Assembly (NCBI RefSeq): GCF_024296665.1
Contig: NZ_CP100762.1
Coordinates: 1,736,001-1,800,000, forward strand
Reading direction: 5' to 3'
DNA from: Salinilacihabitans rarus
Lineage (GTDB): Archaea; Halobacteriota; Halobacteria; Halobacteriales; Natrialbaceae
DNA length: 64,000 bases
The notes beneath the pieces are model-generated. The model made no database searches. It had not been told where the DNA came from and worked only from the letters and a program-made list of their open reading frames with translations. A program made the translations under genes and the position numbers. Shown here piece by piece: positions 1 through 64,000 of the stretch; position 1 is the first letter of the stretch; each line of letters starts with the position of its first letter.

Positions 1-44
1 AGAACGCACCGATAACCGAACCCGTCTCGTCGGCCAGCGAGCGC

Positions 45-863
45 TCACTGGTCGGGTTCGGTCTTCTCGATAAGCGGGTGGTGGGCGTAGTCGTTGATCG
101 TGACGTCCGCGAGCGAGCGGAGTCCGCCGAGACGGGCTACTCGTTGGAACCCCAGTTCTCCGACCTCGTCCGGAGGGACATCGAGTACGTACGCGAGCGC
201 GCGGTCGGTGTCGAGTTGGCGAGCGGCGAGCGCGCGGTGGTGTCCGTCGACGAGAAACAGCTTCGAGCCGTACGAGACGACGATGAGCGGTTCCGCGAGG
301 CCGTTTTGTAGCTCGTACTTGCGCCCTTCGAGTTCGTCCGCGTACACCTCCCGCTGGGTCGGAACGAGCGACCCGACGGGCACGTCCCGTTCGGTGACGT
401 CGATCGACGTCTCGTAGTTCCGTTCCAGCATCTCGCGGGTACTCTCGACTTTGGTAGGCGTCGTCCGCTCGATCTGGCTCCTGACGGCGTCGCCGTTGGA
501 AAAGATCCCGAGTAACGCCCCCGCGTCGTCGACGACGGGGAGAAACTGGTGGCCCGTACGGAAGATGACGCGCGCCGCGTTTTTCACGGTCATCTCGGGA
601 CGGACGACGACGAGTTCCCGGCTCATGACGTCCTCGACCAGCGCGTCGCCGGACACCTCCAGGAGGTCGATCGCACCGACGAACCCGAGGAGGTCCCGAT
701 CGTCGCCGACGACGGGGAGCCCGGCGTACTGTACGCCCCCTTTCAGCCGGTCGACCACGTCCGTCACCCACGCGTCCGGGCCGACGGTGTCGACGTCGGT
801 CGTCATGTACTCGTCGACCCGAACCTCGTCGAATTCCAGCAGCGACGTGCGGTTCGGCCTCAT
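45..863 (-). CDS. CBS-pair protein with C-terminal ParB-like domain
   Basis: The 272-residue product starts with two CBS motifs (about residues 18-70 and 75-130; GLPVVGDD and FLPVVDDAGALLGIF are typical cores), the pair that usually binds adenine nucleotides. Residues 155-235 look like a ParB/sulfiredoxin-like fold: a PVGSLVPTQ strand and the signature VDGHHRALAAR. CBS pairs normally sense energy charge, so the protein may couple a nucleotide signal to a ParB-like nucleotide-binding or nuclease module; that coupling is inference. The ATG at 863 is preceded by GC-rich spacer. No operon partner is visible, as the next gene on this strand lies about 130 bp upstream. Substrate unknown. Confidence 0.85.
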   Translation of the reverse strand: MRPNRTSLLEFDEVRVDEYMTTDVDTVGPDAWVTDVVDRLKGGVQYAGLPVVGDDRDLLGFVGAIDLLEVSGDALVEDVMSRELVVVRPEMTVKNAARVIFRTGHQFLPVVDDAGALLGIFSNGDAVRSQIERTTPTKVESTREMLERNYETSIDVTERDVPVGSLVPTQREVYADELEGRKYELQNGLAEPLIVVSYGSKLFLVDGHHRALAARQLDTDRALAYVLDVPPDEVGELGFQRVARLGGLRSLADVTINDYAHHPLIEKTEPDQ

Positions 864-993
864 CTCGAATGGGCGTTATCCGCGTTCGAGTCCCGCACGC
901 GCCCGATAATTGTACTCACGTGCGCTGAAAGAGACCGCGCTCCGAAAAAGGCTTCGGCGGTGCCGATCCCGTCGGGGCCGATCCGACTCGACC

Positions 994-2019
994 TCAGCAG
1001 AACTCCTCCAGCGTCGTCTGGTCGCGCTTGAGCGGCCGCGCCCGGTAGCCGTGTTCGGTCTCCAGGACGTCCGCGAACGCCTCGGCGAAGCCGTGGTGGG
1101 TGTAGACGACGTCGGGGTCGATCGCCCGGACGGTCGCGAGCAGTTCGTCGAAGTCGCAGTGGTCAGTCAGCGGGAACGTCGCGTCGTAGTTCCCGCGGTA
1201 GCGGTAGGAGTCGTCGACGGCCCACCCGGAGAAACCGGCTTTCAGCCCGCCCGTCCGGTCGACCAGCCGCTCGACCCACTCCGACCGGGACTGGTTCGAC
1301 GGCAGGATCACGACCTCGTCGGTCAGCTCCGCGAGGTCGCCGTCCTCGTAGGGTCGGCCCGCGAACGCGAGGTCGCCGCCGGTCGCCGCCTCGATGGCGC
1401 GGTTCACGCGGTCGATCGAGTCCGAGACGAGGACGTCCCGGCCGGTCGCCTCGCTCGCGAGGTACTGGAGCTTCTGGGCCCGCCCGAGCGAGTAGCCGAA
1501 CAGAAAGAGCGGCCGGTCGTCGTGCTCGCGGAGCCAGTCGCGGATCTCGCCTTCGAGGTCCGCCTGCGCCGGGAACCGGTACTCGGGGCGGCCGTAGGTC
1601 GTCTCCATCACCAGCACGTCGGCGGCGACGGCCTCGGGGTCGAACCCGTCGAGGTACCAGCGGTCGCGCGTGGAGAAGTCGCCGGTGTAACAGTAGCGCC
1701 GGCCGTCCTCGCCCTCGAACAGCGCCGCACGGGAGCCGACGACGTGGCCGGCGGGGACGAGGTCGATCCCCGGGGCCTCCTCGACGAACTCGACGGCGAC
1801 GCCCGTCCGGGCGGCCGCGATGGCCGCCGTCGCGGCCGAGCAGACGACCGTCCCCGGACTCGACCGGAGGGTGTGGTCGGCGTGGGCGTGGCTGACCACG
1901 TTGACGTCACCGACCGCGCGCCTCGCGTCGGCGACGACGCGCCTGCCCACGTCGAAGTGGATGCCGTCGCGGCGCCTGACGGTTCCCACGCCCGCACCCG
2001 AACCGGATCGCTCGCTCAC
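994..2019 (-). CDS. MBL-fold nuclease-like protein (beta-CASP/CPSF-like)
   Basis: A metallo-beta-lactamase fold protein of about 341 residues. The metal-binding motif HAHADH lies near the N-terminus, GDFSTRD supplies the bridging Asp, and DHCDFDEL near the C-terminus supplies a late His. The family includes RNA 3'-end processing exonucleases and DNA ligase-associated exonucleases, and haloarchaeal members are commonly labelled mRNA 3'-end processing factor-like. The start is uncertain: the frame stays open to a GTG at 2031, and I prefer GTG 2019 (GTGAGCGAG, a usual haloarchaeal start context); GTG 1989 is also possible. It is divergent from the acylphosphatase gene. The family is firm, but nuclease activity and substrate are inferred. 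Confidence 0.85.
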   Translation of the reverse strand: MSERSGSGAGVGTVRRRDGIHFDVGRRVVADARRAVGDVNVVSHAHADHTLRSSPGTVVCSAATAAIAAARTGVAVEFVEEAPGIDLVPAGHVVGSRAALFEGEDGRRYCYTGDFSTRDRWYLDGFDPEAVAADVLVMETTYGRPEYRFPAQADLEGEIRDWLREHDDRPLFLFGYSLGRAQKLQYLASEATGRDVLVSDSIDRVNRAIEAATGGDLAFAGRPYEDGDLAELTDEVVILPSNQSRSEWVERLVDRTGGLKAGFSGWAVDDSYRYRGNYDATFPLTDHCDFDELLATVRAIDPDVVYTHHGFAEAFADVLETEHGYRARPLKRDQTTLEEFC

Positions 2020-2100
2020 TGGCGGGACCACGGGCTCGAACTACCTCCGCCTGTCGGTCGCGGAGCCGGATTTTTGTCGCTCCCGCGCGATGGATCGCGT

Positions 2101-2379
2101 ATGAGCGATCGAACCCGCGTACACGTCTTCGTCTCCGGAACGGTACAGGGCGTCTTCTACCGCGCGACGACCCGCGACACGGCCCGCGAGCGGGGCGTCG
2201 ACGGCTGGGTGAAGAACCTCCCCGACGGCCGCGTCGAGGCGGTCTTCGAGGGGCCCGCCGACGCCGTCGAGGGGATGGTCGAGTGGTGCCACGAGGGCAG
2301 CCCCGCGGCCGACGTCGAGGACGTCGAGGCCGAGTACGAGGAGCCACGGGGCGAGGACGGGTTCGAGATCAGGTACTGA
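2101..2379 (+). CDS. acyP: Acylphosphatase
   Basis: A 92-residue protein of normal acylphosphatase length. The N-terminal run VHVFVSGTVQGVFYRATTRD carries the phosphate-binding loop and catalytic Arg (VQGVFYR), and the later GWVKNLPDGRVEAVFEG block carries the catalytic Asn. The family hydrolyses the carboxyl-phosphate bond of acylphosphates such as 1,3-bisphosphoglycerate or carbamoyl phosphate in the cytoplasm. ATG 2101 (ATGAGCGATCG) is the only start that gives family length; a much longer open frame upstream is a shadow of the opposite-strand gene. It stands alone between two minus-strand genes. Confidence 0.95.
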   Translation: MSDRTRVHVFVSGTVQGVFYRATTRDTARERGVDGWVKNLPDGRVEAVFEGPADAVEGMVEWCHEGSPAADVEDVEAEYEEPRGEDGFEIRY

Positions 2380-2396
2380 GCGGGCGGCCGCGGGGG

Positions 2397-2933
2397 TCAG
2401 GGCTCCGCGTTCGAACCGCTGTCGTTTTCCTCGTTCGTCTCGCCGGCCCGCCGGGCGGCGTCGAGCCACGGCGGTTCCTCGGTGTGGTCCCACCGCGCCC
2501 AGTCGGCCTTCTCGCCGGCGTAGTAGGCGCGGTAGGCGCCGACGGGGTCGCCGGGCCGTCTGTACTCGTCGGGCATCGCCTGCGGCCGGGGCGTCGGCTC
2601 CGCGGCGGGGAAGTCGATCGCCCCGGGATCGATCCGCTCGATCACGAGCCAGCTGGCGTGGTGGTCGTCGTTCCCGTAGCGCTCGCGGAACTCGGCGTCG
2701 AGCGCCCGGGCGTGCTCGCGCAGGCGCAGCCAGTTGGCCCGCGACTCGCCGGCCCAGACCGTGACGGGGTGGCCGGTGTGGGTCGGCCGGTAGAGGAACG
2801 CCGCGTCGTACCCGTTCGCCCGCGCCGCGGTACACAGCACCTGCGCGGCTTCGAGCAGCATCTTGTTCACGTGCTGGTCGCAGTGGTAGCGGGCGGCCAG
2901 TCGCGGGTCCTCGTCGAGCCAGAAGACGTTCAC
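2397..2933 (-). CDS. Conserved hypothetical protein, phage endonuclease V-like N-terminus
   Basis: A 178-residue protein opening with MNVFWLDEDP and CDQHVNKMLLEAAQVLC, a pattern I associate with a small phage/archaeal family related to pyrimidine-dimer glycosylase-like proteins. Conserved-looking features are His and Cys in YHCDQHV, PTHTGHPVTVW, and a C-terminal aromatic stretch (YRAYYAGEKADWARW). The last 20 residues are a low-complexity acidic tail. Enzymatic activity cannot be established from sequence alone. It converges with acyP, leaving 17 bp between the stop codons. Confidence 0.7.
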   Translation of the reverse strand: MNVFWLDEDPRLAARYHCDQHVNKMLLEAAQVLCTAARANGYDAAFLYRPTHTGHPVTVWAGESRANWLRLREHARALDAEFRERYGNDDHHASWLVIERIDPGAIDFPAAEPTPRPQAMPDEYRRPGDPVGAYRAYYAGEKADWARWDHTEEPPWLDAARRAGETNEENDSGSNAEP

Positions 2934-3008
2934 GGGCGAGCTATGTCGGGAAGCGGGTTGAGTCCGTCGTCCGCAATCTTCAACGACCGTCCCGCCGAAC
3001 GCTCGGGT

Positions 3009-4436
3009 ATGATCACTGGCGAGCGGATGGCCGCCGTCGACGAGAACGCGGCGGCGCTGGGGGTGTCACGAAAGCAGTTGATGGAGTCGAGCGGGAACGC
3101 CGTCGCCCGCGCCGTCCGGGCGGTCGCCGACCCCGGCGCGCGGGTCGTCGTCGTCGCCGGCCGGGGCAACAACGGCGGGGACGCCTTCGTCGCCGCACGG
3201 TTCCTCGACGAGTACGACGTCACCACCTACCTGCTCGGGCGCGCGGCGACTATCGGAACCGACATCGCCCGCGAGAACTGGGCGGCGCTCGACGCCGGCG
3301 ACTACGACGTCCGCGAGGTGACCGACTCGCGGAATTTCGACCTGCCCGACTGTGACGTGGTCGTCGACGCGATGCTCGGGACGGGGATCAGCGGCGACCT
3401 CCGCGAACCCGCGGCGACCGCGGCGCGGGCGATAAACGAAGCCGACGCGACGGTCGTCGCCGTCGACGTCCCCTCGGGGTTCGACGCCGACGCGGGCGAG
3501 CACGCCAAAAACGGCGTCGAGGCCGACCGCGTCGTCACTTTCCACGACGCCAAACCGGGGCTCGACGCCCTCGACGCCGACGTGACGGTCGCGAACATCG
3601 GCATCCCGGCGGCGGCCGAGCGGTTCGTCGGGCCGGGGGACGTCCGACTCGCACGCCCGACCGACCGCGAGGGACGTCCCTACGTCGTCGGCGGCGGGCC
3701 CTACACCGGCGCGCCGGCGCTGGCCGCGCAGGCCGCGTTACGGGCCGGGGCCGAACTCCCCTTCGTCGCCGCGCCCGAGGCGGTCGCGGGCGAAATCCAG
3801 GGCTACGCCGAGGACCTGATCGTTCAGGCCTACGAGGGCGAGCACCTCACGCCCGAGCGGGTCGACGACCTCGTCGCGACGGCCCACCGGTACGGGAACG
3901 TCGTCGTCCTCGGCCCCGGCCTCGGAACCGACGCCGAGACCCGCGAGGCGGTCCGCGCGTTCCTCGAATCGTTCGCCGGCCGGGCGGTCGTCGACGCGGA
4001 CGCGCTCCGGGTCGTCCCCGAGGTCGAGACCGAGGCGACGCTGATCTGCACGCCCAACCGCGGCGAACTGGCGGCGATGGGCGGCCCCGACGTCGACGAC
4101 CTCCGGGCGGCGGCCGACGAGATCGAGGCGTTCGCGGCCGACCTCGGCCACGTCGTGCTCGCGAAGGGCGCCGACGACGTGATCACCGACGGCGAGCGGA
4201 CCCGGATCAGCCGCTCCGGTACGGTCGGCATGAAAGTCGGCGGGACCGGCGACACGCTCGCCGGCATCGTCGCGGCGCTGTTCGAGGCCGCGGCCCCCCT
4301 CGACGCCGCGGCGGCGGCCGCCCGCGTCAACGGCGTCGCCGGCGAGCGACTGGCCGCGGACGACGGGCACGGCTTCCTCGCGTCGGACCTGCTCGAGGCG
4401 ATTCCGGCGGCCCTGTGGGGTGTGGACGATGTCTGA
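3009..4436 (+). CDS. nnr: Bifunctional NAD(P)HX epimerase/dehydratase
   Basis: A 475-residue fusion that repairs hydrated NAD(P)H. The N-terminal YjeF_N half (residues 1 to about 215) has the epimerase signature AGRGNNGGDAFVAAR and MLGTGISGDLREP. The C-terminal ribokinase-like half has VLGPGLG, CTPNRGELAAM and GGTGDTLAGIVAAL, the last being the nucleotide-binding and catalytic loop of ADP-dependent NAD(P)HX dehydratase. ATG 3009 is chosen because it aligns with the family N-terminus MITGERMAAVDENA; the frame is open much further upstream only because of high GC. The 3' end overlaps moaC by 8 bp, so the two are probably one transcript. Confidence 0.95.
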   Translation: MITGERMAAVDENAAALGVSRKQLMESSGNAVARAVRAVADPGARVVVVAGRGNNGGDAFVAARFLDEYDVTTYLLGRAATIGTDIARENWAALDAGDYDVREVTDSRNFDLPDCDVVVDAMLGTGISGDLREPAATAARAINEADATVVAVDVPSGFDADAGEHAKNGVEADRVVTFHDAKPGLDALDADVTVANIGIPAAAERFVGPGDVRLARPTDREGRPYVVGGGPYTGAPALAAQAALRAGAELPFVAAPEAVAGEIQGYAEDLIVQAYEGEHLTPERVDDLVATAHRYGNVVVLGPGLGTDAETREAVRAFLESFAGRAVVDADALRVVPEVETEATLICTPNRGELAAMGGPDVDDLRAAADEIEAFAADLGHVVLAKGADDVITDGERTRISRSGTVGMKVGGTGDTLAGIVAALFEAAAPLDAAAAAARVNGVAGERLAADDGHGFLASDLLEAIPAALWGVDDV

Positions 4437-4920
4437 GGGCGACGGCGCGGACGAGTTGACGCACACGACTGCGGAGGGCGACGTCCAGATGGTCGACGTC
4501 GGGGACAAACCCGACACGAAGCGGCGTGCGGTCGCCGCCGGCGAGATCCACCTGCGGCCGTCGACGATCGAGGCGATCCGCGCCGACGAGGTCGGCAAGG
4601 GCGACGTGCTCGCCACCGCGCGCGTGGGGGCGATTCAGGCCGTCAAGCACACGTGGGAGACGATCCCGATGTGCCACGCGATCCCGATCACGAACGTCGA
4701 CACGGCGTTCGACGTCGGCGAGGCCCGGATCGAACTCGAGGTGACAGTCGAGACGACCGGCAAGACTGGCTGCGAGATGGAGGCTCTGGAGGGGGTGACC
4801 ACGGGGTTGAACGTCGTCTGGGACATGGTGAAAGCCGTCGAGAAGGACGACGACGGCCAGTATCCGGCGACGCGGATCGAGGACGTGCGGGTGCTAGAGA
4901 AGGAGAAACGCGAGCCCTAG
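4429..4920 (+). CDS. moaC: Cyclic pyranopterin monophosphate synthase MoaC
   Basis: A 163-residue MoaC, which acts after MoaA in molybdenum cofactor synthesis to make cyclic pyranopterin monophosphate. Diagnostic blocks are MVDVGDKPDTKRRAVAAG at the N-terminus, the active-site IPMCHAIPI, and GCEMEALEGVTTGLNVVWDMVKAVEKD. ATG 4429 lies inside the end of nnr (8-bp overlap); a GTG nine bases upstream is a weaker alternative. Its product is needed for the molybdopterin of the two DmsA-type reductases further right, although the genes are not adjacent. The stop overlaps by three bases that of the convergent DUF7344 gene. Confidence 0.96.
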   Translation: MSEGDGADELTHTTAEGDVQMVDVGDKPDTKRRAVAAGEIHLRPSTIEAIRADEVGKGDVLATARVGAIQAVKHTWETIPMCHAIPITNVDTAFDVGEARIELEVTVETTGKTGCEMEALEGVTTGLNVVWDMVKAVEKDDDGQYPATRIEDVRVLEKEKREP

Positions 4921-5330
4921 ATGTCATACTCGACGTCCGCACACGTGCTGACGAGTTCTTCGAGGGCCGCCGGCGGGTCGCGGTACCTGACGGCGCCGGA
5001 CCGGCCGTCGTACTCGACGACCCTCGCGTCGGCCAGTTTCGGGAGGTGGACGTGGAAGAGGTCGACGGTCACCGGGGCGTAGTCGGCGTCGGTCACCTCG
5101 TCGACGGGGACGTCCTCCTCGACCGCGGCGATCCAGCGGGCGAGCGTCTCCATCGTGGCGCGCTCGCGGCGCCGCAGGTAGTAGAGGGCGAGGCGTCGGC
5201 GTCGGTGGGCGAGCGCTCCGAGGTAGTCGTCGACGCGGACCTGCAGGCCCCCCGACGCCGGTCGCGGCGGCGGGTCTCGCGGGACGTTCGCTCCCCCGTC
5301 CCCGCCCCGGTCGTCGGCGTCGTCGCTCAT
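4917..5330 (-). CDS. DUF7344-type winged-helix regulator
   Basis: A 137-residue haloarchaeal small regulator. After a low-complexity N-terminal 30 residues comes a winged-helix core: YLGALAHRRRRLALYYLRRRERATMETLARWIAA, then VDLFHVHLPKLADARVVEYDGRSGAVRYRD as recognition helix and wing. The LYHxHLPKL-like signature (here DLFHVHLPKL) marks the DUF7344 family, which I infer to be DNA-binding. A second member lies at 52335-52883. No membrane segment is present in this one. Target genes unknown. Confidence 0.85.
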   Translation of the reverse strand: MSDDADDRGGDGGANVPRDPPPRPASGGLQVRVDDYLGALAHRRRRLALYYLRRRERATMETLARWIAAVEEDVPVDEVTDADYAPVTVDLFHVHLPKLADARVVEYDGRSGAVRYRDPPAALEELVSTCADVEYDI

Positions 5331-5442
5331 CGTCGTACCCGTTCGACGCCCGCGGCCTTAAGCGGTCGCTCCGTCAGGGTTTCTGACCTGACCGGGCCGA
5401 CGCGGCGACGGGTATTCATTTGTCGGGCTCGAAAGGAGGGTC

Positions 5443-6717
5443 ATGACCAGCGACGGGTCCCCTGGCGACGATCGGGGATTCGACGGGACGTCGACGCTCG
5501 CCCCCGAACTGGTACTGGCGGTCGCCGACGCCGCGGGGTGTGACCCGCTCGACCTGCCGGTGCTCAACGGGGTCGTGGATCCGGACGCGCTCGAAGCGCT
5601 GTTCGTCGCGCCGGGGCACGGCGACGCGCCGGGACGCGGCGACGCGACGGGGCGGCCGACGGCCGTCGTCGCGCTCGCGCTCGGCGACCGCGTCGCGACC
5701 GTCGACAGCGACGGTTCGCTGTCGGTGGTGGCGTCCGGAACCGACGTCGAGGAGGCGCTGGGGGTCGTCGACGAGGCGACGGTCCACGCCGTACGCCACG
5801 ACTGGGACGAGTCGCAGTCGCTCCACGCCACCGTCGTCCGGACGGTAGTCGCCGCCACGGATGCCGATCCGGTCGCCGTCCGCGGCGCGCTCGGCGACGT
5901 CGTCGACGCGAGCGCGCTCGACGCGCTGTTCCGGCCGCGCGCGAACGGTACCCCACGCGGCGAGGGCGCGCTCCGCCTGCCGTTTCGCGAGCACGACGTC
6001 GTGGTCCGCAGCGACGGGCTGGTCGCGCTCCAGCCGACGCTCGCGCGGATCAAGCACACCGGGGGGAACCTGCTCGTCGTCGGCTCGGTCCCCCGCGAGG
6101 TAAGCGACGGGACGAGCGAGGCGCTGCTCGGCACCGATCCGGACCGCTCGCGCGTCGTCGCCGTCGACGGCCGCCACGTGGGCACCGCCTTCGGCAGGCT
6201 CGCGGCCGTCGACGCGGCCCCCTCGCGATCGATCGTCGTCGACTACGGCGACGACGGCCGGTCGGTCGCGGCGACGCCGTCGACGACCCGCCGGCCGCCG
6301 GTCCGCGCCGTCGACGGCGACCTCGCGAAACTGACCGCGGCGATCGTCGACTCCGTCGACGACCTCGAACGCGGCTGCGACGGCTTCGCGCCCGGTCAGC
6401 TTCGCTTCTGTCTCGACTCGCTCGGCTCGATCGAGTCCCGCCACGGCCGGGACGAGGTACGGACCCTCCTGGAGACGGTCTGCGAGCGGATCGAGCGCGC
6501 GTCCGGCATCGGCCACTTCGTCCTGCTCGCCGACCGGGACTCCGAACACGTCCGCGCCGTCGAGGACCTGTTCGACGTCGTCGTCGAACTCCGCGCCGGC
6601 GTCGACGGCCCCCAGCAGCGCTGGCACCTGCGCGAGACGGGCCACTCGACGGCGTGGTTCCCGGCGACGCCCGAGGCGGAGGAGGGGGACGCGAGTACCG
6701 GGGGGCATCGGCCGTGA
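5443..6717 (+). CDS. Tandem HalOD1 domains fused to DUF7504-type RecA-like domain
   Basis: A 424-residue protein with two N-terminal copies of the haloarchaeal output domain HalOD1. The first (about residues 20-105) begins LVLAVADAAGCDPLDLPVL; the second (about 125-200) has VVAATDADPVAVRGALGDVV and then FREHDVVVRSDG. From about residue 205 there is a RecA/KaiC-like region (HTGGNLLVVGSVP, SRSIVVDYGDD, LRFCLDSLGSI, FVLLADRD, QQRWHLRETG) that matches the DUF7504 or HTR-like family as I know it. No canonical Walker A lysine is visible in the GGNLLVVGSVP loop, so ATP hydrolysis is doubtful. The stop overlaps the GTG start of the CHAT gene by 4 bp, implying coupled translation. Confidence 0.82.
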   Translation: MTSDGSPGDDRGFDGTSTLAPELVLAVADAAGCDPLDLPVLNGVVDPDALEALFVAPGHGDAPGRGDATGRPTAVVALALGDRVATVDSDGSLSVVASGTDVEEALGVVDEATVHAVRHDWDESQSLHATVVRTVVAATDADPVAVRGALGDVVDASALDALFRPRANGTPRGEGALRLPFREHDVVVRSDGLVALQPTLARIKHTGGNLLVVGSVPREVSDGTSEALLGTDPDRSRVVAVDGRHVGTAFGRLAAVDAAPSRSIVVDYGDDGRSVAATPSTTRRPPVRAVDGDLAKLTAAIVDSVDDLERGCDGFAPGQLRFCLDSLGSIESRHGRDEVRTLLETVCERIERASGIGHFVLLADRDSEHVRAVEDLFDVVVELRAGVDGPQQRWHLRETGHSTAWFPATPEAEEGDASTGGHRP

Positions 6718-8810
6718 AACCGACGTTTCGCTCCCGGGCGGAGCCGCCGGGGCTGGTGATCCGCGACCCCGTTCAGGGGCGGCAGTTCCCGCTGGAGACG
6801 GCCGCGCCCGTCGAGCCCCGCCCGTCGGCGCGCGACCGCTTTCGCTTCCCGGTCGACGCCGCCGCGACGATCGACGCCGACCGGATCGACCTCCCGCTTG
6901 TCGTCGCGACGTACGTCCGCGACGCCGACGGCGACCTCGTCGCGGAGGCCGAACACTTCGCCTACGAGGAACTGCCCCCCGGCGAGTACGTCGTCGAACT
7001 GATGGCGCCGATCAAACTCTACCTCCGGGTCGAGGGCGCGCTGACGGTCGCGTCGTCGGCCGACCACCTGCGCCTCGAAGCCGACGGCGACGCGCCCGTG
7101 GAGGTCGGCGCGCGCTCGAACCACCGCCGGCCGCCCGCGACGGTGACGACGACCGCCGACCCCGAGGACCTGCTGGCCGCGGTGTCGACGTTCGGCGCCG
7201 CGCTGAAGACGACCAGCCCGGAGCGGTCGCTCCCGTCGCTGCGGGGCCACCCGCCGCGGATCGAGCGGGGCGAGGCGCTTCGGATTCCCGAGGGGCTCGA
7301 CCCGCCGGAGACGGGGATCCGGATCGAACTCCCGCCGGAGCGAGCGGCGGTGTACGCCGCGAGCACCCTCGCGTACTACCTCGGCGCGACGGTCGAACCC
7401 GGTCCGGAGCCGCGACTCGTCGCCGACGGCGTCGACCGCCCGCTCGGCCGGCCCGGGCGGCCCCTCGAGGAGGCGGCCCGGGACCTCCTCGAACGGACGT
7501 TCCTCCTCGACTGCGTCGCCCGGACCGAGGGGCTCTACCGGGTCGACCTCCACGAGCGGCGCGAACTCGACGAGCGCGTCGACGTCGACTGGGCGGCGCT
7601 GTACGAGGCGTCGCCGGCCGAGCGCCTCCGGCGGTACCTGTCGATCCCCCGCGAGGCGGTGGCCGACCTCGTCCCGACGTGGCGGGTGGCGACGTACGCG
7701 ACGCCGGCGCCCGCGAACGACCGCCTGCTCCCGTTCGCCGTCAACGGCCTCTCGCCGGTCCGGACGTCGGCGGTCCGGCACGCGGCGGCCCCGGCCACGC
7801 GGGAGCGACTGGGCGTCGACGAGTTCCTCAGGTCGGCGGACGCGCCGTCGCGGGCCCGCGCGGACGCGCCGGGCGTCGAGCGCGACCGGGCCTCCGACGT
7901 CTCCTACGTCTCTTTCCCCTCGACGGACGCGCTGGAGGTGGCGTGGCTCGGCGAGGAGCGGCCGATCGGCGCGAACCACCTGCTCGAAGCGGGCTTCGAG
8001 AACAAACTCGCGCGCGGGCGGCCCGGCGCGGGGATCGACATCACCGTCGTCTGTAACGACCCGTCGATGAGCGCGGAGTACGACGGCGCCGACCGGTCGC
8101 TGTACGGCGACCGCGACGAGTTGCCGTTCGACGTCGACGTCCGCTACGACCTCTCCCGGGAGGAACTCGCGGACGTCCTCGCGGCCGACACCGACTTCCT
8201 GCACTACGTCGGCCACAGCGAGTCGACGGCGTTCGTCTGTCGCGACGGCCGCGTCGACGCCGGCGACCTCGACCGCGTCGGCCCCTACGCGTTCCTGCTC
8301 AACGGCTGTACCTCCTACGAGCAGGGGGTCCGGATGCTCGACGGCGGGAGCGTCGGCGGAATCGTCACCCACAGCGACGTCGGCAACGACGACGCGACGG
8401 CCATCGGGCGGTCGATCGCACGGCTGTTGAACGCCGGCTTCTCGCTGCGGGCCGCCCTCGAAATCGCGCGCGACCGCCGGACCGTCGGCACCCAGTACGT
8501 CGTCGTCGGCGACGGCGGCGCGCAGGTCGCCCAGAACGAGGCCGGCACGCCGGTCCGCTACCGGATCGACTCCCGCGCGGACGGCCGGTACGACCTGCGC
8601 GTCGAGACCTACCCTACCCTGGAGGCGGGGATGGGCGCGATGTACCTCCCCTACCTCGACGGCGTCGACACCCACTACCTGACCGGCGGGGCGTTACCGC
8701 CGTTTGCCGTCGACGCCGCGCAACTGGCGCGGTTCCTCGGCCTCGAGGAGGTGCCGGTCCTGTTCGACGGCGAGCGCCGCTGGTCGAGCGAGGTCGACGT
8801 GGCGGCCTGA
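6714..8810 (+). CDS. CHAT-domain (caspase-fold) protein
   Basis: A 698-residue protein starting at GTG 6714, inside the preceding stop (GTGA). The C-terminal third shows a CHAT protease pattern: FLHYVGHSEST with His497/His501, then DGRVDAGDLDRVGPYAFLLNGC with Cys532, followed by GGIVTHSDVGNDDATAIGRSIARLLNAGFSLRAALEIARD, which corresponds to the family's late strand and helix. The His-Cys pair is the expected dyad of caspase-like peptidases. About 480 N-terminal residues are beta-rich and unfamiliar to me (PPGEYVVELMAPIKLYLRVEG, GIRIELPPERAAVYAASTLAYYLGA). There is no signal peptide or membrane segment. Role inferred: a protease controlled by the coupled HalOD1/RecA-like protein. Confidence 0.8.
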   Translation: MKPTFRSRAEPPGLVIRDPVQGRQFPLETAAPVEPRPSARDRFRFPVDAAATIDADRIDLPLVVATYVRDADGDLVAEAEHFAYEELPPGEYVVELMAPIKLYLRVEGALTVASSADHLRLEADGDAPVEVGARSNHRRPPATVTTTADPEDLLAAVSTFGAALKTTSPERSLPSLRGHPPRIERGEALRIPEGLDPPETGIRIELPPERAAVYAASTLAYYLGATVEPGPEPRLVADGVDRPLGRPGRPLEEAARDLLERTFLLDCVARTEGLYRVDLHERRELDERVDVDWAALYEASPAERLRRYLSIPREAVADLVPTWRVATYATPAPANDRLLPFAVNGLSPVRTSAVRHAAAPATRERLGVDEFLRSADAPSRARADAPGVERDRASDVSYVSFPSTDALEVAWLGEERPIGANHLLEAGFENKLARGRPGAGIDITVVCNDPSMSAEYDGADRSLYGDRDELPFDVDVRYDLSREELADVLAADTDFLHYVGHSESTAFVCRDGRVDAGDLDRVGPYAFLLNGCTSYEQGVRMLDGGSVGGIVTHSDVGNDDATAIGRSIARLLNAGFSLRAALEIARDRRTVGTQYVVVGDGGAQVAQNEAGTPVRYRIDSRADGRYDLRVETYPTLEAGMGAMYLPYLDGVDTHYLTGGALPPFAVDAAQLARFLGLEEVPVLFDGERRWSSEVDVAA

Positions 8811-8924
8811 GCGAGTTCGCCCCGCACGACGCGGGGCGACACCCGTCGAACGGCGGACCGCCGTCTCGACTACCGAACGGGCGGGACCCGGAAAATCGGA
8901 GCGGCGTCGCCGGTCGACGCGCGA

Positions 8925-9059
8925 TCAGTAGGTGGTGGCGCCGGAAGCCGCCGCCGCGCTGCCGGCCTGCGAGAGCGCCAGCATGATCGCGAACAGGAAG
9001 CCGATCGTTCGGGGGTTCTCGGTGACGTACGCCCGGAGGGCGGAAGTGTCTTCGGACAT
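8925..9059 (-). CDS. 44-residue DUF7503-like membrane peptide
   Basis: A very short gene reading MSEDTSALRAYVTENPRTIG, then one hydrophobic helix (FLFAIMLALSQAG) and a small-residue tail ending ASGATTY. The pattern 'polar head, NPR, F/L-rich helix, LSQAG, Ala/Gly tail' matches a family of about 45-residue haloarchaeal proteins (DUF7503) that I recall as sitting beside DUF7504 genes. It converges on the CHAT gene with 114 bp between stops. The ATG lies about 30 bp downstream of an AAGATATTTT element. Function unknown; possible effector, anchor or substrate of the neighbouring protease-like protein. Confidence 0.8.
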   Translation of the reverse strand: MSEDTSALRAYVTENPRTIGFLFAIMLALSQAGSAAAASGATTY

Positions 9060-9090
9060 TGCATATTACCGGGCGGCGGCGACGCACTTG

Positions 9091-9100
9091 AAAATATCTT
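9091..9100 (-). promoter_or_regulatory. TATA-like element of the 44-residue peptide gene
   Basis: AAGATATTTT on the minus strand, 32-41 bp upstream of the ATG at 9059, inside an AT-rich patch (9088-9124) that contrasts with the GC-rich flanks. Position and composition fit an archaeal TATA box. Confidence 0.5.
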
Positions 9101-9247
9101 AACATTACATACCCAAAATAAATTGGCGTTACCGGGCGACGTCGAAAAGCCAATAGGTGATTACCGCGACGCTGGCGACGGTTCCCGACCGGTCCCGGGA
9201 CGGGCGCTATCGGTGCCGCGAGGGAGACGGCGGCCGGCGCGTCGGTG

Positions 9248-9991
9248 TCAGAGGTCCATCCCGCCGTTGACGTCGATCACCTCGCCGGTGATGTACGAGG
9301 ACTCCTCGCTGGCGAGAAAGCGGACGGTGGCGGCGACGTCCTCGACCTCGGCCAGCCGTTCGAGCGGGATGCTCGCGATGATCCGGTCGAGCACCTTCTG
9401 GGGCACCGTCTCGAGCATGTCGGTGTGGGTGAAGCCGGGAGCGACGCAGTTGGCCGTCGAACCGCCCTGGGCGAGTTCGAGCGCGATGGTGCGCGTGAAG
9501 CCGAACATGCCGCTCTTGGCGGCGGCGTAGTTGGCCTGCCCGAAGTTGCCCTGCTTGCCGACGACGCTCGAGATGTTGATCAGTCGGCCCTCCTCGGCGT
9601 TCCAGATGTCGTCGTAGAACGCCTGCGTGCAGTTGAACATCCCGCCGAGGTTGACGTCCATCACGCGCTCCCACTCCTCGCGGCTCATGTCGACGAACTG
9701 GGTGTCGGCGGTGATGCCGGCGTTGTTCACGAGGACGTCCGCGGGCCCGAACGCCTCGTGGCACGCCTCGCGCATCCGCTCGACCTCCTCGCGGTTCGTG
9801 ACGTCGGCCTGGGCGGCGATCGCCTCGCCGCCGAGGTCCTCGATCGCCTCGACGGTCTCGTAGGCCGGCCCCTCCGAGGACCGGTAGTTGATCACCACGT
9901 TCGCGCCCTCCTCGCCGAGGCGCTCGGCGATGCCCCGCCCGATTCCGCGCGCCGATCCGGTGACGACGCAGGTTCGCCCGTCCATTGGCAT
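9248..9991 (-). CDS. phaB: Acetoacetyl-CoA reductase (SDR) PhaB
   Basis: A 247-residue short-chain dehydrogenase. It has the TGSARGIGRGIA nucleotide-binding loop, NNAGIT, catalytic Ser in ISSVVGKQGNFGQ, YAAAK (Tyr-Lys pair), and the C-terminal SSYITGEVIDVNGGMDL. GNFGQANYAAAKSGMFGFT is the FabG/PhaB subtype, and the location beside the PHA genes makes acetoacetyl-CoA to 3-hydroxybutyryl-CoA reduction the likely reaction. ATG 9991 is preferred; GTG 10003 and ATG 9985 are alternatives. A TTATTTAA box at 10020-10027 suggests its own promoter, separate from phaRPEC. Confidence 0.88.
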   Translation of the reverse strand: MPMDGRTCVVTGSARGIGRGIAERLGEEGANVVINYRSSEGPAYETVEAIEDLGGEAIAAQADVTNREEVERMREACHEAFGPADVLVNNAGITADTQFVDMSREEWERVMDVNLGGMFNCTQAFYDDIWNAEEGRLINISSVVGKQGNFGQANYAAAKSGMFGFTRTIALELAQGGSTANCVAPGFTHTDMLETVPQKVLDRIIASIPLERLAEVEDVAATVRFLASEESSYITGEVIDVNGGMDL

Positions 9992-10140
9992 GGTCGTGCA
10001 CACGTTAGACGTCCGACGTTAAATAACGACCCCGTCCGTCTATCGTTCCGAAACACGCGTCGCGAGCGCCGCTCGACCGGGCGACGCGTACGTTTCAACC
10101 GACCGAAAAGACCTTCTCCTCGCGGGTCGACGTCCGGACC

Positions 10141-10572
10141 GTGTTCGCTTCGATCCCTCCGCTCGACCTCGCGGTGATCGCCGCCGGACTCGCCTTGCTG
10201 CCCCTCTCGGCGGCCGCGCTCGCGTACGCCGTCGCGGCCGACGCGAACGCGCGCGGCCGCCGCGGCCTCGAGTGGGGCGTCGGGACGTTCCTGTTCCCGA
10301 TCCCCGTCGGTCCCCTCTACGCCGCCCGCCTGCTGGGCCGGCCGCCGGCCCGGACGCGCCCGCGCTCGCGGCGCGAACGCGCCGCCGGGTCGGTCGGCGT
10401 CGGCGGCCTCGTGGCACTCGCCGTCGCCGCGGCGGCTACGCCCCCGGACCCGCTCTCGGTCGCGACGGTCGCCGTCCCGCTGACCGCCGGCTTCGCCGCG
10501 CTCGCGTACGTCCTCCTGTACGGATCCGGCCCCGGACGGCGTCGCGAGCGCGTCCGGGGCGAGAGCGGGTGA
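10141..10572 (+). CDS. Small membrane protein of unknown function
   Basis: A 143-residue protein with a GTG start. It has an N-terminal hydrophobic helix (LDLAVIAAGLALLPLSAAALAYAV), a short DANARGRRGLEWGVGTFLFPIPVGPLYAARLL segment, and two C-terminal hydrophobic stretches (GVGGLVALAVAA, VPLTAGFAALAYVLLYG). The arrangement suggests three or four membrane spans with Arg-rich loops. No enzyme motif is visible. It converges with phaC, leaving only 4 bp between stops. Real coding is supported by hydrophobic periodicity in this frame but not by family recognition. Confidence 0.6.
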   Translation: MFASIPPLDLAVIAAGLALLPLSAAALAYAVAADANARGRRGLEWGVGTFLFPIPVGPLYAARLLGRPPARTRPRSRRERAAGSVGVGGLVALAVAAAATPPDPLSVATVAVPLTAGFAALAYVLLYGSGPGRRRERVRGESG

Positions 10573-10576
10573 GAAA

Positions 10577-11968
10577 TCAGCGTTCGCGGGCCTGTTCGAT
10601 CCAGTTTTCGATCCGGCCGGGCGCGATGCCCGTCTCGGCGGCGAGGGCGGCGGCGTCGGCGCCGGCGAGGCCGTCGAACGTCTCGATACCGGCCTCGCGG
10701 AGGTCGGTCGCGTACGCCTCGCCGACGCCGTCGAGGTCGGTCAGGTCGTCGGCCTCGACCGCGGGCCCGTCCGCCTGAAGCGTCTCCTCGCCGGTCTCGT
10801 CGACGTCGACGTCCTCGGCGAGGGCGGCGTCGGCTTCCTCGGGTTCGGGTTCGGGCACCCCGGGTTCGCCCTCGACGTCGGTACCGTTCGACCGCTCCTC
10901 GAACCACTCGCAGACGTCGGGCCAGAGTTCGGCGTGACTGCGCGAGGAGACGGACATCCCGATGTGGCCCGTCGGGAACTCCATGATCTCCGTGTCGTCG
11001 CTCGGGACGACCTCGTTGAACGGCTTGGACGCCCCCGGCGGGATCAGGTGGTCGTACTCGGCGACGATCTGGAGGATCGGCATCTCGAGGTTCGCGAGGT
11101 CGACGTGGGTCCCGTCGAGGTAGAGTTCGTTCTCGTACAGCCTGTTGTCCTGGTAGACGTCGCGGATGAACTGGTCGTAGGTCTCGCCGGCGACGTCGAT
11201 GCCCTCGGCGAGCCACCGCTCCATCCGCGCGAAGTTCCCGACGAAGTCCTCGTCCTCGACGTTCTCGTAGAACCGGACGTACTTCGTGACGTTGTTCGCG
11301 ACCGGGTCCATCAGCGCGAAGCCGACGTCGAGAAACTCCGCGGGGACGTTGTCGAAGGTGTCGGTCACCTCCTCGGGATCGTAGTACTCCTCGGCACCCC
11401 ACAGTTCGAGGACGCCGCCCTCGCCGGCGAAACAGAGGCCGGCGGCCATCAACCCGAGGTTGCCGACCTTCTCGGGGAAGAGCGCGGCGTACATGGCGGA
11501 CATGGTGCCGCCCATGCAGTAGCCGAGGACGTTGATCGCGTCCTCGCCGGAGCGCTCGCGGACGACGTCGACGCAGTTGTCGACGTACCGGGTGACGTAG
11601 TCGTCGAGCGTCAGCGAGCGATCGAGCGCCGACGGCTCGCCCCAGTCGATCATGTAGACGTCGAAGCCCGCTTCGAGCAGCCGCCGGATCACCGACCGAT
11701 CCGGCTGGAGGTCGAGGATGTACGGCCTGTTGATCAGCGCGTAGACGACGAGGATGGGAACGTCGTGTCGTGTCTCGGTCTGGGGCTCGTAGTGTAACAG
11801 TTCGAGCTTGTTCTCCTCGTAGACGACCTCGCTCGGCGTCTGCCCCACCTCGACTTCGTTTACCGTCTCGGCGCGGTCGGGGGCGACCTGAAGCCGTTCG
11901 GCGGCCTCGGCGGCGTCCTCCCACGCCTGCCGCTGGGCGTCGAGCGCGAGTGCGTAGGGGTTTCTCAT
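10577..11968 (-). CDS. phaC: Class III PHA synthase subunit PhaC with C-terminal helix-hairpin-helix tail
   Basis: A 463-residue alpha/beta hydrolase that polymerises (R)-3-hydroxyacyl-CoA at the PHA granule. The lipase-box-like GYCMGG places the catalytic Cys at 151; AEYDHL gives Asp306 and PTGHIG gives His335. [10 protein letters not shown] and the [14 protein letters not shown] block are PhaC hallmarks. After residue about 360 there is an acidic linker and then two helix-hairpin-helix-like motifs ([32 protein letters not shown]). Bacterial class III PhaC is about 355 residues, so the tail is an extension. The start overlaps phaE by 4 bp (ATGA). Confidence 0.95.
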
Positions 11969-12504
11969 TCTTCTTCGAGGTGGTCGAGCACGCGGTCGAG
12001 TTTCTGCTCGACGGCGTGCTGGCGGCGTTCGAGTTCGACCAGCCGGTCGCCGACCTCGGCGACGTCGTTCCCGGTGGCGAACCCGAGCGTCCGGAGGGTG
12101 TTCTCGGCGGCCTCGTCGGCCTGCTGCTGGAGTTCGAGGACGTCGCCGACGGTCTCGCCGGTCAGCCGGGCGAACGCGGTCGTCGACATGACCTCCTTGA
12201 ACGCCTCGTTGGCGGTGTTGAGCCAGATGTCGCGGAACTCCTCGACGTCGACGTCCTCGCCCTCGACGACGTCGTTCATTCGCTCGACCATCTGCCGGGA
12301 GGCGTCCATCCACGCCTCGTAGGCGCGGGCGTAGCCCTCGACGCCGTCGGCCATCTCCTCGTCCTCGGCGGTCCGCTCGACGGTCTCGGCCCAGCTTTCG
12401 ACGAACTGCGCCTGCGCTTCCATGTTGGTCTCGACCGCGTCGAGGAACTGCTCGTTCCACTGCTCGACGAACGCGTTCCAGTCTTCGGGTTGTGTGTCAG
12501 TCAT
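11965..12504 (-). CDS. phaE: PHA synthase subunit PhaE
   Basis: A 179-residue helical, highly acidic protein immediately upstream of and overlapping phaC. Recognisable parts are [32 protein letters not shown] at the N-terminus, a central [27 protein letters not shown], and a C-terminal coiled-coil segment [29 protein letters not shown]. This is the short archaeal PhaE, about half the length of bacterial PhaE. It forms the PhaEC synthase complex. Assignment rests on context plus these blocks. Confidence 0.9.
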
Positions 12505-12547
12505 TGGCTACCGTATGGTGTGCGGACGGAAAAGGTGTGGTGGCGCT

Positions 12548-13045
12548 CTACGCCGAAGCGTCGAACTCCTCGGCCGCTCGCTCGACGTTCTCGGTGGTCG
12601 CGGCGACGCTCGTCTCGAAGCCCTCGTGGGCCTCGAGGAAGGCGTCGAACGAGGAGTCGACGACCTCCGCGTAGCCGTCGGCGAACTCGTCGTAGGCCTC
12701 GCCGGACTCCGCGAGGGCCTCCTGGAAGGCCTCGACCGACTGGCGCTGGGTCCGTGCGGTGGCGTCGACGCCCTCGTCGACCAGTTCGCGGAGGTCGTCG
12801 AAGTCGGCGGCCTCCTCGGGCATGGTCGACTCGAGGGCGTCGATGTAGGCGTGGACGGCGCCTTTGGTCAGTTCGGCGTTGCTCTCGACGAACGCGCCGG
12901 ACGCCGAGACGGCGTCGGCGGCGGCGTCGAAGGAGGCCCGCTGGGCCTCGAGGGCGTCGTGGGTCAGCCGCTGGCTCTGCTCGACGGCGGTGCGCTGTGC
13001 TTCGAAGATCGCGGTAAACGGGTTCTGGGTCTGGGTCTGGGTCAT
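12548..13045 (-). CDS. phaP: Phasin PhaP
   Basis: A 165-residue, almost entirely helical acidic protein, starting MTQTQTQNPFTAIFEAQRTAVEQSQRL. Regular heptad-like Ala/Gln/Glu patterns and lack of Cys are typical of PHA granule-coating phasins. It begins 8 bp after phaR and precedes phaE by 43 bp, giving the order phaR-phaP-phaE-phaC known from Haloferax mediterranei. The earlier part of the open frame has no start context; ATG 13045 has family-like spacing. It probably covers the granule surface and limits coalescence. Confidence 0.88.
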   Translation of the reverse strand: MTQTQTQNPFTAIFEAQRTAVEQSQRLTHDALEAQRASFDAAADAVSASGAFVESNAELTKGAVHAYIDALESTMPEEAADFDDLRELVDEGVDATARTQRQSVEAFQEALAESGEAYDEFADGYAEVVDSSFDAFLEAHEGFETSVAATTENVERAAEEFDASA

Positions 13046-13053
13046 GGTTATGG

Positions 13054-13368
13054 TTACTCCTCTCTGGTGCGTTTGACGGGGACGACGATCGTCTGAACGA
13101 TGTCGCCCTCTTCGATGTCGAGGGCGTCGCGTTCGGGTTCGGGAATGCTGATCCGACCGCCGCTCTGGACGCGCGCCTTGAACGTCGCGGTGCCGACGCT
13201 CATCGGTCCGGCGCCCGACATCGCTTCGAACGGGTTCGTGGCGCCCGACTGCATCCACTGGGACAGCAGTTCCTGCTGGGATTCTGCGACCTGCTCGCTC
13301 GCCTCCTGCATCTCCTTCGTGAACAACGCGGGGTTCAGCCAGGGCAGGCGGTCGGAGTCCTCCGTCAT
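13054..13368 (-). CDS. phaR: AbrB/SpoVT-domain PHA regulator PhaR
   Basis: A 104-residue protein. An amphipathic helical N-terminal half (LFTKEMQEASEQVAESQQELLSQWM) resembles phasin sequence and may bind granules. The C-terminal 45 residues form a swapped-hairpin AbrB/SpoVT domain: FKARVQSGGRISIPEPERDALDIEEGDIVQTIVV. In Haloferax mediterranei PhaR is known to repress the phaRP promoter and bind granules, and this gene has the same architecture and operon place. It is the first gene of the operon and lies just downstream of a 31-bp imperfect palindrome that could be its operator. Confidence 0.88.
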   Translation of the reverse strand: MTEDSDRLPWLNPALFTKEMQEASEQVAESQQELLSQWMQSGATNPFEAMSGAGPMSVGTATFKARVQSGGRISIPEPERDALDIEEGDIVQTIVVPVKRTREE

Positions 13369-13390
13369 CGATCGAACGAACGGGCCCGGA

Positions 13391-13400
13391 CCTCATAAGA
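13391..13400 (-). promoter_or_regulatory. TATA-like element of the phaRPEC operon
   Basis: TCTTATGAGG on the minus strand, 23-32 bp upstream of the phaR ATG (13368). This spacing suggests a leaderless or nearly leaderless transcript. The 31-bp palindrome begins five bases further upstream. Confidence 0.5.
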
Positions 13401-13404
13401 GTTT

Positions 13405-13435
13405 CCATCGAATACCATCTGATGACATTGAATGG
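13405..13435. promoter_or_regulatory. 31-bp imperfect palindrome, candidate PhaR operator
   Basis: The half-site CCATnnAATnnCATC runs into a central T and is mirrored by GATG, ATT and ATGG at the same spacing. Twenty-two of the 30 non-central positions pair, and the four mismatched dinucleotides are symmetrically placed. It sits where the BRE/upstream promoter of phaR is expected, so a protein bound here could block TBP/TFB. Confidence 0.65.
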
Positions 13436-13595
13436 TCTGGAGTGTCTGAGAGGGGGTGTAAAGGGGCTCTCCCTGCCGGTCGGTCCCGAACGTCCCGTCG
13501 GCCCGAACGCGCCCGTCTCGCCGGCGGTAACTCCCGCCTAGCCGGCGCCGGCCGACCAAAGAAGTGATAATCACGACGACCATAGCCCGCCTTAC

Positions 13596-14252
13596 ATGAC
13601 GAAGCAGTTCACGGGGGCGACCAACATCGCCGCCATAACCAACGCCTGGGCGACGATGGCGAGCAGTTTTCTGCAGGGCGCGACCGCCGCCAACCGCGCC
13701 GCGCTCTCGGCGATGTTCGCCCCCGCGAACGACCGGAACGGCGCCGACCCGGACCCCGACGCCGACGCCGAGGCCGTCCCCGCGCCGATCCCCTCGGTCG
13801 ACTACTCGACGCTCGACTGGGAGTTCGAGCGAACGGTCGACGACCCGAACCGAATCGGCGTCGGCGACGCCGTCACCTTCGAGAAGACCCTCTCCGACGA
13901 GGACGTCCGCGCGTTCGCCCACGTCAGCGGCGACACCAACCGCCTGCACCTCGACGAGGCGTTCGCCGCCGAGACGCGCTTCGGCGAGCGCATCGTCCAC
14001 GGCACCCTCGTCTCCGGGCTCATCAGCGCCGCGCTCGCGCGCCTGCCGGGGCTTACCATCTACCTCTCACAGGACCTCGAGTTCCGCGCGCCGGTCGGCA
14101 TCGGCGACCGGGTCGCCGCGCGGGTCGAGATCGTCGAGGACCTCGGCAACGACCAGTACCGCCTCGAAACGCGGATCCGCGACGAGGACGACGACCGCAC
14201 CGTGATCGACGGCGAGGCCGTCGTCCTGATCGACGACCTGCCGGCGGAGTGA
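13596..14252 (+). CDS. phaJ: MaoC-type (R)-enoyl-CoA hydratase, PhaJ-like
   Basis: A 218-residue protein. Residues 1-75 are an Ala-rich phasin-like helix followed by an acidic linker. Residues 80-215 are a MaoC hot-dog domain: VGDAVTFEKTLSDEDVRAFAHVSGDTNRLHLDEAFAAETRFGERIVHGTL, with the catalytic Asp113/His118 pair of the hydratase 2 motif and the GERIVHG turn. It would hydrate crotonyl-CoA to (R)-3-hydroxybutyryl-CoA and feed the PHA synthase. It is divergent from phaR with 227 bp between starts, including the palindrome. The N-terminal helix could tether it to granules (inference). Confidence 0.85.
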   Translation: MTKQFTGATNIAAITNAWATMASSFLQGATAANRAALSAMFAPANDRNGADPDPDADAEAVPAPIPSVDYSTLDWEFERTVDDPNRIGVGDAVTFEKTLSDEDVRAFAHVSGDTNRLHLDEAFAAETRFGERIVHGTLVSGLISAALARLPGLTIYLSQDLEFRAPVGIGDRVAARVEIVEDLGNDQYRLETRIRDEDDDRTVIDGEAVVLIDDLPAE

Positions 14253-14309
14253 CCCTTCTCCCGCGTCCAGGGCAGTGTCCCTAAGTAGTTGCTCGCGGAA
14301 CCCCCTCCC

Positions 14310-15671
14310 ATGACGTTGTTCGGGACCGCAGGGATCCGCGGCCCAGTCGACGCCGAGGTGACGCCGGCGCTCGCGCTGGCGGTCGGGCAGGCCGCTGGCG
14401 AACCGGGCGAGACGTTCGTCGTCGGCCGCGACGGACGCGAGACGGGGCAGGCGCTCGCCGCCGCGATGGAGGCCGGCCTCGAGAGCGCGGGGGCGGACGT
14501 CCGCCGGGTCGGCCGGGTGCCGACGCCCGCGCTCGCGTTCGCCTCGCGGGGGCGCCGGGGCGTGATGCTCACCGCGAGCCACAATCCGCCGGCCGACAAC
14601 GGGATCAAACTCTTCGCCGACGGCGTCGAGTACGACCGCGAGCGGGAGGAGGCCGTCGAGGCCCGCGTCGACGACCCCGACGTCGCCCCCTGGGACGAGT
14701 GGGGCGGGGCCGAACGGGCCGACGTGCTCGGGGCGTACCGGACGGCGGTCGCCGACTACGTCCGCGGGCGCTTCGGCGACGAACCGCTCGCCGGCCTCTC
14801 GGTCGCGGTCGACTGCGGTAACGGCGTCGGCGCGCTCGCGACGCCGCAGGTGCTCGAACGCCTCGGCGCCGACGTCGTCGCGCTGAACGCGAGCGTCGAC
14901 GGCCACTTCCCCGCCCGCGAGAGCAAGCCGACGCCGGAGACGCTGACCGACCTCGCCGCGTTCCTCGACGGCGGCGAGTTCGACCTCGGACTGGCCCACG
15001 ACGGCGACGCCGACCGCCTCGTCGCCCTCGAAGGCGACGGGACGGTGATCCACGAGGACACGGTGCTCGCGGTCGTCGCCGAACGCTACGTCAGCGAGAG
15101 CGACGCGGCCGACCCCGTCGTCGTCACGACGCCGAACGCCTCCGCGCGCATCGACGAGCGGGTCCGCGAGGCCGGCGGCCGCGTCGAGCGCGTCCGTCTC
15201 GGGGCGCTCCACGAGGGAATCGCCCGGGAACGGCACGCGGCGCGAGAAGAGCCCGACACTACCGTCGTCTTCGCCGCGGAACCGTGGAAGCACATCCACA
15301 CGGCCTTCGGCGGCTGGATCGACGGCGTCGCGAGCGCCGCCGTCGTGAGCGCGCTCGTCGCCGAGGCGGGCAGCGCCGCCGCCCTGCGCGACCCCGTGAC
15401 CGAACGGCCGTACCGCAAGGTGAGCGCCGACTGCCCCGACGAGCGAAAGGCCGACGCGATGGCGACGCTCGAATCGTCGCTGCCGGCGGCGTTCCCCGAC
15501 GCCGACGTCGACACCAGCTACGGCGTGCGCCTCGAGTTCCCCGACGCCTCGTGGGTCCTGGTGCGGCCGAGCGGCACCGAGCCGTACGTACGGCTCTACG
15601 CGGAGAGCGACGACGTCGAGGACCTCGTCGCCGCCGCCCGCGAGGTCGTCGAGGCGGCGATCGAGGGCTGA
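14310..15671 (+). CDS. Phosphoglucomutase/phosphomannomutase-family enzyme
   Basis: A 453-residue alpha-D-phosphohexomutase. The phosphoserine loop TASHNPP puts the catalytic Ser at 90, the metal loop DGDADR is at 231-236, and the C-terminal phosphate-binding loop is RPSGTEPYVRLY. Substrate class (glucose, mannose, glucosamine or pentose 1-phosphate) cannot be read reliably. ATG 14310 matches the family start MTLFGTAGIRG; the frame is open slightly upstream. It is followed, after 129 bp, by a nucleoside importer and salvage genes, so a role in ribose-1-phosphate interconversion is worth considering, although sugar-nucleotide synthesis is the default. Confidence 0.88.
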   Translation: MTLFGTAGIRGPVDAEVTPALALAVGQAAGEPGETFVVGRDGRETGQALAAAMEAGLESAGADVRRVGRVPTPALAFASRGRRGVMLTASHNPPADNGIKLFADGVEYDREREEAVEARVDDPDVAPWDEWGGAERADVLGAYRTAVADYVRGRFGDEPLAGLSVAVDCGNGVGALATPQVLERLGADVVALNASVDGHFPARESKPTPETLTDLAAFLDGGEFDLGLAHDGDADRLVALEGDGTVIHEDTVLAVVAERYVSESDAADPVVVTTPNASARIDERVREAGGRVERVRLGALHEGIARERHAAREEPDTTVVFAAEPWKHIHTAFGGWIDGVASAAVVSALVAEAGSAAALRDPVTERPYRKVSADCPDERKADAMATLESSLPAAFPDADVDTSYGVRLEFPDASWVLVRPSGTEPYVRLYAESDDVEDLVAAAREVVEAAIEG

Positions 15672-15800
15672 CGCCGATGCCGGCGCCGTGGCCGCGGGCC
15701 GGCGGTGCTGTCTACCGTTCGACACGAAAGCTGGTCGTTCGTCCACGACCCCGGGAGGAATTCGTATAGTTTAACCCACCCTCGTGCTCTAGTCGGCTTC

Positions 15801-16859
15801 ATGGCACGTGACAGACGGCGGTTCCTGAAGGGTGCTGGCGTGGCTGGCCTCGCGGCGATGGCCGGGTGCGTCGGCGGATTCGGCGACGAAGGCGGCGAAG
15901 GCTCGGACGTCAACGTCGGCATGGTGTACGCCACCGGCGGGCTGGGGGACAACTCGTTCAACGACATGGCCCGCGAGGGCGTCTTGCAGGCCGAAGAGGA
16001 ACTCGGCGTCTCCCACAGCAAGACCGAGCCGAGTTCGGAGGGCGAGTTCGAGGGCGCCCAGCGGGACTTCGCGGAGTCCGGCGACTACGACCTGATCAGC
16101 TGTATCGGCTTCGCACAGGAGGACGCGCTCACCGAGAACGCGCCCGCCTACCCCGACCAGAACTTCATGCTCATCGACGCCGTCGTCGAGGAGGACAACG
16201 TACGGAACTACGTCTTCGGCGAACCCGAAGGCTCGTTCCAGGTCGGCCACCTCGCGGGGCTGCTGACCGACATGGAGTTCGCGGCGGGCGCGGGCGAGAC
16301 CAACCCCGACGAGTCGGTCGTCGGCTTCGTCGGCGGCGTCGAGTCGCCGCTGATCGAGTCGTTCCAGGCCGGCTTCGAGGCCGGCGTCGAGTACGCCAAC
16401 CCCGACGCCGAGGTCGTCTCGAGCTACGTCGGGAGCTTCAACGACACCGGGGTCGGTCAGGAGACCGCGCGTTCGATGTACCAGGACCAGGGCGCGGACA
16501 TCGTCTTCCACGCCGCGGGCGCGACCGGCGTCGGCGTCTTCCAGGCCGCCCAGTCCGAGGGCCGGTTCGCGATCGGCGTCGACGCCGACCAGTCCGAGAG
16601 CGAACCCGACTACGCGGACGTCATCCTCGCGAGCATGGTCAAGCGGGTCGACACCGCGGTCTTCACCGCCATCGAGTCGGTCGTCAACGACGCCTTCGAG
16701 GGCGGCGAGACCGAGGTCCTCGGCCTCGAACAGGACGGCGTCGAGGCGGTCTACGGCGCGTCGATCGGCGACGAGATCCCCGACGACGTCAAGGGCGCCC
16801 TCGACGAGTCCCGACAGGCGATCATCGACGGCGAGATCGAGGTCCCGACGGAACTGTAA
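15801..16859 (+). CDS. BMP-family nucleoside-binding Tat lipoprotein
   Basis: A 352-residue substrate-binding protein of the basic-membrane-protein/PnrA type. The N-terminus RDRRRFLKGAGVAGLAAMAGC is a twin-arginine signal ending in a lipobox. The mature part has GMVYATGGLGDNSFNDMAREG, a BMP hallmark, then VGFVGGVESPLIESFQAGFEAGV and IGVDADQSE. Family members bind nucleosides outside the membrane. A TATA-like GTATAGTTTAA near 15764 precedes ATG 15801. It starts a four-gene importer operon, and the downstream cdd and udp genes fit nucleoside as substrate. Confidence 0.92.
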   Translation: MARDRRRFLKGAGVAGLAAMAGCVGGFGDEGGEGSDVNVGMVYATGGLGDNSFNDMAREGVLQAEEELGVSHSKTEPSSEGEFEGAQRDFAESGDYDLISCIGFAQEDALTENAPAYPDQNFMLIDAVVEEDNVRNYVFGEPEGSFQVGHLAGLLTDMEFAAGAGETNPDESVVGFVGGVESPLIESFQAGFEAGVEYANPDAEVVSSYVGSFNDTGVGQETARSMYQDQGADIVFHAAGATGVGVFQAAQSEGRFAIGVDADQSESEPDYADVILASMVKRVDTAVFTAIESVVNDAFEGGETEVLGLEQDGVEAVYGASIGDEIPDDVKGALDESRQAIIDGEIEVPTEL

Positions 16860-16865
16860 CCGCGC

Positions 16866-18494
16866 ATGAACCATCCGGGATCGGCCGAAACGGGGGACCC
16901 CGGCGAGGGGACGGCGGGCGGGGGCGACCTCGCGGTCTACCTCGACGGGATCACGAAACGCTTCCCGGGCGTCGTGGCGAACGACGAGGTCGACCTCCGC
17001 GTCGAGCGGGGGACCGTCCACGCCCTGCTCGGCGAGAACGGCGCGGGAAAGACGACGCTGATGAACGTCCTCTACGGGCTGTACGAGCCCAACGAGGGGC
17101 GGGTCGTCGTCGACGGCGTCGAGCGCGAGTTCGAGACGCCGCGGGACGCCATCGACGCCGGCGTCGGCATGATCCACCAGCACTTCATGCTGGTCGACAC
17201 GATGACCGTCGCCGAGAACATCGCGCTCGGCAACGAGCCGCGCAAGTGGTTCGGGCTGGCGGTCGACCGCGAGCGCATCGATCGCGAGATCCGCGAACTC
17301 TGTGACCGGTACGGCTTCTCGGTCGACCCCGACGCGACGGTCGAGGAGTTGAGCGTCGGCGTCCAGCAGCGCGTCGAGATCCTCAAGGCGCTGTACCGCG
17401 GCGCGGACGTCCTCATCCTCGACGAGCCGACGGCCGTGCTCACGCCCCAGGAGGTCGAGGGGCTGTACGCCGTCCTCGAGGAACTCACCGATCAGGGGAA
17501 GACGGTCATCTTCATCACGCACAAACTCGGCGAGGCGACTCACGCGGCCGACGAGATCACCGTCCTGCGCGACGGCCGGTCGGTCGGCACGGTCGACCCC
17601 GCGGGGACGACCCACGAGGAACTGGCCGAACTCATGGTCGGCCGGGAGATCATCCTCGAAGTCGAGGCCGACCCGGTCGACGCCGGCCGGCCGGTCCTCG
17701 AAGCGAGCGCGCTGTCGGTCGAGGACGACCGCGGCGTCGAGGCCGTCTCCGGGATCGACCTCGAGGTCCGCGCCGGCGAGATATTCGGCATCGCGGGCGT
17801 CGACGGCAACGGACAGGCCGAGTTGATCGAGGCGATCACGGGGCTGTGTACCCCCGACGGGGGGACGGTCCGCTTCCTCGGCGAGGACGTCACCGACTGG
17901 CCGCGCCGCCGGCGCATCGACGCCGGCATGGCCTACATTCCGGAGGACCGCCACGAGCGCGGGCTCGTCATGTCCTTCGACCTCGTCGAGAACGGCATCC
18001 TCGGCAGCCAGCGCTCGCCGCCGTTCGCCGACGGCGGCCGGATCGACTGGGACGGCGCGCGGACCCACGCCGAGGAGATCATCGAGACCTACGACGTCCG
18101 TCCGCCGAACGCCGACGGCGACGCCCAGTCGTTCTCCGGGGGCAACCAGCAGAAGTTCATCGTCGGCCGCGAGTTCGAACGCGACCCCGAACTCGTCGTC
18201 GCGACCCACCCGACCCGCGGGGTCGACGTCGGGTCGACGGAGTTCATCCACGACCGCCTGCTCGACCTCCGGCGCGAGGGGACGGCGATCCTGCTCGTCT
18301 CCTCGAAACTCGACGAGGTGCGAGGGCTCTCGGACCGCCTCGCGGTCATCCACGAGGGCGAGTTCGTCGACGTGGCCGACCCCGACGCCGTCACCGAGGA
18401 GGACCTCGGACTCCTGATGGCCGGGGAGCGTCCCGAGAGGCGGGAACGCGAGGTGTCGCCCGCAGACGCCACGTTCCGGGGTGAGGACCGATGA
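16866..18494 (+). CDS. Nucleoside ABC importer ATPase (two ABC domains)
   Basis: A 542-residue tandem ABC protein of the sugar/nucleoside importer type. The first domain has Walker A GENGAGKTT (about residue 56), signature LSVGVQQRVEI and Walker B VLILDEPTAVLTPQE. The second has the usual degenerate Walker A (VDGNGQAELIEAI), signature FSGGNQQKFIVGRE and ATHPTRGVDVGS. A second catalytically weak site is normal for this family. It begins 6 bp after the binding protein and overlaps the next permease by 4 bp. Confidence 0.93.
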   Translation: MNHPGSAETGDPGEGTAGGGDLAVYLDGITKRFPGVVANDEVDLRVERGTVHALLGENGAGKTTLMNVLYGLYEPNEGRVVVDGVEREFETPRDAIDAGVGMIHQHFMLVDTMTVAENIALGNEPRKWFGLAVDRERIDREIRELCDRYGFSVDPDATVEELSVGVQQRVEILKALYRGADVLILDEPTAVLTPQEVEGLYAVLEELTDQGKTVIFITHKLGEATHAADEITVLRDGRSVGTVDPAGTTHEELAELMVGREIILEVEADPVDAGRPVLEASALSVEDDRGVEAVSGIDLEVRAGEIFGIAGVDGNGQAELIEAITGLCTPDGGTVRFLGEDVTDWPRRRRIDAGMAYIPEDRHERGLVMSFDLVENGILGSQRSPPFADGGRIDWDGARTHAEEIIETYDVRPPNADGDAQSFSGGNQQKFIVGREFERDPELVVATHPTRGVDVGSTEFIHDRLLDLRREGTAILLVSSKLDEVRGLSDRLAVIHEGEFVDVADPDAVTEEDLGLLMAGERPERREREVSPADATFRGEDR

Positions 18495-19723
18495 GGGACG
18501 ACCTCGAGGTGCTGCTCGAACGCCTCGTCCACGCGTCGGTGTTCGAACGCATCGTCATCAGCGTCGCGGCGCTGTTCGCCGCGATCGTCGTCGGGGGCGT
18601 CCTCGTGTTCGTCTCCGGCGGCTTCGCCTCCTGTCGGACAGGGCTCGACCTCGCCGGCTGGACGTTCTGTTACAACCCGATGCAGGTCTACTACGAACTG
18701 TTCCTCGGCGCGCTCGGCCACCCGCTGGAGGGGGGCTGGCACCCGCTGAACTACGACATGGCGACGACGCTGCGGGAGACGACGCTGCTGATCTTCGCGG
18801 GGCTGTCGGTCGCCGTCGCGTTCCGCGCGGGCCTTTTCAACATCGGGACCCAGGGACAACTCGTCGTCGGCGGCCTCGCGACGGCGGTGACGGTGCTCTA
18901 CGCCGCGGCGATCGTTCCCGCGGGCTTCGTCGGGACGCTCGTCCTCGTCCCGATCGGGGTCGCCGCCGGCGCGCTCTTCGGCGGGCTCTTCGGGGCGATC
19001 CCCGGCGTGTTGAAGGCCTACGCCGACGCCAACGAGGTCATCACGACGATCATGCTCAACTTCGTCGCGGCCGGCATCACGTCGACGCTGCTCTCCTGGC
19101 GGTTCCAGGACCCCGACAGCGCGAACCCACAGACCGCGCGCGTCCCGGAGTACGCCGAGATTCCGACCATCCCGTACGTCGGCTTCGACGTCCGGATGGA
19201 CTTCTCGCTGCTCGCGCTCGGGTTCGCCGTCGTGCTCATGGTCGCCGTCGCGTGGATGCTCGCGCGTACCTCGTTCGGCTACGAGCTACGCACCAGCGGC
19301 ATCCAGCCGGAGGCGGCCGCCTACGGCGGCGTCGCCGAGAAGCGCATGATCGTTTCGAGCATGACCCTCTCGGGCGCGCTCGGCGGGGTCGCCGGCGCGT
19401 TCTGGGTGCTGATGCAACACGGCCGCTGGCTCGAGAACGTCCCGCCGATCGGGTTCGACGGCATCGCCGTCTCGATCCTCGCGGGCAACAACCCGCTCGG
19501 GGTCGGCGCCGCCGCGTTCCTCTTCGGCGTCCTCTCCAGCGGGTCGCGCTCGATCGGCACCGCGACGAACGTCCCGCCGGAACTGGTCGGCGTCCTCTCC
19601 GGGCTCCTCATCCTGTTCGTCGCGATGCCCGAGTTCTTCCGGATGATCGGGGGTCGCTACCTCGACCTCGGGGCCGAGCGTCCGGCCCGGGCCGACGGCG
19701 CCGGAGGTGCTGACGATGATTGA
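18491..19723 (+). CDS. Nucleoside ABC importer permease 1
   Basis: A 410-residue multi-spanning permease of the BPD_transp_2 type (LivM/RbsC-like). Hydrophobic segments alternate with the family motifs FRAGLFNIGTQGQLVVGGLATAV, DANEVITTIMLNFVAAGI and GIAVSILAGNNPLGVGAAAFLFGVL. An N-terminal cytoplasmic 25 residues precede the first span. The start overlaps the ATPase stop (ATGA), and the C-terminus overlaps the second permease. This is the longer of the pair, as usual for BMP-linked importers. Confidence 0.92.
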   Translation: MRDDLEVLLERLVHASVFERIVISVAALFAAIVVGGVLVFVSGGFASCRTGLDLAGWTFCYNPMQVYYELFLGALGHPLEGGWHPLNYDMATTLRETTLLIFAGLSVAVAFRAGLFNIGTQGQLVVGGLATAVTVLYAAAIVPAGFVGTLVLVPIGVAAGALFGGLFGAIPGVLKAYADANEVITTIMLNFVAAGITSTLLSWRFQDPDSANPQTARVPEYAEIPTIPYVGFDVRMDFSLLALGFAVVLMVAVAWMLARTSFGYELRTSGIQPEAAAYGGVAEKRMIVSSMTLSGALGGVAGAFWVLMQHGRWLENVPPIGFDGIAVSILAGNNPLGVGAAAFLFGVLSSGSRSIGTATNVPPELVGVLSGLLILFVAMPEFFRMIGGRYLDLGAERPARADGAGGADDD

Positions 19724-20783
19724 CGGCCTCTCGCGCCGGCGCGTCGGCGGGGGCCTCGCCGTCGTCGTCGCGCTCTGGCTCGTCGCCGCCGTCGCGTTCC
19801 CCGACTCGTGGGCACGCGCGCTGCTCGGCGTCGTCGCCAGCCCGAGTACGCACACGGCGACGCTGCGTCTCGCCGTGCCCATCGCGCTGGCGGCCATCGG
19901 CGGCATCTTCGCCGAGAAGAGCGGCGTCATCAACATCGGCATCGAGGGGCTGTTGATCGTCTCGGCGTTCTCGGCGATCCTCGTCACCTACTGGCTGGGC
20001 GCCGGCGAGTCGACGCTGCTCGTCTCTCACCACTGGTGGGGCTTTGCCGCCGGCGTGCTCGCGAGCACGCTGTTCGCGCTGGTGTTCGCGGTCGTCTGCA
20101 TCGAGTTCAAGGCCGACCAGATCATCGCCGGCCTCGCGGTGTGGCTGATCGCGCTGGGGCTCGCGCCGTTTGCCTCGCGGATCGTCTTCAACAGCCCGAA
20201 CACCGCGGGCGTCGGGCGGTTCCAGAACGTCACGGTGCCGGTGCTCTCGGAGGTTCCGGTCGTGGGCTACCTGCTGTTCGACACCGAGCCGCAGGTGTAC
20301 GTCATGCTCGGCTCGGCCGCCGCCGGCTGGTACCTGCTCTCGCGGACCGCGTTCGGCCGCTGGGTCGTCGCCAGCGGCGAGAACCCGAAGGCACTGGACA
20401 CCGCGGGCGTCGACGTCCGGAAGGTCCGCTACGCGGCGGTGCTCCTCTCGGGCTTCTTCGCCGGCCTCGGCGGCGCCGGCTTCGCCCTCGGCCAACTCGG
20501 CACCTTCGCCGGCGGCGGCGACACCGCCATCGGCGGCCGCGGGTTCATCGCCATCGCGACCTACCTGTTCGCGAACTACCACCCGATCGGCGCGCTCGCC
20601 GGCTCGTTCCTCTTTGCCGGCCTCGACGCGATCCAGCTTCGCCTGCAGAACCTCGGCTACGCCGTCCCGACGGAACTCATCCGCACCATCCCGTACGTGA
20701 CGGTCGTCGTCGTGCTCGTCTTCGTCGGCAAGACGCGCCTCCCCGAGGCCGCCGGCGAGCACTACGACCCCGGCGAGGACTGA
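19716..20783 (+). CDS. Nucleoside ABC importer permease 2
   Basis: A 355-residue permease paralogous to the preceding one. Motifs are AIGGIFAEKSGVINIGIEGLLIVSAF, EFKADQIIAGLAVWLIALGLAPF and TAIGGRGFIAIATYLFANYHPIGALAGSFLFAGLDAIQLRLQ. I choose ATG 19716, which follows a strong Shine-Dalgarno-like GGAGGTG (19703-19709) at six bases; a GTG inside that element is the alternative. It overlaps the preceding stop by 8 bp. With the binding protein, ATPase and permease 1 it completes one importer. Confidence 0.92.
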   Translation: MIDGLSRRRVGGGLAVVVALWLVAAVAFPDSWARALLGVVASPSTHTATLRLAVPIALAAIGGIFAEKSGVINIGIEGLLIVSAFSAILVTYWLGAGESTLLVSHHWWGFAAGVLASTLFALVFAVVCIEFKADQIIAGLAVWLIALGLAPFASRIVFNSPNTAGVGRFQNVTVPVLSEVPVVGYLLFDTEPQVYVMLGSAAAGWYLLSRTAFGRWVVASGENPKALDTAGVDVRKVRYAAVLLSGFFAGLGGAGFALGQLGTFAGGGDTAIGGRGFIAIATYLFANYHPIGALAGSFLFAGLDAIQLRLQNLGYAVPTELIRTIPYVTVVVVLVFVGKTRLPEAAGEHYDPGED

Positions 20784-20796
20784 TCGGCGTCGACGC

Positions 20797-21300
20797 TCAC
20801 TCGACGTCGAGGGTCCCGCCGCAGTCGGGACAGACGAAGTCCGCGTCCCCCCGCGAGAGCCGCATGGCCTCCCGGCCGCAGTCGGGACACGAGACGTCCC
20901 GGCCGTCCAGCGCCGGAATCCGGGCGATGCGCACGTCCTCGCTGTCCCGCGGCGCGCCCAGCGCGAGCGCGACGACGCGCCCGTCGCCGTCGTTCCGGCC
21001 GGTCTGGAACTCGCCGGGGGCAAAGCGGATCGCCTCGTTCTCGCCGACGACGACCTCGCGGGTCTCGTCCTCGTCGCTCGCGCGCGTCTCGAACGTCGCC
21101 TCGCCTTCGAGGACGACGAACACCTCCTCCTGGTCGGCGTGGGCGTGCAGCGACCCGCTGAACCGCTCGCCGGGATCGAGGGCGTAGCGAACGATCGCGA
21201 GGTCGGCGGCGTTGAGCGGCCCGGTCAACGCCCGGCGGTCGGCGTGGAGGTCGTCGTCGTACGGGTCCGGGTCCACGTCGCTGATCGAAACCTTCCGCAT
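20797..21300 (-). CDS. Cupin protein with C-terminal zinc ribbon
   Basis: A 167-residue protein. Residues 25-115 are a cupin barrel (HAHADQEEVFVVLEGEATFE with the His/His/Glu metal ligands, then GENEAIRFAPGEFQTGRN). The last 35 residues form a CxxC-x16-CxxC zinc ribbon (CPDCGREAMRLSRGDADFVCPDCG). The family occurs across haloarchaea; substrate and activity are unknown. It converges with the importer operon with a 13-bp gap. ATG 21300 is chosen over upstream starts because MRKVSISDVDP matches family N-termini. Confidence 0.82.
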   Translation of the reverse strand: MRKVSISDVDPDPYDDDLHADRRALTGPLNAADLAIVRYALDPGERFSGSLHAHADQEEVFVVLEGEATFETRASDEDETREVVVGENEAIRFAPGEFQTGRNDGDGRVVALALGAPRDSEDVRIARIPALDGRDVSCPDCGREAMRLSRGDADFVCPDCGGTLDVE

Positions 21301-21440
21301 GGGCGCGCGTTCGGGACCCGGGATCAAAGCGCTACTCCCGTCCGCTCCCCCGGCGGGCGACCCGGCGCGTGAGCGGCCGGCGTCCTCGGACGCGGCGGTC
21401 CGTCGGTGCCTTCTTGAGTGCCGTCGGACTACCGGGGGGC

Positions 21441-21827
21441 ATGGACGACCTGATCGAGGCCGCCCGCGACGTCCAGGACCGCGCCCACGTCCCCTACTCC
21501 GGCTACCGCGTCGGCGCCGCCCTCGAAACGGCCGACGGCGAGGTCTACGTCGGCTGCAACCTCGAGAACGCGAACTACAGCAACAGCCTCCACGCCGAGG
21601 AGGTGGCGGTCGCCGAGGCGGTCAAGAACGGCCACCGCGACTTCTCCCGGCTCGCCGTCAGTTCCGACCGCCGGGACGGCGTCACCCCCTGCGGGATGTG
21701 TCGCCAGACCCTCGCCGAGTTCTGCGACGCGGACCTCCTCGTGCTCTGTGACGAGGGCGAGGCGGTAAGCGAGTACACCCTCGGCGAACTGCTCCCGAAC
21801 GCGATCACCGAGGAGATGCTGGATTGA
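21441..21827 (+). CDS. cdd: Cytidine deaminase
   Basis: A 128-residue zinc-dependent deaminase, converting cytidine or deoxycytidine to uridine. HVPYSGYRVGAALET and GCNLENANYSNSLHAEE give the substrate loop and first zinc ligand with proton-shuttle Glu (His51, Glu53). PCGMCRQTLAEF gives Cys84 and Cys87. The length is that of the tetrameric enzymes, which usually have Cys as the first ligand; here it is His, as in the long dimeric type. It lies downstream of the nucleoside importer and upstream of uridine phosphorylase. Confidence 0.95.
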   Translation: MDDLIEAARDVQDRAHVPYSGYRVGAALETADGEVYVGCNLENANYSNSLHAEEVAVAEAVKNGHRDFSRLAVSSDRRDGVTPCGMCRQTLAEFCDADLLVLCDEGEAVSEYTLGELLPNAITEEMLD

Positions 21828-21908
21828 CTCACCGAACGCTGCTCTGCCCAGAATTCGTTGATCTGTCCGGAAAATCCGCCGACGTCCGTCGGAATCGAAC
21901 GAGGGTCG

Positions 21909-22109
21909 TTAATCGCCGGAACCAGCGTCAGCTAACGATCCATAAACGAGGCCGAGAGTGACGACGACGAATCCAAGTATCAAGCCGAGTGCGGCGAAGG
22001 TAGTCCACGTACGGCCATAATTGCCGTAGAGGAGGAGGTCGTGAAAGAGTTTGAAGCCAGAACCCAGCATCAGGGCGATACCGAACAGCATCGGTCTCAC
22101 TCCGTGCAT
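21909..22109 (-). CDS. Small two-span membrane protein
   Basis: A 66-residue protein starting MHGVRPMLFGIALMLGSGF with two hydrophobic helices (MLFGIALMLGSGFKLF and FAALGLILGFVVVTLGLVYGSL) joined by a short polar loop. Base composition is less GC-rich than the neighbours. No family recognised. The 257 bp upstream (22110-22366) holds no gene I can support. Confidence 0.6.
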   Translation of the reverse strand: MHGVRPMLFGIALMLGSGFKLFHDLLLYGNYGRTWTTFAALGLILGFVVVTLGLVYGSLADAGSGD

Positions 22110-22366
22110 GGTTAGTGATCTATTTGTTGTGTTCTTAGGAATGGCGATCGTACAATAACTCTGTCCGGAGTAGATGCGCCCGAGATACAGTGAAAAAACA
22201 TCTAAAGAGCCGAAAGAACGAAAACTTCCGATGTACGAGTGCTTCGTTTCATTCCACGGATTCCACCAATCTGGCCGGACGAACGATAGCCGGGTGTCGC
22301 CGCCGGAGCTAATTCTGTGTCTCGTCTGCGGGAGGTCAGAGGTCCGCCGCCAGAAATTTCTCGCGG

Positions 22367-22795
22367 TCACTCGCCCTCCAGTACGTCTCGCAGAATCGTC
22401 CGGTGACACCGCTTCTTCTCGGTGTTCTCGTAGCAGACGAGCACCAGCGACTCCCCGGATTCGAGGCGCTCGTCGAGCGCCGCGAGCGCCGCGGTCGCCG
22501 CCGGGTCCTCGGCGAGGTGCTCGCGGTAGGCGCGCTCGAACCCGACCCGGTCCCACGCGGCGTTGTGCGCCTCCTCCTCGCAGAACCCCCGCATCTTGAG
22601 GTCCGTCTCGGCCCGCTCGACCGCCGCGAGGAGGTCCTCGGGGGGACCGAGTTCGGGGACGTTCTCGTCGACGGCGGCGTGAAACCACGAGGTGGGTTTG
22701 CGGACGACGCCCACGAGCGTCGCCTCCGGGTCGACCGCCGCGAGGTCGTGGCGGAGCGCGGCGACGTAGGTGTCCGCGAGCGTTCCCCGTGTCAT
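22367..22795 (-). CDS. DUF488-family protein
   Basis: A 142-residue protein matching DUF488: an N-terminal TLADTYVAAL and VGVVRKPTSWF block, and the C-terminal signature LVLVCYENTEKKRCHRTIL with the conserved Cys and CHR. Biochemical role unknown; the family is often annotated as hypothetical. ATG 22795 is set by the match and by a TATA-like element at 22819-22826, which also fits the divergent uridine phosphorylase gene. Confidence 0.82.
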   Translation of the reverse strand: MTRGTLADTYVAALRHDLAAVDPEATLVGVVRKPTSWFHAAVDENVPELGPPEDLLAAVERAETDLKMRGFCEEEAHNAAWDRVGFERAYREHLAEDPAATAALAALDERLESGESLVLVCYENTEKKRCHRTILRDVLEGE

Positions 22796-22818
22796 ACCGG
22801 GGTTACGCCCGCCCTGCA

Positions 22819-22826
22819 TTTATATA
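22819..22826. promoter_or_regulatory. Shared symmetric TATA element between DUF488 gene and udp
   Basis: TTTATATA, which reads TATATAAA on the other strand. It lies 24-31 bp upstream of the DUF488 ATG (22795) and 30-37 bp upstream of the udp ATG (22856). Both distances suit an archaeal TATA box with very short leaders, so one element may serve both directions. Confidence 0.55.
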
Positions 22827-22855
22827 CGGGGGCGGCACCAACGTCCGACTCTCAG

Positions 22856-23677
22856 ATGACCGGGGACAGCGAAGACCCGAACGCCGACGTACAGTACCAC
22901 CTCGAAGTCGCGCCCGACGACGTCGCCGACACCGTGCTCCTGCCGGGCAACCCCGAGCGGATCGAGAAGATCGTCTCCGTCTGGGACGACCACGAGGAGC
23001 GGGCCCACCACCGGGAGTACCGGACGGCGACGGGCACCTACGAGGGGACGCCGATCAGCGTGACGTCGACGGGCATCGGCAGCCCCTCGGCGGCCATCGC
23101 CGTCGAGGAACTCGCACGGGTCGGCGTCGACACCTTCGTCCGGGTCGGCTCCTGCGGGGCGATCCAGCCCGAGATGGACGTCGGCGACCTCGTGATCACG
23201 ACCGGCGCGGTCCGACAGGAGGGCACCAGCGACGAGTACGTCCGCGAGGACTACCCCGCGGCCGCCGACTACGAGGTCGTCACGGCGCTGGTCGCCGCCG
23301 CCGAGCGCCTCGGCTACGACTACCACACCGGCGTGACGATGAGCGCAGACTCCTTCTACGCCGGCCAGGGCCGCCCCGGATTCGACGGCTTCGAGGCCGC
23401 CGGCGCGGCGGCCCTGCTCGACGAACTCCGCGAGGCGAACGTCGCGAACATCGAGATGGAGGCCAGCGCCATCCTCACGATCGCGAACGTCTACGGCCTC
23501 CGTGCGGGCGCGGTTTGTACGGTGTACGCCAACCGCGAGACCGGCGAGTTCCGCACCGAGGGCGAGTCGCGGGCCGCCGAGACCGCCTCGCTTGCGACCC
23601 ACCTGCTCGCGCGGATGGACGCGGTGAAACGCGAGGCGGGCGTCGACCGGTGGCACGCGGGCCTCTCGGTCGAGTGA
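22856..23677 (+). CDS. udp: Uridine phosphorylase
   Basis: A 273-residue nucleoside phosphorylase of the PNP/UDP family, splitting uridine with phosphate into uracil and ribose 1-phosphate. Key blocks are VLLPGNPERIEKI at the N-terminus, TGIGSPSAAIAVEELARVGVDTFVRVGSCGAIQ, and NIEMEASAILTIANVYGLRAGAVCTVYANR, where the Glu contacts ribose. Together with cdd and the BMP importer it forms a pyrimidine nucleoside salvage route. ATG 22856 is preceded by a TATA-like TTTATATA. Confidence 0.93.
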   Translation: MTGDSEDPNADVQYHLEVAPDDVADTVLLPGNPERIEKIVSVWDDHEERAHHREYRTATGTYEGTPISVTSTGIGSPSAAIAVEELARVGVDTFVRVGSCGAIQPEMDVGDLVITTGAVRQEGTSDEYVREDYPAAADYEVVTALVAAAERLGYDYHTGVTMSADSFYAGQGRPGFDGFEAAGAAALLDELREANVANIEMEASAILTIANVYGLRAGAVCTVYANRETGEFRTEGESRAAETASLATHLLARMDAVKREAGVDRWHAGLSVE

Positions 23678-23756
23678 CCCCGAGGACGCCCTCGCCCGTT
23701 CCTATCCGGTGGGAATCATAGGCCGACACTTGCCCTCGACGGCCCGATTCTCGACC

Positions 23757-24377
23757 ATGTCTAGCCAGGGGGGAACCGAAATAGCTCCAGCGAACCGCGA
23801 CGACCGTCGGGACCTCCGGGCCGAGATCCGATTCGACGTCAACCGGTCCGACTGTCCGCTCGCGGCGACCGGCGACGAGGACGTCCTCACACACCAGATC
23901 ATCGAGGACGTCTGTTACGTCGTCTCCGACGCGGCTGACGACGATCCGTCGGTGCGACAGACGGGAACGGTGATGGACGGCTGCTGTCCCTGTTCGATCT
24001 TCCGTCACCACGGCTGTGTCCCGGTTCTCACCTCGGTCGACGGCGACACCGTGGTCGTGACGACGTACCTCTCCGATCGGGCGTCGCTGCGGTCGCTGGT
24101 CGACGAGTTGCGGACGGTGGTCGACGGCGTCTCCCTGCGACGGCTCACCGGGCCGACCGGGGGCGAGTTCTCGGACGTACGCTCGGCGAACCTCTCGCTG
24201 TTGAGCGAGATCGAACGGGAGACGCTGACGCGGGCGATCGAGGCGGGGTACTACGACGACCCCCGCCGGATCGAGTTCGGCACCCTCGCGCAGCGTCTCG
24301 ACGTGTCGAAGCCGACGCTCTCCCAGCGGCTCCGCTCGGCGGAGTCGAAACTGCTGCTCGACCTTCTCGGGGAGTGA
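23757..24377 (+). CDS. dmsR: Bat-type HTH regulator, DmsR-like
   Basis: A 206-residue regulator. The N-terminal domain carries a Cys-rich redox-looking set: RSDCPLAATGDEDVL near residue 33 and MDGCCPCSIFRHHGCVPVL near residue 80. The C-terminal 55 residues are the bat-type HTH_10: LSLLSEIERETLTRAIEAGYYDDPRRIEFGTLAQRLDVSKPTLSQRLRSAESKLL. In Halobacterium and Haloferax, DmsR with this architecture activates the DMSO reductase operon under anoxia. It directly precedes the first dms operon on the same strand with its own spacing of 107 bp. Confidence 0.85.
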   Translation: MSSQGGTEIAPANRDDRRDLRAEIRFDVNRSDCPLAATGDEDVLTHQIIEDVCYVVSDAADDDPSVRQTGTVMDGCCPCSIFRHHGCVPVLTSVDGDTVVVTTYLSDRASLRSLVDELRTVVDGVSLRRLTGPTGGEFSDVRSANLSLLSEIERETLTRAIEAGYYDDPRRIEFGTLAQRLDVSKPTLSQRLRSAESKLLLDLLGE

Positions 24378-24412
24378 CGCCCCGCAGTCGCGCTCGGCCG
24401 GTCAGGGGACCG

Positions 24413-24420
24413 TTATAAAG
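24413..24420 (+). promoter_or_regulatory. TATA-like element of dms operon 1
   Basis: TTATAAAG, 65-72 bp upstream of the first operon ATG at 24485. The second dms operon has the nearly identical TTATAAAT at a similar distance, supporting a conserved regulated promoter with a leader of about 40 bases. Confidence 0.6.
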
Positions 24421-24484
24421 AGGGCAACTGTTCGCACTCGCTGGTTCGGCCGACGGGTACCTACCGTACTGTAGAGGTGTCACG

Positions 24485-24742
24485 ATGGACGACGTAGACG
24501 ATCGGATGACGGACGAGGAAGCGGTCGGGGTCGACGCCGACACGTGGGAGGACGCGGCCGACGAGATTCTCGCGGACGGCCCGTACGATTCCGAACTCGG
24601 CAAGCGAATGAGTCGGGACGCCGTCCGGGTCAGCATCGGACGGATGTCCGAGACGGAGTTCCACGAGAAGTACCACGAGGACGTCCTCGCGGAGTTCGGC
24701 GTCGACGAGCGCCCGACCGGGCCGGGGGGCGCCGATGAGTGA
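24485..24742 (+). CDS. Small acidic protein heading dms operon 1
   Basis: An 85-residue acidic protein without Cys. The C-terminal half reads SELGKRMSRDAVRVSIGRMSETEFHEKYHEDVLAEFGVDERP, a short segment I associate with haloarchaeal molybdoenzyme operons, where it can precede ferredoxin-like domains; no iron-sulfur ligands are present here. A GAGGTG element precedes ATG 24485. It overlaps dmsA by 8 bp, so it is part of the operon and occupies the position called dmsE in Halobacterium. I cannot tell whether it is a homologue. Possible assembly or anchoring role. Confidence 0.7.
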   Translation: MDDVDDRMTDEEAVGVDADTWEDAADEILADGPYDSELGKRMSRDAVRVSIGRMSETEFHEKYHEDVLAEFGVDERPTGPGGADE

Positions 24743-27206
24743 CCGCGACACCGGCGTGAGCAGGCGGTCCGTGTTGCTCTCGGCGGGTGCCGCCGCGGGC
24801 GTGCTGGGCGTCGGCGGCAGCGGCCTCCAGTCGCTCGGCGAGCGCGGCGGAACCGTCCACGACGTCGAGCGGTTCCTCGACCGGAACGGCGTCTTCCACG
24901 GATACTGTTCGCCGAACTGTCGCGGCAAGTGCCAGATGGACGTCCACGTCCGCGACGGGCAGATCAAGAAGGTCGAACCGAAGGTCCCCGACAACGAGGA
25001 CTACCAGCGTTCGTGTACGCTCGGGCTCAGCCACGCCCAGCGGACCTACAACCCGACGCGGCTGAAGTACCCGATGAAACGGGCCGACTGGTCGCCCGGT
25101 GACCCGAATCCGTCGGGGCGTGGCCCGGACGCCGAGTTCGAGCGCATCGAGTGGGGCGAGGCCCTCGACTACGTCGCCGACGAGATGCTTCGCGTACGCG
25201 AGGAGTACTCGCCCGAGAGCGTCTACTTCGAACTCGGCTCCGGGACCGACGGGATCGGTGGGACGGTCTACAACCGCCTCGCCGGCGCGTTCGGCGGGAC
25301 GATGAAGGCGTGGTCGATCGACATCAACGTCGGCCTCGGCTTCCGCCGCGTCACTGGCGCCGGGTACTTCAACACCCCGACCAACCAGGCGACGGACATC
25401 GAGAACGCCAACACCATCGTCATCTGGGGCGGCAACGTCTTCGAGAGCCGGTTCCAGATGGACGCGTCGAAGGTCCTCGACGCGAAACAAAACGGCGCGA
25501 AGATCGTCGTCGTCGATCCCGTCTACAACACGACGACCACGAAGGCCGACCTGTGGCTGCCGGTCGAACCCGGCAAGGACGGCCACCTCGCGATGGCGAT
25601 GATCCACACGACCTTCGAGGAGGACTACCTCGACGAACAGTTCCTCCGGGAGCGCACGCTCGGGCCGGCCCTGGTTCGGGAAGACGGCTCCCTGCTGAAA
25701 ACCGCCGACGTCTTCGCGGACGGCGACGAGGAGACGCCGGTCGCGCTCGATGCGGAATCGGGCGACCCGGTCGCCCTCGAACCCGAAACGTACGGCGAGT
25801 ACGCCCTCTTCGGCGAGTACGAGGTCGACGGCGAGACGGTGACGACCGGCCTGACGGAGATTCGGGAGGCTGCCGCCGAGTACGCCCCCGAGGACATCGC
25901 GGAGTACGTCGGCGTCGACGCCGAGAACATCCGGCAGACCGTTCGCTGGCTCGGCACGCGCGGCCCGGGCGGCATCCTGACCGGACTGGGCGTCGACCGG
26001 TACGTCTACGGCCACGTCTTCGGTCAGGCGTACGCCATCTTGCTCGCCCTGCTCGGACAGTACGGGATGAGCGGGTGCGTGACCGGCGGGATCACCCAGG
26101 GCGGCGGATTCGCGAGCGATTACGGCGGCGTCGAAGGCGCGCCCGGCCCGCGGTCGCTCCAGCAGAAGGGCATCCTCTCGGCGATGGCGGGTGAGGACGA
26201 CCACCCGATCAAGGCCATGTACGCCATGGCCTCGAACTTCACCGCCAACCAGATGCCCAACCGCCAGGAGTGGCTGGACGCTCTCGAGAACGTCGACATG
26301 GTCGCCGTGGCGGACATGCAACACACGCCGACTGTCCAGCACGCGGACATCATCCTGCCGGCCTCCCACTGGTTCGAGCGCGAGGACGTCACCGGATCGT
26401 GGACCCAGCCACACGTTCGCTACCGCGAACCGGTCCACGAACCGCTGTGGGAATCGAAGAGCGACCACTGGATGCTCGTCAGGCTGGCCGAGCGGTTGGG
26501 TTACGGCGAGCACTTCGACCGCGACCGCGAGACGACGCTGCGGAAGGTCCTCGACGCCGAGGAGCGTTTCTCCCTCGAGGACCTCCGCGAGAAGGGGACC
26601 TTCTTCGACGACAGCGCCCCCGAGATCATCTGGCAGGGCGAGTTCAACACCCCCAGCGGGCGCCTCGAGATCTACGACGAGGACGCCCCCTCCGAGGACG
26701 GGACGTCCCTCGAAGTCCCGGTCCCGATGGAGAGTCGGACGAGTCCCGACCACGAACTCGCCGGCGAGTATCCCCTCACCTTCCTCCAGAAACACAGTCG
26801 CTGGCGGATCCACTCGCAGTTCGGGCGGATGCCGTACCTGCGACAGATCGAGTCCGAACCGGTCGTCGACATCAACCCGAGCGACGCCGAGGAACGGGGC
26901 ATCGAGGACGGCGACTACGTCCGCATCTTCAACGACCGCGGCGAAGTCGTCGTCAAGGCCCGACACAACGAGGGCTACCGGCCCGGGATGGTCAACGTCA
27001 ACCAGGGCTGGTGGGGAGACGACTACGTCCGGGGCCACCACAACGACCTCACGCACACCGACGTCAGCGACGCGATCGAGAACTTCGCGTTCTACGACAC
27101 CCGCGTCGAGGTCGAGCCGGCCCCCGACGACGTCGACACGAGCCAGTACACGGACCCCGAGCGAGCCCCGTGGCTCACCGACTCGGGAAACGGAGGTGAT
27201 ACCTGA
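24735..27206 (+). CDS. dmsA: DMSO/TMAO reductase catalytic subunit DmsA, copy 1
   Basis: An 823-residue bis-MGD molybdoenzyme. The N-terminal SRRSVLLSAGAAAGVLG is a twin-arginine signal, so the enzyme acts outside the membrane. CSPNCRGKC with a later SCTLG gives four Cys for one [4Fe-4S] cluster. Downstream are the molybdopterin-binding blocks (WSIDINVGLG, NANTIVIWGGN, KIVVVDPVYNTTTTKADLWLPVEPGKDGHL) and the C-terminal MGD domain (WRIHSQFG, GIEDGDYVRIFNDRGEVVVKA). The substrate (DMSO, TMAO or similar) is inferred from operon structure and the DmsR-like neighbour. It overlaps dmsB by 1 bp. Confidence 0.9.
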   Translation: MSDRDTGVSRRSVLLSAGAAAGVLGVGGSGLQSLGERGGTVHDVERFLDRNGVFHGYCSPNCRGKCQMDVHVRDGQIKKVEPKVPDNEDYQRSCTLGLSHAQRTYNPTRLKYPMKRADWSPGDPNPSGRGPDAEFERIEWGEALDYVADEMLRVREEYSPESVYFELGSGTDGIGGTVYNRLAGAFGGTMKAWSIDINVGLGFRRVTGAGYFNTPTNQATDIENANTIVIWGGNVFESRFQMDASKVLDAKQNGAKIVVVDPVYNTTTTKADLWLPVEPGKDGHLAMAMIHTTFEEDYLDEQFLRERTLGPALVREDGSLLKTADVFADGDEETPVALDAESGDPVALEPETYGEYALFGEYEVDGETVTTGLTEIREAAAEYAPEDIAEYVGVDAENIRQTVRWLGTRGPGGILTGLGVDRYVYGHVFGQAYAILLALLGQYGMSGCVTGGITQGGGFASDYGGVEGAPGPRSLQQKGILSAMAGEDDHPIKAMYAMASNFTANQMPNRQEWLDALENVDMVAVADMQHTPTVQHADIILPASHWFEREDVTGSWTQPHVRYREPVHEPLWESKSDHWMLVRLAERLGYGEHFDRDRETTLRKVLDAEERFSLEDLREKGTFFDDSAPEIIWQGEFNTPSGRLEIYDEDAPSEDGTSLEVPVPMESRTSPDHELAGEYPLTFLQKHSRWRIHSQFGRMPYLRQIESEPVVDINPSDAEERGIEDGDYVRIFNDRGEVVVKARHNEGYRPGMVNVNQGWWGDDYVRGHHNDLTHTDVSDAIENFAFYDTRVEVEPAPDDVDTSQYTDPERAPWLTDSGNGGDT

Positions 27207-27934
27207 TGACGAACTACGGCATGGTAATCGACCAGGAACGGTGCATCGGCTGTCAGGCGTGTTCGACGGCCTGCACCGAGGAGAACAACGTCGGTCTCGG
27301 TCAGGTCTGGAACCGCGTGCTGACGAAAGGTGGTGACAGTATCGAGACGCCGTCGGGGAGCTACCCCGTCGACGGCAGCGACGGCACCGGGAGCCTCTCG
27401 ATGGACTTCCAGCCGACGGCCTGCCAGCACTGTGACAACGCCCCGTGCGTGAAGGTGTGTCCGGTCAACGCGACCTACAAGCGCGAGGACGGCATCGTCA
27501 CCATCGACTACGAGAAGTGTATGGGCTGTCGGTACTGCATGAGCGCCTGCCCGTACAACGCCCGGGTGTTCAACTACGACGAACCCGAGCACGTCCCCGC
27601 GGAGGGGACCGGCAACGTCCCGGAACGGCCACAGGGCGTCGTCGAGAAGTGTACCTTCTGCAGCCACCGGGTCGAGGAGGACCTCGATCCGGCCTGCGTC
27701 GTCGCCTGTCCCGCCGACGCGCGGATCTTCGGCGACCTCGACGACCCCGACAGCACCGTCTCGCGGTACGTCGACAAGTACGAGACCCACCGGCTGCTCG
27801 AGGACCTCGAAACGTCGCCGAGCACCTACTACGTGCGCGGCGAGATGACCCCCGGCCGGCAGCGGGTGGGCAAGGAACTGGAGGGAACGGAGCGCAAAGA
27901 CGTCTCCCTCCCGGACGGAGGTGAGAGCCAATGA
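27206..27934 (+). CDS. dmsB: Iron-sulfur electron-transfer subunit DmsB, copy 1
   Basis: A 242-residue four-cluster ferredoxin subunit that passes electrons from the membrane anchor to DmsA. Four Cys groups are visible: CIGCQACSTAC, CQHCDNAPCVKVC, CMGCRYCMSAC and CTFCSHRVEEDLDPACVVAC, i.e. 16 Cys. The middle and late groups are in DNA tracts nearly identical to copy 2, while the N-terminal 70 residues differ. ATG overlaps the dmsA stop, and the stop overlaps dmsC by 4 bp. Confidence 0.93.
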   Translation: MTNYGMVIDQERCIGCQACSTACTEENNVGLGQVWNRVLTKGGDSIETPSGSYPVDGSDGTGSLSMDFQPTACQHCDNAPCVKVCPVNATYKREDGIVTIDYEKCMGCRYCMSACPYNARVFNYDEPEHVPAEGTGNVPERPQGVVEKCTFCSHRVEEDLDPACVVACPADARIFGDLDDPDSTVSRYVDKYETHRLLEDLETSPSTYYVRGEMTPGRQRVGKELEGTERKDVSLPDGGESQ

Positions 27935-29195
27935 GCACCGACGCGAGAGCGGAGGCCGGCGTCCTCGTCCCGCGGTTCGGCAGCCGCGGGAAAGCGTGGG
28001 TCGGCCTGCTGGCCGTTCTGGTGCTCGTCGGGCTGGGGGCGTGGATCTACCAGCTCCAGCAGGGGCTGGCGGTCACGGGCATGGACAACGTCTTCTCGTG
28101 GGGGCTGTACATCATGCTGTTCGTCTTCTTCATCGGCCTCTCGGCCGGCGGACTGATCATCTCGAGCGCGCCGAAGTTCTTCCACTCGAAACGCTACGAC
28201 AGTCTCGCCGCGCTCGGCGTCCTGCTCAGCCTGGGCTGTATCGTCGTCGCCGGGCTGTTGATTCTGCCCGACCTGGGGCGGCCGAGCCGGATCACCGGCT
28301 TCCTGACGTCGCCGGACTTCCGCTCGCCGATGGTCTGGGACTTCGCGATCGTCGTCCTCTACGGGCTCTTTAGCGCCGGCTACCTCTGGTTGCTGACCCG
28401 GCGCGATCTGGCGAAGATGGGCTCGCGACTCGCCTTCGGCGTCGAGGACACGCCCGAGGGTCGTGAACGCGACCGCAAGCGGGCGTTCTGGGCGGCGGCG
28501 GTCGCGATCCCGCTGGCGATCGCGCTGCACTCCGTTACTGGCTGGATCTTCGCGACGCAGATCGGGCGTGGTGACTGGTTCAACCCGCTGGTGGCGCCGA
28601 TGTTCATCATGAAGGCGCTGGTCTCCGGGCTGGCGCTGCTGCTGGTGACCGCCATCCTCGCGGATCGGCTCACCCGCTTCCGCCTGCCCGAGGCGCTCGT
28701 CCCCGAGTTGGGCAAGGTGCTGGGCGTGTTCGTGGCAGTGCACGTCGTCTATCTGGTGGCGGCCGAGCGGTTGCCCCACGCGTGGGCGGCGCACTTCGAC
28801 TTCTGGTCGATCACGAGCGCGTTCCTCGTCGGGGACACGGTCCACTTCTGGCTGTGGACGGTCGTCGGCGGCGCCATCCCGATCGCACTGCTCGCCGTTC
28901 CCTCCTTGCGGCGCAACGTTGGAGCGGTGTTCGCCGCGAGCGTGGCGGCGATCGTAGGCATCCTCTTCGAGGGCGTCTACCTCGTCTTCACCGGCTACAC
29001 CGACCTGAACATCGACGCCGCCCCCGGCGTGACCACCGGCACCGACTACACGGGGTTCGGCGCCGACATCTGGGCGACCGCCGGCAGCTACACGCCGACG
29101 GTCGTCGAACTCGCCGTCACCGTCGGCATCGTCGCTCTCGGCGCGTTGCTGGTCACCCTCGGCCTGCGCTTCCTGCCGCTGCAACCCGGCGGCGG
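27914..29195 (+). repeat. Near-identical dms repeat, left copy (dmsC1)
   Basis: About 1.28 kb, from the ribosome-binding GGAGGTGAG before dmsC to the codons for residue 421 or so, matches 33276-34557 with fewer than about twenty substitutions by eye, all silent. Both ends of the match are abrupt. Confidence 0.9.
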
Positions 29196-29304
29196 CGCGC
29201 CCGTCGGTGCGGGCGGCGACCGGACCGCGCCCGACGCGGACCCGGCGGTCGCCGACGGCGGCCGCGAGACCGACGCCGACGCGGGGGCCGATCGTCGTGA
29301 GTGA
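27931..29304 (+). CDS. dmsC: NrfD/PsrC-type membrane anchor DmsC, copy 1
   Basis: A 457-residue polytopic anchor that oxidises menaquinol and feeds electrons to DmsB. About nine hydrophobic spans are visible, beginning AWVGLLAVLVLVGLGAWIY and including WGLYIMLFVFFIGLSAGGLI, the PsrC/NrfD hallmark region, and MIMKALVSGLALLLV-like later spans. Residues 1 to about 423 are identical to copy 2; only the hydrophilic C-terminal tail differs. It overlaps dmsB (ATGA) and, by 8 bp, dmsD. Confidence 0.92.
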   Translation: MSTDARAEAGVLVPRFGSRGKAWVGLLAVLVLVGLGAWIYQLQQGLAVTGMDNVFSWGLYIMLFVFFIGLSAGGLIISSAPKFFHSKRYDSLAALGVLLSLGCIVVAGLLILPDLGRPSRITGFLTSPDFRSPMVWDFAIVVLYGLFSAGYLWLLTRRDLAKMGSRLAFGVEDTPEGRERDRKRAFWAAAVAIPLAIALHSVTGWIFATQIGRGDWFNPLVAPMFIMKALVSGLALLLVTAILADRLTRFRLPEALVPELGKVLGVFVAVHVVYLVAAERLPHAWAAHFDFWSITSAFLVGDTVHFWLWTVVGGAIPIALLAVPSLRRNVGAVFAASVAAIVGILFEGVYLVFTGYTDLNIDAAPGVTTGTDYTGFGADIWATAGSYTPTVVELAVTVGIVALGALLVTLGLRFLPLQPGGGAPVGAGGDRTAPDADPAVADGGRETDADAGADRRE

Positions 29305-29824
29305 GACGCCGTCCGGACTCGACGACGGGCGTCAGCTAGCCGAGGGCTACGCCGTGCTGGCCCGCTGCTGGCGGCGGCCGACCGCCGACCTGCTTGACGC
29401 GGCGGCGGACGCGCTCGGCCGGATCGACCCGGCGGTCCGTGACGCCGCGGTCAGCCCGCTCCGGGCCGAGCACGCGCGACTGTTCGTCGGCCCCGGCGAG
29501 CCGACCTGCCCGCCGTACGAGAGCGTCTACCGCGACGAGAACGGGGCAGTGCTCGGGCCGTCGACGCGCGACGTCGTCGAGTGGTACCGGGCGTACGACC
29601 TCGGGCTCGACCCCGACTGGCCGGACCTGCCGGACCACGTCGCGACCGAACTCGAGTTCGCCGCCTACCTCCTCGACCGCGGCGAGCCGGAAGCCTGCGA
29701 GCGCTTCCTCGACGAACACCCCCGCCAGTGGCTCGGGGAGTTCCTCGCCGACGTCGAGCGCGAGACCAGCGAGCCCTACTACGCGGCGCTCGCCCGGGCG
29801 ACCGCCACCGCGGTCGACCTCTAG
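29297..29824 (+). CDS. dmsD: TorD/DmsD-family chaperone
   Basis: A 175-residue, all-helical acidic protein of the TorD/DmsD family, cytoplasmic chaperones that bind the Tat signal of the molybdoenzyme until the cofactor is inserted. Supporting blocks are LRAEHARLFVGPGEPTCPPYESVYRDENG (family core around the P-P-Y-E-S motif), VVEWYRAYDLG, ELEFAAYLLDRG and FLDEHPRQWLGEFLADVE. GTG 29297 sits inside the dmsC end. There is no second copy after dmsC2, so one chaperone probably serves both reductases. Confidence 0.9.
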   Translation: MSETPSGLDDGRQLAEGYAVLARCWRRPTADLLDAAADALGRIDPAVRDAAVSPLRAEHARLFVGPGEPTCPPYESVYRDENGAVLGPSTRDVVEWYRAYDLGLDPDWPDLPDHVATELEFAAYLLDRGEPEACERFLDEHPRQWLGEFLADVERETSEPYYAALARATATAVDL

Positions 29825-29917
29825 GCGGCCCCTTTCTCCGGCGGTCGTGAATCGCCGTCGTCCGTCACGTACCGCTTCGCGACGCCGTGGCGGAGAGCCG
29901 ACGGGTTCGCGGACGCG

Positions 29918-29925
29918 TTATAAAT
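29918..29925 (+). promoter_or_regulatory. TATA-like element of dms operon 2
   Basis: TTATAAAT, 65-72 bp upstream of the 30-codon leader ATG at 29990, matching both sequence and spacing of the element before dms operon 1. It shows that the second operon has its own promoter. Confidence 0.6.
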
Positions 29926-29989
29926 GGCTGAATTATTCGACACTGAGCGCTCGGCGGCGCGGCCCGTAGTAGCGGCCGGAGGAATTACG

Positions 29990-30082
29990 ATGGGTAATAC
30001 AGACGACGATTTAGCGATCGAAGGCGACGGAACCGGCCTCGGCGCCGGCCGGAGCGTGTCGGTCGTCGGGGGGACCGCATGA
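29990..30082 (+). CDS. 30-residue leader ORF coupled to dmsA2
   Basis: A short frame beginning MGNTDDDLAIEGDGTGLGAG and ending in ATGA, whose ATG is the dmsA2 start. It is preceded by a good GGAGG at 29979-29983, seven bases from the ATG, which is stronger than anything directly ahead of dmsA2. It occupies the same place as the 85-residue protein of operon 1 but shows no clear similarity. It may exist to deliver ribosomes to dmsA2, or be an eroded homologue. Translation is inferred. Confidence 0.6.
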   Translation: MGNTDDDLAIEGDGTGLGAGRSVSVVGGTA

Positions 30083-32559
30083 GCGGCCGGGACCGCACCG
30101 AGGTCAGCAGACGGTCGGTGTTGCTCTCCGCGGGCGCCGCCGCCGGCGTACTGGGACTCGGCGGGGCGTCCTCGCTTCGGTCGCTCGACGGGGTAGACCG
30201 GGCCGGGACGGTTACCGATCTCTTCGACGAGACGCAGGTGCTCAACACGGCGTGTGCCCCGAACTGCCGGGGGAAGTGTCCGCTCAACGTCCACGTCAGG
30301 GACGGCCAGATCAAGTTCGTCGAACCGCAGATGACCGACGACGAGCGGTACCGTCGGGGCTGCCTGCTGGGCCAATCGCACGTCCAGCGCGTCTACAGCC
30401 CGAAGCGGCTGAAGTACCCGATGGTACGGAGCGACTGGTCTCCGGGCGAGCCCAACCCGGAGGGGCGCGGCTCCGACGCCGAGTTCGAGCAGGTCTCGTG
30501 GGACGAGGCGATCGGGTACGTCGCGGACGGGATGGAACGGGCCCGGGAGGAGTACGGTCCGGAGAGCGTCTTCTTCCACACCGGCTCCGGCGACAACGGG
30601 AGGGGGACGACGCTGTTCGGACGGCTCGCGGCGATGTTCGGCGGCACCCAGCAGGCCTGGTCGATCGACTCGAACGTCGGCGTCGGGTTCAACCGCATCA
30701 CCGGCCACGGCTTCTTCCTCCCGCCGACAAACGAGTCCGAGGACTGGGTCAACGCGAACACGATCATCGTCTGGGGCTCGGACCTGTTCGCGAGCCAGTT
30801 CCAGAGCGACGCGTCGAAGGTCCTCGACGCGATAGAGCGCGGCGCCAAACTGGTCGTCGTCGACCCCGTCTACACGACGACGGCGGCGAAGGCCGACCTC
30901 TGGCTGCCGATCAAGCCGGGGAAGGACACGCACCTCGCGCTCGCGATGATCCACGAGGTGCTCGCCGCGGAGACCTACGACGCGGAGTTCCTCCGCGAGC
31001 GGACGACCGCCGGCGCGCTCGTCCGGGACGACACCGGCGAGATGCTCCGGATGCGCGACGTGGGCGGCGGCGCCGACGACGACCGCGTCGTCGGAATCCA
31101 CGCCGAGACCGGCGACCCGGTCCCGCTGGAACCCGACACGTACGCGAACGTCGAACTCCTCGGCGAGTACGAGGTCGACGGCGTCGCCGCGACGACGTCG
31201 CTGTCGCTCCTCGAGGACCACGTCGAGGAGTACTCGCCGGAGGCGGTCGCGGAGGTCGCCGACCTCCACCCGGAAGACATCCGGACGGCGATTCGCTGGC
31301 TGGCGACGCGCGGTCCCGGCGGTATCGCCCCGAGTTACGCGATCGGACGCTACAAGTACGGTCACGTGTTCGGACAGACCTACGCCATCCTGCTCGCGCT
31401 GACGGGCGACTACGGCAAGTCGGGGACGATCCAGTCTCACCACCCATCCGGGACGTCGCTCCACAGCGGCGACTACGGCAGTCCGGAGGGTGCAGCGGGG
31501 ACCCAGACGCTGTTCATGCACGAGGTGCCCGACGCGCTAGAGCACGGCGACCCCTTCCCGATCAAAGCGATCTACGGGATGGAGTCGAACATGCTCGTCA
31601 ACCAGTTCCCGGACCGCAAGCGCTGGATCGAACTCCTCGAGAACGTCGACACGTTCGTAATGGCGGACTTCCACCGCACGCCGACGGTCCAGCACGCCGA
31701 CATCATCCTGCCTGCGGCCCACTGGTTCGAGCGCGAGGACATCACCGACGCGTGGGGCTCGCACCCGCACATCTCCTACCGGACGAAGGCCCACGAACCG
31801 CTCTGGGAGGCGCGGGACGACTACTACATCATCGCCGACCTCGCCGAGGCGCTCGGCTACGATGACCTGTTCCTCGGCGACAAGCACGCCGAACTGGAGA
31901 AAATCGCCGCGAATGACGACCGGTTCGACTTCGACGAACTGCGCGAGAAGGGGAACATCCGCGTCAGCGACAACGTGATCAAGTACACCGAGCCGTTCCC
32001 GACCGACACCGGCCGGATCGAGATCTACGACGAGGACCAGCCCGTCGAGGAGGACGGGACGGTCCTCGACCTCCCGCGGCCGATCGAGGACCGGACGGCC
32101 GACGACCACGAACTCGCCGACGAGTACCCCCTGCTGTTCATGCAGAAGCACTCGAAGTGGCGCATCCACTCGCAGTGGGCGGACAGCGCCATGACCCGGA
32201 AGTTCAGTCCGGAGCCGACGCTCGACGTCCACCCGTCGGACGCGGCCGAGCGGGGCATCGAGGACGGCGACTACGTCCGCGTCTACAACGACCGCGGCGA
32301 GGTGGTCGTGAAGGCGACGTACAACGAGGGAATGCGCCCCGGGCTGATCAACGTCGATCAGGGGTGGTGGACGGAAGACTACGTCCACGGGAACCTGCAG
32401 GACCTCACCCACATGGAGGTCAACGACCTCGCGCCGACGTTCGCTTTCTACGACGTCCGGGCGGAGGTCGAACCCGCGCCCGACGTGGACGCGAGCCAGT
32501 ACGAAGACCCCGAGCCGGCCGACTGGGTCGACGGGGTCCCCACCGGAGGTGACGACTGA
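30079..32559 (+). CDS. dmsA: DMSO/TMAO reductase catalytic subunit DmsA, copy 2
   Basis: An 826-residue paralogue of DmsA1 with the same plan: Tat signal SRRSVLLSAGAAAGVLGLGG, four cluster Cys (CAPNCRGKC and later GCLLG), WSIDSNVGVGFNRITG, KLVVVDPVYTTTAAKADLWLPIKPGKD and the MGD-binding C-terminus GIEDGDYVRVYNDRGEVVVKA. Unlike dmsC, it is clearly diverged from copy 1 throughout, for example in the region after residue 410 (SHHPSGTSLHSGDYGSPEG instead of the glycine-rich segment). The two enzymes may therefore differ in substrate. Confidence 0.9.
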   Translation: MSGRDRTEVSRRSVLLSAGAAAGVLGLGGASSLRSLDGVDRAGTVTDLFDETQVLNTACAPNCRGKCPLNVHVRDGQIKFVEPQMTDDERYRRGCLLGQSHVQRVYSPKRLKYPMVRSDWSPGEPNPEGRGSDAEFEQVSWDEAIGYVADGMERAREEYGPESVFFHTGSGDNGRGTTLFGRLAAMFGGTQQAWSIDSNVGVGFNRITGHGFFLPPTNESEDWVNANTIIVWGSDLFASQFQSDASKVLDAIERGAKLVVVDPVYTTTAAKADLWLPIKPGKDTHLALAMIHEVLAAETYDAEFLRERTTAGALVRDDTGEMLRMRDVGGGADDDRVVGIHAETGDPVPLEPDTYANVELLGEYEVDGVAATTSLSLLEDHVEEYSPEAVAEVADLHPEDIRTAIRWLATRGPGGIAPSYAIGRYKYGHVFGQTYAILLALTGDYGKSGTIQSHHPSGTSLHSGDYGSPEGAAGTQTLFMHEVPDALEHGDPFPIKAIYGMESNMLVNQFPDRKRWIELLENVDTFVMADFHRTPTVQHADIILPAAHWFEREDITDAWGSHPHISYRTKAHEPLWEARDDYYIIADLAEALGYDDLFLGDKHAELEKIAANDDRFDFDELREKGNIRVSDNVIKYTEPFPTDTGRIEIYDEDQPVEEDGTVLDLPRPIEDRTADDHELADEYPLLFMQKHSKWRIHSQWADSAMTRKFSPEPTLDVHPSDAAERGIEDGDYVRVYNDRGEVVVKATYNEGMRPGLINVDQGWWTEDYVHGNLQDLTHMEVNDLAPTFAFYDVRAEVEPAPDVDASQYEDPEPADWVDGVPTGGDD

Positions 32560-33296
32560 TGACGAACTACGGCATGGTGATCGACCTGGAGCGGTGTATC
32601 GGCTGTCACGCCTGCGCGGTGAGTTGCAGCCACGAGAACAACGTCTCCCTCGACAAACAGTGGAACCGGATCCTCACGGAGGGCGGCGAGAACGTCGACA
32701 CGCCCGACGGCGAGTACCCCGAGGGGGGACGCGACGGCACGCTGTCGATGAATCACCTGCCACTCGCCTGCCAGCACTGTGACAACGCCCCGTGCGTGAA
32801 GGTGTGTCCGGTCAACGCGACCTACAAGCGCGAGGACGGCATCGTCACCATCGACTACGAGAAGTGTATGGGCTGTCGGTACTGCATGAGCGCCTGCCCG
32901 TACAACGCCCGGGTGTTCAACTACGACGATCCGATCACGGTCCCGTCCGAGGGAACCGGCAACGTCGAGGCACGCGGGAAGGGCGTCGTCGAGAAGTGTA
33001 CCTTCTGCAGCCACCGGGTCGAGGAGGACCTCGATCCGGCCTGCGTCGTCGCCTGCCCCGCCGACGCGCGGATCTTCGGCGACCTCGACGACCCCGACAG
33101 CACCGTCTCGCGGTACGTCAAGAAGTACGAGACGGACCAGCTACTCGACGACCTCGAGACCGACCCGAACACCTACTACGTCCGCGGGGAGATGACCCCC
33201 GGCCGGACGCGGAGCGGGAACGAACTCGAAGGGACCGAGAAGAAAGTCACCGGCAACCCGAACGGCGTCGCGACCGACGGAGGTGAGAGCCAATGA
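32559..33296 (+). CDS. dmsB: Iron-sulfur electron-transfer subunit DmsB, copy 2
   Basis: A 245-residue four-cluster ferredoxin subunit with the same 16-Cys plan as copy 1 (CIGCHACAVSC, CQHCDNAPCVKVC, CMGCRYCMSAC, CTFCSHRVEEDLDPACVVAC). DNA identity with copy 1 is patchy: 32766-32929 is identical to 27419-27582 and 32981-33119 differs from 27634-27772 at one base, while the gap between them and the ends are diverged. It overlaps dmsA2 by 1 bp and dmsC2 by 4 bp. Confidence 0.93.
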   Translation: MTNYGMVIDLERCIGCHACAVSCSHENNVSLDKQWNRILTEGGENVDTPDGEYPEGGRDGTLSMNHLPLACQHCDNAPCVKVCPVNATYKREDGIVTIDYEKCMGCRYCMSACPYNARVFNYDDPITVPSEGTGNVEARGKGVVEKCTFCSHRVEEDLDPACVVACPADARIFGDLDDPDSTVSRYVKKYETDQLLDDLETDPNTYYVRGEMTPGRTRSGNELEGTEKKVTGNPNGVATDGGESQ

Positions 33297-34557
33297 GCAC
33301 CGACGCGAGAGCGGAGGCCGGCGTCCTCGTCCCGCGGTTCGGCAGCCGCGGGAAAGCGTGGGTCGGCCTGCTGGCCGTTCTGGTGCTCGTCGGGCTGGGG
33401 GCGTGGATCTACCAGCTCCAGCAGGGGCTGGCGGTCACGGGCATGGACAACGTCTTCTCGTGGGGGCTGTACATCATGCTGTTCGTCTTCTTCATCGGCC
33501 TCTCGGCCGGCGGACTGATCATCTCGAGCGCGCCGAAGTTCTTCCACTCGAAACGCTACGACAGTCTCGCCGCGCTCGGGGTTCTCCTGAGTCTGGGCTG
33601 TATCGTCGTTGCCGGCTTGTTGATTCTGCCCGACCTGGGGCGGCCGAGCCGGATCACCGGCTTCCTGACGTCGCCGGATTTCCGCTCGCCGATGGTCTGG
33701 GACTTCGCGATCGTCGTCCTCTACGGGCTCTTTAGCGCCGGCTACCTCTGGTTGCTGACCCGGCGCGATCTGGCGAAGATGGGCTCGCGGCTCGCCTTCG
33801 GCGTCGAGGACACGCCCGAGGGTCGTGAACGCGACCGCAAGCGGGCGTTCTGGGCGGCGGCGGTCGCGATCCCGCTGGCGATCGCGCTGCACTCGGTGAC
33901 GGGGTGGATCTTCGCGACGCAGATCGGGCGTGGCGACTGGTTCAACCCGCTGGTGGCGCCGATGTTCATCATGAAGGCGCTGGTCTCCGGGCTGGCGCTG
34001 CTGCTGGTGACCGCCATCCTCGCGGATCGGCTCACCCGCTTCCGCCTGCCCGAGGCGCTCGTCCCCGAGTTGGGCAAGGTGCTGGGCGTGTTCGTGGCAG
34101 TGCACGTCGTCTATCTGGTGGCGGCCGAGCGGTTGCCCCACGCGTGGGCGGCGCACTTCGACTTCTGGTCGATCACGAGCGCGTTCCTCGTCGGGGACAC
34201 GGTCCACTTCTGGCTGTGGACGGTCGTCGGCGGCGCCATCCCGATCGCACTGCTCGCCGTTCCCTCCTTGCGGCGCAACGTCGGGGCGGTGTTCGCCGCG
34301 AGCGTGGCGGCGATCGTAGGCATCCTCTTCGAGGGCGTCTACCTCGTCTTCACCGGCTACACCGACCTGAACATCGACGCCGCCCCCGGCGTGACCACCG
34401 GCACCGACTACACGGGGTTCGGCGCCGACATCTGGGCGACCGCCGGCAGCTACACGCCGACGGTCGTCGAACTCGCCGTCACCGTCGGCATCGTCGCTCT
34501 CGGCGCGTTGCTGGTCACCCTCGGCCTGCGCTTCCTGCCGCTGCAACCCGGCGGCGG
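33276..34557 (+). repeat. Near-identical dms repeat, right copy (dmsC2)
   Basis: Partner of 27914-29195. The few differences cluster (for example at 33577-33625 and 33895-33905) and are all at silent positions; flanking sequence on both sides is unrelated or diverged. Confidence 0.9.
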
Positions 34558-34666
34558 CACCCCGCTCGGCGTCGGCAGTGAGGAGCGTCCCGGGGCCGAC
34601 GCGGACCCGGCGGTCGCCGACGGCGGCCGGGGCGTCGAATCGGGCGAGGGGGACCCCTCGTCGTGA
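33293..34666 (+). CDS. dmsC: NrfD/PsrC-type membrane anchor DmsC, copy 2
   Basis: A 457-residue anchor whose first 423 or so residues are identical to DmsC1. The C-terminal 34 residues, a hydrophilic tail, are different (GVESGEGDPSS at the end). Identity at protein level with silent-only DNA changes points to recent homogenisation rather than only a recent duplication, since dmsA has diverged. It is the last gene of operon 2; no dmsD follows, and the 86 bp to the next stop hold no gene. Confidence 0.92.
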   Translation: MSTDARAEAGVLVPRFGSRGKAWVGLLAVLVLVGLGAWIYQLQQGLAVTGMDNVFSWGLYIMLFVFFIGLSAGGLIISSAPKFFHSKRYDSLAALGVLLSLGCIVVAGLLILPDLGRPSRITGFLTSPDFRSPMVWDFAIVVLYGLFSAGYLWLLTRRDLAKMGSRLAFGVEDTPEGRERDRKRAFWAAAVAIPLAIALHSVTGWIFATQIGRGDWFNPLVAPMFIMKALVSGLALLLVTAILADRLTRFRLPEALVPELGKVLGVFVAVHVVYLVAAERLPHAWAAHFDFWSITSAFLVGDTVHFWLWTVVGGAIPIALLAVPSLRRNVGAVFAASVAAIVGILFEGVYLVFTGYTDLNIDAAPGVTTGTDYTGFGADIWATAGSYTPTVVELAVTVGIVALGALLVTLGLRFLPLQPGGGTPLGVGSEERPGADADPAVADGGRGVESGEGDPSS

Positions 34667-34752
34667 GCGACGGGCGTCGATAGCGCGCCGGCGCGGGCCG
34701 GCGGCGGTCGACGCTTCTCTCGTCTCTCGTCTCTCCGACCGCGCGGGGTGGC

Positions 34753-35520
34753 TCACTCCCGAATCCGGACGACCCCCTCCTCGAACACCTGCCGGTTCGG
34801 GACGATGAACTCCTCGGAGTCGGACTCGATTTTCGTCACGAAGAGGTCGACCTCCTGGACGATCCCGGTTCGCTCGCCGATTCGAACCCGGTCGCCGATG
34901 CCGTAGGGCTGGTCGAGCAACAGGTAGATGCCGACGGCACTGGAGACGAGGAAGTCCTTGAACGCGAACGCGCCGACGACGACGACGCCGATGGCGTAGA
35001 CCGCGAGCAGGATCTGCAGCGCCAGCACCTGAACGTTGATCTGATCGAGGGCGACGAGGAAGGCGACGTACAGGACGGAGTACTTGACGACCTTCGGGAT
35101 GATCGAGACCTCGGGGAGTTTCACCCCACGGAGGTACTCGCTGACGACGAGTTCGGACTTGTCGGCGACGATGAAGCCGACGATGACGACCAGAACGGCG
35201 ATGAACACCTGCGGGATGAAGCCGACGACGGTCTGCCAGAACGCGTTCGTGTTGAGCAGTTGCGCGATGTGGATCGCCGTCAGGACGGCGATGCCGTAGA
35301 TGAACCACGAACTCAGGCGGGCGATGATCTCGACGGTCGAGGTTCCGATCGACTGGGCCGTCCGCTCGAACGGCGTCCCCTCGACGGCGTCGGGCACGCC
35401 GGCCGCGCTCAGCAGTTCCTTGTTGAGGCGGCCGACGAGGTAGCCGACGACGATCCCGAGCGCCAGCACCGCCGCGGCTACGACGGCCGGTTCGTCGATG
35501 AGGGACTGCCACGCCACCAT
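34753..35520 (-). CDS. MscS-like mechanosensitive channel
   Basis: A 255-residue membrane protein. An N-terminal span (AAAVLALGIVVGYLVGRL), further spans (FIYGIAVLTAIHIAQLL, FIPQVFIAVLVVIVGFIV, YSVLYVAFLVAL, ILLAVYAIGVVVVGAFAF) and a C-terminal beta domain FKDFLVSSAVGIYLLLDQPYGIGDRVRIGERTGIVQEVDLFVTKI are typical of small-conductance channels. It starts one base after the dacZ stop, so the pair is an operon; c-di-AMP in other organisms controls osmolyte and ion transport, which suggests a functional link. Confidence 0.88.
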   Translation of the reverse strand: MVAWQSLIDEPAVVAAAVLALGIVVGYLVGRLNKELLSAAGVPDAVEGTPFERTAQSIGTSTVEIIARLSSWFIYGIAVLTAIHIAQLLNTNAFWQTVVGFIPQVFIAVLVVIVGFIVADKSELVVSEYLRGVKLPEVSIIPKVVKYSVLYVAFLVALDQINVQVLALQILLAVYAIGVVVVGAFAFKDFLVSSAVGIYLLLDQPYGIGDRVRIGERTGIVQEVDLFVTKIESDSEEFIVPNRQVFEEGVVRIRE

Positions 35521-35521
35521 G

Positions 35522-36349
35522 TCAGTAGTCCTCCGGATCTGCCTCCATGATGAGTTCACCGCCTTTGAACGCCCGTACCATCCCGTCGCTCTCGGAGAGG
35601 GCGATCGCGATCGCGTTGGTGTCGCGGGTGATCGCGCCCGCGGCCATGTGCCGGGCGCCAAGCCCCTTCGGGATGTCGACGCCCTCGGCGGAGGGTTCGA
35701 GGTAGCGGTACGCCGAGACGATCTTGCCCGAGTCGGAGATGACGAAGGCGCCGTCGAGCCGCGAGAACTCCTTGAGCATCACGTTCACGATCGGATCGCC
35801 GACGTGGACGTGGGACTTCTCGAACGGGTTGTACGACAGCGGGCGGGACTTGTTCATGACCTTCCCCGCGTCGCCGACGACGAACAGCGCGCCCACGGGC
35901 TTGCCCTTCTGGCCTTTCTTCCCGAGTTCGATCGCGAGTTCGAGCACCGACTTGATCACCTCCGGGTCGGCGCGGGACTTCACGAACAGGTCGTAGATGC
36001 CCGTGTGGGTGTCGCCGTCGGCGCGCACCCGCGAGACGGTGTCGATGCCGTCGCTGAAGACGCTCGTCGCGCAGACCAACTCGTCGCCGTCGTCGATCAC
36101 GCCGTCGTCGAGTCCCCCCTCGATGCCGAACTTGATCCGTTCCGAGACGTTCTCGAACGCGAGGGGTAACTCGACGAACACGTCCGCGCCGACGGCGTTC
36201 TCCGTGCCGACGACGACGACGTCCGGCCCCCCCTCGTCGTCGTCCCCGATGGACGTGACCCGCTCGTAGTACGAGCCACTCGGGGAGAAGAGCATGACGG
36301 CGTCGGCACCCGAAAAGAGATCCGCGAACACGTCGTCTAATCCGGCCAT
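35522..36349 (-). CDS. dacZ: Diadenylate cyclase DacZ
   Basis: A 275-residue archaeal c-di-AMP synthase. The C-terminal half carries the DAC domain with LDGAFVISDSGKIVSAYRYL (DGA motif) and GLGARHMAAGAITRDTNAIAIALSESDG (RHxxA motif) as the ATP-binding site. The N-terminal half (DDVFADLFSGADAVMLFSPSGSYYERVTSI) is the archaeal regulatory region; it resembles Haloferax volcanii DacZ, which controls osmotic adaptation. ATG 36349 matches family starts (MAGLDDVF). Followed one base later by an MscS-like gene. Confidence 0.92.
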   Translation of the reverse strand: MAGLDDVFADLFSGADAVMLFSPSGSYYERVTSIGDDDEGGPDVVVVGTENAVGADVFVELPLAFENVSERIKFGIEGGLDDGVIDDGDELVCATSVFSDGIDTVSRVRADGDTHTGIYDLFVKSRADPEVIKSVLELAIELGKKGQKGKPVGALFVVGDAGKVMNKSRPLSYNPFEKSHVHVGDPIVNVMLKEFSRLDGAFVISDSGKIVSAYRYLEPSAEGVDIPKGLGARHMAAGAITRDTNAIAIALSESDGMVRAFKGGELIMEADPEDY

Positions 36350-36535
36350 TGATACATACAAGCCGTTCGCGCGCGAATAAGCGTTTTGGACCGTCTGACG
36401 CGTGACTGTCAATTATCTCCGGCCGGTGTCAGATGTAAGTAGCTCGTGGCGGGTCGTCGGCGAGCGAACGGGACCGTCTGCAGGCGTCTTTGAGCGTTTG
36501 CCGAGGGGTGGCGAAGCCGGCCCGCACACGATGGA

Positions 36536-36618
36536 TGCGCGGGACAGGATTCGAACCTGCGGACCCCTACGGGACAGCGTCCTAAGCGCTGCGCCGTTGA
36601 CCACTTGGCTACCCGCGC
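36536..36618 (-). tRNA. tRNA-Leu (anticodon UAG)
   Basis: 83-nt class II tRNA. The acceptor stem pairs 36612-36618 with 36537-36543 (GCGCGGG with CCCGCGC), the discriminator A is at 36536, and no CCA is encoded. The anticodon loop CTTAGGA places UAG opposite 36582-36584, flanked by a CAGCG/CGCTG stem. There is a long variable arm (TCCCGTAGGGG) and a GGTTCGAATCC T-arm. It reads CUA and possibly other CUN leucine codons. No intron is seen. Confidence 0.95.
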
Positions 36619-36664
36619 TCACCGCCGAGTTCCCGCGAGTCGAGTAAGAAGTTGTCGGTCCGCG

Positions 36665-36838
36665 CTACTCGTGGGTCACCGGCTGTTCGGGCGACCAGTC
36701 CGGGGGGACGATGAACGTGACGTGTTCGGAGTCGCGCAACTGGTGGAGTTCCGCGGCTTGCTCCGCGAGGGCGCGATCACGGTACGGCATCTCGAGGCCG
36801 CAACCGGTACAGACGAGTTTACACGTTGGTTCGTTCAT
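36665..36838 (-). CDS. 57-residue zinc-finger-like microprotein
   Basis: A short protein starting MNEPTCKLVCTGCGLEMPYR with three Cys (6, 10 and 13; CxxxCxxC), then a helix (ALAEQAAELHQLRDSEHV) and VTFIVPPDW. A fourth ligand could be His32 or His39. Such one-domain proteins are abundant in haloarchaea; function unknown. It sits 46 bp upstream, on the same strand, of tRNA-Leu. An AT-rich TTGCTTTAGTAAC patch near 36896-36908 could contain the promoter. Confidence 0.7.
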   Translation of the reverse strand: MNEPTCKLVCTGCGLEMPYRDRALAEQAAELHQLRDSEHVTFIVPPDWSPEQPVTHE

Positions 36839-37073
36839 GAGAGCACGCGCGGACCGTGCCGCGAGCGACCGGCGTCGCCCGACCTTCGGAGGCGTATTGC
36901 TTTAGTAACAGTGACCTAGTGAAATCGCGTGCGAACGGCCGGTTTCACTAGTCGTTCGTATCTGAACGTTGGGAACTGCCGGGCGAACGTTGCACGAGAC
37001 AGGCCGTCGTTGGGCGACGGCCGCCCGTGGGGCGATCCGTACGTTTATTTCAGTTGCCGCGCTAGCGTGGGCC

Positions 37074-37382
37074 ATGTACAGCGCGAGGGAGCGCGTCGAA
37101 CACGCCGACTGGCTCGAGGAACTCGACCAGATCGCCGACCGTCTGGACCTCTCCTCGGAGGCGCGCTCGTGTGCGACGGACCTCTTTCTGGCCGACGTGC
37201 CGGAGGCCGACCGATCGAAGCGGGCCGTGCTGGCGGCCAGCGTCTACGCCGGGTCGCTCGTGGCCGGCGACGGCCGCACCCAGGGAGCGGTCGCCGACGC
37301 GGCCGACGTCTCGCGGCTGTCGATCCAGCAGCGGTGGAAGGAACTGCTGGCGAACGCGGGACTCGAACCGCCGCGGTGGTAA
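37074..37382 (+). CDS. TFB-like single cyclin-fold protein
   Basis: A 102-residue protein resembling one cyclin repeat of transcription factor B: VEHADWLEELDQIADRLDLSSEARSCATDLFLADVPEADRSKRAVLAASVYAGSLVAGDGRTQGAVADAADVSRLSIQQRWKELLANAGL. The A-D-x-S-R-L-S-I-Q-Q-R-W-K segment is the helix that contacts the BRE in full TFB. There is no zinc ribbon and only one repeat instead of two, so it is not a complete initiation factor. It converges with coaD. Might modulate transcription initiation (inference). Confidence 0.8.
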   Translation: MYSARERVEHADWLEELDQIADRLDLSSEARSCATDLFLADVPEADRSKRAVLAASVYAGSLVAGDGRTQGAVADAADVSRLSIQQRWKELLANAGLEPPRW

Positions 37383-37400
37383 GGGAGACGGCCCGCGGCC

Positions 37401-37925
37401 TCAGTCGCGATCGGACGTGGAGTCGGAGGCGGAGTCGGGGTAACGGGCCTCGCGCCCCTCGCGGTCGGGGGTCACGCGCCCGTGCTCGTCGATCTCGCCC
37501 TGAACGATGCGGGTGCTCGAGATGATCTCGCCGTCCTCGGCGAGGACGTGCGGGACGACGACGACCTCGAGGGGGTCGTGGCCGCGCTCGCGGCGGATCT
37601 CGTTGATACGCTCGCCGCCGTCGACGGTCTCCGGTGAGACGATCAGGTAGTCGAACTGCGGTTCGGTCGCGATCCCCGTCGGCTCCTCGAGCGTTCGAAC
37701 CTCGAACTCGCGGTCGTACTCGTCGGTGTAGCCCGCGAGTTCCGCTTCGAGGTCGCGCTTTCGGTCCTCGTAGGGTCTCACGTATCGGTCGACGTGGCGT
37801 GTCTCCGGGGCGAGTTCGTCGCTCGTCAGCCCGACGGTCACGTCCCCGAGTTCGAACGCCCGTTCGAACAGCCGTCGGTGGCCGTCGTGAACGGGGTCGA
37901 ACGTCCCACCAAGCGCGACGTCCAT
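37401..37925 (-). CDS. coaD: Phosphopantetheine adenylyltransferase (archaeal CoaD)
   Basis: A 174-residue nucleotidyltransferase with the HxGH-type motif GGTFDPVHDGHRRLF at the N-terminus and the ISSTRIVQG loop near residue 145. It transfers AMP from ATP to 4'-phosphopantetheine in CoA synthesis. The last 25 residues are an acidic, Ser/Asp-rich tail (DSASDSTSDRD) beyond the catalytic core. Divergent from maeB with 134 bp of promoter space containing TATA-like TATAAAAGG (37947-37955). Confidence 0.92.
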   Translation of the reverse strand: MDVALGGTFDPVHDGHRRLFERAFELGDVTVGLTSDELAPETRHVDRYVRPYEDRKRDLEAELAGYTDEYDREFEVRTLEEPTGIATEPQFDYLIVSPETVDGGERINEIRRERGHDPLEVVVVPHVLAEDGEIISSTRIVQGEIDEHGRVTPDREGREARYPDSASDSTSDRD

Positions 37926-38059
37926 ACCCCAACCACTGCCGCGGCCCGTATAAAAGGGTCGAATCCGGATACGGCGTGTCGATCGGCGCGCACGACGTTC
38001 GACGATCGTCGATATCGCCTTTCACATCGTTTTTAGTATCCGACTCCCGTCTCCCCGAT

Positions 38060-40315
<2,256 letters not shown>

Positions 40316-40390
40316 GACGGCTTTCCCACCGCCCGATCCGGGGCGGTTCAAAAGGGTGGATTCAAGTACGCGAGGGGACTTCTCCCGGGT

Positions 40391-40762
40391 ATGCAAGATC
40401 AGGGACGCTCCACGCGCAAGCGCACCGGTGGCCGACTCAAGCACTTCCGCAACCGCCGCAAGTCCGAACTCGGGCGCCAGCCGACGGAGACGCAGGTCGG
40501 CGAGCCCCGCTTCCGGACCGTCGACGCCCGCGGCAACGACGAGAAGACCCGCGCGCTGGCGACGAACGTCGCGAACGTCAACACGGGCGAGGAGACGGTC
40601 TCCGCCGCCATCGAGGACGTCGTCGAGAACCCCGCCAACCCCAACTACGTCCGGCGGAACATCGTCACGAAAGGCGCCGTCATCGAGACCAGCGAGGGCC
40701 GTGCGCGCGTCACCTCCCGTCCCGGCCAGACCGGTCAGGTCAACGCCGTCCTGCTCGACTGA
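40391..40762 (+). CDS. rps8e: 30S ribosomal protein S8e
   Basis: A 123-residue small-subunit protein, found in archaea and eukaryotes. It has the basic N-terminus QGRSTRKRTGGRLKHFRNRRKSELGR, then VRTVDARGND-like core (FRTVDARGNDEKTRALATNVANVNT), NPANPNYVRRNIVTKGAVIETSEGRARVTSRPGQTGQVNAVLLD at the end. Promoter space of 75 bp separates it from maeB. Confidence 0.97.
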   Translation: MQDQGRSTRKRTGGRLKHFRNRRKSELGRQPTETQVGEPRFRTVDARGNDEKTRALATNVANVNTGEETVSAAIEDVVENPANPNYVRRNIVTKGAVIETSEGRARVTSRPGQTGQVNAVLLD

Positions 40763-40834
40763 CCGACGACTCGACTCTCCTCTCGACCCATCGCCCTATA
40801 ATAGCGGTACGGGGACGACGGTCGACTACGTAGT

Positions 40835-41830
40835 TCAGGGCCGCGGCGCGGCCTTCTGCAGGGCCGTCTCGGCGATGTTGCCGCCGTAGTCGGCGCTCCG
40901 GGAGAGCGAGTCGACGATCAGCCCGAGCGACTGGGCCTGAACGGGGTCGAGGTCCCGGAGCATGTCGTCGACGGTCCGGGTGTGCTCGTCGATTCCGAGG
41001 ACGGCCTCGCGGGCGGCGTGGCCGAGCCGGTTGGCCTCCTCGCTCTCGTCGGCGAACAGCGCGTCCATCGACTTCTCGAGGACGTCGAAGGCGTCCTCGA
41101 AGAGTTCGAGCAGCGCCTCGGCGACCTCCTCGGGGATCTCCTCGAGTTTGAGAGCGAGTTTGCTGATCTTTACGGCGTGGTCGGCGACGCGCTCGAGTTG
41201 CCGGGCGCTGGAGTGGTAGTCGAAACAGTCCTCGCGGGGGACGCCGAGTTCCTCGGTCGCGCGCGGGGAGCGAAGCGCCGCGCGGAAGATGCGCGAGACG
41301 ACGAGCCAGAGGCGGTCGACGTCGTCGTCGCGCTCGATGACGTCGCGGGCGATGTCGTCGTCGTTCTCGACGAGCGCGGTGACGGCGTCTTCGAGCATGG
41401 CCCCGGCGATCAGGCGCATCCGGGTGACGGCGTTGACGATCGACAGTTCCGAGGAGTCGAGCAGGTCCTGGATGACGACGCTGTTGGTCGTCTCCTCTAA
41501 CACCTCGACGCCGACGAGGCTCTGGGTCGCGCTCCTGATCGCCCGGCGCTGGTCGGTGGTGATGCGGTTTGCCTCCAGCCGGATGATGTCGAAGCCGCTG
41601 ACGTACATCGTCATGACCGCCCGCGTGAGGCGCTCGCCTTCGAGGTTCGAGACGTCGAGGGAGCCTTCCTGCCTGTGGGTGTCGCTTTGGGGCGTCAACA
41701 GCAGGGCGTCGTCCTCGGGGTAGAACTCGACGGTCGTGCCGGCGCTGACGTCGTTCTCCGTCGCCCACGTCTTCGGGAGCGAGACGGTGTAGGTCGATCC
41801 GCCGGTCACCTGGACCTTGCGCGTCTCCAT
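40835..41830 (-). CDS. AbrB-PhoU phosphate regulator
   Basis: A 331-residue fusion. Residues 1-48 form an AbrB/SpoVT swapped-hairpin (RKVQVTGGSTYTVSLPKTWATENDVSAGTTVEFY), a DNA-binding module; residues 90-325 contain two PhoU helical repeats (CFDYHSSARQLERVADHAVKISKLAL; the ERVADHA core binds metal). Haloarchaeal proteins of this build act in phosphate-dependent transcription. It is divergent from pstS1 across 500 bp. DNA binding at the pst promoters is inference. Confidence 0.88.
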   Translation of the reverse strand: METRKVQVTGGSTYTVSLPKTWATENDVSAGTTVEFYPEDDALLLTPQSDTHRQEGSLDVSNLEGERLTRAVMTMYVSGFDIIRLEANRITTDQRRAIRSATQSLVGVEVLEETTNSVVIQDLLDSSELSIVNAVTRMRLIAGAMLEDAVTALVENDDDIARDVIERDDDVDRLWLVVSRIFRAALRSPRATEELGVPREDCFDYHSSARQLERVADHAVKISKLALKLEEIPEEVAEALLELFEDAFDVLEKSMDALFADESEEANRLGHAAREAVLGIDEHTRTVDDMLRDLDPVQAQSLGLIVDSLSRSADYGGNIAETALQKAAPRP

Positions 41831-42330
41831 GTGGCGCGCTTTCGAGGCAGGGAATATAAATCCACCCCAATCTATAGATTAGCTCTTATCGGTACGTTCG
41901 AATCCGTTGTGTCATGCGATTTTCCCGAGAAAACGGGACGGCAGAGTCCGCGTCGATACCGCGATAACAGTTCTACAACGTATAATTATATAGTACTATT
42001 TCCAGTACGTAGATCGGCGCCGCGACCGACGGCGGGCGCGTTTCGCGGGCCGGCGCGCGCCGGCCGCGACGGCGTCGGTAGCGGCGGTCTCGACGACCTT
42101 CGGGGCGTCGAACGCGACCCGCGACGGGCGTCCCGGGAGCGGTGACTTCGGGGATGGATACCGGAGCCGACGTCAATAGTTCCTCGTCGATCGAAGATCG
42201 CGAGAGGGCGACCCGACAGCCCGGGGGAAGATGCCGGATACGATCACGTCTATATTGGAATATGTACCTCGGTTCGGATATATACACGTCATAGCATCGT
42301 ATTTCTACGGGCATTCGAAACTCCCGCTCG
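41831..42330. other. 500-bp intergenic region between AbrB-PhoU gene and pstS1
   Basis: Holds divergent promoters and no gene I can support. AT-rich patches lie at 41869-41890 (toward the regulator), 41978-42000 and 42249-42304. The last contains the TATATAC element shared with the second pst operon. Phosphate-responsive control of both directions is likely here. Confidence 0.5.
42279..42294 (+). promoter_or_regulatory. Shared pst promoter element, copy 1
   Basis: TATATACACGTCATAG, ending 36 bp before the pstS1 ATG. The pstS2 promoter has the same string with two changes at nearly the same distance. The left part is a TATA box; the conserved TCATAG to its right is beyond basal promoter needs and may be an operator. 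Confidence 0.6.
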
Positions 42331-43320
42331 ATGCCTGACAAGCAGATCGGCCGTCGGGTCGACGCAGTATCGAGGCGGAAACTCCTCGCGGCGACCGGAT
42401 CGATCGGCGCGCTGGCCGTCGCCGGCTGTTCGGAGAACGAGGCCAGCGACGGTGGCGACGGCGGAAGCGACGCCCTCTCCGGCGAGGTCGTCGTCACGGG
42501 TTCGAGCACGGTGTTCCCGATCTCCGACCGGATGGCAGAGGAGTTCATGGCGGAACACGACGTCAACGTGCCCGTCGACTCGACCGGCAGCGGCGGCGGG
42601 TTCGAGAACCACTTCTGCCCCGGCGACTCGGACATCAACGGCGCCTCCCGCCCGATCAAGGACGCGGAGGTCGCCAGTTGTGGAGACCAGGGCGTCACCC
42701 CGGTCGAGTTCCACGTCGCGGGCGACGCGCTCACGATGGCGGTCAGCCCCGAGAACGACTGGGTCGACTGCATGACCTTCGACGAGATGGCCCAGATATG
42801 GCAGGAAGACGGCGCCGAGACGTGGGCCGACGTCGACCCCGACTGGCCCGACGAGGAGTTCGAACTGTTCGGCCCCGACACCACCTCGGGCACCTTCGAC
42901 TGGTTCACCGAGAACGTCGTCGGCGAGGCGGGCAACCACCGCGACGACTACGAGCCCACCGAGGACGACAACATCATCATTCAGGGCCTCGAGCAGAACC
43001 CCTACGCGATCGGTTACTTCGGCTACGCGTACTACGCGGAGAACCAGGATCGCGTCAAGGCCCTCGAAGTCCGCGAGACCGCGGACGACGAGTGTGGCGA
43101 GCCGAGTCTGCAGGCGGCGAGCGATGGCACCTACCCGATGGCTCGCCCGCTGTTCATCTACGCCAGCGAGGACGCCATCCAGCGCGAGGAGGTCGCCGCG
43201 TTCCTCGAGTTCTACCTCGAAAACGCCAGCGCGGACTTCGTCGCCGACGAGATCGGTTACGTCCCCTCGAGCGACAAGATGGTCGAGGAGAACCTCGCGA
43301 CGCTCGAAGAGTACGCCTGA
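42331..43320 (+). CDS. pstS: Phosphate-binding Tat lipoprotein PstS, copy 1
   Basis: A 329-residue binding protein. The N-terminus SRRKLLAATGSIGALAVAGC is a Tat signal ending in a lipobox, then an acidic-Gly linker. VVTGSSTVFPISDRMAEEFM and STGSGGGFENHFCPGDSDINGASRPI are the phosphate-binding loops of PstS; FELFGPDTTSGTFDWF is a further family block. It starts the first pst operon. A 24-bp perfect palindrome follows the stop, separating it from pstC1. Confidence 0.95.
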   Translation: MPDKQIGRRVDAVSRRKLLAATGSIGALAVAGCSENEASDGGDGGSDALSGEVVVTGSSTVFPISDRMAEEFMAEHDVNVPVDSTGSGGGFENHFCPGDSDINGASRPIKDAEVASCGDQGVTPVEFHVAGDALTMAVSPENDWVDCMTFDEMAQIWQEDGAETWADVDPDWPDEEFELFGPDTTSGTFDWFTENVVGEAGNHRDDYEPTEDDNIIIQGLEQNPYAIGYFGYAYYAENQDRVKALEVRETADDECGEPSLQAASDGTYPMARPLFIYASEDAIQREEVAAFLEFYLENASADFVADEIGYVPSSDKMVEENLATLEEYA

Positions 43321-43324
43321 GACG

Positions 43325-43348
43325 TCGCGGATCGGCGCCGATCCGCGA
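43325..43348. promoter_or_regulatory. 24-bp perfect palindrome between pstS1 and pstC1
   Basis: The half-site TCGCGGATCGGC is followed directly by its inverted complement, five bases after the pstS1 stop region begins. As RNA it would form a very stable stem; as DNA it is a possible protein site. Placement after a binding-protein gene suggests an mRNA-stabilising or attenuating hairpin giving more PstS than permease. The second pst operon lacks it: pstS2 and pstC2 overlap. Confidence 0.7.
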
Positions 43349-43404
43349 TCTCGGCGGGTGGAATCGCCTACGAACGACTCATTGACAAACGACATGGCAC
43401 GGAC

Positions 43405-44346
43405 ATGAACGGGGATTCGGTATCCGCCTCGCTCACGCGCTCGTCCGCACTTCGGGACGGGCGCGAGCGGGCGTATCGGTGGCTGCTGTTCTCCTGTGCG
43501 GCGCTGACGGTGGTAGTGACGGTGAGCATCCTGGTCACGCTCGCGTACGACGCGATCACGTTCTTCGGGTTCGACGAGGTCGGCGTCGTCTCGTTCCTGA
43601 CGGGGACGGAGTGGAACTCGCGGCGGGACGTCTACGGCGTCCTCCCGCTCGTGAGCGCGACGCTGATCATCACGGTCGTCTCGGCGATGGTCGCGATTCC
43701 GATCGGGACCGCCGCGGCGGTCTACCTCTCGGAGTACGCGAGTCCGGAGGCGCGCTCGGTGTTGAAACCGGCGCTCGAGATACTCGCGGGCATCCCGACG
43801 GTCGTCTACGGGTATCTGGCGCTCGTCTACCTGACGCCGTGGTTGCGGGCGGCCGGCCTCCCGCTGGGGACGTTCAACCTCCTCAGCGCGTCGATCATGG
43901 TCGGGATCATGATCATCCCGATGGTCTCCTCGCTCTCGGAGGACGCGATGAGCGCCGTCCCCGACTCGCTGCGACAGGCCGGCTACGGCCTCGGCGCGAC
44001 CAAGTTCGAGGTCTCCACGGGAATCGTCATCCCGGCGGCGGTCTCGGGCATCTTCTCGTCGTACATCCTCGCGCTCTCGCGGGCCATCGGCGAGACGATG
44101 ATCGTCGTGATGGCCGGCGGGTTGCAGGCGCGCATGCTGAACGTCGCGAACCCGTTCGAGAACCTGGCGAACTCCGGGCTGGCGATGACGGCGTCGATGG
44201 TCCACGCGGTCACGAGCGACGTCACCGGCGGTTCCCCGGAGTTCTACAGCATGTTCGGGATCGGACTCACGCTGTTCTGTCTCACGTTCGCGATGAACCT
44301 GCTGAGCAACCGGATCGCCGCCCGGTACCGGGAGGAGTACCAGTGA
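43405..44346 (+). CDS. pstC: Phosphate ABC permease PstC, copy 1
   Basis: A 313-residue permease with six spans. Family motifs are [79 protein letters not shown] (the EAA loop that docks on PstB) and [15 protein letters not shown]. Positions 43888-43979 are identical in DNA to 49133-49224 of pstC2. ATG 43405 lies 84 bp after pstS1; 52 bp separate it from pstA1. Confidence 0.95.
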   Translation: MNGDSVSASLTRSSALRDGRERAYRWLLFSCAALTVVVTVSILVTLAYDAITFFGFDEVGVVSFLTGTEWNSRRDVYGVLPLVSATLIITVVSAMVAIPIGTAAAVYLSEYASPEARSVLKPALEILAGIPTVVYGYLALVYLTPWLRAAGLPLGTFNLLSASIMVGIMIIPMVSSLSEDAMSAVPDSLRQAGYGLGATKFEVSTGIVIPAAVSGIFSSYILALSRAIGETMIVVMAGGLQARMLNVANPFENLANSGLAMTASMVHAVTSDVTGGSPEFYSMFGIGLTLFCLTFAMNLLSNRIAARYREEYQ

Positions 44347-44398
44347 CGATCGAACGACGCGCGCGGCCGGCCGCCGCGACCGCGGGGGTGAGTCGCTG

Positions 44399-46108
44399 AT
44401 GGCGACCGGCGGACCCGCCGTCGACGAGTGGTACGGCACGGCAGGCGAGGTCGGACGCCGGCGCGGCCTGCTGTTTCAGGCCGCCTGCCTCGGCGCGACG
44501 GCGCTCGCGCTGGTGTTGATGCTGGTGTTCCTGCTGTACGTCTTCAACGACGCCGTCCAGCCGGCCACGGCCGATACGGGCTGGCTCGCGACGGTCGCCG
44601 TGACGGTCGTCCTCCCCGCGCTGGGGCTGGCGGCGTACTACTACCTGAACGACCGGACGGCGGGGCGAATCGCCTACACCGCCCTCGGCGTCCCGTTCAT
44701 GAGCGCGATGGTCGCCGGCGCCGTCTGGATCGGCTTCGCGCACCTGATCGAGCCCCACGCGTGGTTCGCGCTCGTCCTCTCGGCGACGGTCGCCGCCGGC
44801 GTCGTGCGGGCGTACGGTCGGCTCGACCGGGACGCCCCGCTCGAACGGCTCGCCGTCCTGACTCTCGTCCCGTGGTTCGCCCTGGTCGGCGTCCCGGCCG
44901 TCTCGGTCGACTACACGGTCAGGACGCCGTTCCTCGGTCAGGAGCTGTTCCCGATCTCGGTCGCGATCCCGACGCTGGTGCCGAGCCTGCGGGCCGTGAT
45001 CCTCTCGCTGCCGGTGCTCCCGACCGAACCGCTCGCGCTGCTCGCGTCGTTTGCCGTCCCGGTCGCGCTGGCCGCCGGCTGGCACCTCCGCCGGGTTCGC
45101 GAGAGCGACCGCGACGCCGCGGTCGCCGCCGGCGCGGTAACCGTCGCCGCCGCGGTCGGACTGGCGGTCGCCCCCGCGATCGGGTGGGGGCCGACCTCGT
45201 GGATCGTCCTCGTGACGGTCGTCGGGACGGGGACGGGCCTGTACGTCGAGCACGTCCTCAGGCGGGGCGAGGGGGTCTCCGGGCTCGCGCTCCCCGTCCT
45301 CGTCGCCGTCGGCGCGCTCGTCGGCTGGGGGATCGTCCGACTCGCCGACTTCGCCGGCCCGGACACGTGGCTCGACGCGGGGTTCCTGACCAGCGCGCAC
45401 AGCACGACCCCCACGAACGCCGGCATCTACCCGGCGCTCATCGGCTCCGTCTTCCTGCTGGTCGTCATCGTCGTCTTCGCGTTCCCGGTCGGCGTCGGGG
45501 CGGCGATCTACCTCGAGGAGTACGCCCCGTCGAAGGGACGGATGGGTCGGGTCGTCGAACTCATCGAGATCAACATCGCGAACCTCGCGGGCGTCCCCTC
45601 CGTCGTCTACGGCGTCCTCGGGCTCACGGTGTTCATCAGGACGGTCGGGATGGGCAACGGGACCCCGATCGTCGGCGGGCTGACGGTCGGCCTGCTGATC
45701 CTGCCGATCGTGATCATCTCCGCTCAGGAGGCCATCCGGGCGGTTCCGGACTCGCTCCGACAGGCGAGTTACGGCATGGGCGCGACGAGGTGGCAGACGA
45801 CCCGGAACGTCGTCCTCCCGCGGGCGCTCCCGGGGATCTTCACTGGGACGATCCTCGCGCTCGGGCGGGCGATCGGCGAGACGGCGCCGCTGTTGATGAT
45901 CCAGATGCCGGCGATCGTCAGGAGGTCCCCCGAGTCGTTCTTCAGCACGGCCAGCGCGATGCCGCGACAGATCCTCCAGTGGTCGACGCTGATCAAGACG
46001 GACTTCCGCTACGGCGTGCTCGCGGCGGGCGTCGTCACCCTGCTCGTCGTCCTGCTCACGATGAACGCGACCGCGATCGTCCTCAGAAACAGGTACCAGC
46101 GAGGCTGA
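44399..46108 (+). CDS. pstA: Phosphate ABC permease PstA, copy 1, with large membrane insertion
   Basis: A 569-residue permease, about 265 residues longer than PstA2. The first span ([29 protein letters not shown]) and the C-terminal 240 residues ([75 protein letters not shown]) align with PstA2. Between them lie some seven or eight extra hydrophobic segments (for example [21 protein letters not shown]). Long PstA forms exist in haloarchaea; the role of the insertion is unknown. It is followed after 4 bp by pstB1. Confidence 0.92.
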
Positions 46109-46112
46109 CACG

Positions 46113-46991
46113 ATGACGAACGAACGCACACTTGCGGACGGAACGAACCGAACCGACGCCGACCCGCACCCGGCCGGAGCCGACGGGGCGCTCGTGAACG
46201 TCCCCGGCACGATCGGCCGGGACGGGACGGCCGCGACGACCGAGACGATCATCGAGGCGCGCGACCTCGACGTCTACTACGGCGACGAACAGGCGTTACG
46301 GAGCGTCGAGATGGCCATCCCCGAGAAGCAGGTGACGGCCCTCATCGGCCCCTCTGGCTGTGGGAAGTCGACGTTCCTGCGCTCGATCAACCGGATGAAC
46401 GACCTCATCGACGTCTGCCGGGTGGACGGCGGCGTCCGTTTCGACGGGAAGAACGTCTACGACGAGGACGTCGATCCGGTGGCGCTGCGCCGGAAGATCG
46501 GGATGGTGTTCCAGCAGCCGAACCCGTTCCCGAAGTCGATCTACGACAACGTCGCCTACGGCCTGAAAGTTCAGGGGATCGACGACGACCTCGACGAGCG
46601 GGTCGAACAGGCGCTGAAGCGCGCCGCCCTCTGGGACGAGGTGGAGGGACGGCTGGACGAGTCGGGGCTCGAACTCTCCGGCGGCCAGCAGCAGCGACTC
46701 TGCATCGCCCGCGCCATCGCCCCCGACCCGGACGTCGTCCTGATGGACGAACCGGCCTCGGCGCTCGATCCCGTCGCGACCTCGCGCATCGAGGACCTGA
46801 TCGACGAACTCTCCGAGGAGTACACGGTCGTGATCGTCACGCACAACATGCAGCAGGCCGCCCGCATCTCCGACAAGACCGCGGTCTTCCTCACCGGCGG
46901 GGAACTCGTCGAGTTCGACGCCACCGCCAAAATCTTCGAGAACCCCGACAGCGACCGCGTCGAAGACTACATCACCGGCAAGTTCGGCTGA
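46113..46991 (+). CDS. pstB: Phosphate ABC ATPase PstB, copy 1
   Basis: A 292-residue ATPase. A variable 45-residue N-terminus precedes [28 protein letters not shown]. Walker A is GPSGCGKST, then [11 protein letters not shown] (PstB-specific), [19 protein letters not shown] (Q-loop), signature [16 protein letters not shown] and Walker [14 protein letters not shown]. From 46244 to the stop its DNA is nearly identical to pstB2. The stop overlaps the next ATG by one base (TGATG). Confidence 0.96.
46244..46991 (+). repeat. Near-identical pst repeat, left copy (pstB1)
   Basis: Matches 50624-51371 at a constant offset of 4380 bp without indels. Long perfect runs (for example 46524-46668 and the last 90 bp) alternate with short diverged patches such as 46309-46345 and 46405-46440, a mosaic rather than even divergence. 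Confidence 0.88.
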
Positions 46992-47341
46992 TGACCGTCG
47001 ACTACCGGCGCCGCCTCGACCGCCTCCGGGACGCCGTCGTCGCGATGGGCGACCTCGTCCGCGAGTCGCTCGCGGACGCGTTCACGGCGCTTTTCACCGG
47101 CGACCGCCCCCTCGCGCGGGCGGTCCGGCGGCGGGACGACGAGGTCGACCGACGGTACCTCGACGTCGAGCGCGAGTGCCTCGAACTGCTCGCGTTACAC
47201 CAGCCGGTGGCGGGCGACCTCCGGATCGTCGCCGCGGCGTTCAAAATCGTCACCGACCTAGAGCGCGTCGGCGACCACGCGGTGAACGTCGCCGCGCGGA
47301 CGCTGTACGCCCTCGAAAGCGACGACCGACTGCTGGCGTAG
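46991..47341 (+). CDS. phoU: Single-repeat PhoU-like protein (collapsed PhoU)
   Basis: A 116-residue protein, about half of PhoU2 (223). It begins like repeat 1 of PhoU2 (RLDRLRDAVVAMGDLVRESLADAF, ELLALHQPVAGDLRIVAAAFKIVTDLER) and then jumps to the end of repeat 2 (VGDHAVNVAARTLYALESDD). The joint lies at the DLERxGD motif present in both repeats. It keeps one metal-binding-type helix set but not the second. It may be a minimal PhoU acting as a dimer, or a degraded copy. It overlaps pstB1 by one base. Confidence 0.85.
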   Translation: MTVDYRRRLDRLRDAVVAMGDLVRESLADAFTALFTGDRPLARAVRRRDDEVDRRYLDVERECLELLALHQPVAGDLRIVAAAFKIVTDLERVGDHAVNVAARTLYALESDDRLLA

Positions 47342-47696
47342 CGGACCGCGGCCCACGCTCCGTTTTTACACGATTTCGGCACGGAGCGTCGCGCGCGGCC
47401 GAATCGCCCGCGGCGGCCGCCCTCGCGACCTCGGACCGACGTCGTCGGTCGCCGCCACGGACCCCCGTTACTGTGCCCCCATCTATATACTTCGACGAGT
47501 GATACGATTGAATTCCCCGAGCGGGCCGTCGGCGACGGTCGCTCCGGACGCCGATGGATCCGTCGGTACGACTACATCGGACCGCAGTACTGCGATTTTT
47601 CTTCGGATCGTCGTCGAGGCACGTCCCCCTCCGGTAATACATAGCACTATATACTCATCATAGTAGGCTACTTACCCCGTCTGCGGCATCCATTCA
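47342..47696. other. 355-bp intergenic region before pst operon 2
   Basis: No supportable gene. AT-rich tracts at 47482-47518 and 47637-47672 contrast with GC-rich sequence between. The right-hand one includes the TATATAC promoter element. The separate promoter means the two pst operons can be expressed independently. Confidence 0.5.
47649..47664 (+). promoter_or_regulatory. Shared pst promoter element, copy 2
   Basis: TATATACTCATCATAG, ending 32 bp before the pstS2 ATG (47697). Fourteen of sixteen bases equal the element at 42279-42294 although the surrounding intergenic sequences are otherwise unlike. Confidence 0.6.
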
Positions 47697-48674
47697 ATGA
47701 TGTCGAGAGACACCACTGGCTCCTCGCCGGCCGGGGTCGGCCGGCGGGATTTTCTCGCCGCGGCGGGCGTCGCGGCGACGGCCGGCCTCGCCGGCTGTTC
47801 TAGCGCCTTCGCACAGGGGGGAAAGCAAGTAAACATCGCCGGCAGCAGCACCGTGTTCCCGGTGACCGCGGAGGTCGCGGCCGAGTTCTCCGACCGTCGG
47901 CCCGACGTCACCGTCTCCGTGAGCCAGACCGGCACCGGCGGTGGTTTCTCGAATTTCTTCTGTCCCGGCATGACCGACGTCAACAACGCAAGCCGGGAGA
48001 TCGCCGACGTCGAGGTCCAGCAGTGCGCCGACAACGGGATCGACCCGATCGAGTTTACGATCGCGACGGACGCGCTCACGGTCGTGGTAAACCCCGACGC
48101 CGACTGGGTCGACTGCCTGACCGTCGACGAACTGGCCGAGATCTGGCGCGACGGCGGCGCCGAGCGCTGGAGCGACGTCCGCGAGGAGTGGCCCGACGAG
48201 GAGTTCGAACTGTTCGGCGCGGACACGACCTCCGGCACCTTCGACTACTTCGTCGAGGCGATCCTCGACGAGGGTGACACCCACCGCAGCGACTACCACG
48301 CCACCGAGCGCGACCGGACGATCGTCCAGGGGGTCCGGGGCAACGAGTACGCGATGGGCTATTTCGGCTTCGCCTACTACGGCGAGAACCCGAATCGGAT
48401 CAAGGCCCTCGGGATCGACGACGGCGACGGCTGCGTCGAGCCGTCGATCGAGACCGCCATGAAAGGCGAGTACACCCCGCTCTCCCGGCCGCTTTTCGTC
48501 TACGTCTCCGACCAGTCGCTCACGCGGCCCGAGGTGCAGGACTTCCTTCGGTACTACATGGACCGGGCGGCATCCGACCTCGTCTCCGACGTCGGCTACG
48601 TCCCGATCACCGAGGACCAGCGCGACGAGAACCGCGCGCAACTGGAGGCGGCCATCGACGAGGTGACCGCATGA
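47697..48674 (+). CDS. pstS: Phosphate-binding Tat lipoprotein PstS, copy 2
   Basis: A 325-residue paralogue of PstS1. Tat-lipobox N-terminus GRRDFLAAAGVAATAGLAGC; binding loops IAGSSTVFPVTAEVAAEFS and TGTGGGFSNFFCPGMTDVNNASREI; and FELFGADTTSGTFDYF. It is diverged from copy 1 in most positions, unlike the ATPase, so ligand affinity may differ. Two ATGs in a row (47697 and 47700) are possible starts. The stop overlaps pstC2 by 4 bp. Confidence 0.95.
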   Translation: MMSRDTTGSSPAGVGRRDFLAAAGVAATAGLAGCSSAFAQGGKQVNIAGSSTVFPVTAEVAAEFSDRRPDVTVSVSQTGTGGGFSNFFCPGMTDVNNASREIADVEVQQCADNGIDPIEFTIATDALTVVVNPDADWVDCLTVDELAEIWRDGGAERWSDVREEWPDEEFELFGADTTSGTFDYFVEAILDEGDTHRSDYHATERDRTIVQGVRGNEYAMGYFGFAYYGENPNRIKALGIDDGDGCVEPSIETAMKGEYTPLSRPLFVYVSDQSLTRPEVQDFLRYYMDRAASDLVSDVGYVPITEDQRDENRAQLEAAIDEVTA

Positions 48675-49591
48675 GCGAGCACGACTTCGCACACGACGGC
48701 GTCCGGACGGCCCGCGGCGCCGCGTTCCGGTACCTCTTTGCGCTCTGTGCGCTGCTGTCGATCGCGACGACCGCCGCCATCGTCTTCACGCTGCTGTACG
48801 ACGCCGTCGACTTCTTCGGTGCCGTCGGCCCCGCCGAGTTCCTCCTCGGGACCCAGTGGAGTCCGACGAACGAGCACACGTTCGGCGTCCTCCCGTTGAT
48901 CTCGGGGACGCTGACCATCACGATCGGGTCGGCCATCGTCGCGTTGCCGATCGGCCTGCTGACGGCGATCTACCTCAGCGAGTACGCCACGGAGCGCCGG
49001 CGGGCGTACCTCAAGCCGGCGATCGAGGTGCTCGCGGGCGTTCCGACGGTCGTCTACGGCTACTTCGCGCTGGTGTACGTCACGCCGGCGCTCGACACGT
49101 TCCTGCCGATCGGCACGTTCAACGCGCTGTCGGCGTCGATCATGGTCGGGATCATGATCATCCCGATGGTCTCCTCGCTCTCGGAGGACGCGATGAGCGC
49201 CGTCCCCGACTCGCTGCGACAGGCTAGTTACGGCCTCGGCGCGACCAAGTTCACGGTCTCGACCTCGGTCGTCGTTCCCGCGGCGCTGTCGGGCATCTTC
49301 TCGTCGTTCATCCTCGCGCTCTCGCGAGCGATCGGCGAGACGATGATCGTCGCCATCGCGGCGGGCCAGACCCCGCGGCTGCTCGACCTCACCGACCCGG
49401 CCGGGATGTTCCTCGACTCCGTCCAGACGATGACCGCGGCGATGGTCCAGATCGGCCAGAGCGACGTCGTCGGACAGGGCGTCGAGTACCAGAGCCTCTT
49501 CGCGGTCGGCCTCACCCTGTTCGTGATCACGTTCGCGATGAACCTCGTCAGCGAGTGGGTCGCCTCGCGCTACCGGGAGGTGTACCAGTGA
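48671..49591 (+). CDS. pstC: Phosphate ABC permease PstC, copy 2
   Basis: A 306-residue permease with the same plan as copy 1: [39 protein letters not shown], the docking loop [33 protein letters not shown] and [16 protein letters not shown]. The docking-loop region (49133-49224) is identical in DNA to pstC1 while the ends differ. It overlaps pstS2 (ATGA) and pstA2 by one base. Confidence 0.95.
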
Positions 49592-50505
49592 TGGCGCCGG
49601 AAGACCGACTCGAAACCGACGGCGGGACGGCGACCGGGACGGCGTTCGGACGGGTGAGCCGACGGAAGGACGTCGCCTTCCGCTACCTGACGCTTTCGGC
49701 CGCGCTGGTCGGCATCGTCTCGCTGGCCGTGTTGCTCGCGAACGTCGCGGTCGACGCGGTCGGCTGGCTCACGTGGGACTTCCTCACGCGCCAGCCGAGC
49801 CTCCGGGACCCCCACGAGGCCGGCTTCTACCCGGCGCTGCTGGGCTCGATCGCGCTCATGCTGTTGATCGCGCTCGTCACGTTCCCGCTGGGCGTCGGCG
49901 CCGCGATCTACCTGGAGGAGTACGCGAGCGACGGGCCGCTGACGCGGTTCATCCAGATCAACATCGCGAACCTCGCGGGCGTCCCCTCCGTCGTCTACGG
50001 CCTGCTGGGCCTCGGGCTGTTCGTCAGCCTGCTCGACCTCGGCTTCGGGACGCTGATCGTCGCCGGCTTCACCGTCTCGCTGCTGATCCTGCCGATCGTG
50101 ATCATCTCCGCCCAGGAGGCCATCCGGGCGGTTCCGGACTCGCTCCGACAGGCGAGTTACGGCATGGGCGCGACGAAGTGGCAGACGATCCGGAACGTCG
50201 TCCTCCCCCGGGCGATGCCCGGCATCCTGACGGGGACGATCCTCGCGCTCGGGCGGGCGATCGGCGAGACGGCGCCGCTGATCATGATCGGCGCGCCGAC
50301 GGTGGTGTTCGGCGCCCCGAACAGCCTGTTCAGCAAGATCAGCGCCATGCCCCTGCAGATCTACACGTGGGCGGACCAGCCCCAACTCGAGTTCCAGTAC
50401 GGCGTCGTCGCGGCCGGCGTCGTCACCCTGCTCGTCGTGTTGCTGTCGATCAACTCGGTCGCGATCCTCATCCGCAACAGATATCAGCGGAGGACCGGAC
50501 AATGA
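49591..50505 (+). CDS. pstA: Phosphate ABC permease PstA, copy 2
   Basis: A 304-residue permease of normal PstA length. Motifs are [83 protein letters not shown] and [20 protein letters not shown] 49591 overlaps the pstC2 stop (TGATG); a GTG just upstream is the alternative. It lacks the long insertion of PstA1. The stop overlaps pstB2 by 4 bp. Confidence 0.95.
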
Positions 50506-51371
50506 CCCAAGAACAGATGACTTCCTCGGAGACGGAATCGGCAGACGACCGGACGACCCCTGCGCCGGGTACCCGAAGCCTCGCCGACCGGGCCGACGCG
50601 GGCGAGCGCGCCCGCACCGATCGGACGATCATCGAGGCGCGCGACCTCGACGTCTACTACGGCGACGAACAGGCGTTACGGAGCGTCGACATCGAGATCC
50701 CCGAGAAGCAGGTCACCGCCGTGATCGGCCCCTCTGGCTGTGGGAAGTCGACGTTCCTGCGCTCGATCAACCGGATGAACGATCTCGTCGACGCCGCGCG
50801 CGTCGAGGGCGAACTCCTGTTCGACGGGAAGAACGTCTACGACGAGGACGTCGATCCGGTCGCGTTACGCCGGAAGATCGGGATGGTGTTCCAGCAGCCG
50901 AATCCGTTCCCGAAGTCGATCTACGACAACGTCGCCTACGGCCTGAAAGTTCAGGGGATCGACGACGACCTCGACGAGCGGGTCGAACAGGCGCTGAAGC
51001 GCGCCGCCCTCTGGGACGAGGTGGAGGGACGGCTGGACGAGTCGGGGCTGGAGCTGTCGGGCGGCCAGCAGCAGCGACTCTGCATCGCCCGCGCCATCGC
51101 CCCCGACCCGGAGGTGTTGCTCATGGACGAACCCGCGAGCGCGCTCGATCCCGTCGCCACCTCGCAGGTCGAGGACCTGATCGACGAACTCTCCGAGGAG
51201 TACACGGTCGTGATCGTCACGCACAACATGCAGCAGGCGGCGCGGATTTCGGACAAGACCGCGGTGTTTCTCACCGGCGGCGAACTCGTCGAGTTCGACG
51301 CCACCGCCAAAATCTTCGAGAACCCCGACAGCGACCGCGTCGAAGACTACATCACCGGCAAGTTCGGCTGA
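50502..51371 (+). CDS. pstB: Phosphate ABC ATPase PstB, copy 2
   Basis: A 289-residue ATPase with the same motifs as copy 1 ([56 protein letters not shown]). The first 40 residues are unrelated to those of copy 1, while the rest is almost identical. The divergence of N-termini against a conserved core marks the edge of the homogenised tract at about 50624. Confidence 0.96.
50624..51371 (+). repeat. Near-identical pst repeat, right copy (pstB2)
   Basis: Partner of 46244-46991. The match ends exactly at the stop codon region; the sequence beyond (51372-51584) is unrelated to the collapsed phoU that follows pstB1. Confidence 0.88.
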
Positions 51372-51584
51372 TCGACCGCGACCGTCTTCTTCCGGGGTAC
51401 CGCTCACGTCGAACGCCGCGAACCGGTCGCGCCCGCGAACCGACCCACGACACGCCGACGCGACGACCGTTCGCTATCGCCGTCGGGAACGCCGTGCCGT
51501 TCGACACCGTCGCGGCCGGACGGTCCGCTCGCGTCCGTGACGGTGGACGCAAGGTATTTCAACGGTCGACGAGGTGGCTGAACT

Positions 51585-52256
51585 ATGGCCAGACAATCGT
51601 ACCAGGAACAACTCTCGGAACTCCGTGAGGACGTCCTCTACATGGGCGAGGTCGTGATGGAACGGCTCCGAATGGGCCTCGACGCCCTCGAACAGAAAGA
51701 CGAGGAGATCGCCCGGGAGGTCATCGAGGGCGACGCCGAGGTAAACCGGATGTACCTCGACCTCGAACAGCAGTGTATCGAACTGCTGGCGCTCCAACAA
51801 CCCGTCGCGAGCGACCTCCGTTTCATCGCCTCCTCGTTCAAGGTCATCACCGACCTAGAGCGGATCGGCGACCTCGCGGTCAACCTCGGGGAGTACACCA
51901 TCGACGCCGAGCAGGACCTCTTCCCGGACGTCGACGTGCAGGCGATGGGCGAGTTGACCCTCGAGATGGTCGACGACGCCATGCGGGCCTACGACGCCGA
52001 GGACGTCGAGGCCTGCCGCGAACTCGCGGCCCGCGACGACGACCTCGACCACTTCGCCGAGCGCGCGAGCCAAATCGTCGTCCGCGACCTCATCGAGCGC
52101 GAACTCGACGCCCCGGGGGAGGTCGAAGGCCTCCTGCAGGACGTCTCGCGGCTGCTGCTGACGATCCGCGACCTCGAACGCGTCGGCGACCACGCGGTCA
52201 ACATCGCCGCCCGGACCCTCTACATGGTCGAGAACGACGACGAACTCATCTACTAG
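51585..52256 (+). CDS. phoU: Phosphate uptake regulator PhoU, full length
   Basis: A 223-residue PhoU of normal length with two three-helix repeats. Repeat 1 has YMGEVVMERLRMGLDAL, IELLALQQPVASDLRFIASSFKVITDLERIGDLAVNL; repeat 2 ends LLTIRDLERVGDHAVNIAARTLYMVENDD. The paired ERxGDxAVN motifs bind a metal cluster and contact PstB/regulators. It is 213 bp after pstB2, so it may have its own promoter. This gene serves as the template for understanding the collapsed copy at 46991. Confidence 0.95.
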   Translation: MARQSYQEQLSELREDVLYMGEVVMERLRMGLDALEQKDEEIAREVIEGDAEVNRMYLDLEQQCIELLALQQPVASDLRFIASSFKVITDLERIGDLAVNLGEYTIDAEQDLFPDVDVQAMGELTLEMVDDAMRAYDAEDVEACRELAARDDDLDHFAERASQIVVRDLIERELDAPGEVEGLLQDVSRLLLTIRDLERVGDHAVNIAARTLYMVENDDELIY

Positions 52257-52334
52257 AATCGGTTCCGCCGCCGTTGCGTTCACAACGCCTCGCTTTCGTC
52301 GCCGTGTTCCCGCGCTGCTCCCCGAGTTCGTCGG

Positions 52335-52883
52335 TCAGGTCGCCCTCGCGTGTACGCCGATCACGACGGCGAACGCCGCGATGACGGCCCCGCCCGCCGC
52401 GAGTCCCGCCGGCGCGACCACGCCCGTCGCGCCGAGGGCAGCAAGCAGGAGAGTACAGAGGGCGGCCACGGCGGCGTATCTGCGCGGCCACGAGTCCCGC
52501 CGGTCGACCCCGTCGATTTCGTCGATGAAGGGGTCGAACGCGGCCGCGAGCGGCGTCCGCTCGACGATTCCGCGGTCCTTGTCGTAGTCGACGATCCCCT
52601 CGCGGTCGAGTTTCGGGAGGTGCGACTGGTAGAGCGAGATGTAGACCCGCTGGCGCTCGCTCGAAGTCAACGCGTCGACGGTCGTCCCCTGCTCCCAGGC
52701 GGCTACCCGTTCGGCGAGGTCGCCGAGTCGCACCGGGCCGTCGGCCTGCCGCAGGTACCGGAGGACGTCGCGCCGGCGCCGCGTCTGGAGGATGTGAAAG
52801 ATTTCGTCGGTTTCGAGGTCGTCCGCGTCCGCCGTCGAGGAGCGGTCCTCGAACCGTTCGGCGACCGCCTCTCCGATACCCAT
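52335..52883 (-). CDS. DUF7344-type regulator with two C-terminal membrane spans
   Basis: A 182-residue protein. The winged-helix core is DEIFHILQTRRRRDVLRYLRQADGPVRLGDLAERVAAWE, then VYISLYQSHLPKLDREGIVDYDKDRG (the LYQxHLPKL signature). Residues 138-178 hold two hydrophobic helices (YAAVAALCTLLLAALGATGVV and AGLAAGGAVIAAFAVVIGVHA), so the DNA-binding domain would be membrane-tethered. A TATA-like GCTTTATGTA lies 28-37 bp upstream (52911-52920). It converges with phoU; any regulatory link to phosphate is only positional. Confidence 0.85.
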   Translation of the reverse strand: MGIGEAVAERFEDRSSTADADDLETDEIFHILQTRRRRDVLRYLRQADGPVRLGDLAERVAAWEQGTTVDALTSSERQRVYISLYQSHLPKLDREGIVDYDKDRGIVERTPLAAAFDPFIDEIDGVDRRDSWPRRYAAVAALCTLLLAALGATGVVAPAGLAAGGAVIAAFAVVIGVHARAT

Positions 52884-53431
52884 GGCTTGTGACAGCTCAC
52901 TTCACACCGATACATAAAGCGCGGTAGTCTTTCACGCGACGGGTGCGTTTAACGACGTATTATCCGTCGGTTCGAAGACGGAAGCGCCCGGACACGTCTG
53001 TGGCCGGGCGGTGTCTGACAGTCGGCGGCCGCACAGCCACGAACGGCCGCCGAACGCGGATCGAGCATGAGCGATCGGTCGCGACCCGCCCGAAGGCGCG
53101 TCGCTCGGATCTCGAGCGCCCGTCGTCGTCGAAGCGGGGTCCGACGAGGGCCGAACGGACGCTCACCACCGGCACTCACAGGGGGTCAGTCGATCGGCTG
53201 TACGTCGTCTCGCCGGCGCATCGCGCCGACAGTACAATCACCCGTCCGTACAGTAATAAACGCATCTTTCGGGGTAGATATGGCTCCAATCTCGAAATAA
53301 TCTCGACGAACGTCTTATAATTTGTGCGAAAGTGCGTGAAGTGCCGATGGTTATCTGACCCACCGGGCGGAAAGTCGGTGATCGTCAACCCGCTCGTCGA
53401 CCGCGTCGGCGCGCTCGCGGCGCCGCGCCCG
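52884..53431. other. 548-bp intergenic region
   Basis: No supportable gene. The left part holds the promoter of the DUF7344 regulator. The right part has an AT-rich patch (53230-53332) with a plus-strand TATA-like CTTATAATTTG (53314-53324) that faces no annotated gene, so an unrecognised short transcript is possible. Confidence 0.4.
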
Positions 53432-54091
53432 TCAGGGGTCGATCCCGGTCGGCGTCATCCGGTTCGAGAGTTCCGCGCTCACGAGCGCCGCGTGGCTGCG
53501 CCGGAGGCGCTCGGAGAGCGCCTGGTGGGAGACGTCGAGTTCCGCCGCGAGTTCCTGTAAGGTGACCTGACGGGGGACGTCGAAGTAGCCGAGTTCGTGG
53601 GCCTTCGCGATCGTCTCGTACTGGGTCTCCGTCAGGGGCGTCCCGCCGCCCGAGGAGTCGCTCATCTCCGAGACGCGGCGGACGGTCGCGTCGAACTCGT
53701 AGTTCCCGAACAGTTCGTGGGCCTCCGAGAGGGCCTCGCGGTCGTGAAAGAGCAGTTTCGTCGACCACGTCCCCCGACGGCCGGAGGCTTCGAGGATCGC
53801 GCCGTCGTGCTCCGCGACGATCCGCTCGAACACCTTCACGCGCCGCTCGAACTCGAGGCGGAACAGCCACCGCTCGTCGTCGGCGTTCGCCAGACTCGCG
53901 ATCACGTCGACCGTCGGGTCGGCCTCGAGGGCCTCCTCGACCGTCCGCCGGTCCGGCCCGCTCGTCCAGACCAGCGGCGGCGAACCGCCGATCATCCCGG
54001 CGACCTGGAACTCGAACGACGGCACGCGTTCGAACGTCCCGGACAGGCAGAGTCGATCGGCCGGAAGTTCGAGTTCGACGAGGGTCGTCAT
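53432..54091 (-). CDS. Bat-type HTH transcription regulator
   Basis: A 219-residue regulator. The N-terminal 150 residues (TTLVELELPADRLCLSGTFERVPSFEFQVAGMIG) are the bacterioopsin-activator-like sensing fold common in haloarchaea. The C-terminus LTETQYETIAKAHELGYFDVPRQVTLQELAAELDVSHQALSERLRRSHAALV is HTH_10. Two consecutive ATGs (54094, 54091) are equally good starts. Ligand and targets unknown. The gene is alone, with long upstream spacing. Confidence 0.88.
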   Translation of the reverse strand: MTTLVELELPADRLCLSGTFERVPSFEFQVAGMIGGSPPLVWTSGPDRRTVEEALEADPTVDVIASLANADDERWLFRLEFERRVKVFERIVAEHDGAILEASGRRGTWSTKLLFHDREALSEAHELFGNYEFDATVRRVSEMSDSSGGGTPLTETQYETIAKAHELGYFDVPRQVTLQELAAELDVSHQALSERLRRSHAALVSAELSNRMTPTGIDP

Positions 54092-54247
54092 CATCGCTTT
54101 CCACCACAACCGCGTATACCCGGCTTGCGTTTCCGGTAGCCTTTCCCGCCACCATTCTGGACTGACAGTCAGTTCTTACGGTGAGTCAGGACGAGTGATC
54201 GGTAACCGTACCAACAGTAGGCGCCGGTTTATACGGCGACGCACGCG

Positions 54248-54645
54248 TCACACCTCGAATCCGACGGTGAGCGCGAGCAGGCCGATGGCGGACGCGTACA
54301 GCGGGATCGCGTAGCGCCAGACGCGGTTCGGGACGACTCACACCAGGTACGGCGCGACGATCGCGGCGACGAACCCGCCCGTGTAGATCGAGGGCAGCAG
54401 CGTCAGGTCAACGGCGACGCCCCGCGAGAACAGGCCGACGACGTAGACGACGTCGAGCAACGCGAGGCGTCGGAGCGTCGAGTACGGCAGCCGCATCCGC
54501 TCGCCGATCGTCCGGTCCGCGTCGAGTTCCCGCGCGGCCGACCCGATCTCGGTCGGCTCGACGGCCGCGAGTTCCGACTCGAGTTCCAGCGCTGGTCGAG
54601 CCAGTGCACCTCCTCCCCGCCCTCGCGACGCTCGTCGGGATCCAC
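54248..54645 (-). pseudogene. Broken small membrane protein gene
   Basis: Reading the minus strand from GTG 54645 gives DPDERREGGEEVHWLDQRW, after which sense continues in another frame (ALELESELAAVEPTEIGSAARELDADRTIGERMRLPYSTL..., then hydrophobic LALLDVVYVVGLFSRGVAV and LPSIYTGGFVAAIVAPYLV). That frame hits a TGA at 54338-54340 and resumes as VPNRVWRYAIPLYASAIGLLALTVGF to a stop at 54248. So there is one frameshift near 54600 and one in-frame stop. The intact protein would have about 130 residues and three spans. Family not recognised. Confidence 0.65.
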
Positions 54646-54791
54646 GGTGGTCCCTCGACTGACCTTCAGGTGAGCGTCCTGACGGTATCAGCCGGTTTTA
54701 GAATTGCGCTTGCCGCCGTCGTCGAAGGGACGAGGACGAATCTAAATTGAACTTTCGACAGATTTATCGAAATATAGTGTGATCGCCCCCT

Positions 54792-56108
54792 ATGGACCGA
54801 CGTGGTTTCCTCGCTGCGGGTGCCCTCCTCACACTGGCCGGCTGTGCCAACCCTACTACCGACCAACGGTTCCCGGAAGACGACGGACGAAACGCCGACG
54901 AGACCCCGTGGGACGACGGGGACGCCGCCGAGAACGACGCGCTCGCCAAAGCGCAGTGGGCGCTCGAGAGTGCGATCGACGAGATCGAAAGGCAAGGCAA
55001 CGGCGCCGCGTTCGGCGCCGCGCTCGACGGGACGGTCGCGGTGGACCCCGGGCCGATCAAGAGAAGCCTCAGAACGACGCGCGAGGCGCTCGACGACGCG
55101 CGCGACGACGGCCTCGACGACAGGCAGGCCGCGGTGGCCGACGCGATCGCGGCCGCCGAGCGAGTCGTCCGCGGGATCGTCGAGGCCCAGCCGGCGGTCG
55201 CCGCCCTCGCCGACGGACCCGCGGCCGTCCGCGCCGACGTCTACGACGGCGCGTTCGACGACGCCGCGGACGGCGCCGCCGACCTCGCGCGCGACGCCGA
55301 GACCGCCCTGAACGGGCTCGCGGACGTCCGCGCCGACGTCGACGACCTGGAAGCGGACGACTTCGAGGTGGTCGAGGCGCTCTCGGTCGCCCAGGTCGAC
55401 GAACAGCTGGGTGTCCTCGAGGCCGACGCCGGGGCCGCGGCCGGCGTCGGCGAGGCGGTCGCGCCGCTCGTCGAGGGGGAGGAACTGTTCTGGCCCGCGT
55501 ACAAACCCGTCCGGAAACTGGCGTTCGAGGACGTCGACGGGGAAACGCTCGCCGACGCCGAGGCCGCCTTCGGGGAGGCCCGCGACGCGGCGAGCGGCAA
55601 CGACGACGCCCCGGCGTTCGGCGACGACGCGGCGGCGTTCGCGACCTACGCCCGCGCGATGGGCGAGGCGGCGCGTCGCGCCTCGCGCGTCGTCGACCGC
55701 CACCTGGACGAGTTCTACGTGGACGCCCACGAGCACGCGCAAGCGCTGTCCGAGGCGCTCTCGACCGCGGCGGACGCCGAGGTCCGCGATCGGTCGTGGG
55801 ACGACCGCGACTTCGAGTACGACCTCCGCGAGTACGTCGATCCCGAACTCCAGACCGACACCGAGACGTGGACCGAGGACGGGACGTTCCACGTCAACGG
55901 AATCGTCACGAACGAGATGCCGTACCCCGTACACGCCACGGTCCAGCCGATCCGCGTGTACGAGAACGGCGAGACGCAAGGCGATTCTAACATGATCAGG
56001 ATCGAGGTGCAGGCGAACGCCGAGTTCACGATCGAAGGCCTCAGCTACGAGGCCGAAGACGGCCTCGTCGACGTGCGACTTCGGCTGTTCCGGATGAGCT
56101 GGGGCTAA
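54792..56108 (+). CDS. Tat lipoprotein of unknown function, Ala/Asp-rich
   Basis: A 438-residue protein with N-terminus MDRRGFLAAGALLTLAGC, a Tat-type signal ending in a lipobox. The mature part is very Ala/Asp/Glu-rich and helical (many ADxAAA runs up to residue 330), and the last 100 residues become beta-rich (WTEDGTFHVNGIVTNEMPYPVHATVQPIRVYENGETQ, IRIEVQANAEFTIEGLSYE), resembling a fibronectin/FxLYD-like C-terminal domain. No enzyme motif. It begins the accessory segment. Confidence 0.8.
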   Translation: MDRRGFLAAGALLTLAGCANPTTDQRFPEDDGRNADETPWDDGDAAENDALAKAQWALESAIDEIERQGNGAAFGAALDGTVAVDPGPIKRSLRTTREALDDARDDGLDDRQAAVADAIAAAERVVRGIVEAQPAVAALADGPAAVRADVYDGAFDDAADGAADLARDAETALNGLADVRADVDDLEADDFEVVEALSVAQVDEQLGVLEADAGAAAGVGEAVAPLVEGEELFWPAYKPVRKLAFEDVDGETLADAEAAFGEARDAASGNDDAPAFGDDAAAFATYARAMGEAARRASRVVDRHLDEFYVDAHEHAQALSEALSTAADAEVRDRSWDDRDFEYDLREYVDPELQTDTETWTEDGTFHVNGIVTNEMPYPVHATVQPIRVYENGETQGDSNMIRIEVQANAEFTIEGLSYEAEDGLVDVRLRLFRMSWG

Positions 56109-56218
56109 TCGTTCCCGACTACGTCATCCCCGTTCCTTTCGTCCGATCCGGCTGAAATAGTCACTCGGAAATGGTTTTCTCCACAATATTTATAATATAT
56201 AATTATGGTGTGTGTCAC

Positions 56219-57022
56219 ATGTTCCGGCGGAAACTCCTGCTGGCGAGCGGTTCGGCGTTCACAGCCGTCCTCGCAGGATGTGCATCCGGCAACGAGGAGA
56301 TCGAAGGTGGATCACGGGACGACGATGACGACGAGGAGGACGGGAACGAAGCCGACGAGCGAACGGATACTACCTCCGACAACGATTCCGAGGACGGTTC
56401 CGAAGACGAGTCCGAGGACGGTTCTGCGGATGTCGGAAGCGCGGACCTGGAAATCCTCGATCACGAGATGGTCCTCGAGGAGGGTGACTTCCTGGACGAC
56501 GTGTACGTCGCAGCGACCGTAGAGAACAGCGGCGACGAGCGGAGTGGCCAGATCGAACTCCAGGTCGACTGGTACGACGAGGAGGGTAACTACCTCGACA
56601 ACGACACTGGCCGCCTCCGGTCGCTCCCGGCTGGTGGGACGTGGACGTCGCGAACATACGCGCTCACGGTCGATGCCGAGGATGTCGACGATTACGAGAT
56701 CGAGGGCGAGTACGGTGACGACCCCCGGACTGGGGCCGAGGGACTTACGCTGGTCGACAGCAGCATGGTGGTTCAGGGCGACGAGCTGGAGATCGAGGGT
56801 CAGGTCGAAAACGAGACCGACGAGGACGAGGACTACGTCGAGGTGGTCGCGACGGTGTACGACGGCGAAGGTCGCGTGATGGGGGACGAGTGGACGAACG
56901 TGACCGACCTGCGTGCTGGCGAGACGTGGGCGTTCCAGTTCGAGCACTTCGGGCCCGATATCCGAAATCGCGTAGAAGAGGCTGCCGACCACGAGGTCTT
57001 CGTCACGGATTCGGTCTGGTGA
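56219..57022 (+). CDS. Lipoprotein with FxLYD-like beta domains
   Basis: A 267-residue protein. MFRRKLLLASGSAFTAVLAGC is a signal with lipobox. Residues 25-85 are an acidic, unstructured stretch (EDGSEDESEDGS). Two beta-sandwich units follow: LEILDHEMVLEEGDFLDDVYVAATVENSGDERSGQIELQVDWYDEEGNYLD and LTLVDSSMVVQGDELEIEGQVENETDEDEDYVEVVATVYDGEGRV, an internal duplication. ATG 56219 is chosen because the lipobox then has proper spacing; an upstream ATG at 56171 lies in the AT-rich promoter. Surface role unknown. Confidence 0.8.
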   Translation: MFRRKLLLASGSAFTAVLAGCASGNEEIEGGSRDDDDDEEDGNEADERTDTTSDNDSEDGSEDESEDGSADVGSADLEILDHEMVLEEGDFLDDVYVAATVENSGDERSGQIELQVDWYDEEGNYLDNDTGRLRSLPAGGTWTSRTYALTVDAEDVDDYEIEGEYGDDPRTGAEGLTLVDSSMVVQGDELEIEGQVENETDEDEDYVEVVATVYDGEGRVMGDEWTNVTDLRAGETWAFQFEHFGPDIRNRVEEAADHEVFVTDSVW

Positions 57023-57184
57023 AGGCGTATATCGGTTACGGAAGTCCGGCCTCGGTCAGCACAACAATCAAAACGCTTGCCGAGCCGCGGGACCTCACCT
57101 GCTCCAGATAACTCCCCGTTGCTCGCCCTGACGGATTCGTTTCCCGTAGAAATACTCTAAAGGGAATCGTACGATGATCCGGAC

Positions 57185-58405
57185 ATGGGCGAAACGCACA
57201 ACGTGTGGACGCCGGTGTACGTCGGCGAGCGGCCGGACGACCTGATCCGGCGCACCATCCACATCCTCATCGACAACGGCTTCGAGACGACTCGCGACGG
57301 TGACACCGACCTCGTGGAGTGGTACAAGTTCGAGGGGGACGACCGGTACGACATCCGCAAGGACGCCACCCTCGACGAGGTGATCGAGGAGTCCCGCACC
57401 GCCGACGACGTCGACAATGTCGTGATTCGGGTCTGGATGCCCGACAGCTCGTCGTGCCTGCGCGTCGAGTTCAACGACGAGGAGTCCGTCGCCTATCCTA
57501 CATTGGCCCTGTTCGGTCCGGACGAGTGGGAACTGGGCGACAAAGGGGACGTGGAGTACGACGTCGCCCGCGAGCGTTCCGACCGGCTCGCCGACGCGCT
57601 CGTCGCACTCGCCGAGGAGTTCGACCCGTGGTTCGCCTTCGCCCGCGTACGTCACCCCTACGACGGCGACGACGTGTTCCCCGCGGACGAACCGCCGAAC
57701 AGCGGCGTCGAAACGATCCCGTGGATGGCGGCGTTCGGTGAGGAGTGGTTCGATCGGTTCGGTGGTCGGGAACGAGTCCTCGACGCGCCATCGTGGCGGG
57801 TCGACGCCCTCGACTCCGGCGGCGTGTTCCTGCGGTCGCACGACGTACCCGCACGGATCCGGTCGGACGCCACCGGCGGCCCCGAGATTTCCACCTACGA
57901 CTACCTGTTCGACCGCGACTCCCTCGACGACTTGGAGGCCGAAATCGAGCGGCAGAAGAACACGTTCGTCGATCCGTTCCGCGACCTCGACGACGGCGAG
58001 TTGGCCAGCGACGTAGTGATGTGTGAGGCACACGCCCCCTTCGAGTTCGAGGAGATGGACTACGCCTCGTTCTTCGACGAGTACACCATCGAGGACATGT
58101 GCCACGTCTTCTGCGTGCGCCGCGACGGCGACAAGTTGTGGGAGGCGAACAACGACGAGTTCGTCCGTCGTCTCGTCGACGAGGACGGCCAGCCCATCGG
58201 AGAACTCCCCGATGGCGTACCGCCCCACCGGGAGATGATCTCGCACAAGGTCGTGACCGAACACCACGGCGCTGCGCCGCTCGACATGCTTCGGATGGAT
58301 GCTCCCGACGAGCCGAGCTTGACCGCACGATTGCACGGGCTCAGTCGGACACGCGAGGGCGAGAGCATCTGGCAGGACGAGGCCGAACCGGTCACGAGAA
58401 CGTGA
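57185..58405 (+). CDS. Hypothetical acidic protein, 406 residues
   Basis: Soluble, Trp/Asp-rich protein with no signal. Segments that look structured are VWTPVYVGERPDDLIRRTIHILIDNGFETTRDG, FDPWFAFARVRHPYDGDDVFP, VETIPWMAAFGEEWFDRFG, and a central GGVFLRSHDVPARIRSDA. The middle part vaguely recalls immunity proteins of polymorphic toxin systems, but I cannot name a family. The C-terminal 60 residues are poorly conserved-looking. It stands alone between lipoprotein genes and a truncated gene remnant. Confidence 0.7.
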   Translation: MGETHNVWTPVYVGERPDDLIRRTIHILIDNGFETTRDGDTDLVEWYKFEGDDRYDIRKDATLDEVIEESRTADDVDNVVIRVWMPDSSSCLRVEFNDEESVAYPTLALFGPDEWELGDKGDVEYDVARERSDRLADALVALAEEFDPWFAFARVRHPYDGDDVFPADEPPNSGVETIPWMAAFGEEWFDRFGGRERVLDAPSWRVDALDSGGVFLRSHDVPARIRSDATGGPEISTYDYLFDRDSLDDLEAEIERQKNTFVDPFRDLDDGELASDVVMCEAHAPFEFEEMDYASFFDEYTIEDMCHVFCVRRDGDKLWEANNDEFVRRLVDEDGQPIGELPDGVPPHREMISHKVVTEHHGAAPLDMLRMDAPDEPSLTARLHGLSRTREGESIWQDEAEPVTRT

Positions 58406-58447
58406 CGACGGTGTGACGTGGCGGCGAACGGCCAACCGAGAAGCGGT

Positions 58448-58687
58448 TCAGATTGCGGCGTCGACGGGGACGCGCTCGTACACGTACACGGTGTAGGTCT
58501 CCGGGTCGCCGCTGGCGGTCACGTCGGCGGGATAGGTGACGGCCTCGCCGTCGGTCTCCACCCACGTCGCCCGTTCGCCGAGGGCCTCGACAGCGTTCCC
58601 GTCCGAGACGACACGAGCGTCGGACTCGTCCGCGCCGTCAGAGAGATAGACGTCCCGACCGCGGGACTTGCTACGGACGGAAGACGT
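58448..58687 (-). pseudogene. 3' remnant of an unidentified gene
   Basis: The minus strand reads RDVYLSDGADESDARVVSDG, then EALGERATWVETDGEAVTYP and GDPETYTVYVYERVPVDAAI to a stop at 58448. Composition and periodicity look like real coding, but no start codon or beginning of a domain is present and the sequence upstream of about 58690 turns non-coding. Probably the C-terminal end of a gene truncated by a rearrangement. Family unknown. Confidence 0.35.
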
Positions 58688-58807
58688 ATGCAGCAGATGA
58701 ATCCTAGCAGCTACCGAGGGGTTCGACGGGGCCGATCAACGATATTTCTAGTCTCTGCATCCGGTCACGGATAGTTACAGCGGGTTTGAACGCTGTGAGG
58801 GCCTATT

Positions 58808-60238
58808 TCAGCTCGTGAGCTCGGACGTGTCGGGGATGGTCATGTTGGTTTCGATCTCCGCCCAGTCGTCGAAGTCGTTCTCAGAGTTACTACCATCCGA
58901 GAAGCCATAGTAGCCCGGATCGGCGTTGTAATTCATGTTGCTGGGGTACTCGGCGAAGTCGTATTGCACGGAGTCGATCCCATCGAAATCTAATGGGGTG
59001 AGACCGAGCGAGTGTCCCAGTTCGTGCATTACCGTCGCCCCGGTCCAGTCGGAACGGTCGCTCATCACCATCATATTGCCGACTCCTCGGGTCTGACCGA
59101 CGAGGATCTTCCCGTCGTCGACCTCTGTGCCGGTATCGAGCTCGTTCACGATCAGCACGTAGTGATAGCCGTAGCCGTCGTTCTCGAAATGCGCCTCTTT
59201 ATACTCGTCGTAGTCGTTCCAGGACGTCGACGATTGCCGAGCAACCTCGTCGCTAAAGACGAAGTGGAGATTGATTCCGGTCGACCCGTCTTCGTTCTCG
59301 ACCGACGCGTCACCGAATTCGGCTTCTATTCTGTCCGCCTCGTCGCTGTCCCAGCCCTCTCCTTGCATCTCGTCGACCTCCACGAAGACGTCGGTCTGAA
59401 GCGGGTCAGCGCCGGGATAGCGCTCTGGGCTGTGGACCTCGGGGCCATCAGGGATACCGTCGCCGTCTGTATCGGCCTCGAGCGGGTCCGTTCCGGTCTC
59501 GATCTCGGTGCCGTCGTCGAGGCCGTCGCCGTCGGTGTCGTCGTCGGTCGGATCGGTGCCGTACTCGTCGACCTCCGGACCGTCGTCGAGGCCGTCGCCG
59601 TCCGTATCAGCTACCGTGGGCTCTGTGGAGTGCTCGCGGACTTCGCCGGCATCGCTGAGGCCGTCGCTGTCGGTATCTCGCTCTCGCGGGTTGCTCTCGT
59701 ACGTGTTGACCTCGTCGCCGTCGTCGAGGCCGTCACCGTCGGTATCGTCGTCGGTCGGGTCGGTCCCGTGCTCGCCGATCTCCTCACTGTCACTGAGTCC
59801 ATCGCGGTCGGTATCGGCTCTGGTGGGGTCCGTTCCGTGCGTCCCGATTTCTTCGGGATCGCCGAGGCCGTCGCCGTCCGTATCGGCCTCTGTGGGATCG
59901 GTGTCGTACTCGACTACCTCGTCGCCGTCGTCGAGCCCGTCGTCGTCGGTGTCCGGATCTAACGGGTCACTGCCGTACGCATCGACTTCTGTGCCGTCTT
60001 CGAGGCCATCAGCGTCGGTATCGACCTCGGTGGGGTCCGCGCCGATCTCTATCTCGTGATCGTCGCGCAGGCCATCGCCGTCGGTATCGGCCTCGAGCGG
60101 ATCGGTCCCGTCTCGAAGCTCGGCGACCGGCGTGAGGCCGTCACCGTCAAGATCGACGACGTTGGTCGCACCGACAACCCCTGTTGTGAGGAGTCCGACT
60201 GAGACAACGAGGGCGAGCGCTATCTGCTTCGACAGCAT
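58808..60238 (-). CDS. Zincin-like protein with calcium-binding (TSP3-type) repeats
   Basis: A 476-residue secreted protein. An N-terminal hydrophobic signal (ALALVVSVGLLTTGVVGA) is followed by eleven DxDxDGLxD repeats (residues 32-270; for example DTDGDGLDDGDEV), each able to bind calcium. The C-terminal 200 residues hold the zinc motif HELGHSLGL (His405, Glu406, His409) and YPSNMNY, which resembles a Met-turn. The expected third ligand position in a HExxHxxGxxH pattern is Pro here. Likely an extracellular metallopeptidase, but activity is uncertain because of that residue. Confidence 0.8.
   Translation of the reverse strand: MLSKQIALALVVSVGLLTTGVVGATNVVDLDGDGLTPVAELRDGTDPLEADTDGDGLRDDHEIEIGADPTEVDTDADGLEDGTEVDAYGSDPLDPDTDDDGLDDGDEVVEYDTDPTEADTDGDGLGDPEEIGTHGTDPTRADTDRDGLSDSEEIGEHGTDPTDDDTDGDGLDDGDEVNTYESNPRERDTDSDGLSDAGEVREHSTEPTVADTDGDGLDDGPEVDEYGTDPTDDDTDGDGLDDGTEIETGTDPLEADTDGDGIPDGPEVHSPERYPGADPLQTDVFVEVDEMQGEGWDSDEADRIEAEFGDASVENEDGSTGINLHFVFSDEVARQSSTSWNDYDEYKEAHFENDGYGYHYVLIVNELDTGTEVDDGKILVGQTRGVGNMMVMSDRSDWTGATVMHELGHSLGLTPLDFDGIDSVQYDFAEYPSNMNYNADPGYYGFSDGSNSENDFDDWAEIETNMTIPDTSELTS
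59440..60115 (-). repeat. Tandem coding repeats in the zincin gene
   Basis: About eleven imperfect repeats of roughly 54-66 bp encode the DxDxDG loops. Repeats such as the one around CCGTCGTCGAGGCCGTCGCC recur with only a few changes, so unequal crossing-over or slippage can alter the copy number. Confidence 0.75.
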
Positions 60239-60593
60239 TCCTGATCATACTTTCATAGATGCTGTTATAGTTACCTTTGATGAAAGTCGGGAGTCGGGGC
60301 GAACCGCGCCACTGCGAGGCGCTAGTTGCGTCGGTGTTGAACGAGGCGTCAGCGGTGAGATCGACGGCCTCGGCGCCCGATTTGACCGCAGCTACCCGCT
60401 GGCCTCGGCCTCGGCGGCGGCCCGGAGGTCGCTGCGGAAATGCATGGTCGCGTCGCGGAGTAGCCCCGTCGGCGGCGACGAAACTCGCCAGTTTGACATC
60501 TACCCCTCTTCAAGAGATTCCCAGTCTTGAGCGAACGGGCCGACATGCACTTTTATATCCTATAGTGCAGATTGAATTATCTTGGTCAGAGAC
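60239..60593. other. 355-bp intergenic region
   Basis: AT-rich at both ends (60240-60285 and 60551-60593, likely promoter for the zincin gene and a terminator region) with a GC-rich centre. The centre's minus strand reads LLRDATMHFRSDLRAAAEAEASG before a stop, possibly a gene scrap. No intact gene supported. Confidence 0.35.
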
Positions 60594-61178
60594 TCATTGT
60601 CCATGGAGAGTGACGATAACTTCATCAAAGGGCTCATGACCATTCAAGTCCCACAGGTGGAATGAGTAGTCGTAGTGATAATCAGGGAGTTCATTCTCCG
60701 GGTCACCAAGCATCGTATACGGTTCTACATGATAGTGGAGTCGCCCATCCTTGATGACTGGATTGCTATCTTTAAAGTCCTCTACAATATTTTCGTGAAA
60801 ACCGTCTTCATCGTCGTATCCCACGAGGCCATATTCTGTTGGGAGAACGCCCACAACAATAGTAAGACACCGATCTCCCTCGTCAAATGTTCGAAATTCA
60901 ACTGGTGCTGCAACAGTCGGGTCCTCGTCTTGATTCGGTGTTTCTCCTTGCCAGTTGACGTGTTGGCGTGCGGCTTCGGGACTAGCGATGGCTCTACCCC
61001 ACACAGAGGGAACCCCGTCTTCGATGGTTGGTTGGCCTTCAACAACGGGTTCGTAGGTCGTTGTCCCACCATCGTGTAAAACAGCAGGTTTCGTTCGCAT
61101 GCGACTGCTCAGACAACCGCTGAACGACGTGATCGAGAGGGTGGTTGCTCCGAGGAGGGCCCGACGGCGAATTTTCAT
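60594..61178 (-). CDS. Lipoprotein of unknown function
   Basis: A 194-residue protein. MKIRRRALLGATTLSITSFSGC is a signal with lipobox-like end. The rest is soluble and aromatic (VWGRAIASPEAARQHVNWQ, RCLTIVVGVLPTEYGLVGYDDEDG, LHYHVEPYTMLG, DYHYDYSFHLWDLNGHEPFDEVIVTLHG). Base composition is distinctly less GC-rich than core genes in this window, which suggests recent acquisition. No family recognised. ATG 61178 is preceded by an AT-rich promoter-like stretch. Confidence 0.75.
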   Translation of the reverse strand: MKIRRRALLGATTLSITSFSGCLSSRMRTKPAVLHDGGTTTYEPVVEGQPTIEDGVPSVWGRAIASPEAARQHVNWQGETPNQDEDPTVAAPVEFRTFDEGDRCLTIVVGVLPTEYGLVGYDDEDGFHENIVEDFKDSNPVIKDGRLHYHVEPYTMLGDPENELPDYHYDYSFHLWDLNGHEPFDEVIVTLHGQ

Positions 61179-61374
61179 ACGACTGCTTCTTTTTACAATT
61201 TTATAAGTATTGTGAATTATTAGTTTTGGCAGGTTATCCATGGAGAACTGGAGTGCTGCGAAACCGTCTCCGCCGTATCCCCGTTGATCGCTTCGAATAT
61301 CCGATCCTGAAGGACCTGCCCAACTCCGCTCTCGTCGGTCGGCGTGATCGTCTTGGACTATGAATGGTTGAGTT

Positions 61375-61623
61375 ATGGTGTCACAGGATACCATCTTGGC
61401 GTACGAGGAGGACGAGCGAAAGCCGCTCGACAGCAGCCGCGAACGGACGTTCCACCAGGGCTGGGAAGACGCACTCGAAGACGGGCCGTACAGCGAGGGG
61501 ACGTTCAACACGCTGAGCTGGCAGAACCTCGGCAACCGCCTGGGCTGTCTCTTCGGCGACGTTCCCGAGGAAATGCGAGACGAACTGCTGTTCTGGGCGG
61601 AGCGACAGCGCCGACTCGAGTGA
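61375..61623 (+). CDS. Conserved small hypothetical protein, 82 residues
   Basis: A soluble protein with the core TFHQGWEDALEDGPYSEGTFNTLSWQNLGNRLGCLFGDVPEEMRDELLFWAERQ. The WQNLGxRLGxLFGD pattern looks like a conserved haloarchaeal family that I have seen only as hypothetical. The upstream minus strand (61229-61355) reads VGQVLQDRIFEAINGDTAET without a start, perhaps a scrap of another gene. GC content returns to the core level here. Confidence 0.65.
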   Translation: MVSQDTILAYEEDERKPLDSSRERTFHQGWEDALEDGPYSEGTFNTLSWQNLGNRLGCLFGDVPEEMRDELLFWAERQRRLE

Positions 61624-61707
61624 TCGTCGGCAGATCGTGACCTCGATCGGCAAGATGACCCCGCTCAGTATAGGAAACTCACTTTACGAGTTCAGAGAAA
61701 TGACTCG

Positions 61708-61977
61708 TCACTCGTCTGTGCAGGATGATTTATTAGAACGCTCTGTTCCGGGAAGTGGGAATTCTGCATCTTCAGAAGCCTCAACTTCATCTTCAGGTAT
61801 GGTCCGTCTGATGAGATACAAAACGAGCCCAACCCCAGAGAAGATAACAACAATCGAAGCCCACAGTACCGAATTTTCGATTCCGCGCTTCTCTGGGTCT
61901 CTCAGCACGAGAATTGACAGTAGAGCGTGGATTGATACGTATAGGATTGTCAGATCAAGGATGGCAATTGCTTCCAT
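61708..61977 (-). CDS. Small two-span membrane protein (PLDc_N-like)
   Basis: An 89-residue protein with two hydrophobic helices (AILDLTILYVSIHALLSILVL and VLWASIVVIFSGVGLVLYLI) and an acidic tail. The second helix followed by RR recalls the PLDc_N domain of short membrane proteins. The gene is AT-rich. The frame is open further upstream to 62118, but ATG 61977 gives the compact domain and the extra sequence looks non-coding. Confidence 0.55.
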   Translation of the reverse strand: MEAIAILDLTILYVSIHALLSILVLRDPEKRGIENSVLWASIVVIFSGVGLVLYLIRRTIPEDEVEASEDAEFPLPGTERSNKSSCTDE

Positions 61978-62354
61978 CAAATATTGGTTTGTATAATGTC
62001 GTAAAATAGTTTTCTCAGTCAGTAGGTAATGAGTCCGATGTTTTATGTTCAGTTCGCAGGCCACCCGTTTCACTTTGTCATGTTTTCCGATGCACTTCAG
62101 GGCAACTCCTCTCCTCACTACTGGAGTCTGCGGTCTCTGGTCACCTCACGCCGACCGTCTTCGCTGTGGACGACGACACGGGCGAGTCTCGATTGGTCGA
62201 ACTCGACGAACTGGGCCGGACATGATACGAACCGGCTCTGTTGAAACCCTCAACGGTTGATGTAAACAGCGTGCTGAATACAGGCGCGAATGCAGCGGAA
62301 CGAGTCCAACTCTACGTAGTTACCGGGGACCCATCTCGTGGCCCTCTACTCGGA
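61978..62354. other. 377-bp scrambled intergenic region
   Basis: Contains on the plus strand the tail LTPTVFAVDDDTGESRLVELDELGRT followed by a stop at 62222-62224, with nothing coding before about 62140: a truncated gene end. Ten bases later comes GGCTCTGTTGAAACCCTCAA (62234-62253), which resembles the terminal inverted repeat of IS6-type elements, but no transposase or second end is present. Confidence 0.4.
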
Positions 62355-62989
62355 TTAAAGATCATCTGCTTCGAGATTCGCCGCCAGTCGTGACTCGAGC
62401 GTGGCGTTTATCGGAATTAAGAGCAGCCACGTCAGAATCCCGAAGCCGGGATCGAACGCCGCGACGATTATCGAGAGGAGGAACACGAACGGGGACGCGA
62501 GATACCTAGCCGCTTGAATCTCCACGGCCCGAGATGTGAGTCCTTCCTCAACGAGTTGTTTCCACGACGCGTACGACCAGAGGAGTGCGAGAGTAAACCC
62601 TGTAAGTGCGAGTGTTCCCGACAGAAACATGATTCCGAACTGGTCCGGATACGTCGCAAAGACGTGGAGGCGAACGGGACGAACGCGACCATGAGGAGAA
62701 ACAGGAGATTGAGCCACACTACTCCCCTGTCATGTTTCTCGATGTGGACGAAGATGCGACGGTGGTTGACCCAGTATGACGCAATAACGAGGAAGCTCAG
62801 GACGAAGCCGAAGAACTCGTGCCATTGGTCAAGGAGGAGATCCGGGAGAACCGAAATCGGGTTTCCCACCGGCATTTCCGGAACGGTGATTTCGAGCACT
62901 AACAACGTGATGGCGATAGCGATGACGCCGTCGCTCAATGCGAGCAGTCGGTCCGTTTCGTCCGACTCTCGGCGAAATGAAAACGCCAT
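62355..62989 (-). pseudogene. Frameshifted TMEM175-type potassium channel gene
   Basis: The first part reads RLLALSDGVIAIAITLLVLEITVP, the signature (FSDGV-like) of the TMEM175/DUF1211 channel family, then FFGFVLSFLVIASYWVNHRRIF and LLFLLMVAFVPFAST. Near 62658-62664 the sense moves to another frame: FATYPDQFGIMFLSGTLALTGFTLALLWSYASW and on to YLASPFVFLLSIIVAAFDPGFGILTWLLLIPI. One base appears missing in TCTTTGCG. Joined, the product would have about 210 residues and six spans. Either a recent pseudogene or a sequencing error. Confidence 0.75.
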
Positions 62990-63123
62990 GGATTGACAAA
63001 CATCACCAATTCACAAACAGTTGTTCGTCTATTCGCGCACGTGTGCGCCGGTCTGTCTTATAGCGGGTTGTTTGTGCCGAAATGCACCGGAAAATTGATT
63101 TGTATGCGCAATATCCATTAGCT

Positions 63124-63618
63124 ATGGATAGGCGAGGTTACCTCACTGGCGTTACGATCGGGATCGTTGGCATCGCAGGCTGCTCGGACTCACTGGGCAA
63201 TGCAAACAGTGACACTCGAAACGCTGGCACGGAAAATACTGGCGCTGACACGCCCGAATTCGAGGTCGACGACGACGCCCCGGGCACGGTCATCCTTCTT
63301 CGGCAACAGCCACAGAACCCGAACGGTGTCGTGGTCGGCGACGAGTTCGAGATCGCTATCGTGCTCGGAAACGCCGGCGGGGAACCGGTCAGTACCGACG
63401 TGAGCGTCGAACTCGGCCCCCCGACCGACGACGAGCCCGCTCAAATGGCGACGGTCGCCGTCGACGAACTCCCCGCTGGGGCGGCGCGATTTTTCACCGC
63501 CGGCCCGTTTGCAGCGACGGTTGCCGGCGACTGGGAACTAACCGCCGGCCCCGAGATCGACCGGGTCTATCCCGAATACGACGGGATAGTCACCGTCGAA
63601 GACCAGGCCGACGAGTGA
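63124..63618 (+). CDS. Small lipoprotein with beta-sandwich domain
   Basis: A 164-residue protein. MDRRGYLTGVTIGIVGIAGC is a Tat-like signal with lipobox. After a Ser/Asn/Thr-rich linker, residues 50-160 resemble a CARDB/fibronectin-like sandwich: GTVILLRQQPQNPNGVVVGDEFEIAIVLGNAGGEPVSTDVSVELG and LPAGAARFFTAGPFAATVAGDWELTAGPE. ATG 63124 gives the right signal length. Function unknown; likely surface-exposed. Confidence 0.75.
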   Translation: MDRRGYLTGVTIGIVGIAGCSDSLGNANSDTRNAGTENTGADTPEFEVDDDAPGTVILLRQQPQNPNGVVVGDEFEIAIVLGNAGGEPVSTDVSVELGPPTDDEPAQMATVAVDELPAGAARFFTAGPFAATVAGDWELTAGPEIDRVYPEYDGIVTVEDQADE

Positions 63619-63896
63619 GAGAGGTCGCTTCTGATTCTGCTCCACAATGGGCACGGGCCCTTGGGATCATGATGCGGCCAGAGCTATGTGATCGATCTAA
63701 ATTCAGATAGACGAGTTTCGCACTGCTAGGTACGTCAGCAAGATCGGCATCGAGATCGAGGCCGGACATAATCATCTTATCTCGCAGAGACGCAGGGCTG
63801 ATCGACCGGAGGCGAACGCCACGTCGTACCACCCAATCACGATGGCAGTCACTCCGATCAGAACTGCTTTTCCGGTCCCACATCTTAGACTGCCCG

Positions 63897-64000
63897 TCAC
63901 CCGGAAGCTACAATATGGATCGTCTTGCCGGCGGCGAACGCGCGCAGCGCGCGGACGAACGTGCCGGCGACGTCGTCGCAGGAGATGACCTCTGCCCAGA
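63897..64000 (-). CDS. C-terminal end of a gene cut by the window edge
   Basis: The minus strand reads WAEVISCDDVAGTFVRALRA and continues to FAAGKTIHIVASG and a stop at 63897. The pattern 'xxDDVAxxFVRALxxx, GKTxxxASG' recalls the late part of NAD-dependent sugar epimerases, in which case the stop after ASG is early and the copy truncated; a transposase fragment is an alternative. Between 63680 and 63775 another scrap (MSGLDLDADLADVPSSAKLVYL) resembles the start of a haloarchaeal winged-helix regulator. Confidence 0.35.
   Translation of the reverse strand, partial: WAEVISCDDVAGTFVRALRAFAAGKTIHIVASG

Follow-up and report, generated by a model that had tools for sequence, protein, structure and literature searches.

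The window, a stretch of 64,000 nt from the genome of Salinilacihabitans rarus, carries on its forward strand a gene for a CHAT-like (clan CD) cysteine protease of 698 aa (6714..8810), identified by its open reading frame, its predicted fold and the spread of its family. A gene for a 44 aa membrane peptide of the DUF7503 family lies convergent to it. The protease fold (in a predicted model), the conservation of the His-Cys dyad, the pairing of the two genes and the absence of the peptide where the dyad is lost were demonstrated. As a tentative interpretation we favor a signal-regulated cytosolic caspase-like protease with DUF7503 as its dedicated substrate; this is a serious possibility and not yet a probable conclusion, cleavage being inferred without any data on proteolysis.

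Distribution of the Protease Family

The open reading frame starts with GTG at 6714, where it overlaps the stop of the upstream gene (6717) by 4 bases, and ends with the stop at 8810. A sequence-only reading of the same DNA had proposed a CHAT protein at this place; the ORF of 698 aa is real, and Foldseek assigned a clan CD fold to its product. The genome of S. rarus holds five copies of the family. A single-sequence search detected the family in 268 of 293 Halobacteriales genomes and a profile search in 364 of 392 (93%), usually with 1–6 copies per genome. Outside the Halobacteriales, members turned up in a single further family of the phylum (four genomes of 3.0–3.2 Mb), in a search that covered a sample of this phylum only. 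The samples consisted of ranked matches, and all member and locus counts given here are counts among the matches listed. Pseudoprotease relatives with a broken dyad are widespread, and one is present in the genome of S. rarus itself (L005/L044).

The whole protein had no match of any weight in Pfam, NCBIfam, PADLOC or the PDB sequences. The PADLOC anti-phage defence models gave no match at E ≤ 1 for either the protease or the upstream gene, and a search for an RNA feature near the protease locus found none. No match to the family was obtained among phage records, by which a phage origin of the gene was ruled out. Public plasmid annotation mostly lists the members as "hypothetical protein", with single cases of "CHAT domain-containing" or "caspase family".

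Caspase-Like Fold and Catalytic Dyad

An AlphaFold2 (AF2) model of the protease was built from 36 homologues and reached a mean pLDDT of 86 and a pTM of 0.87 for the whole protein. The best PDB match in Foldseek was a SAVED-CHAT protein (8tl0, E = 1.6e-6), followed by matches to gingipain, separase, Csx29 and caspases; nearly all of the 32 PDB chains with E ≤ 0.001 belonged to clan CD. The caspase-like (CHAT) domain comprises about residues 398–610 (7905..8543, forward strand), as indicated by Foldseek and by PF12770 in relatives. It is preceded by a disordered linker (residues 362–394; 7797..7895, forward strand) with pLDDT below 50 and the lowest conservation of the protein, and followed by a C-terminal extension of 88 residues with several short strands in the AF2 model (611–698; 8544..8807, forward strand). 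At the level of a predicted model, these results showed a caspase-like protease fold for the window protein.

PF12770 did not match the window protein at the curated cut-off. Below the threshold, this profile detected three paralogues of the protease family and nothing else in the same genome (12.7–15.1 bits vs. the cut-off of 24). Relatives in genomes G064 (28.1 bits) and G072 (34.1 bits) passed the cut-off, which links the protease family as a whole to CHAT.

We infer that His501 (codon 8214..8216, forward strand) and Cys532 (codon 8307..8309, forward strand, in an NGC motif) form the catalytic dyad and that proteolysis would be cysteine-dependent; the geometry of the dyad was not measured. 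In the AF2 model, His501 stands just after strand 495–499 and Cys532 just after strand 526–530; in clan CD, too, the Cys comes after a later strand than the His. Each residue was present in 61 members of a 64-sequence set, both being lost from the same three. Of 101 members, 84 had both residues, 15 had neither and only 2 had one alone, which confirmed the joint conservation of the pair. His497, His501 and Cys532 were all found at the positions given by the sequence-only reading, which had left His497 and His501 as alternatives for the dyad. Only His501 could be retained: His497 was ruled out, since it is replaced by Gln in some dyad-intact members, including members of another archaeal family that keep His501 and Cys532. 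Cys509 was ruled out as nucleophile; it is retained in 96 of 101 members, most of the dyad-broken ones included, and therefore probably has a structural role.

A tree of the N-terminal core placed the joint losses of His and Cys in about three independent events. Although the pattern of co-loss was clear, it was not significant in an independent-pairs test because of this small number of events. A naive Fisher test gave a strong result but was not relied on for the same reason.

In the 64-sequence set, His501 and Cys532 were 31 residues apart in each of the 61 intact members, compared with 40–64 for 12 canonical CHAT proteins that were matched in this phylum. In separase and gingipain the two residues are about 26–33 apart, similar to the window protease. 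The spacing, which is no formal criterion for CHAT membership, is short for CHAT, as had been suggested, but not for clan CD overall. The dyad of Csx29 (H615/C658) has a spacing of 43 (PMC10028731).

The N-Terminal Region

Residues 1–358 (6714..7787, forward strand) form an N-terminal region for which profile and fold searches revealed no relative. Its AF2 model was confident (pLDDT 95), with a beta-rich part (residues 1–146) and an alpha/beta part (residues 147–358). The sequence-only reading had described about 480 unrecognized, beta-rich residues with alternating short motifs. Residues 1–480 indeed had no Pfam or NCBIfam match, and an alignment of residues 1–358 matched neither Pfam nor any PDB sequence; TPR, WD40 or any other Pfam domain in this region was thus unsupported by the profile searches. 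However, the unrecognized part comprises residues 1–358 and the C-terminal extension of 88 residues; the protease domain starts near residue 398 and not near 480. The beta-rich character applied to residues 1–146 but not to the alpha/beta part, and no repeat motifs were seen. Despite the confident model, searches of PDB and viral folds gave no convincing relative, only weak beta-sandwich resemblances with a TM of about 0.2 and high rmsd, which were not interpretable.

Each of R177, L219, Y222 and D266 is missing from at most one of the 101 members, counting those with a broken dyad, and the core (residues 131–350) was as strongly conserved as the protease domain in the 64-sequence alignment. 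As the N-terminal region persists where the dyad is broken, some function independent of proteolysis is probable for it. We also considered that the N-terminal region might stand alone or in other contexts, and rejected this: in the plasmid collection it matched 25 records, the same number and from the same organisms as the full protein. The N-terminal region is inseparable from the protease domain, and this is one support for a distinct subfamily, as the earlier reading had supposed. Further support came from the fixed spacing of 31 and from PF12770, which missed the window protein while two relatives passed its cut-off.

The Upstream Genes

The gene that overlaps the start of the protease gene encodes a HalOD1 + DUF7504 (putatively inactive KaiC-like) protein (5443..6717, forward strand), with Pfam matches of E = 4e-24 for HalOD1 and E = 1.6e-41 for DUF7504. 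Of 73 loci at which this could be tested, 44 had a DUF7504 gene directly upstream of the protease gene on the same strand, separated from it by −4 to 163 bases. It was present at every locus of the 22-member clade of the window protein, except for a tandem copy behind a linked one. Many other loci of the protease family lack DUF7504, and it is therefore not obligatory.

A HalOD1-iKaiC architecture was described in 2018 by Galperin et al. (PMC5847659), and the upstream gene appears to share it. From sequence features we infer that DUF7504 corresponds to the iKaiC domain of that work. Its passages on this architecture do not describe a pairing with a protease and DUF7503.

Divergent from the HalOD1-DUF7504 gene lies a gene for a DUF7344 protein (4917..5330, reverse strand; assigned by Pfam), which looks helix-turn-helix-like by eye. 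This gene is frequent in the clade of the window protein, and several related loci have a matching layout. The sequence-only reading had missed both neighbors of the protease gene, the HalOD1-DUF7504 gene and the DUF7503 peptide.

The DUF7503 Peptide Accompanies an Intact Dyad

The DUF7503 peptide of 44 aa with one hydrophobic helix (PF24335, E = 2.4e-16) is encoded downstream of the protease gene and convergent to it (8925..9059, reverse strand). Above the cut-off, 47 DUF7503 genes were found in 41 genomes, and 45 of them were convergent with a gene of the protease family at a distance of 6–223 bases. The two exceptions were a gene at a contig end and a gene that keeps the same orientation 4.5 kb downstream. 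DUF7503 was missing, too, from all 20 of the listed genomes in which the protease is absent.

A DUF7503 gene was present beside 67 of the 84 dyad-intact members and beside none of the 17 dyad-broken members. In the main branch of the family, nearly all intact genes had it as a convergent neighbor. One dyad-broken clade is nested within a peptide-bearing clade and has lost the dyad and the peptide but kept the N-terminal core. Since the peptide occurs only with an intact dyad and both are lost together while the N-terminal core stays, the best explanation is that DUF7503 is either a target of catalysis or a restraint on it. Most intact members without DUF7503 belonged to a deeply branching clade (clade II), came from outside the haloarchaea or stood in tandem with a peptide-bearing copy. 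As the first two of these groups retain the dyad in the absence of the peptide, they would need some other substrate. A search of the clade II, non-haloarchaeal and dyad-broken loci for other hydrophobic peptides yielded essentially none.

The DUF7503 homologues have 40–49 residues and an ATG start in 67 of 67 cases. P16 (67/67), R/K17 (65/67) and A37 (66/67) are conserved, which places a Pro-Arg/Lys pair just before the hydrophobic helix. The C-terminus is short, A or V is common at position 35, and 43 of the 67 peptides end with Gly-Pro. The pN/pS ratio was 0.08–0.40 in close pairs, as expected for purifying selection; distant pairs were saturated and left out. We concluded from the close pairs that the peptide is translated and under selection.

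An AT-rich region upstream of the peptide gene (9087..9124, reverse strand) contains a BRE/TATA-like block about 28–41 bases before the ATG, and a second AT block lies at about −56 to −65. Over 67 loci, AT content peaked at −31..−40 and −61..−70. The nearer block is inferred to be an archaeal BRE/TATA promoter and remains putative.

Possible Roles of DUF7503

In the model that we tentatively favor, the N-terminal region of unknown fold would function as sensor or scaffold, and the protease, in its branch, would be co-produced with the HalOD1-DUF7504 signaling protein and probably switched by it. The activated protease would then make one specific cut in the short cytosolic tail of DUF7503; a plausible site is right behind the near-invariant Pro-Arg/Lys that precedes the helix. 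The cut would set free or alter a peptide that is membrane-active or exported, similar to the action of Csx29 on its dedicated substrate in Craspase. The proteolytic activity, the role of DUF7503 as substrate, the cut site, the regulation by the upstream protein and the physiological outcome are all inferred. The cut site in particular is a guess from the conservation of DUF7503 and from the preference for Arg that several families of clan CD show (PMC4357240); instead, the basic residue in front of the helix may be no more than a positive-inside topology signal. A35-A37 resembles a signal-peptidase site, which we counted against DUF7503 as a substrate. Gene linkage alone cannot tell whether DUF7503 is a substrate, an inhibitor, an anchor or a toxin. 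We favor the role of substrate, followed by that of inhibitor or anchor, and then by that of an exported signal.

DUF7503 may be a regulator, either an inhibitor of the protease or its membrane anchor, similar to a small antitoxin. The linkage and the co-loss fit this equally well, as an inactive enzyme would need no inhibitor, and the putative promoter region of the peptide gene, which is conserved, would permit its expression apart from the protease operon, a requirement for an inhibitor. However, DUF7503 has as its conserved core a hydrophobic helix, which offers few polar contacts, and dyad-intact members of clade II manage without the peptide. We regard this role as possible but doubtful.

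It is rather unlikely that DUF7503 is the precursor of an exported signal, from which signal peptidase would free 6–10 residues after A-x-A (35–37), while the protease would act on the leftover signal peptide or on the response. The conserved A37, the frequent A/V35, the short C-terminus and the Gly-Pro end of many peptides would agree with such a precursor. However, for a signal peptide the N-terminal tail of about 17 residues, which has only one conserved basic residue, is long, and no conserved receptor or exporter gene was noticed nearby at the annotated loci, for which no systematic search was made.

We give little credit to the view that the protease serves general housekeeping and that the link to the peptide serves localization only. 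Archaea are said to lack clear caspase homologues, yet strong caspase-like activity is reported from haloarchaeal extracts, and for that of Haloferax volcanii no homologous gene has been recognized (PMC3615174); the protease could be the source of the H. volcanii activity. A Haloferax-like genus (g64) was identified with the DHFR of H. volcanii as query (checked against PDB 1vdr and 2ith); DHFR identity was 89–92% in eight g64 genomes. Exactly one copy of the protease family was present in 15 of 15 g64 genomes, and all g64 loci of the linkage set had DUF7504 upstream. The H. volcanii control genome contained DUF7503 and DUF7504 above the cut-off. That H. volcanii carries the protease is inferred from these data and was not directly seen. 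Against a housekeeping function, the H. volcanii activity depends on Asp in the P1 position, whereas Arg is favored by several families of clan CD (PMC4357240). Archaea beyond the Halobacteriales were also reported to have such activity (PMC3615174), but the family was not found in them in the sample searched, which was limited to its own phylum, and the caspase-like sites of the proteasome remain an alternative. As the P1 preference of the window family is unknown, we consider it improbable that this family is the source of the H. volcanii activity. The single copy per Haloferax-like genome makes the model of a protease with a dedicated peptide testable there.

That the caspase-like domain is merely a non-enzymatic scaffold with structural dyad residues would explain the retention of a whole set of dyad-less relatives, but can hardly be upheld in view of His501 and Cys532 in 84 of 101 members, their invariant spacing and the loss of one nearly always with the other.

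Comparison with Known Systems

The SAVED-CHAT protein 8tl0, the best structural match, shares with the window protein the caspase-like domain, the His-Cys dyad and the order of an N-terminal part followed by CHAT. Unlike SAVED-CHAT and other CHAT proteins, the window family has no recognizable SAVED or TPR part and a spacing of 31 instead of 40–64. Most of its members are below the PF12770 cut-off, and what adjoins the gene is a peptide and not a CRISPR cascade. Separase (C50) and gingipain (C25) are likewise clan CD proteins with structural matches to the window protease, but whole-protein sequence homology was not detectable and the N-terminal parts differ.

In bacterial gasdermin systems, the gene of a caspase-like protease adjoins the gene of a membrane protein. 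The adjacency of protease and candidate substrate that a gasdermin- or Craspase-like module should show was conserved for 45 of 47 DUF7503 genes. In contrast to gasdermins, DUF7503 has only 40–49 residues with a single helix and matched no other family, the genes are convergent, and PADLOC gave no link to defence. Csx29 (TPR-CHAT of the type III-E CRISPR system Craspase) is a clan CD protein with a structural match to the window protease, and cleaves a dedicated substrate of its own system, Csx30 (PMC10028731). The window system lacks Cas7-11 and TPR, and its candidate partner is a membrane peptide of 44 residues, whose role as substrate is unproven, while Csx30 is large.

Our results describe a clan CD protease family that is present in 93% of the sampled Halobacteriales genomes and is mostly annotated as "hypothetical protein". 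They join three families on which little or no work exists (DUF7503, DUF7504/HalOD1 and the N-terminal region) in one testable system with a specific candidate substrate. Haloarchaea may possess a near-universal switch, in which a caspase-like enzyme under KaiC-like control cuts a 44-residue membrane peptide to yield a membrane-active toxin or an exported signal, although we regard this as speculative and unlikely to hold in full. If true, the switch would join a protease and the effector activated by it in an exceptionally small pair, and Archaea would have their equivalent of the caspase/gasdermin death modules.

Pseudoprotease paralogues and distant family members

Paralogues in which the predicted catalytic dyad of the caspase-like protease (H501/C532) is gone and the conserved N-terminal core is kept were widespread (L044 of the S. 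rarus genome, from 4920; L140-L143, L145, L147-L149, L151, and L155-L158), and neither DUF7503 nor DUF7504 adjoined the pseudoprotease paralogues at these loci. A possible role for such pseudoproteases is to regulate the active protease copies. Outside the Halobacteriales, the distant members L078-L081 (genomes G402, G411, G420, and G429) fell into one other family of the same phylum. Both dyad residues were retained in three of these four and lost in L078.

Genes neighboring the protease gene

The DUF7503 peptide gene (window 8925-9059, minus strand) is convergent to the protease gene and has its own AT-rich putative promoter region, the promoter role being inferred. Although this gene lies beyond the interval 6714-8810 to which the note refers, the main finding is built on it. 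Tandem protease copies at L153, L154, and L139 had one DUF7503 peptide in common. On the other side, the minus-strand gene at window 4917-5330 encodes a DUF7344 protein, helix-turn-helix-like by eye, and is divergent from the HalOD1-DUF7504 gene. This arrangement recurs in several related loci, and the DUF7344 protein is possibly a local regulator.

A polyhydroxyalkanoate synthesis-like cluster, comprising an SDR reductase and a PhaE/PhaC-like pair, adjoins at window 9248-12504; nothing tied it to the protease on inspection by eye, on which its assignment also rests.

In several Haloferax-like genomes (L074, L101, L104, and L105), the single protease gene was located about 8-16 kb from dhfr, which makes dhfr a handy landmark for locating the protease gene in H. 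volcanii, where its presence is inferred.
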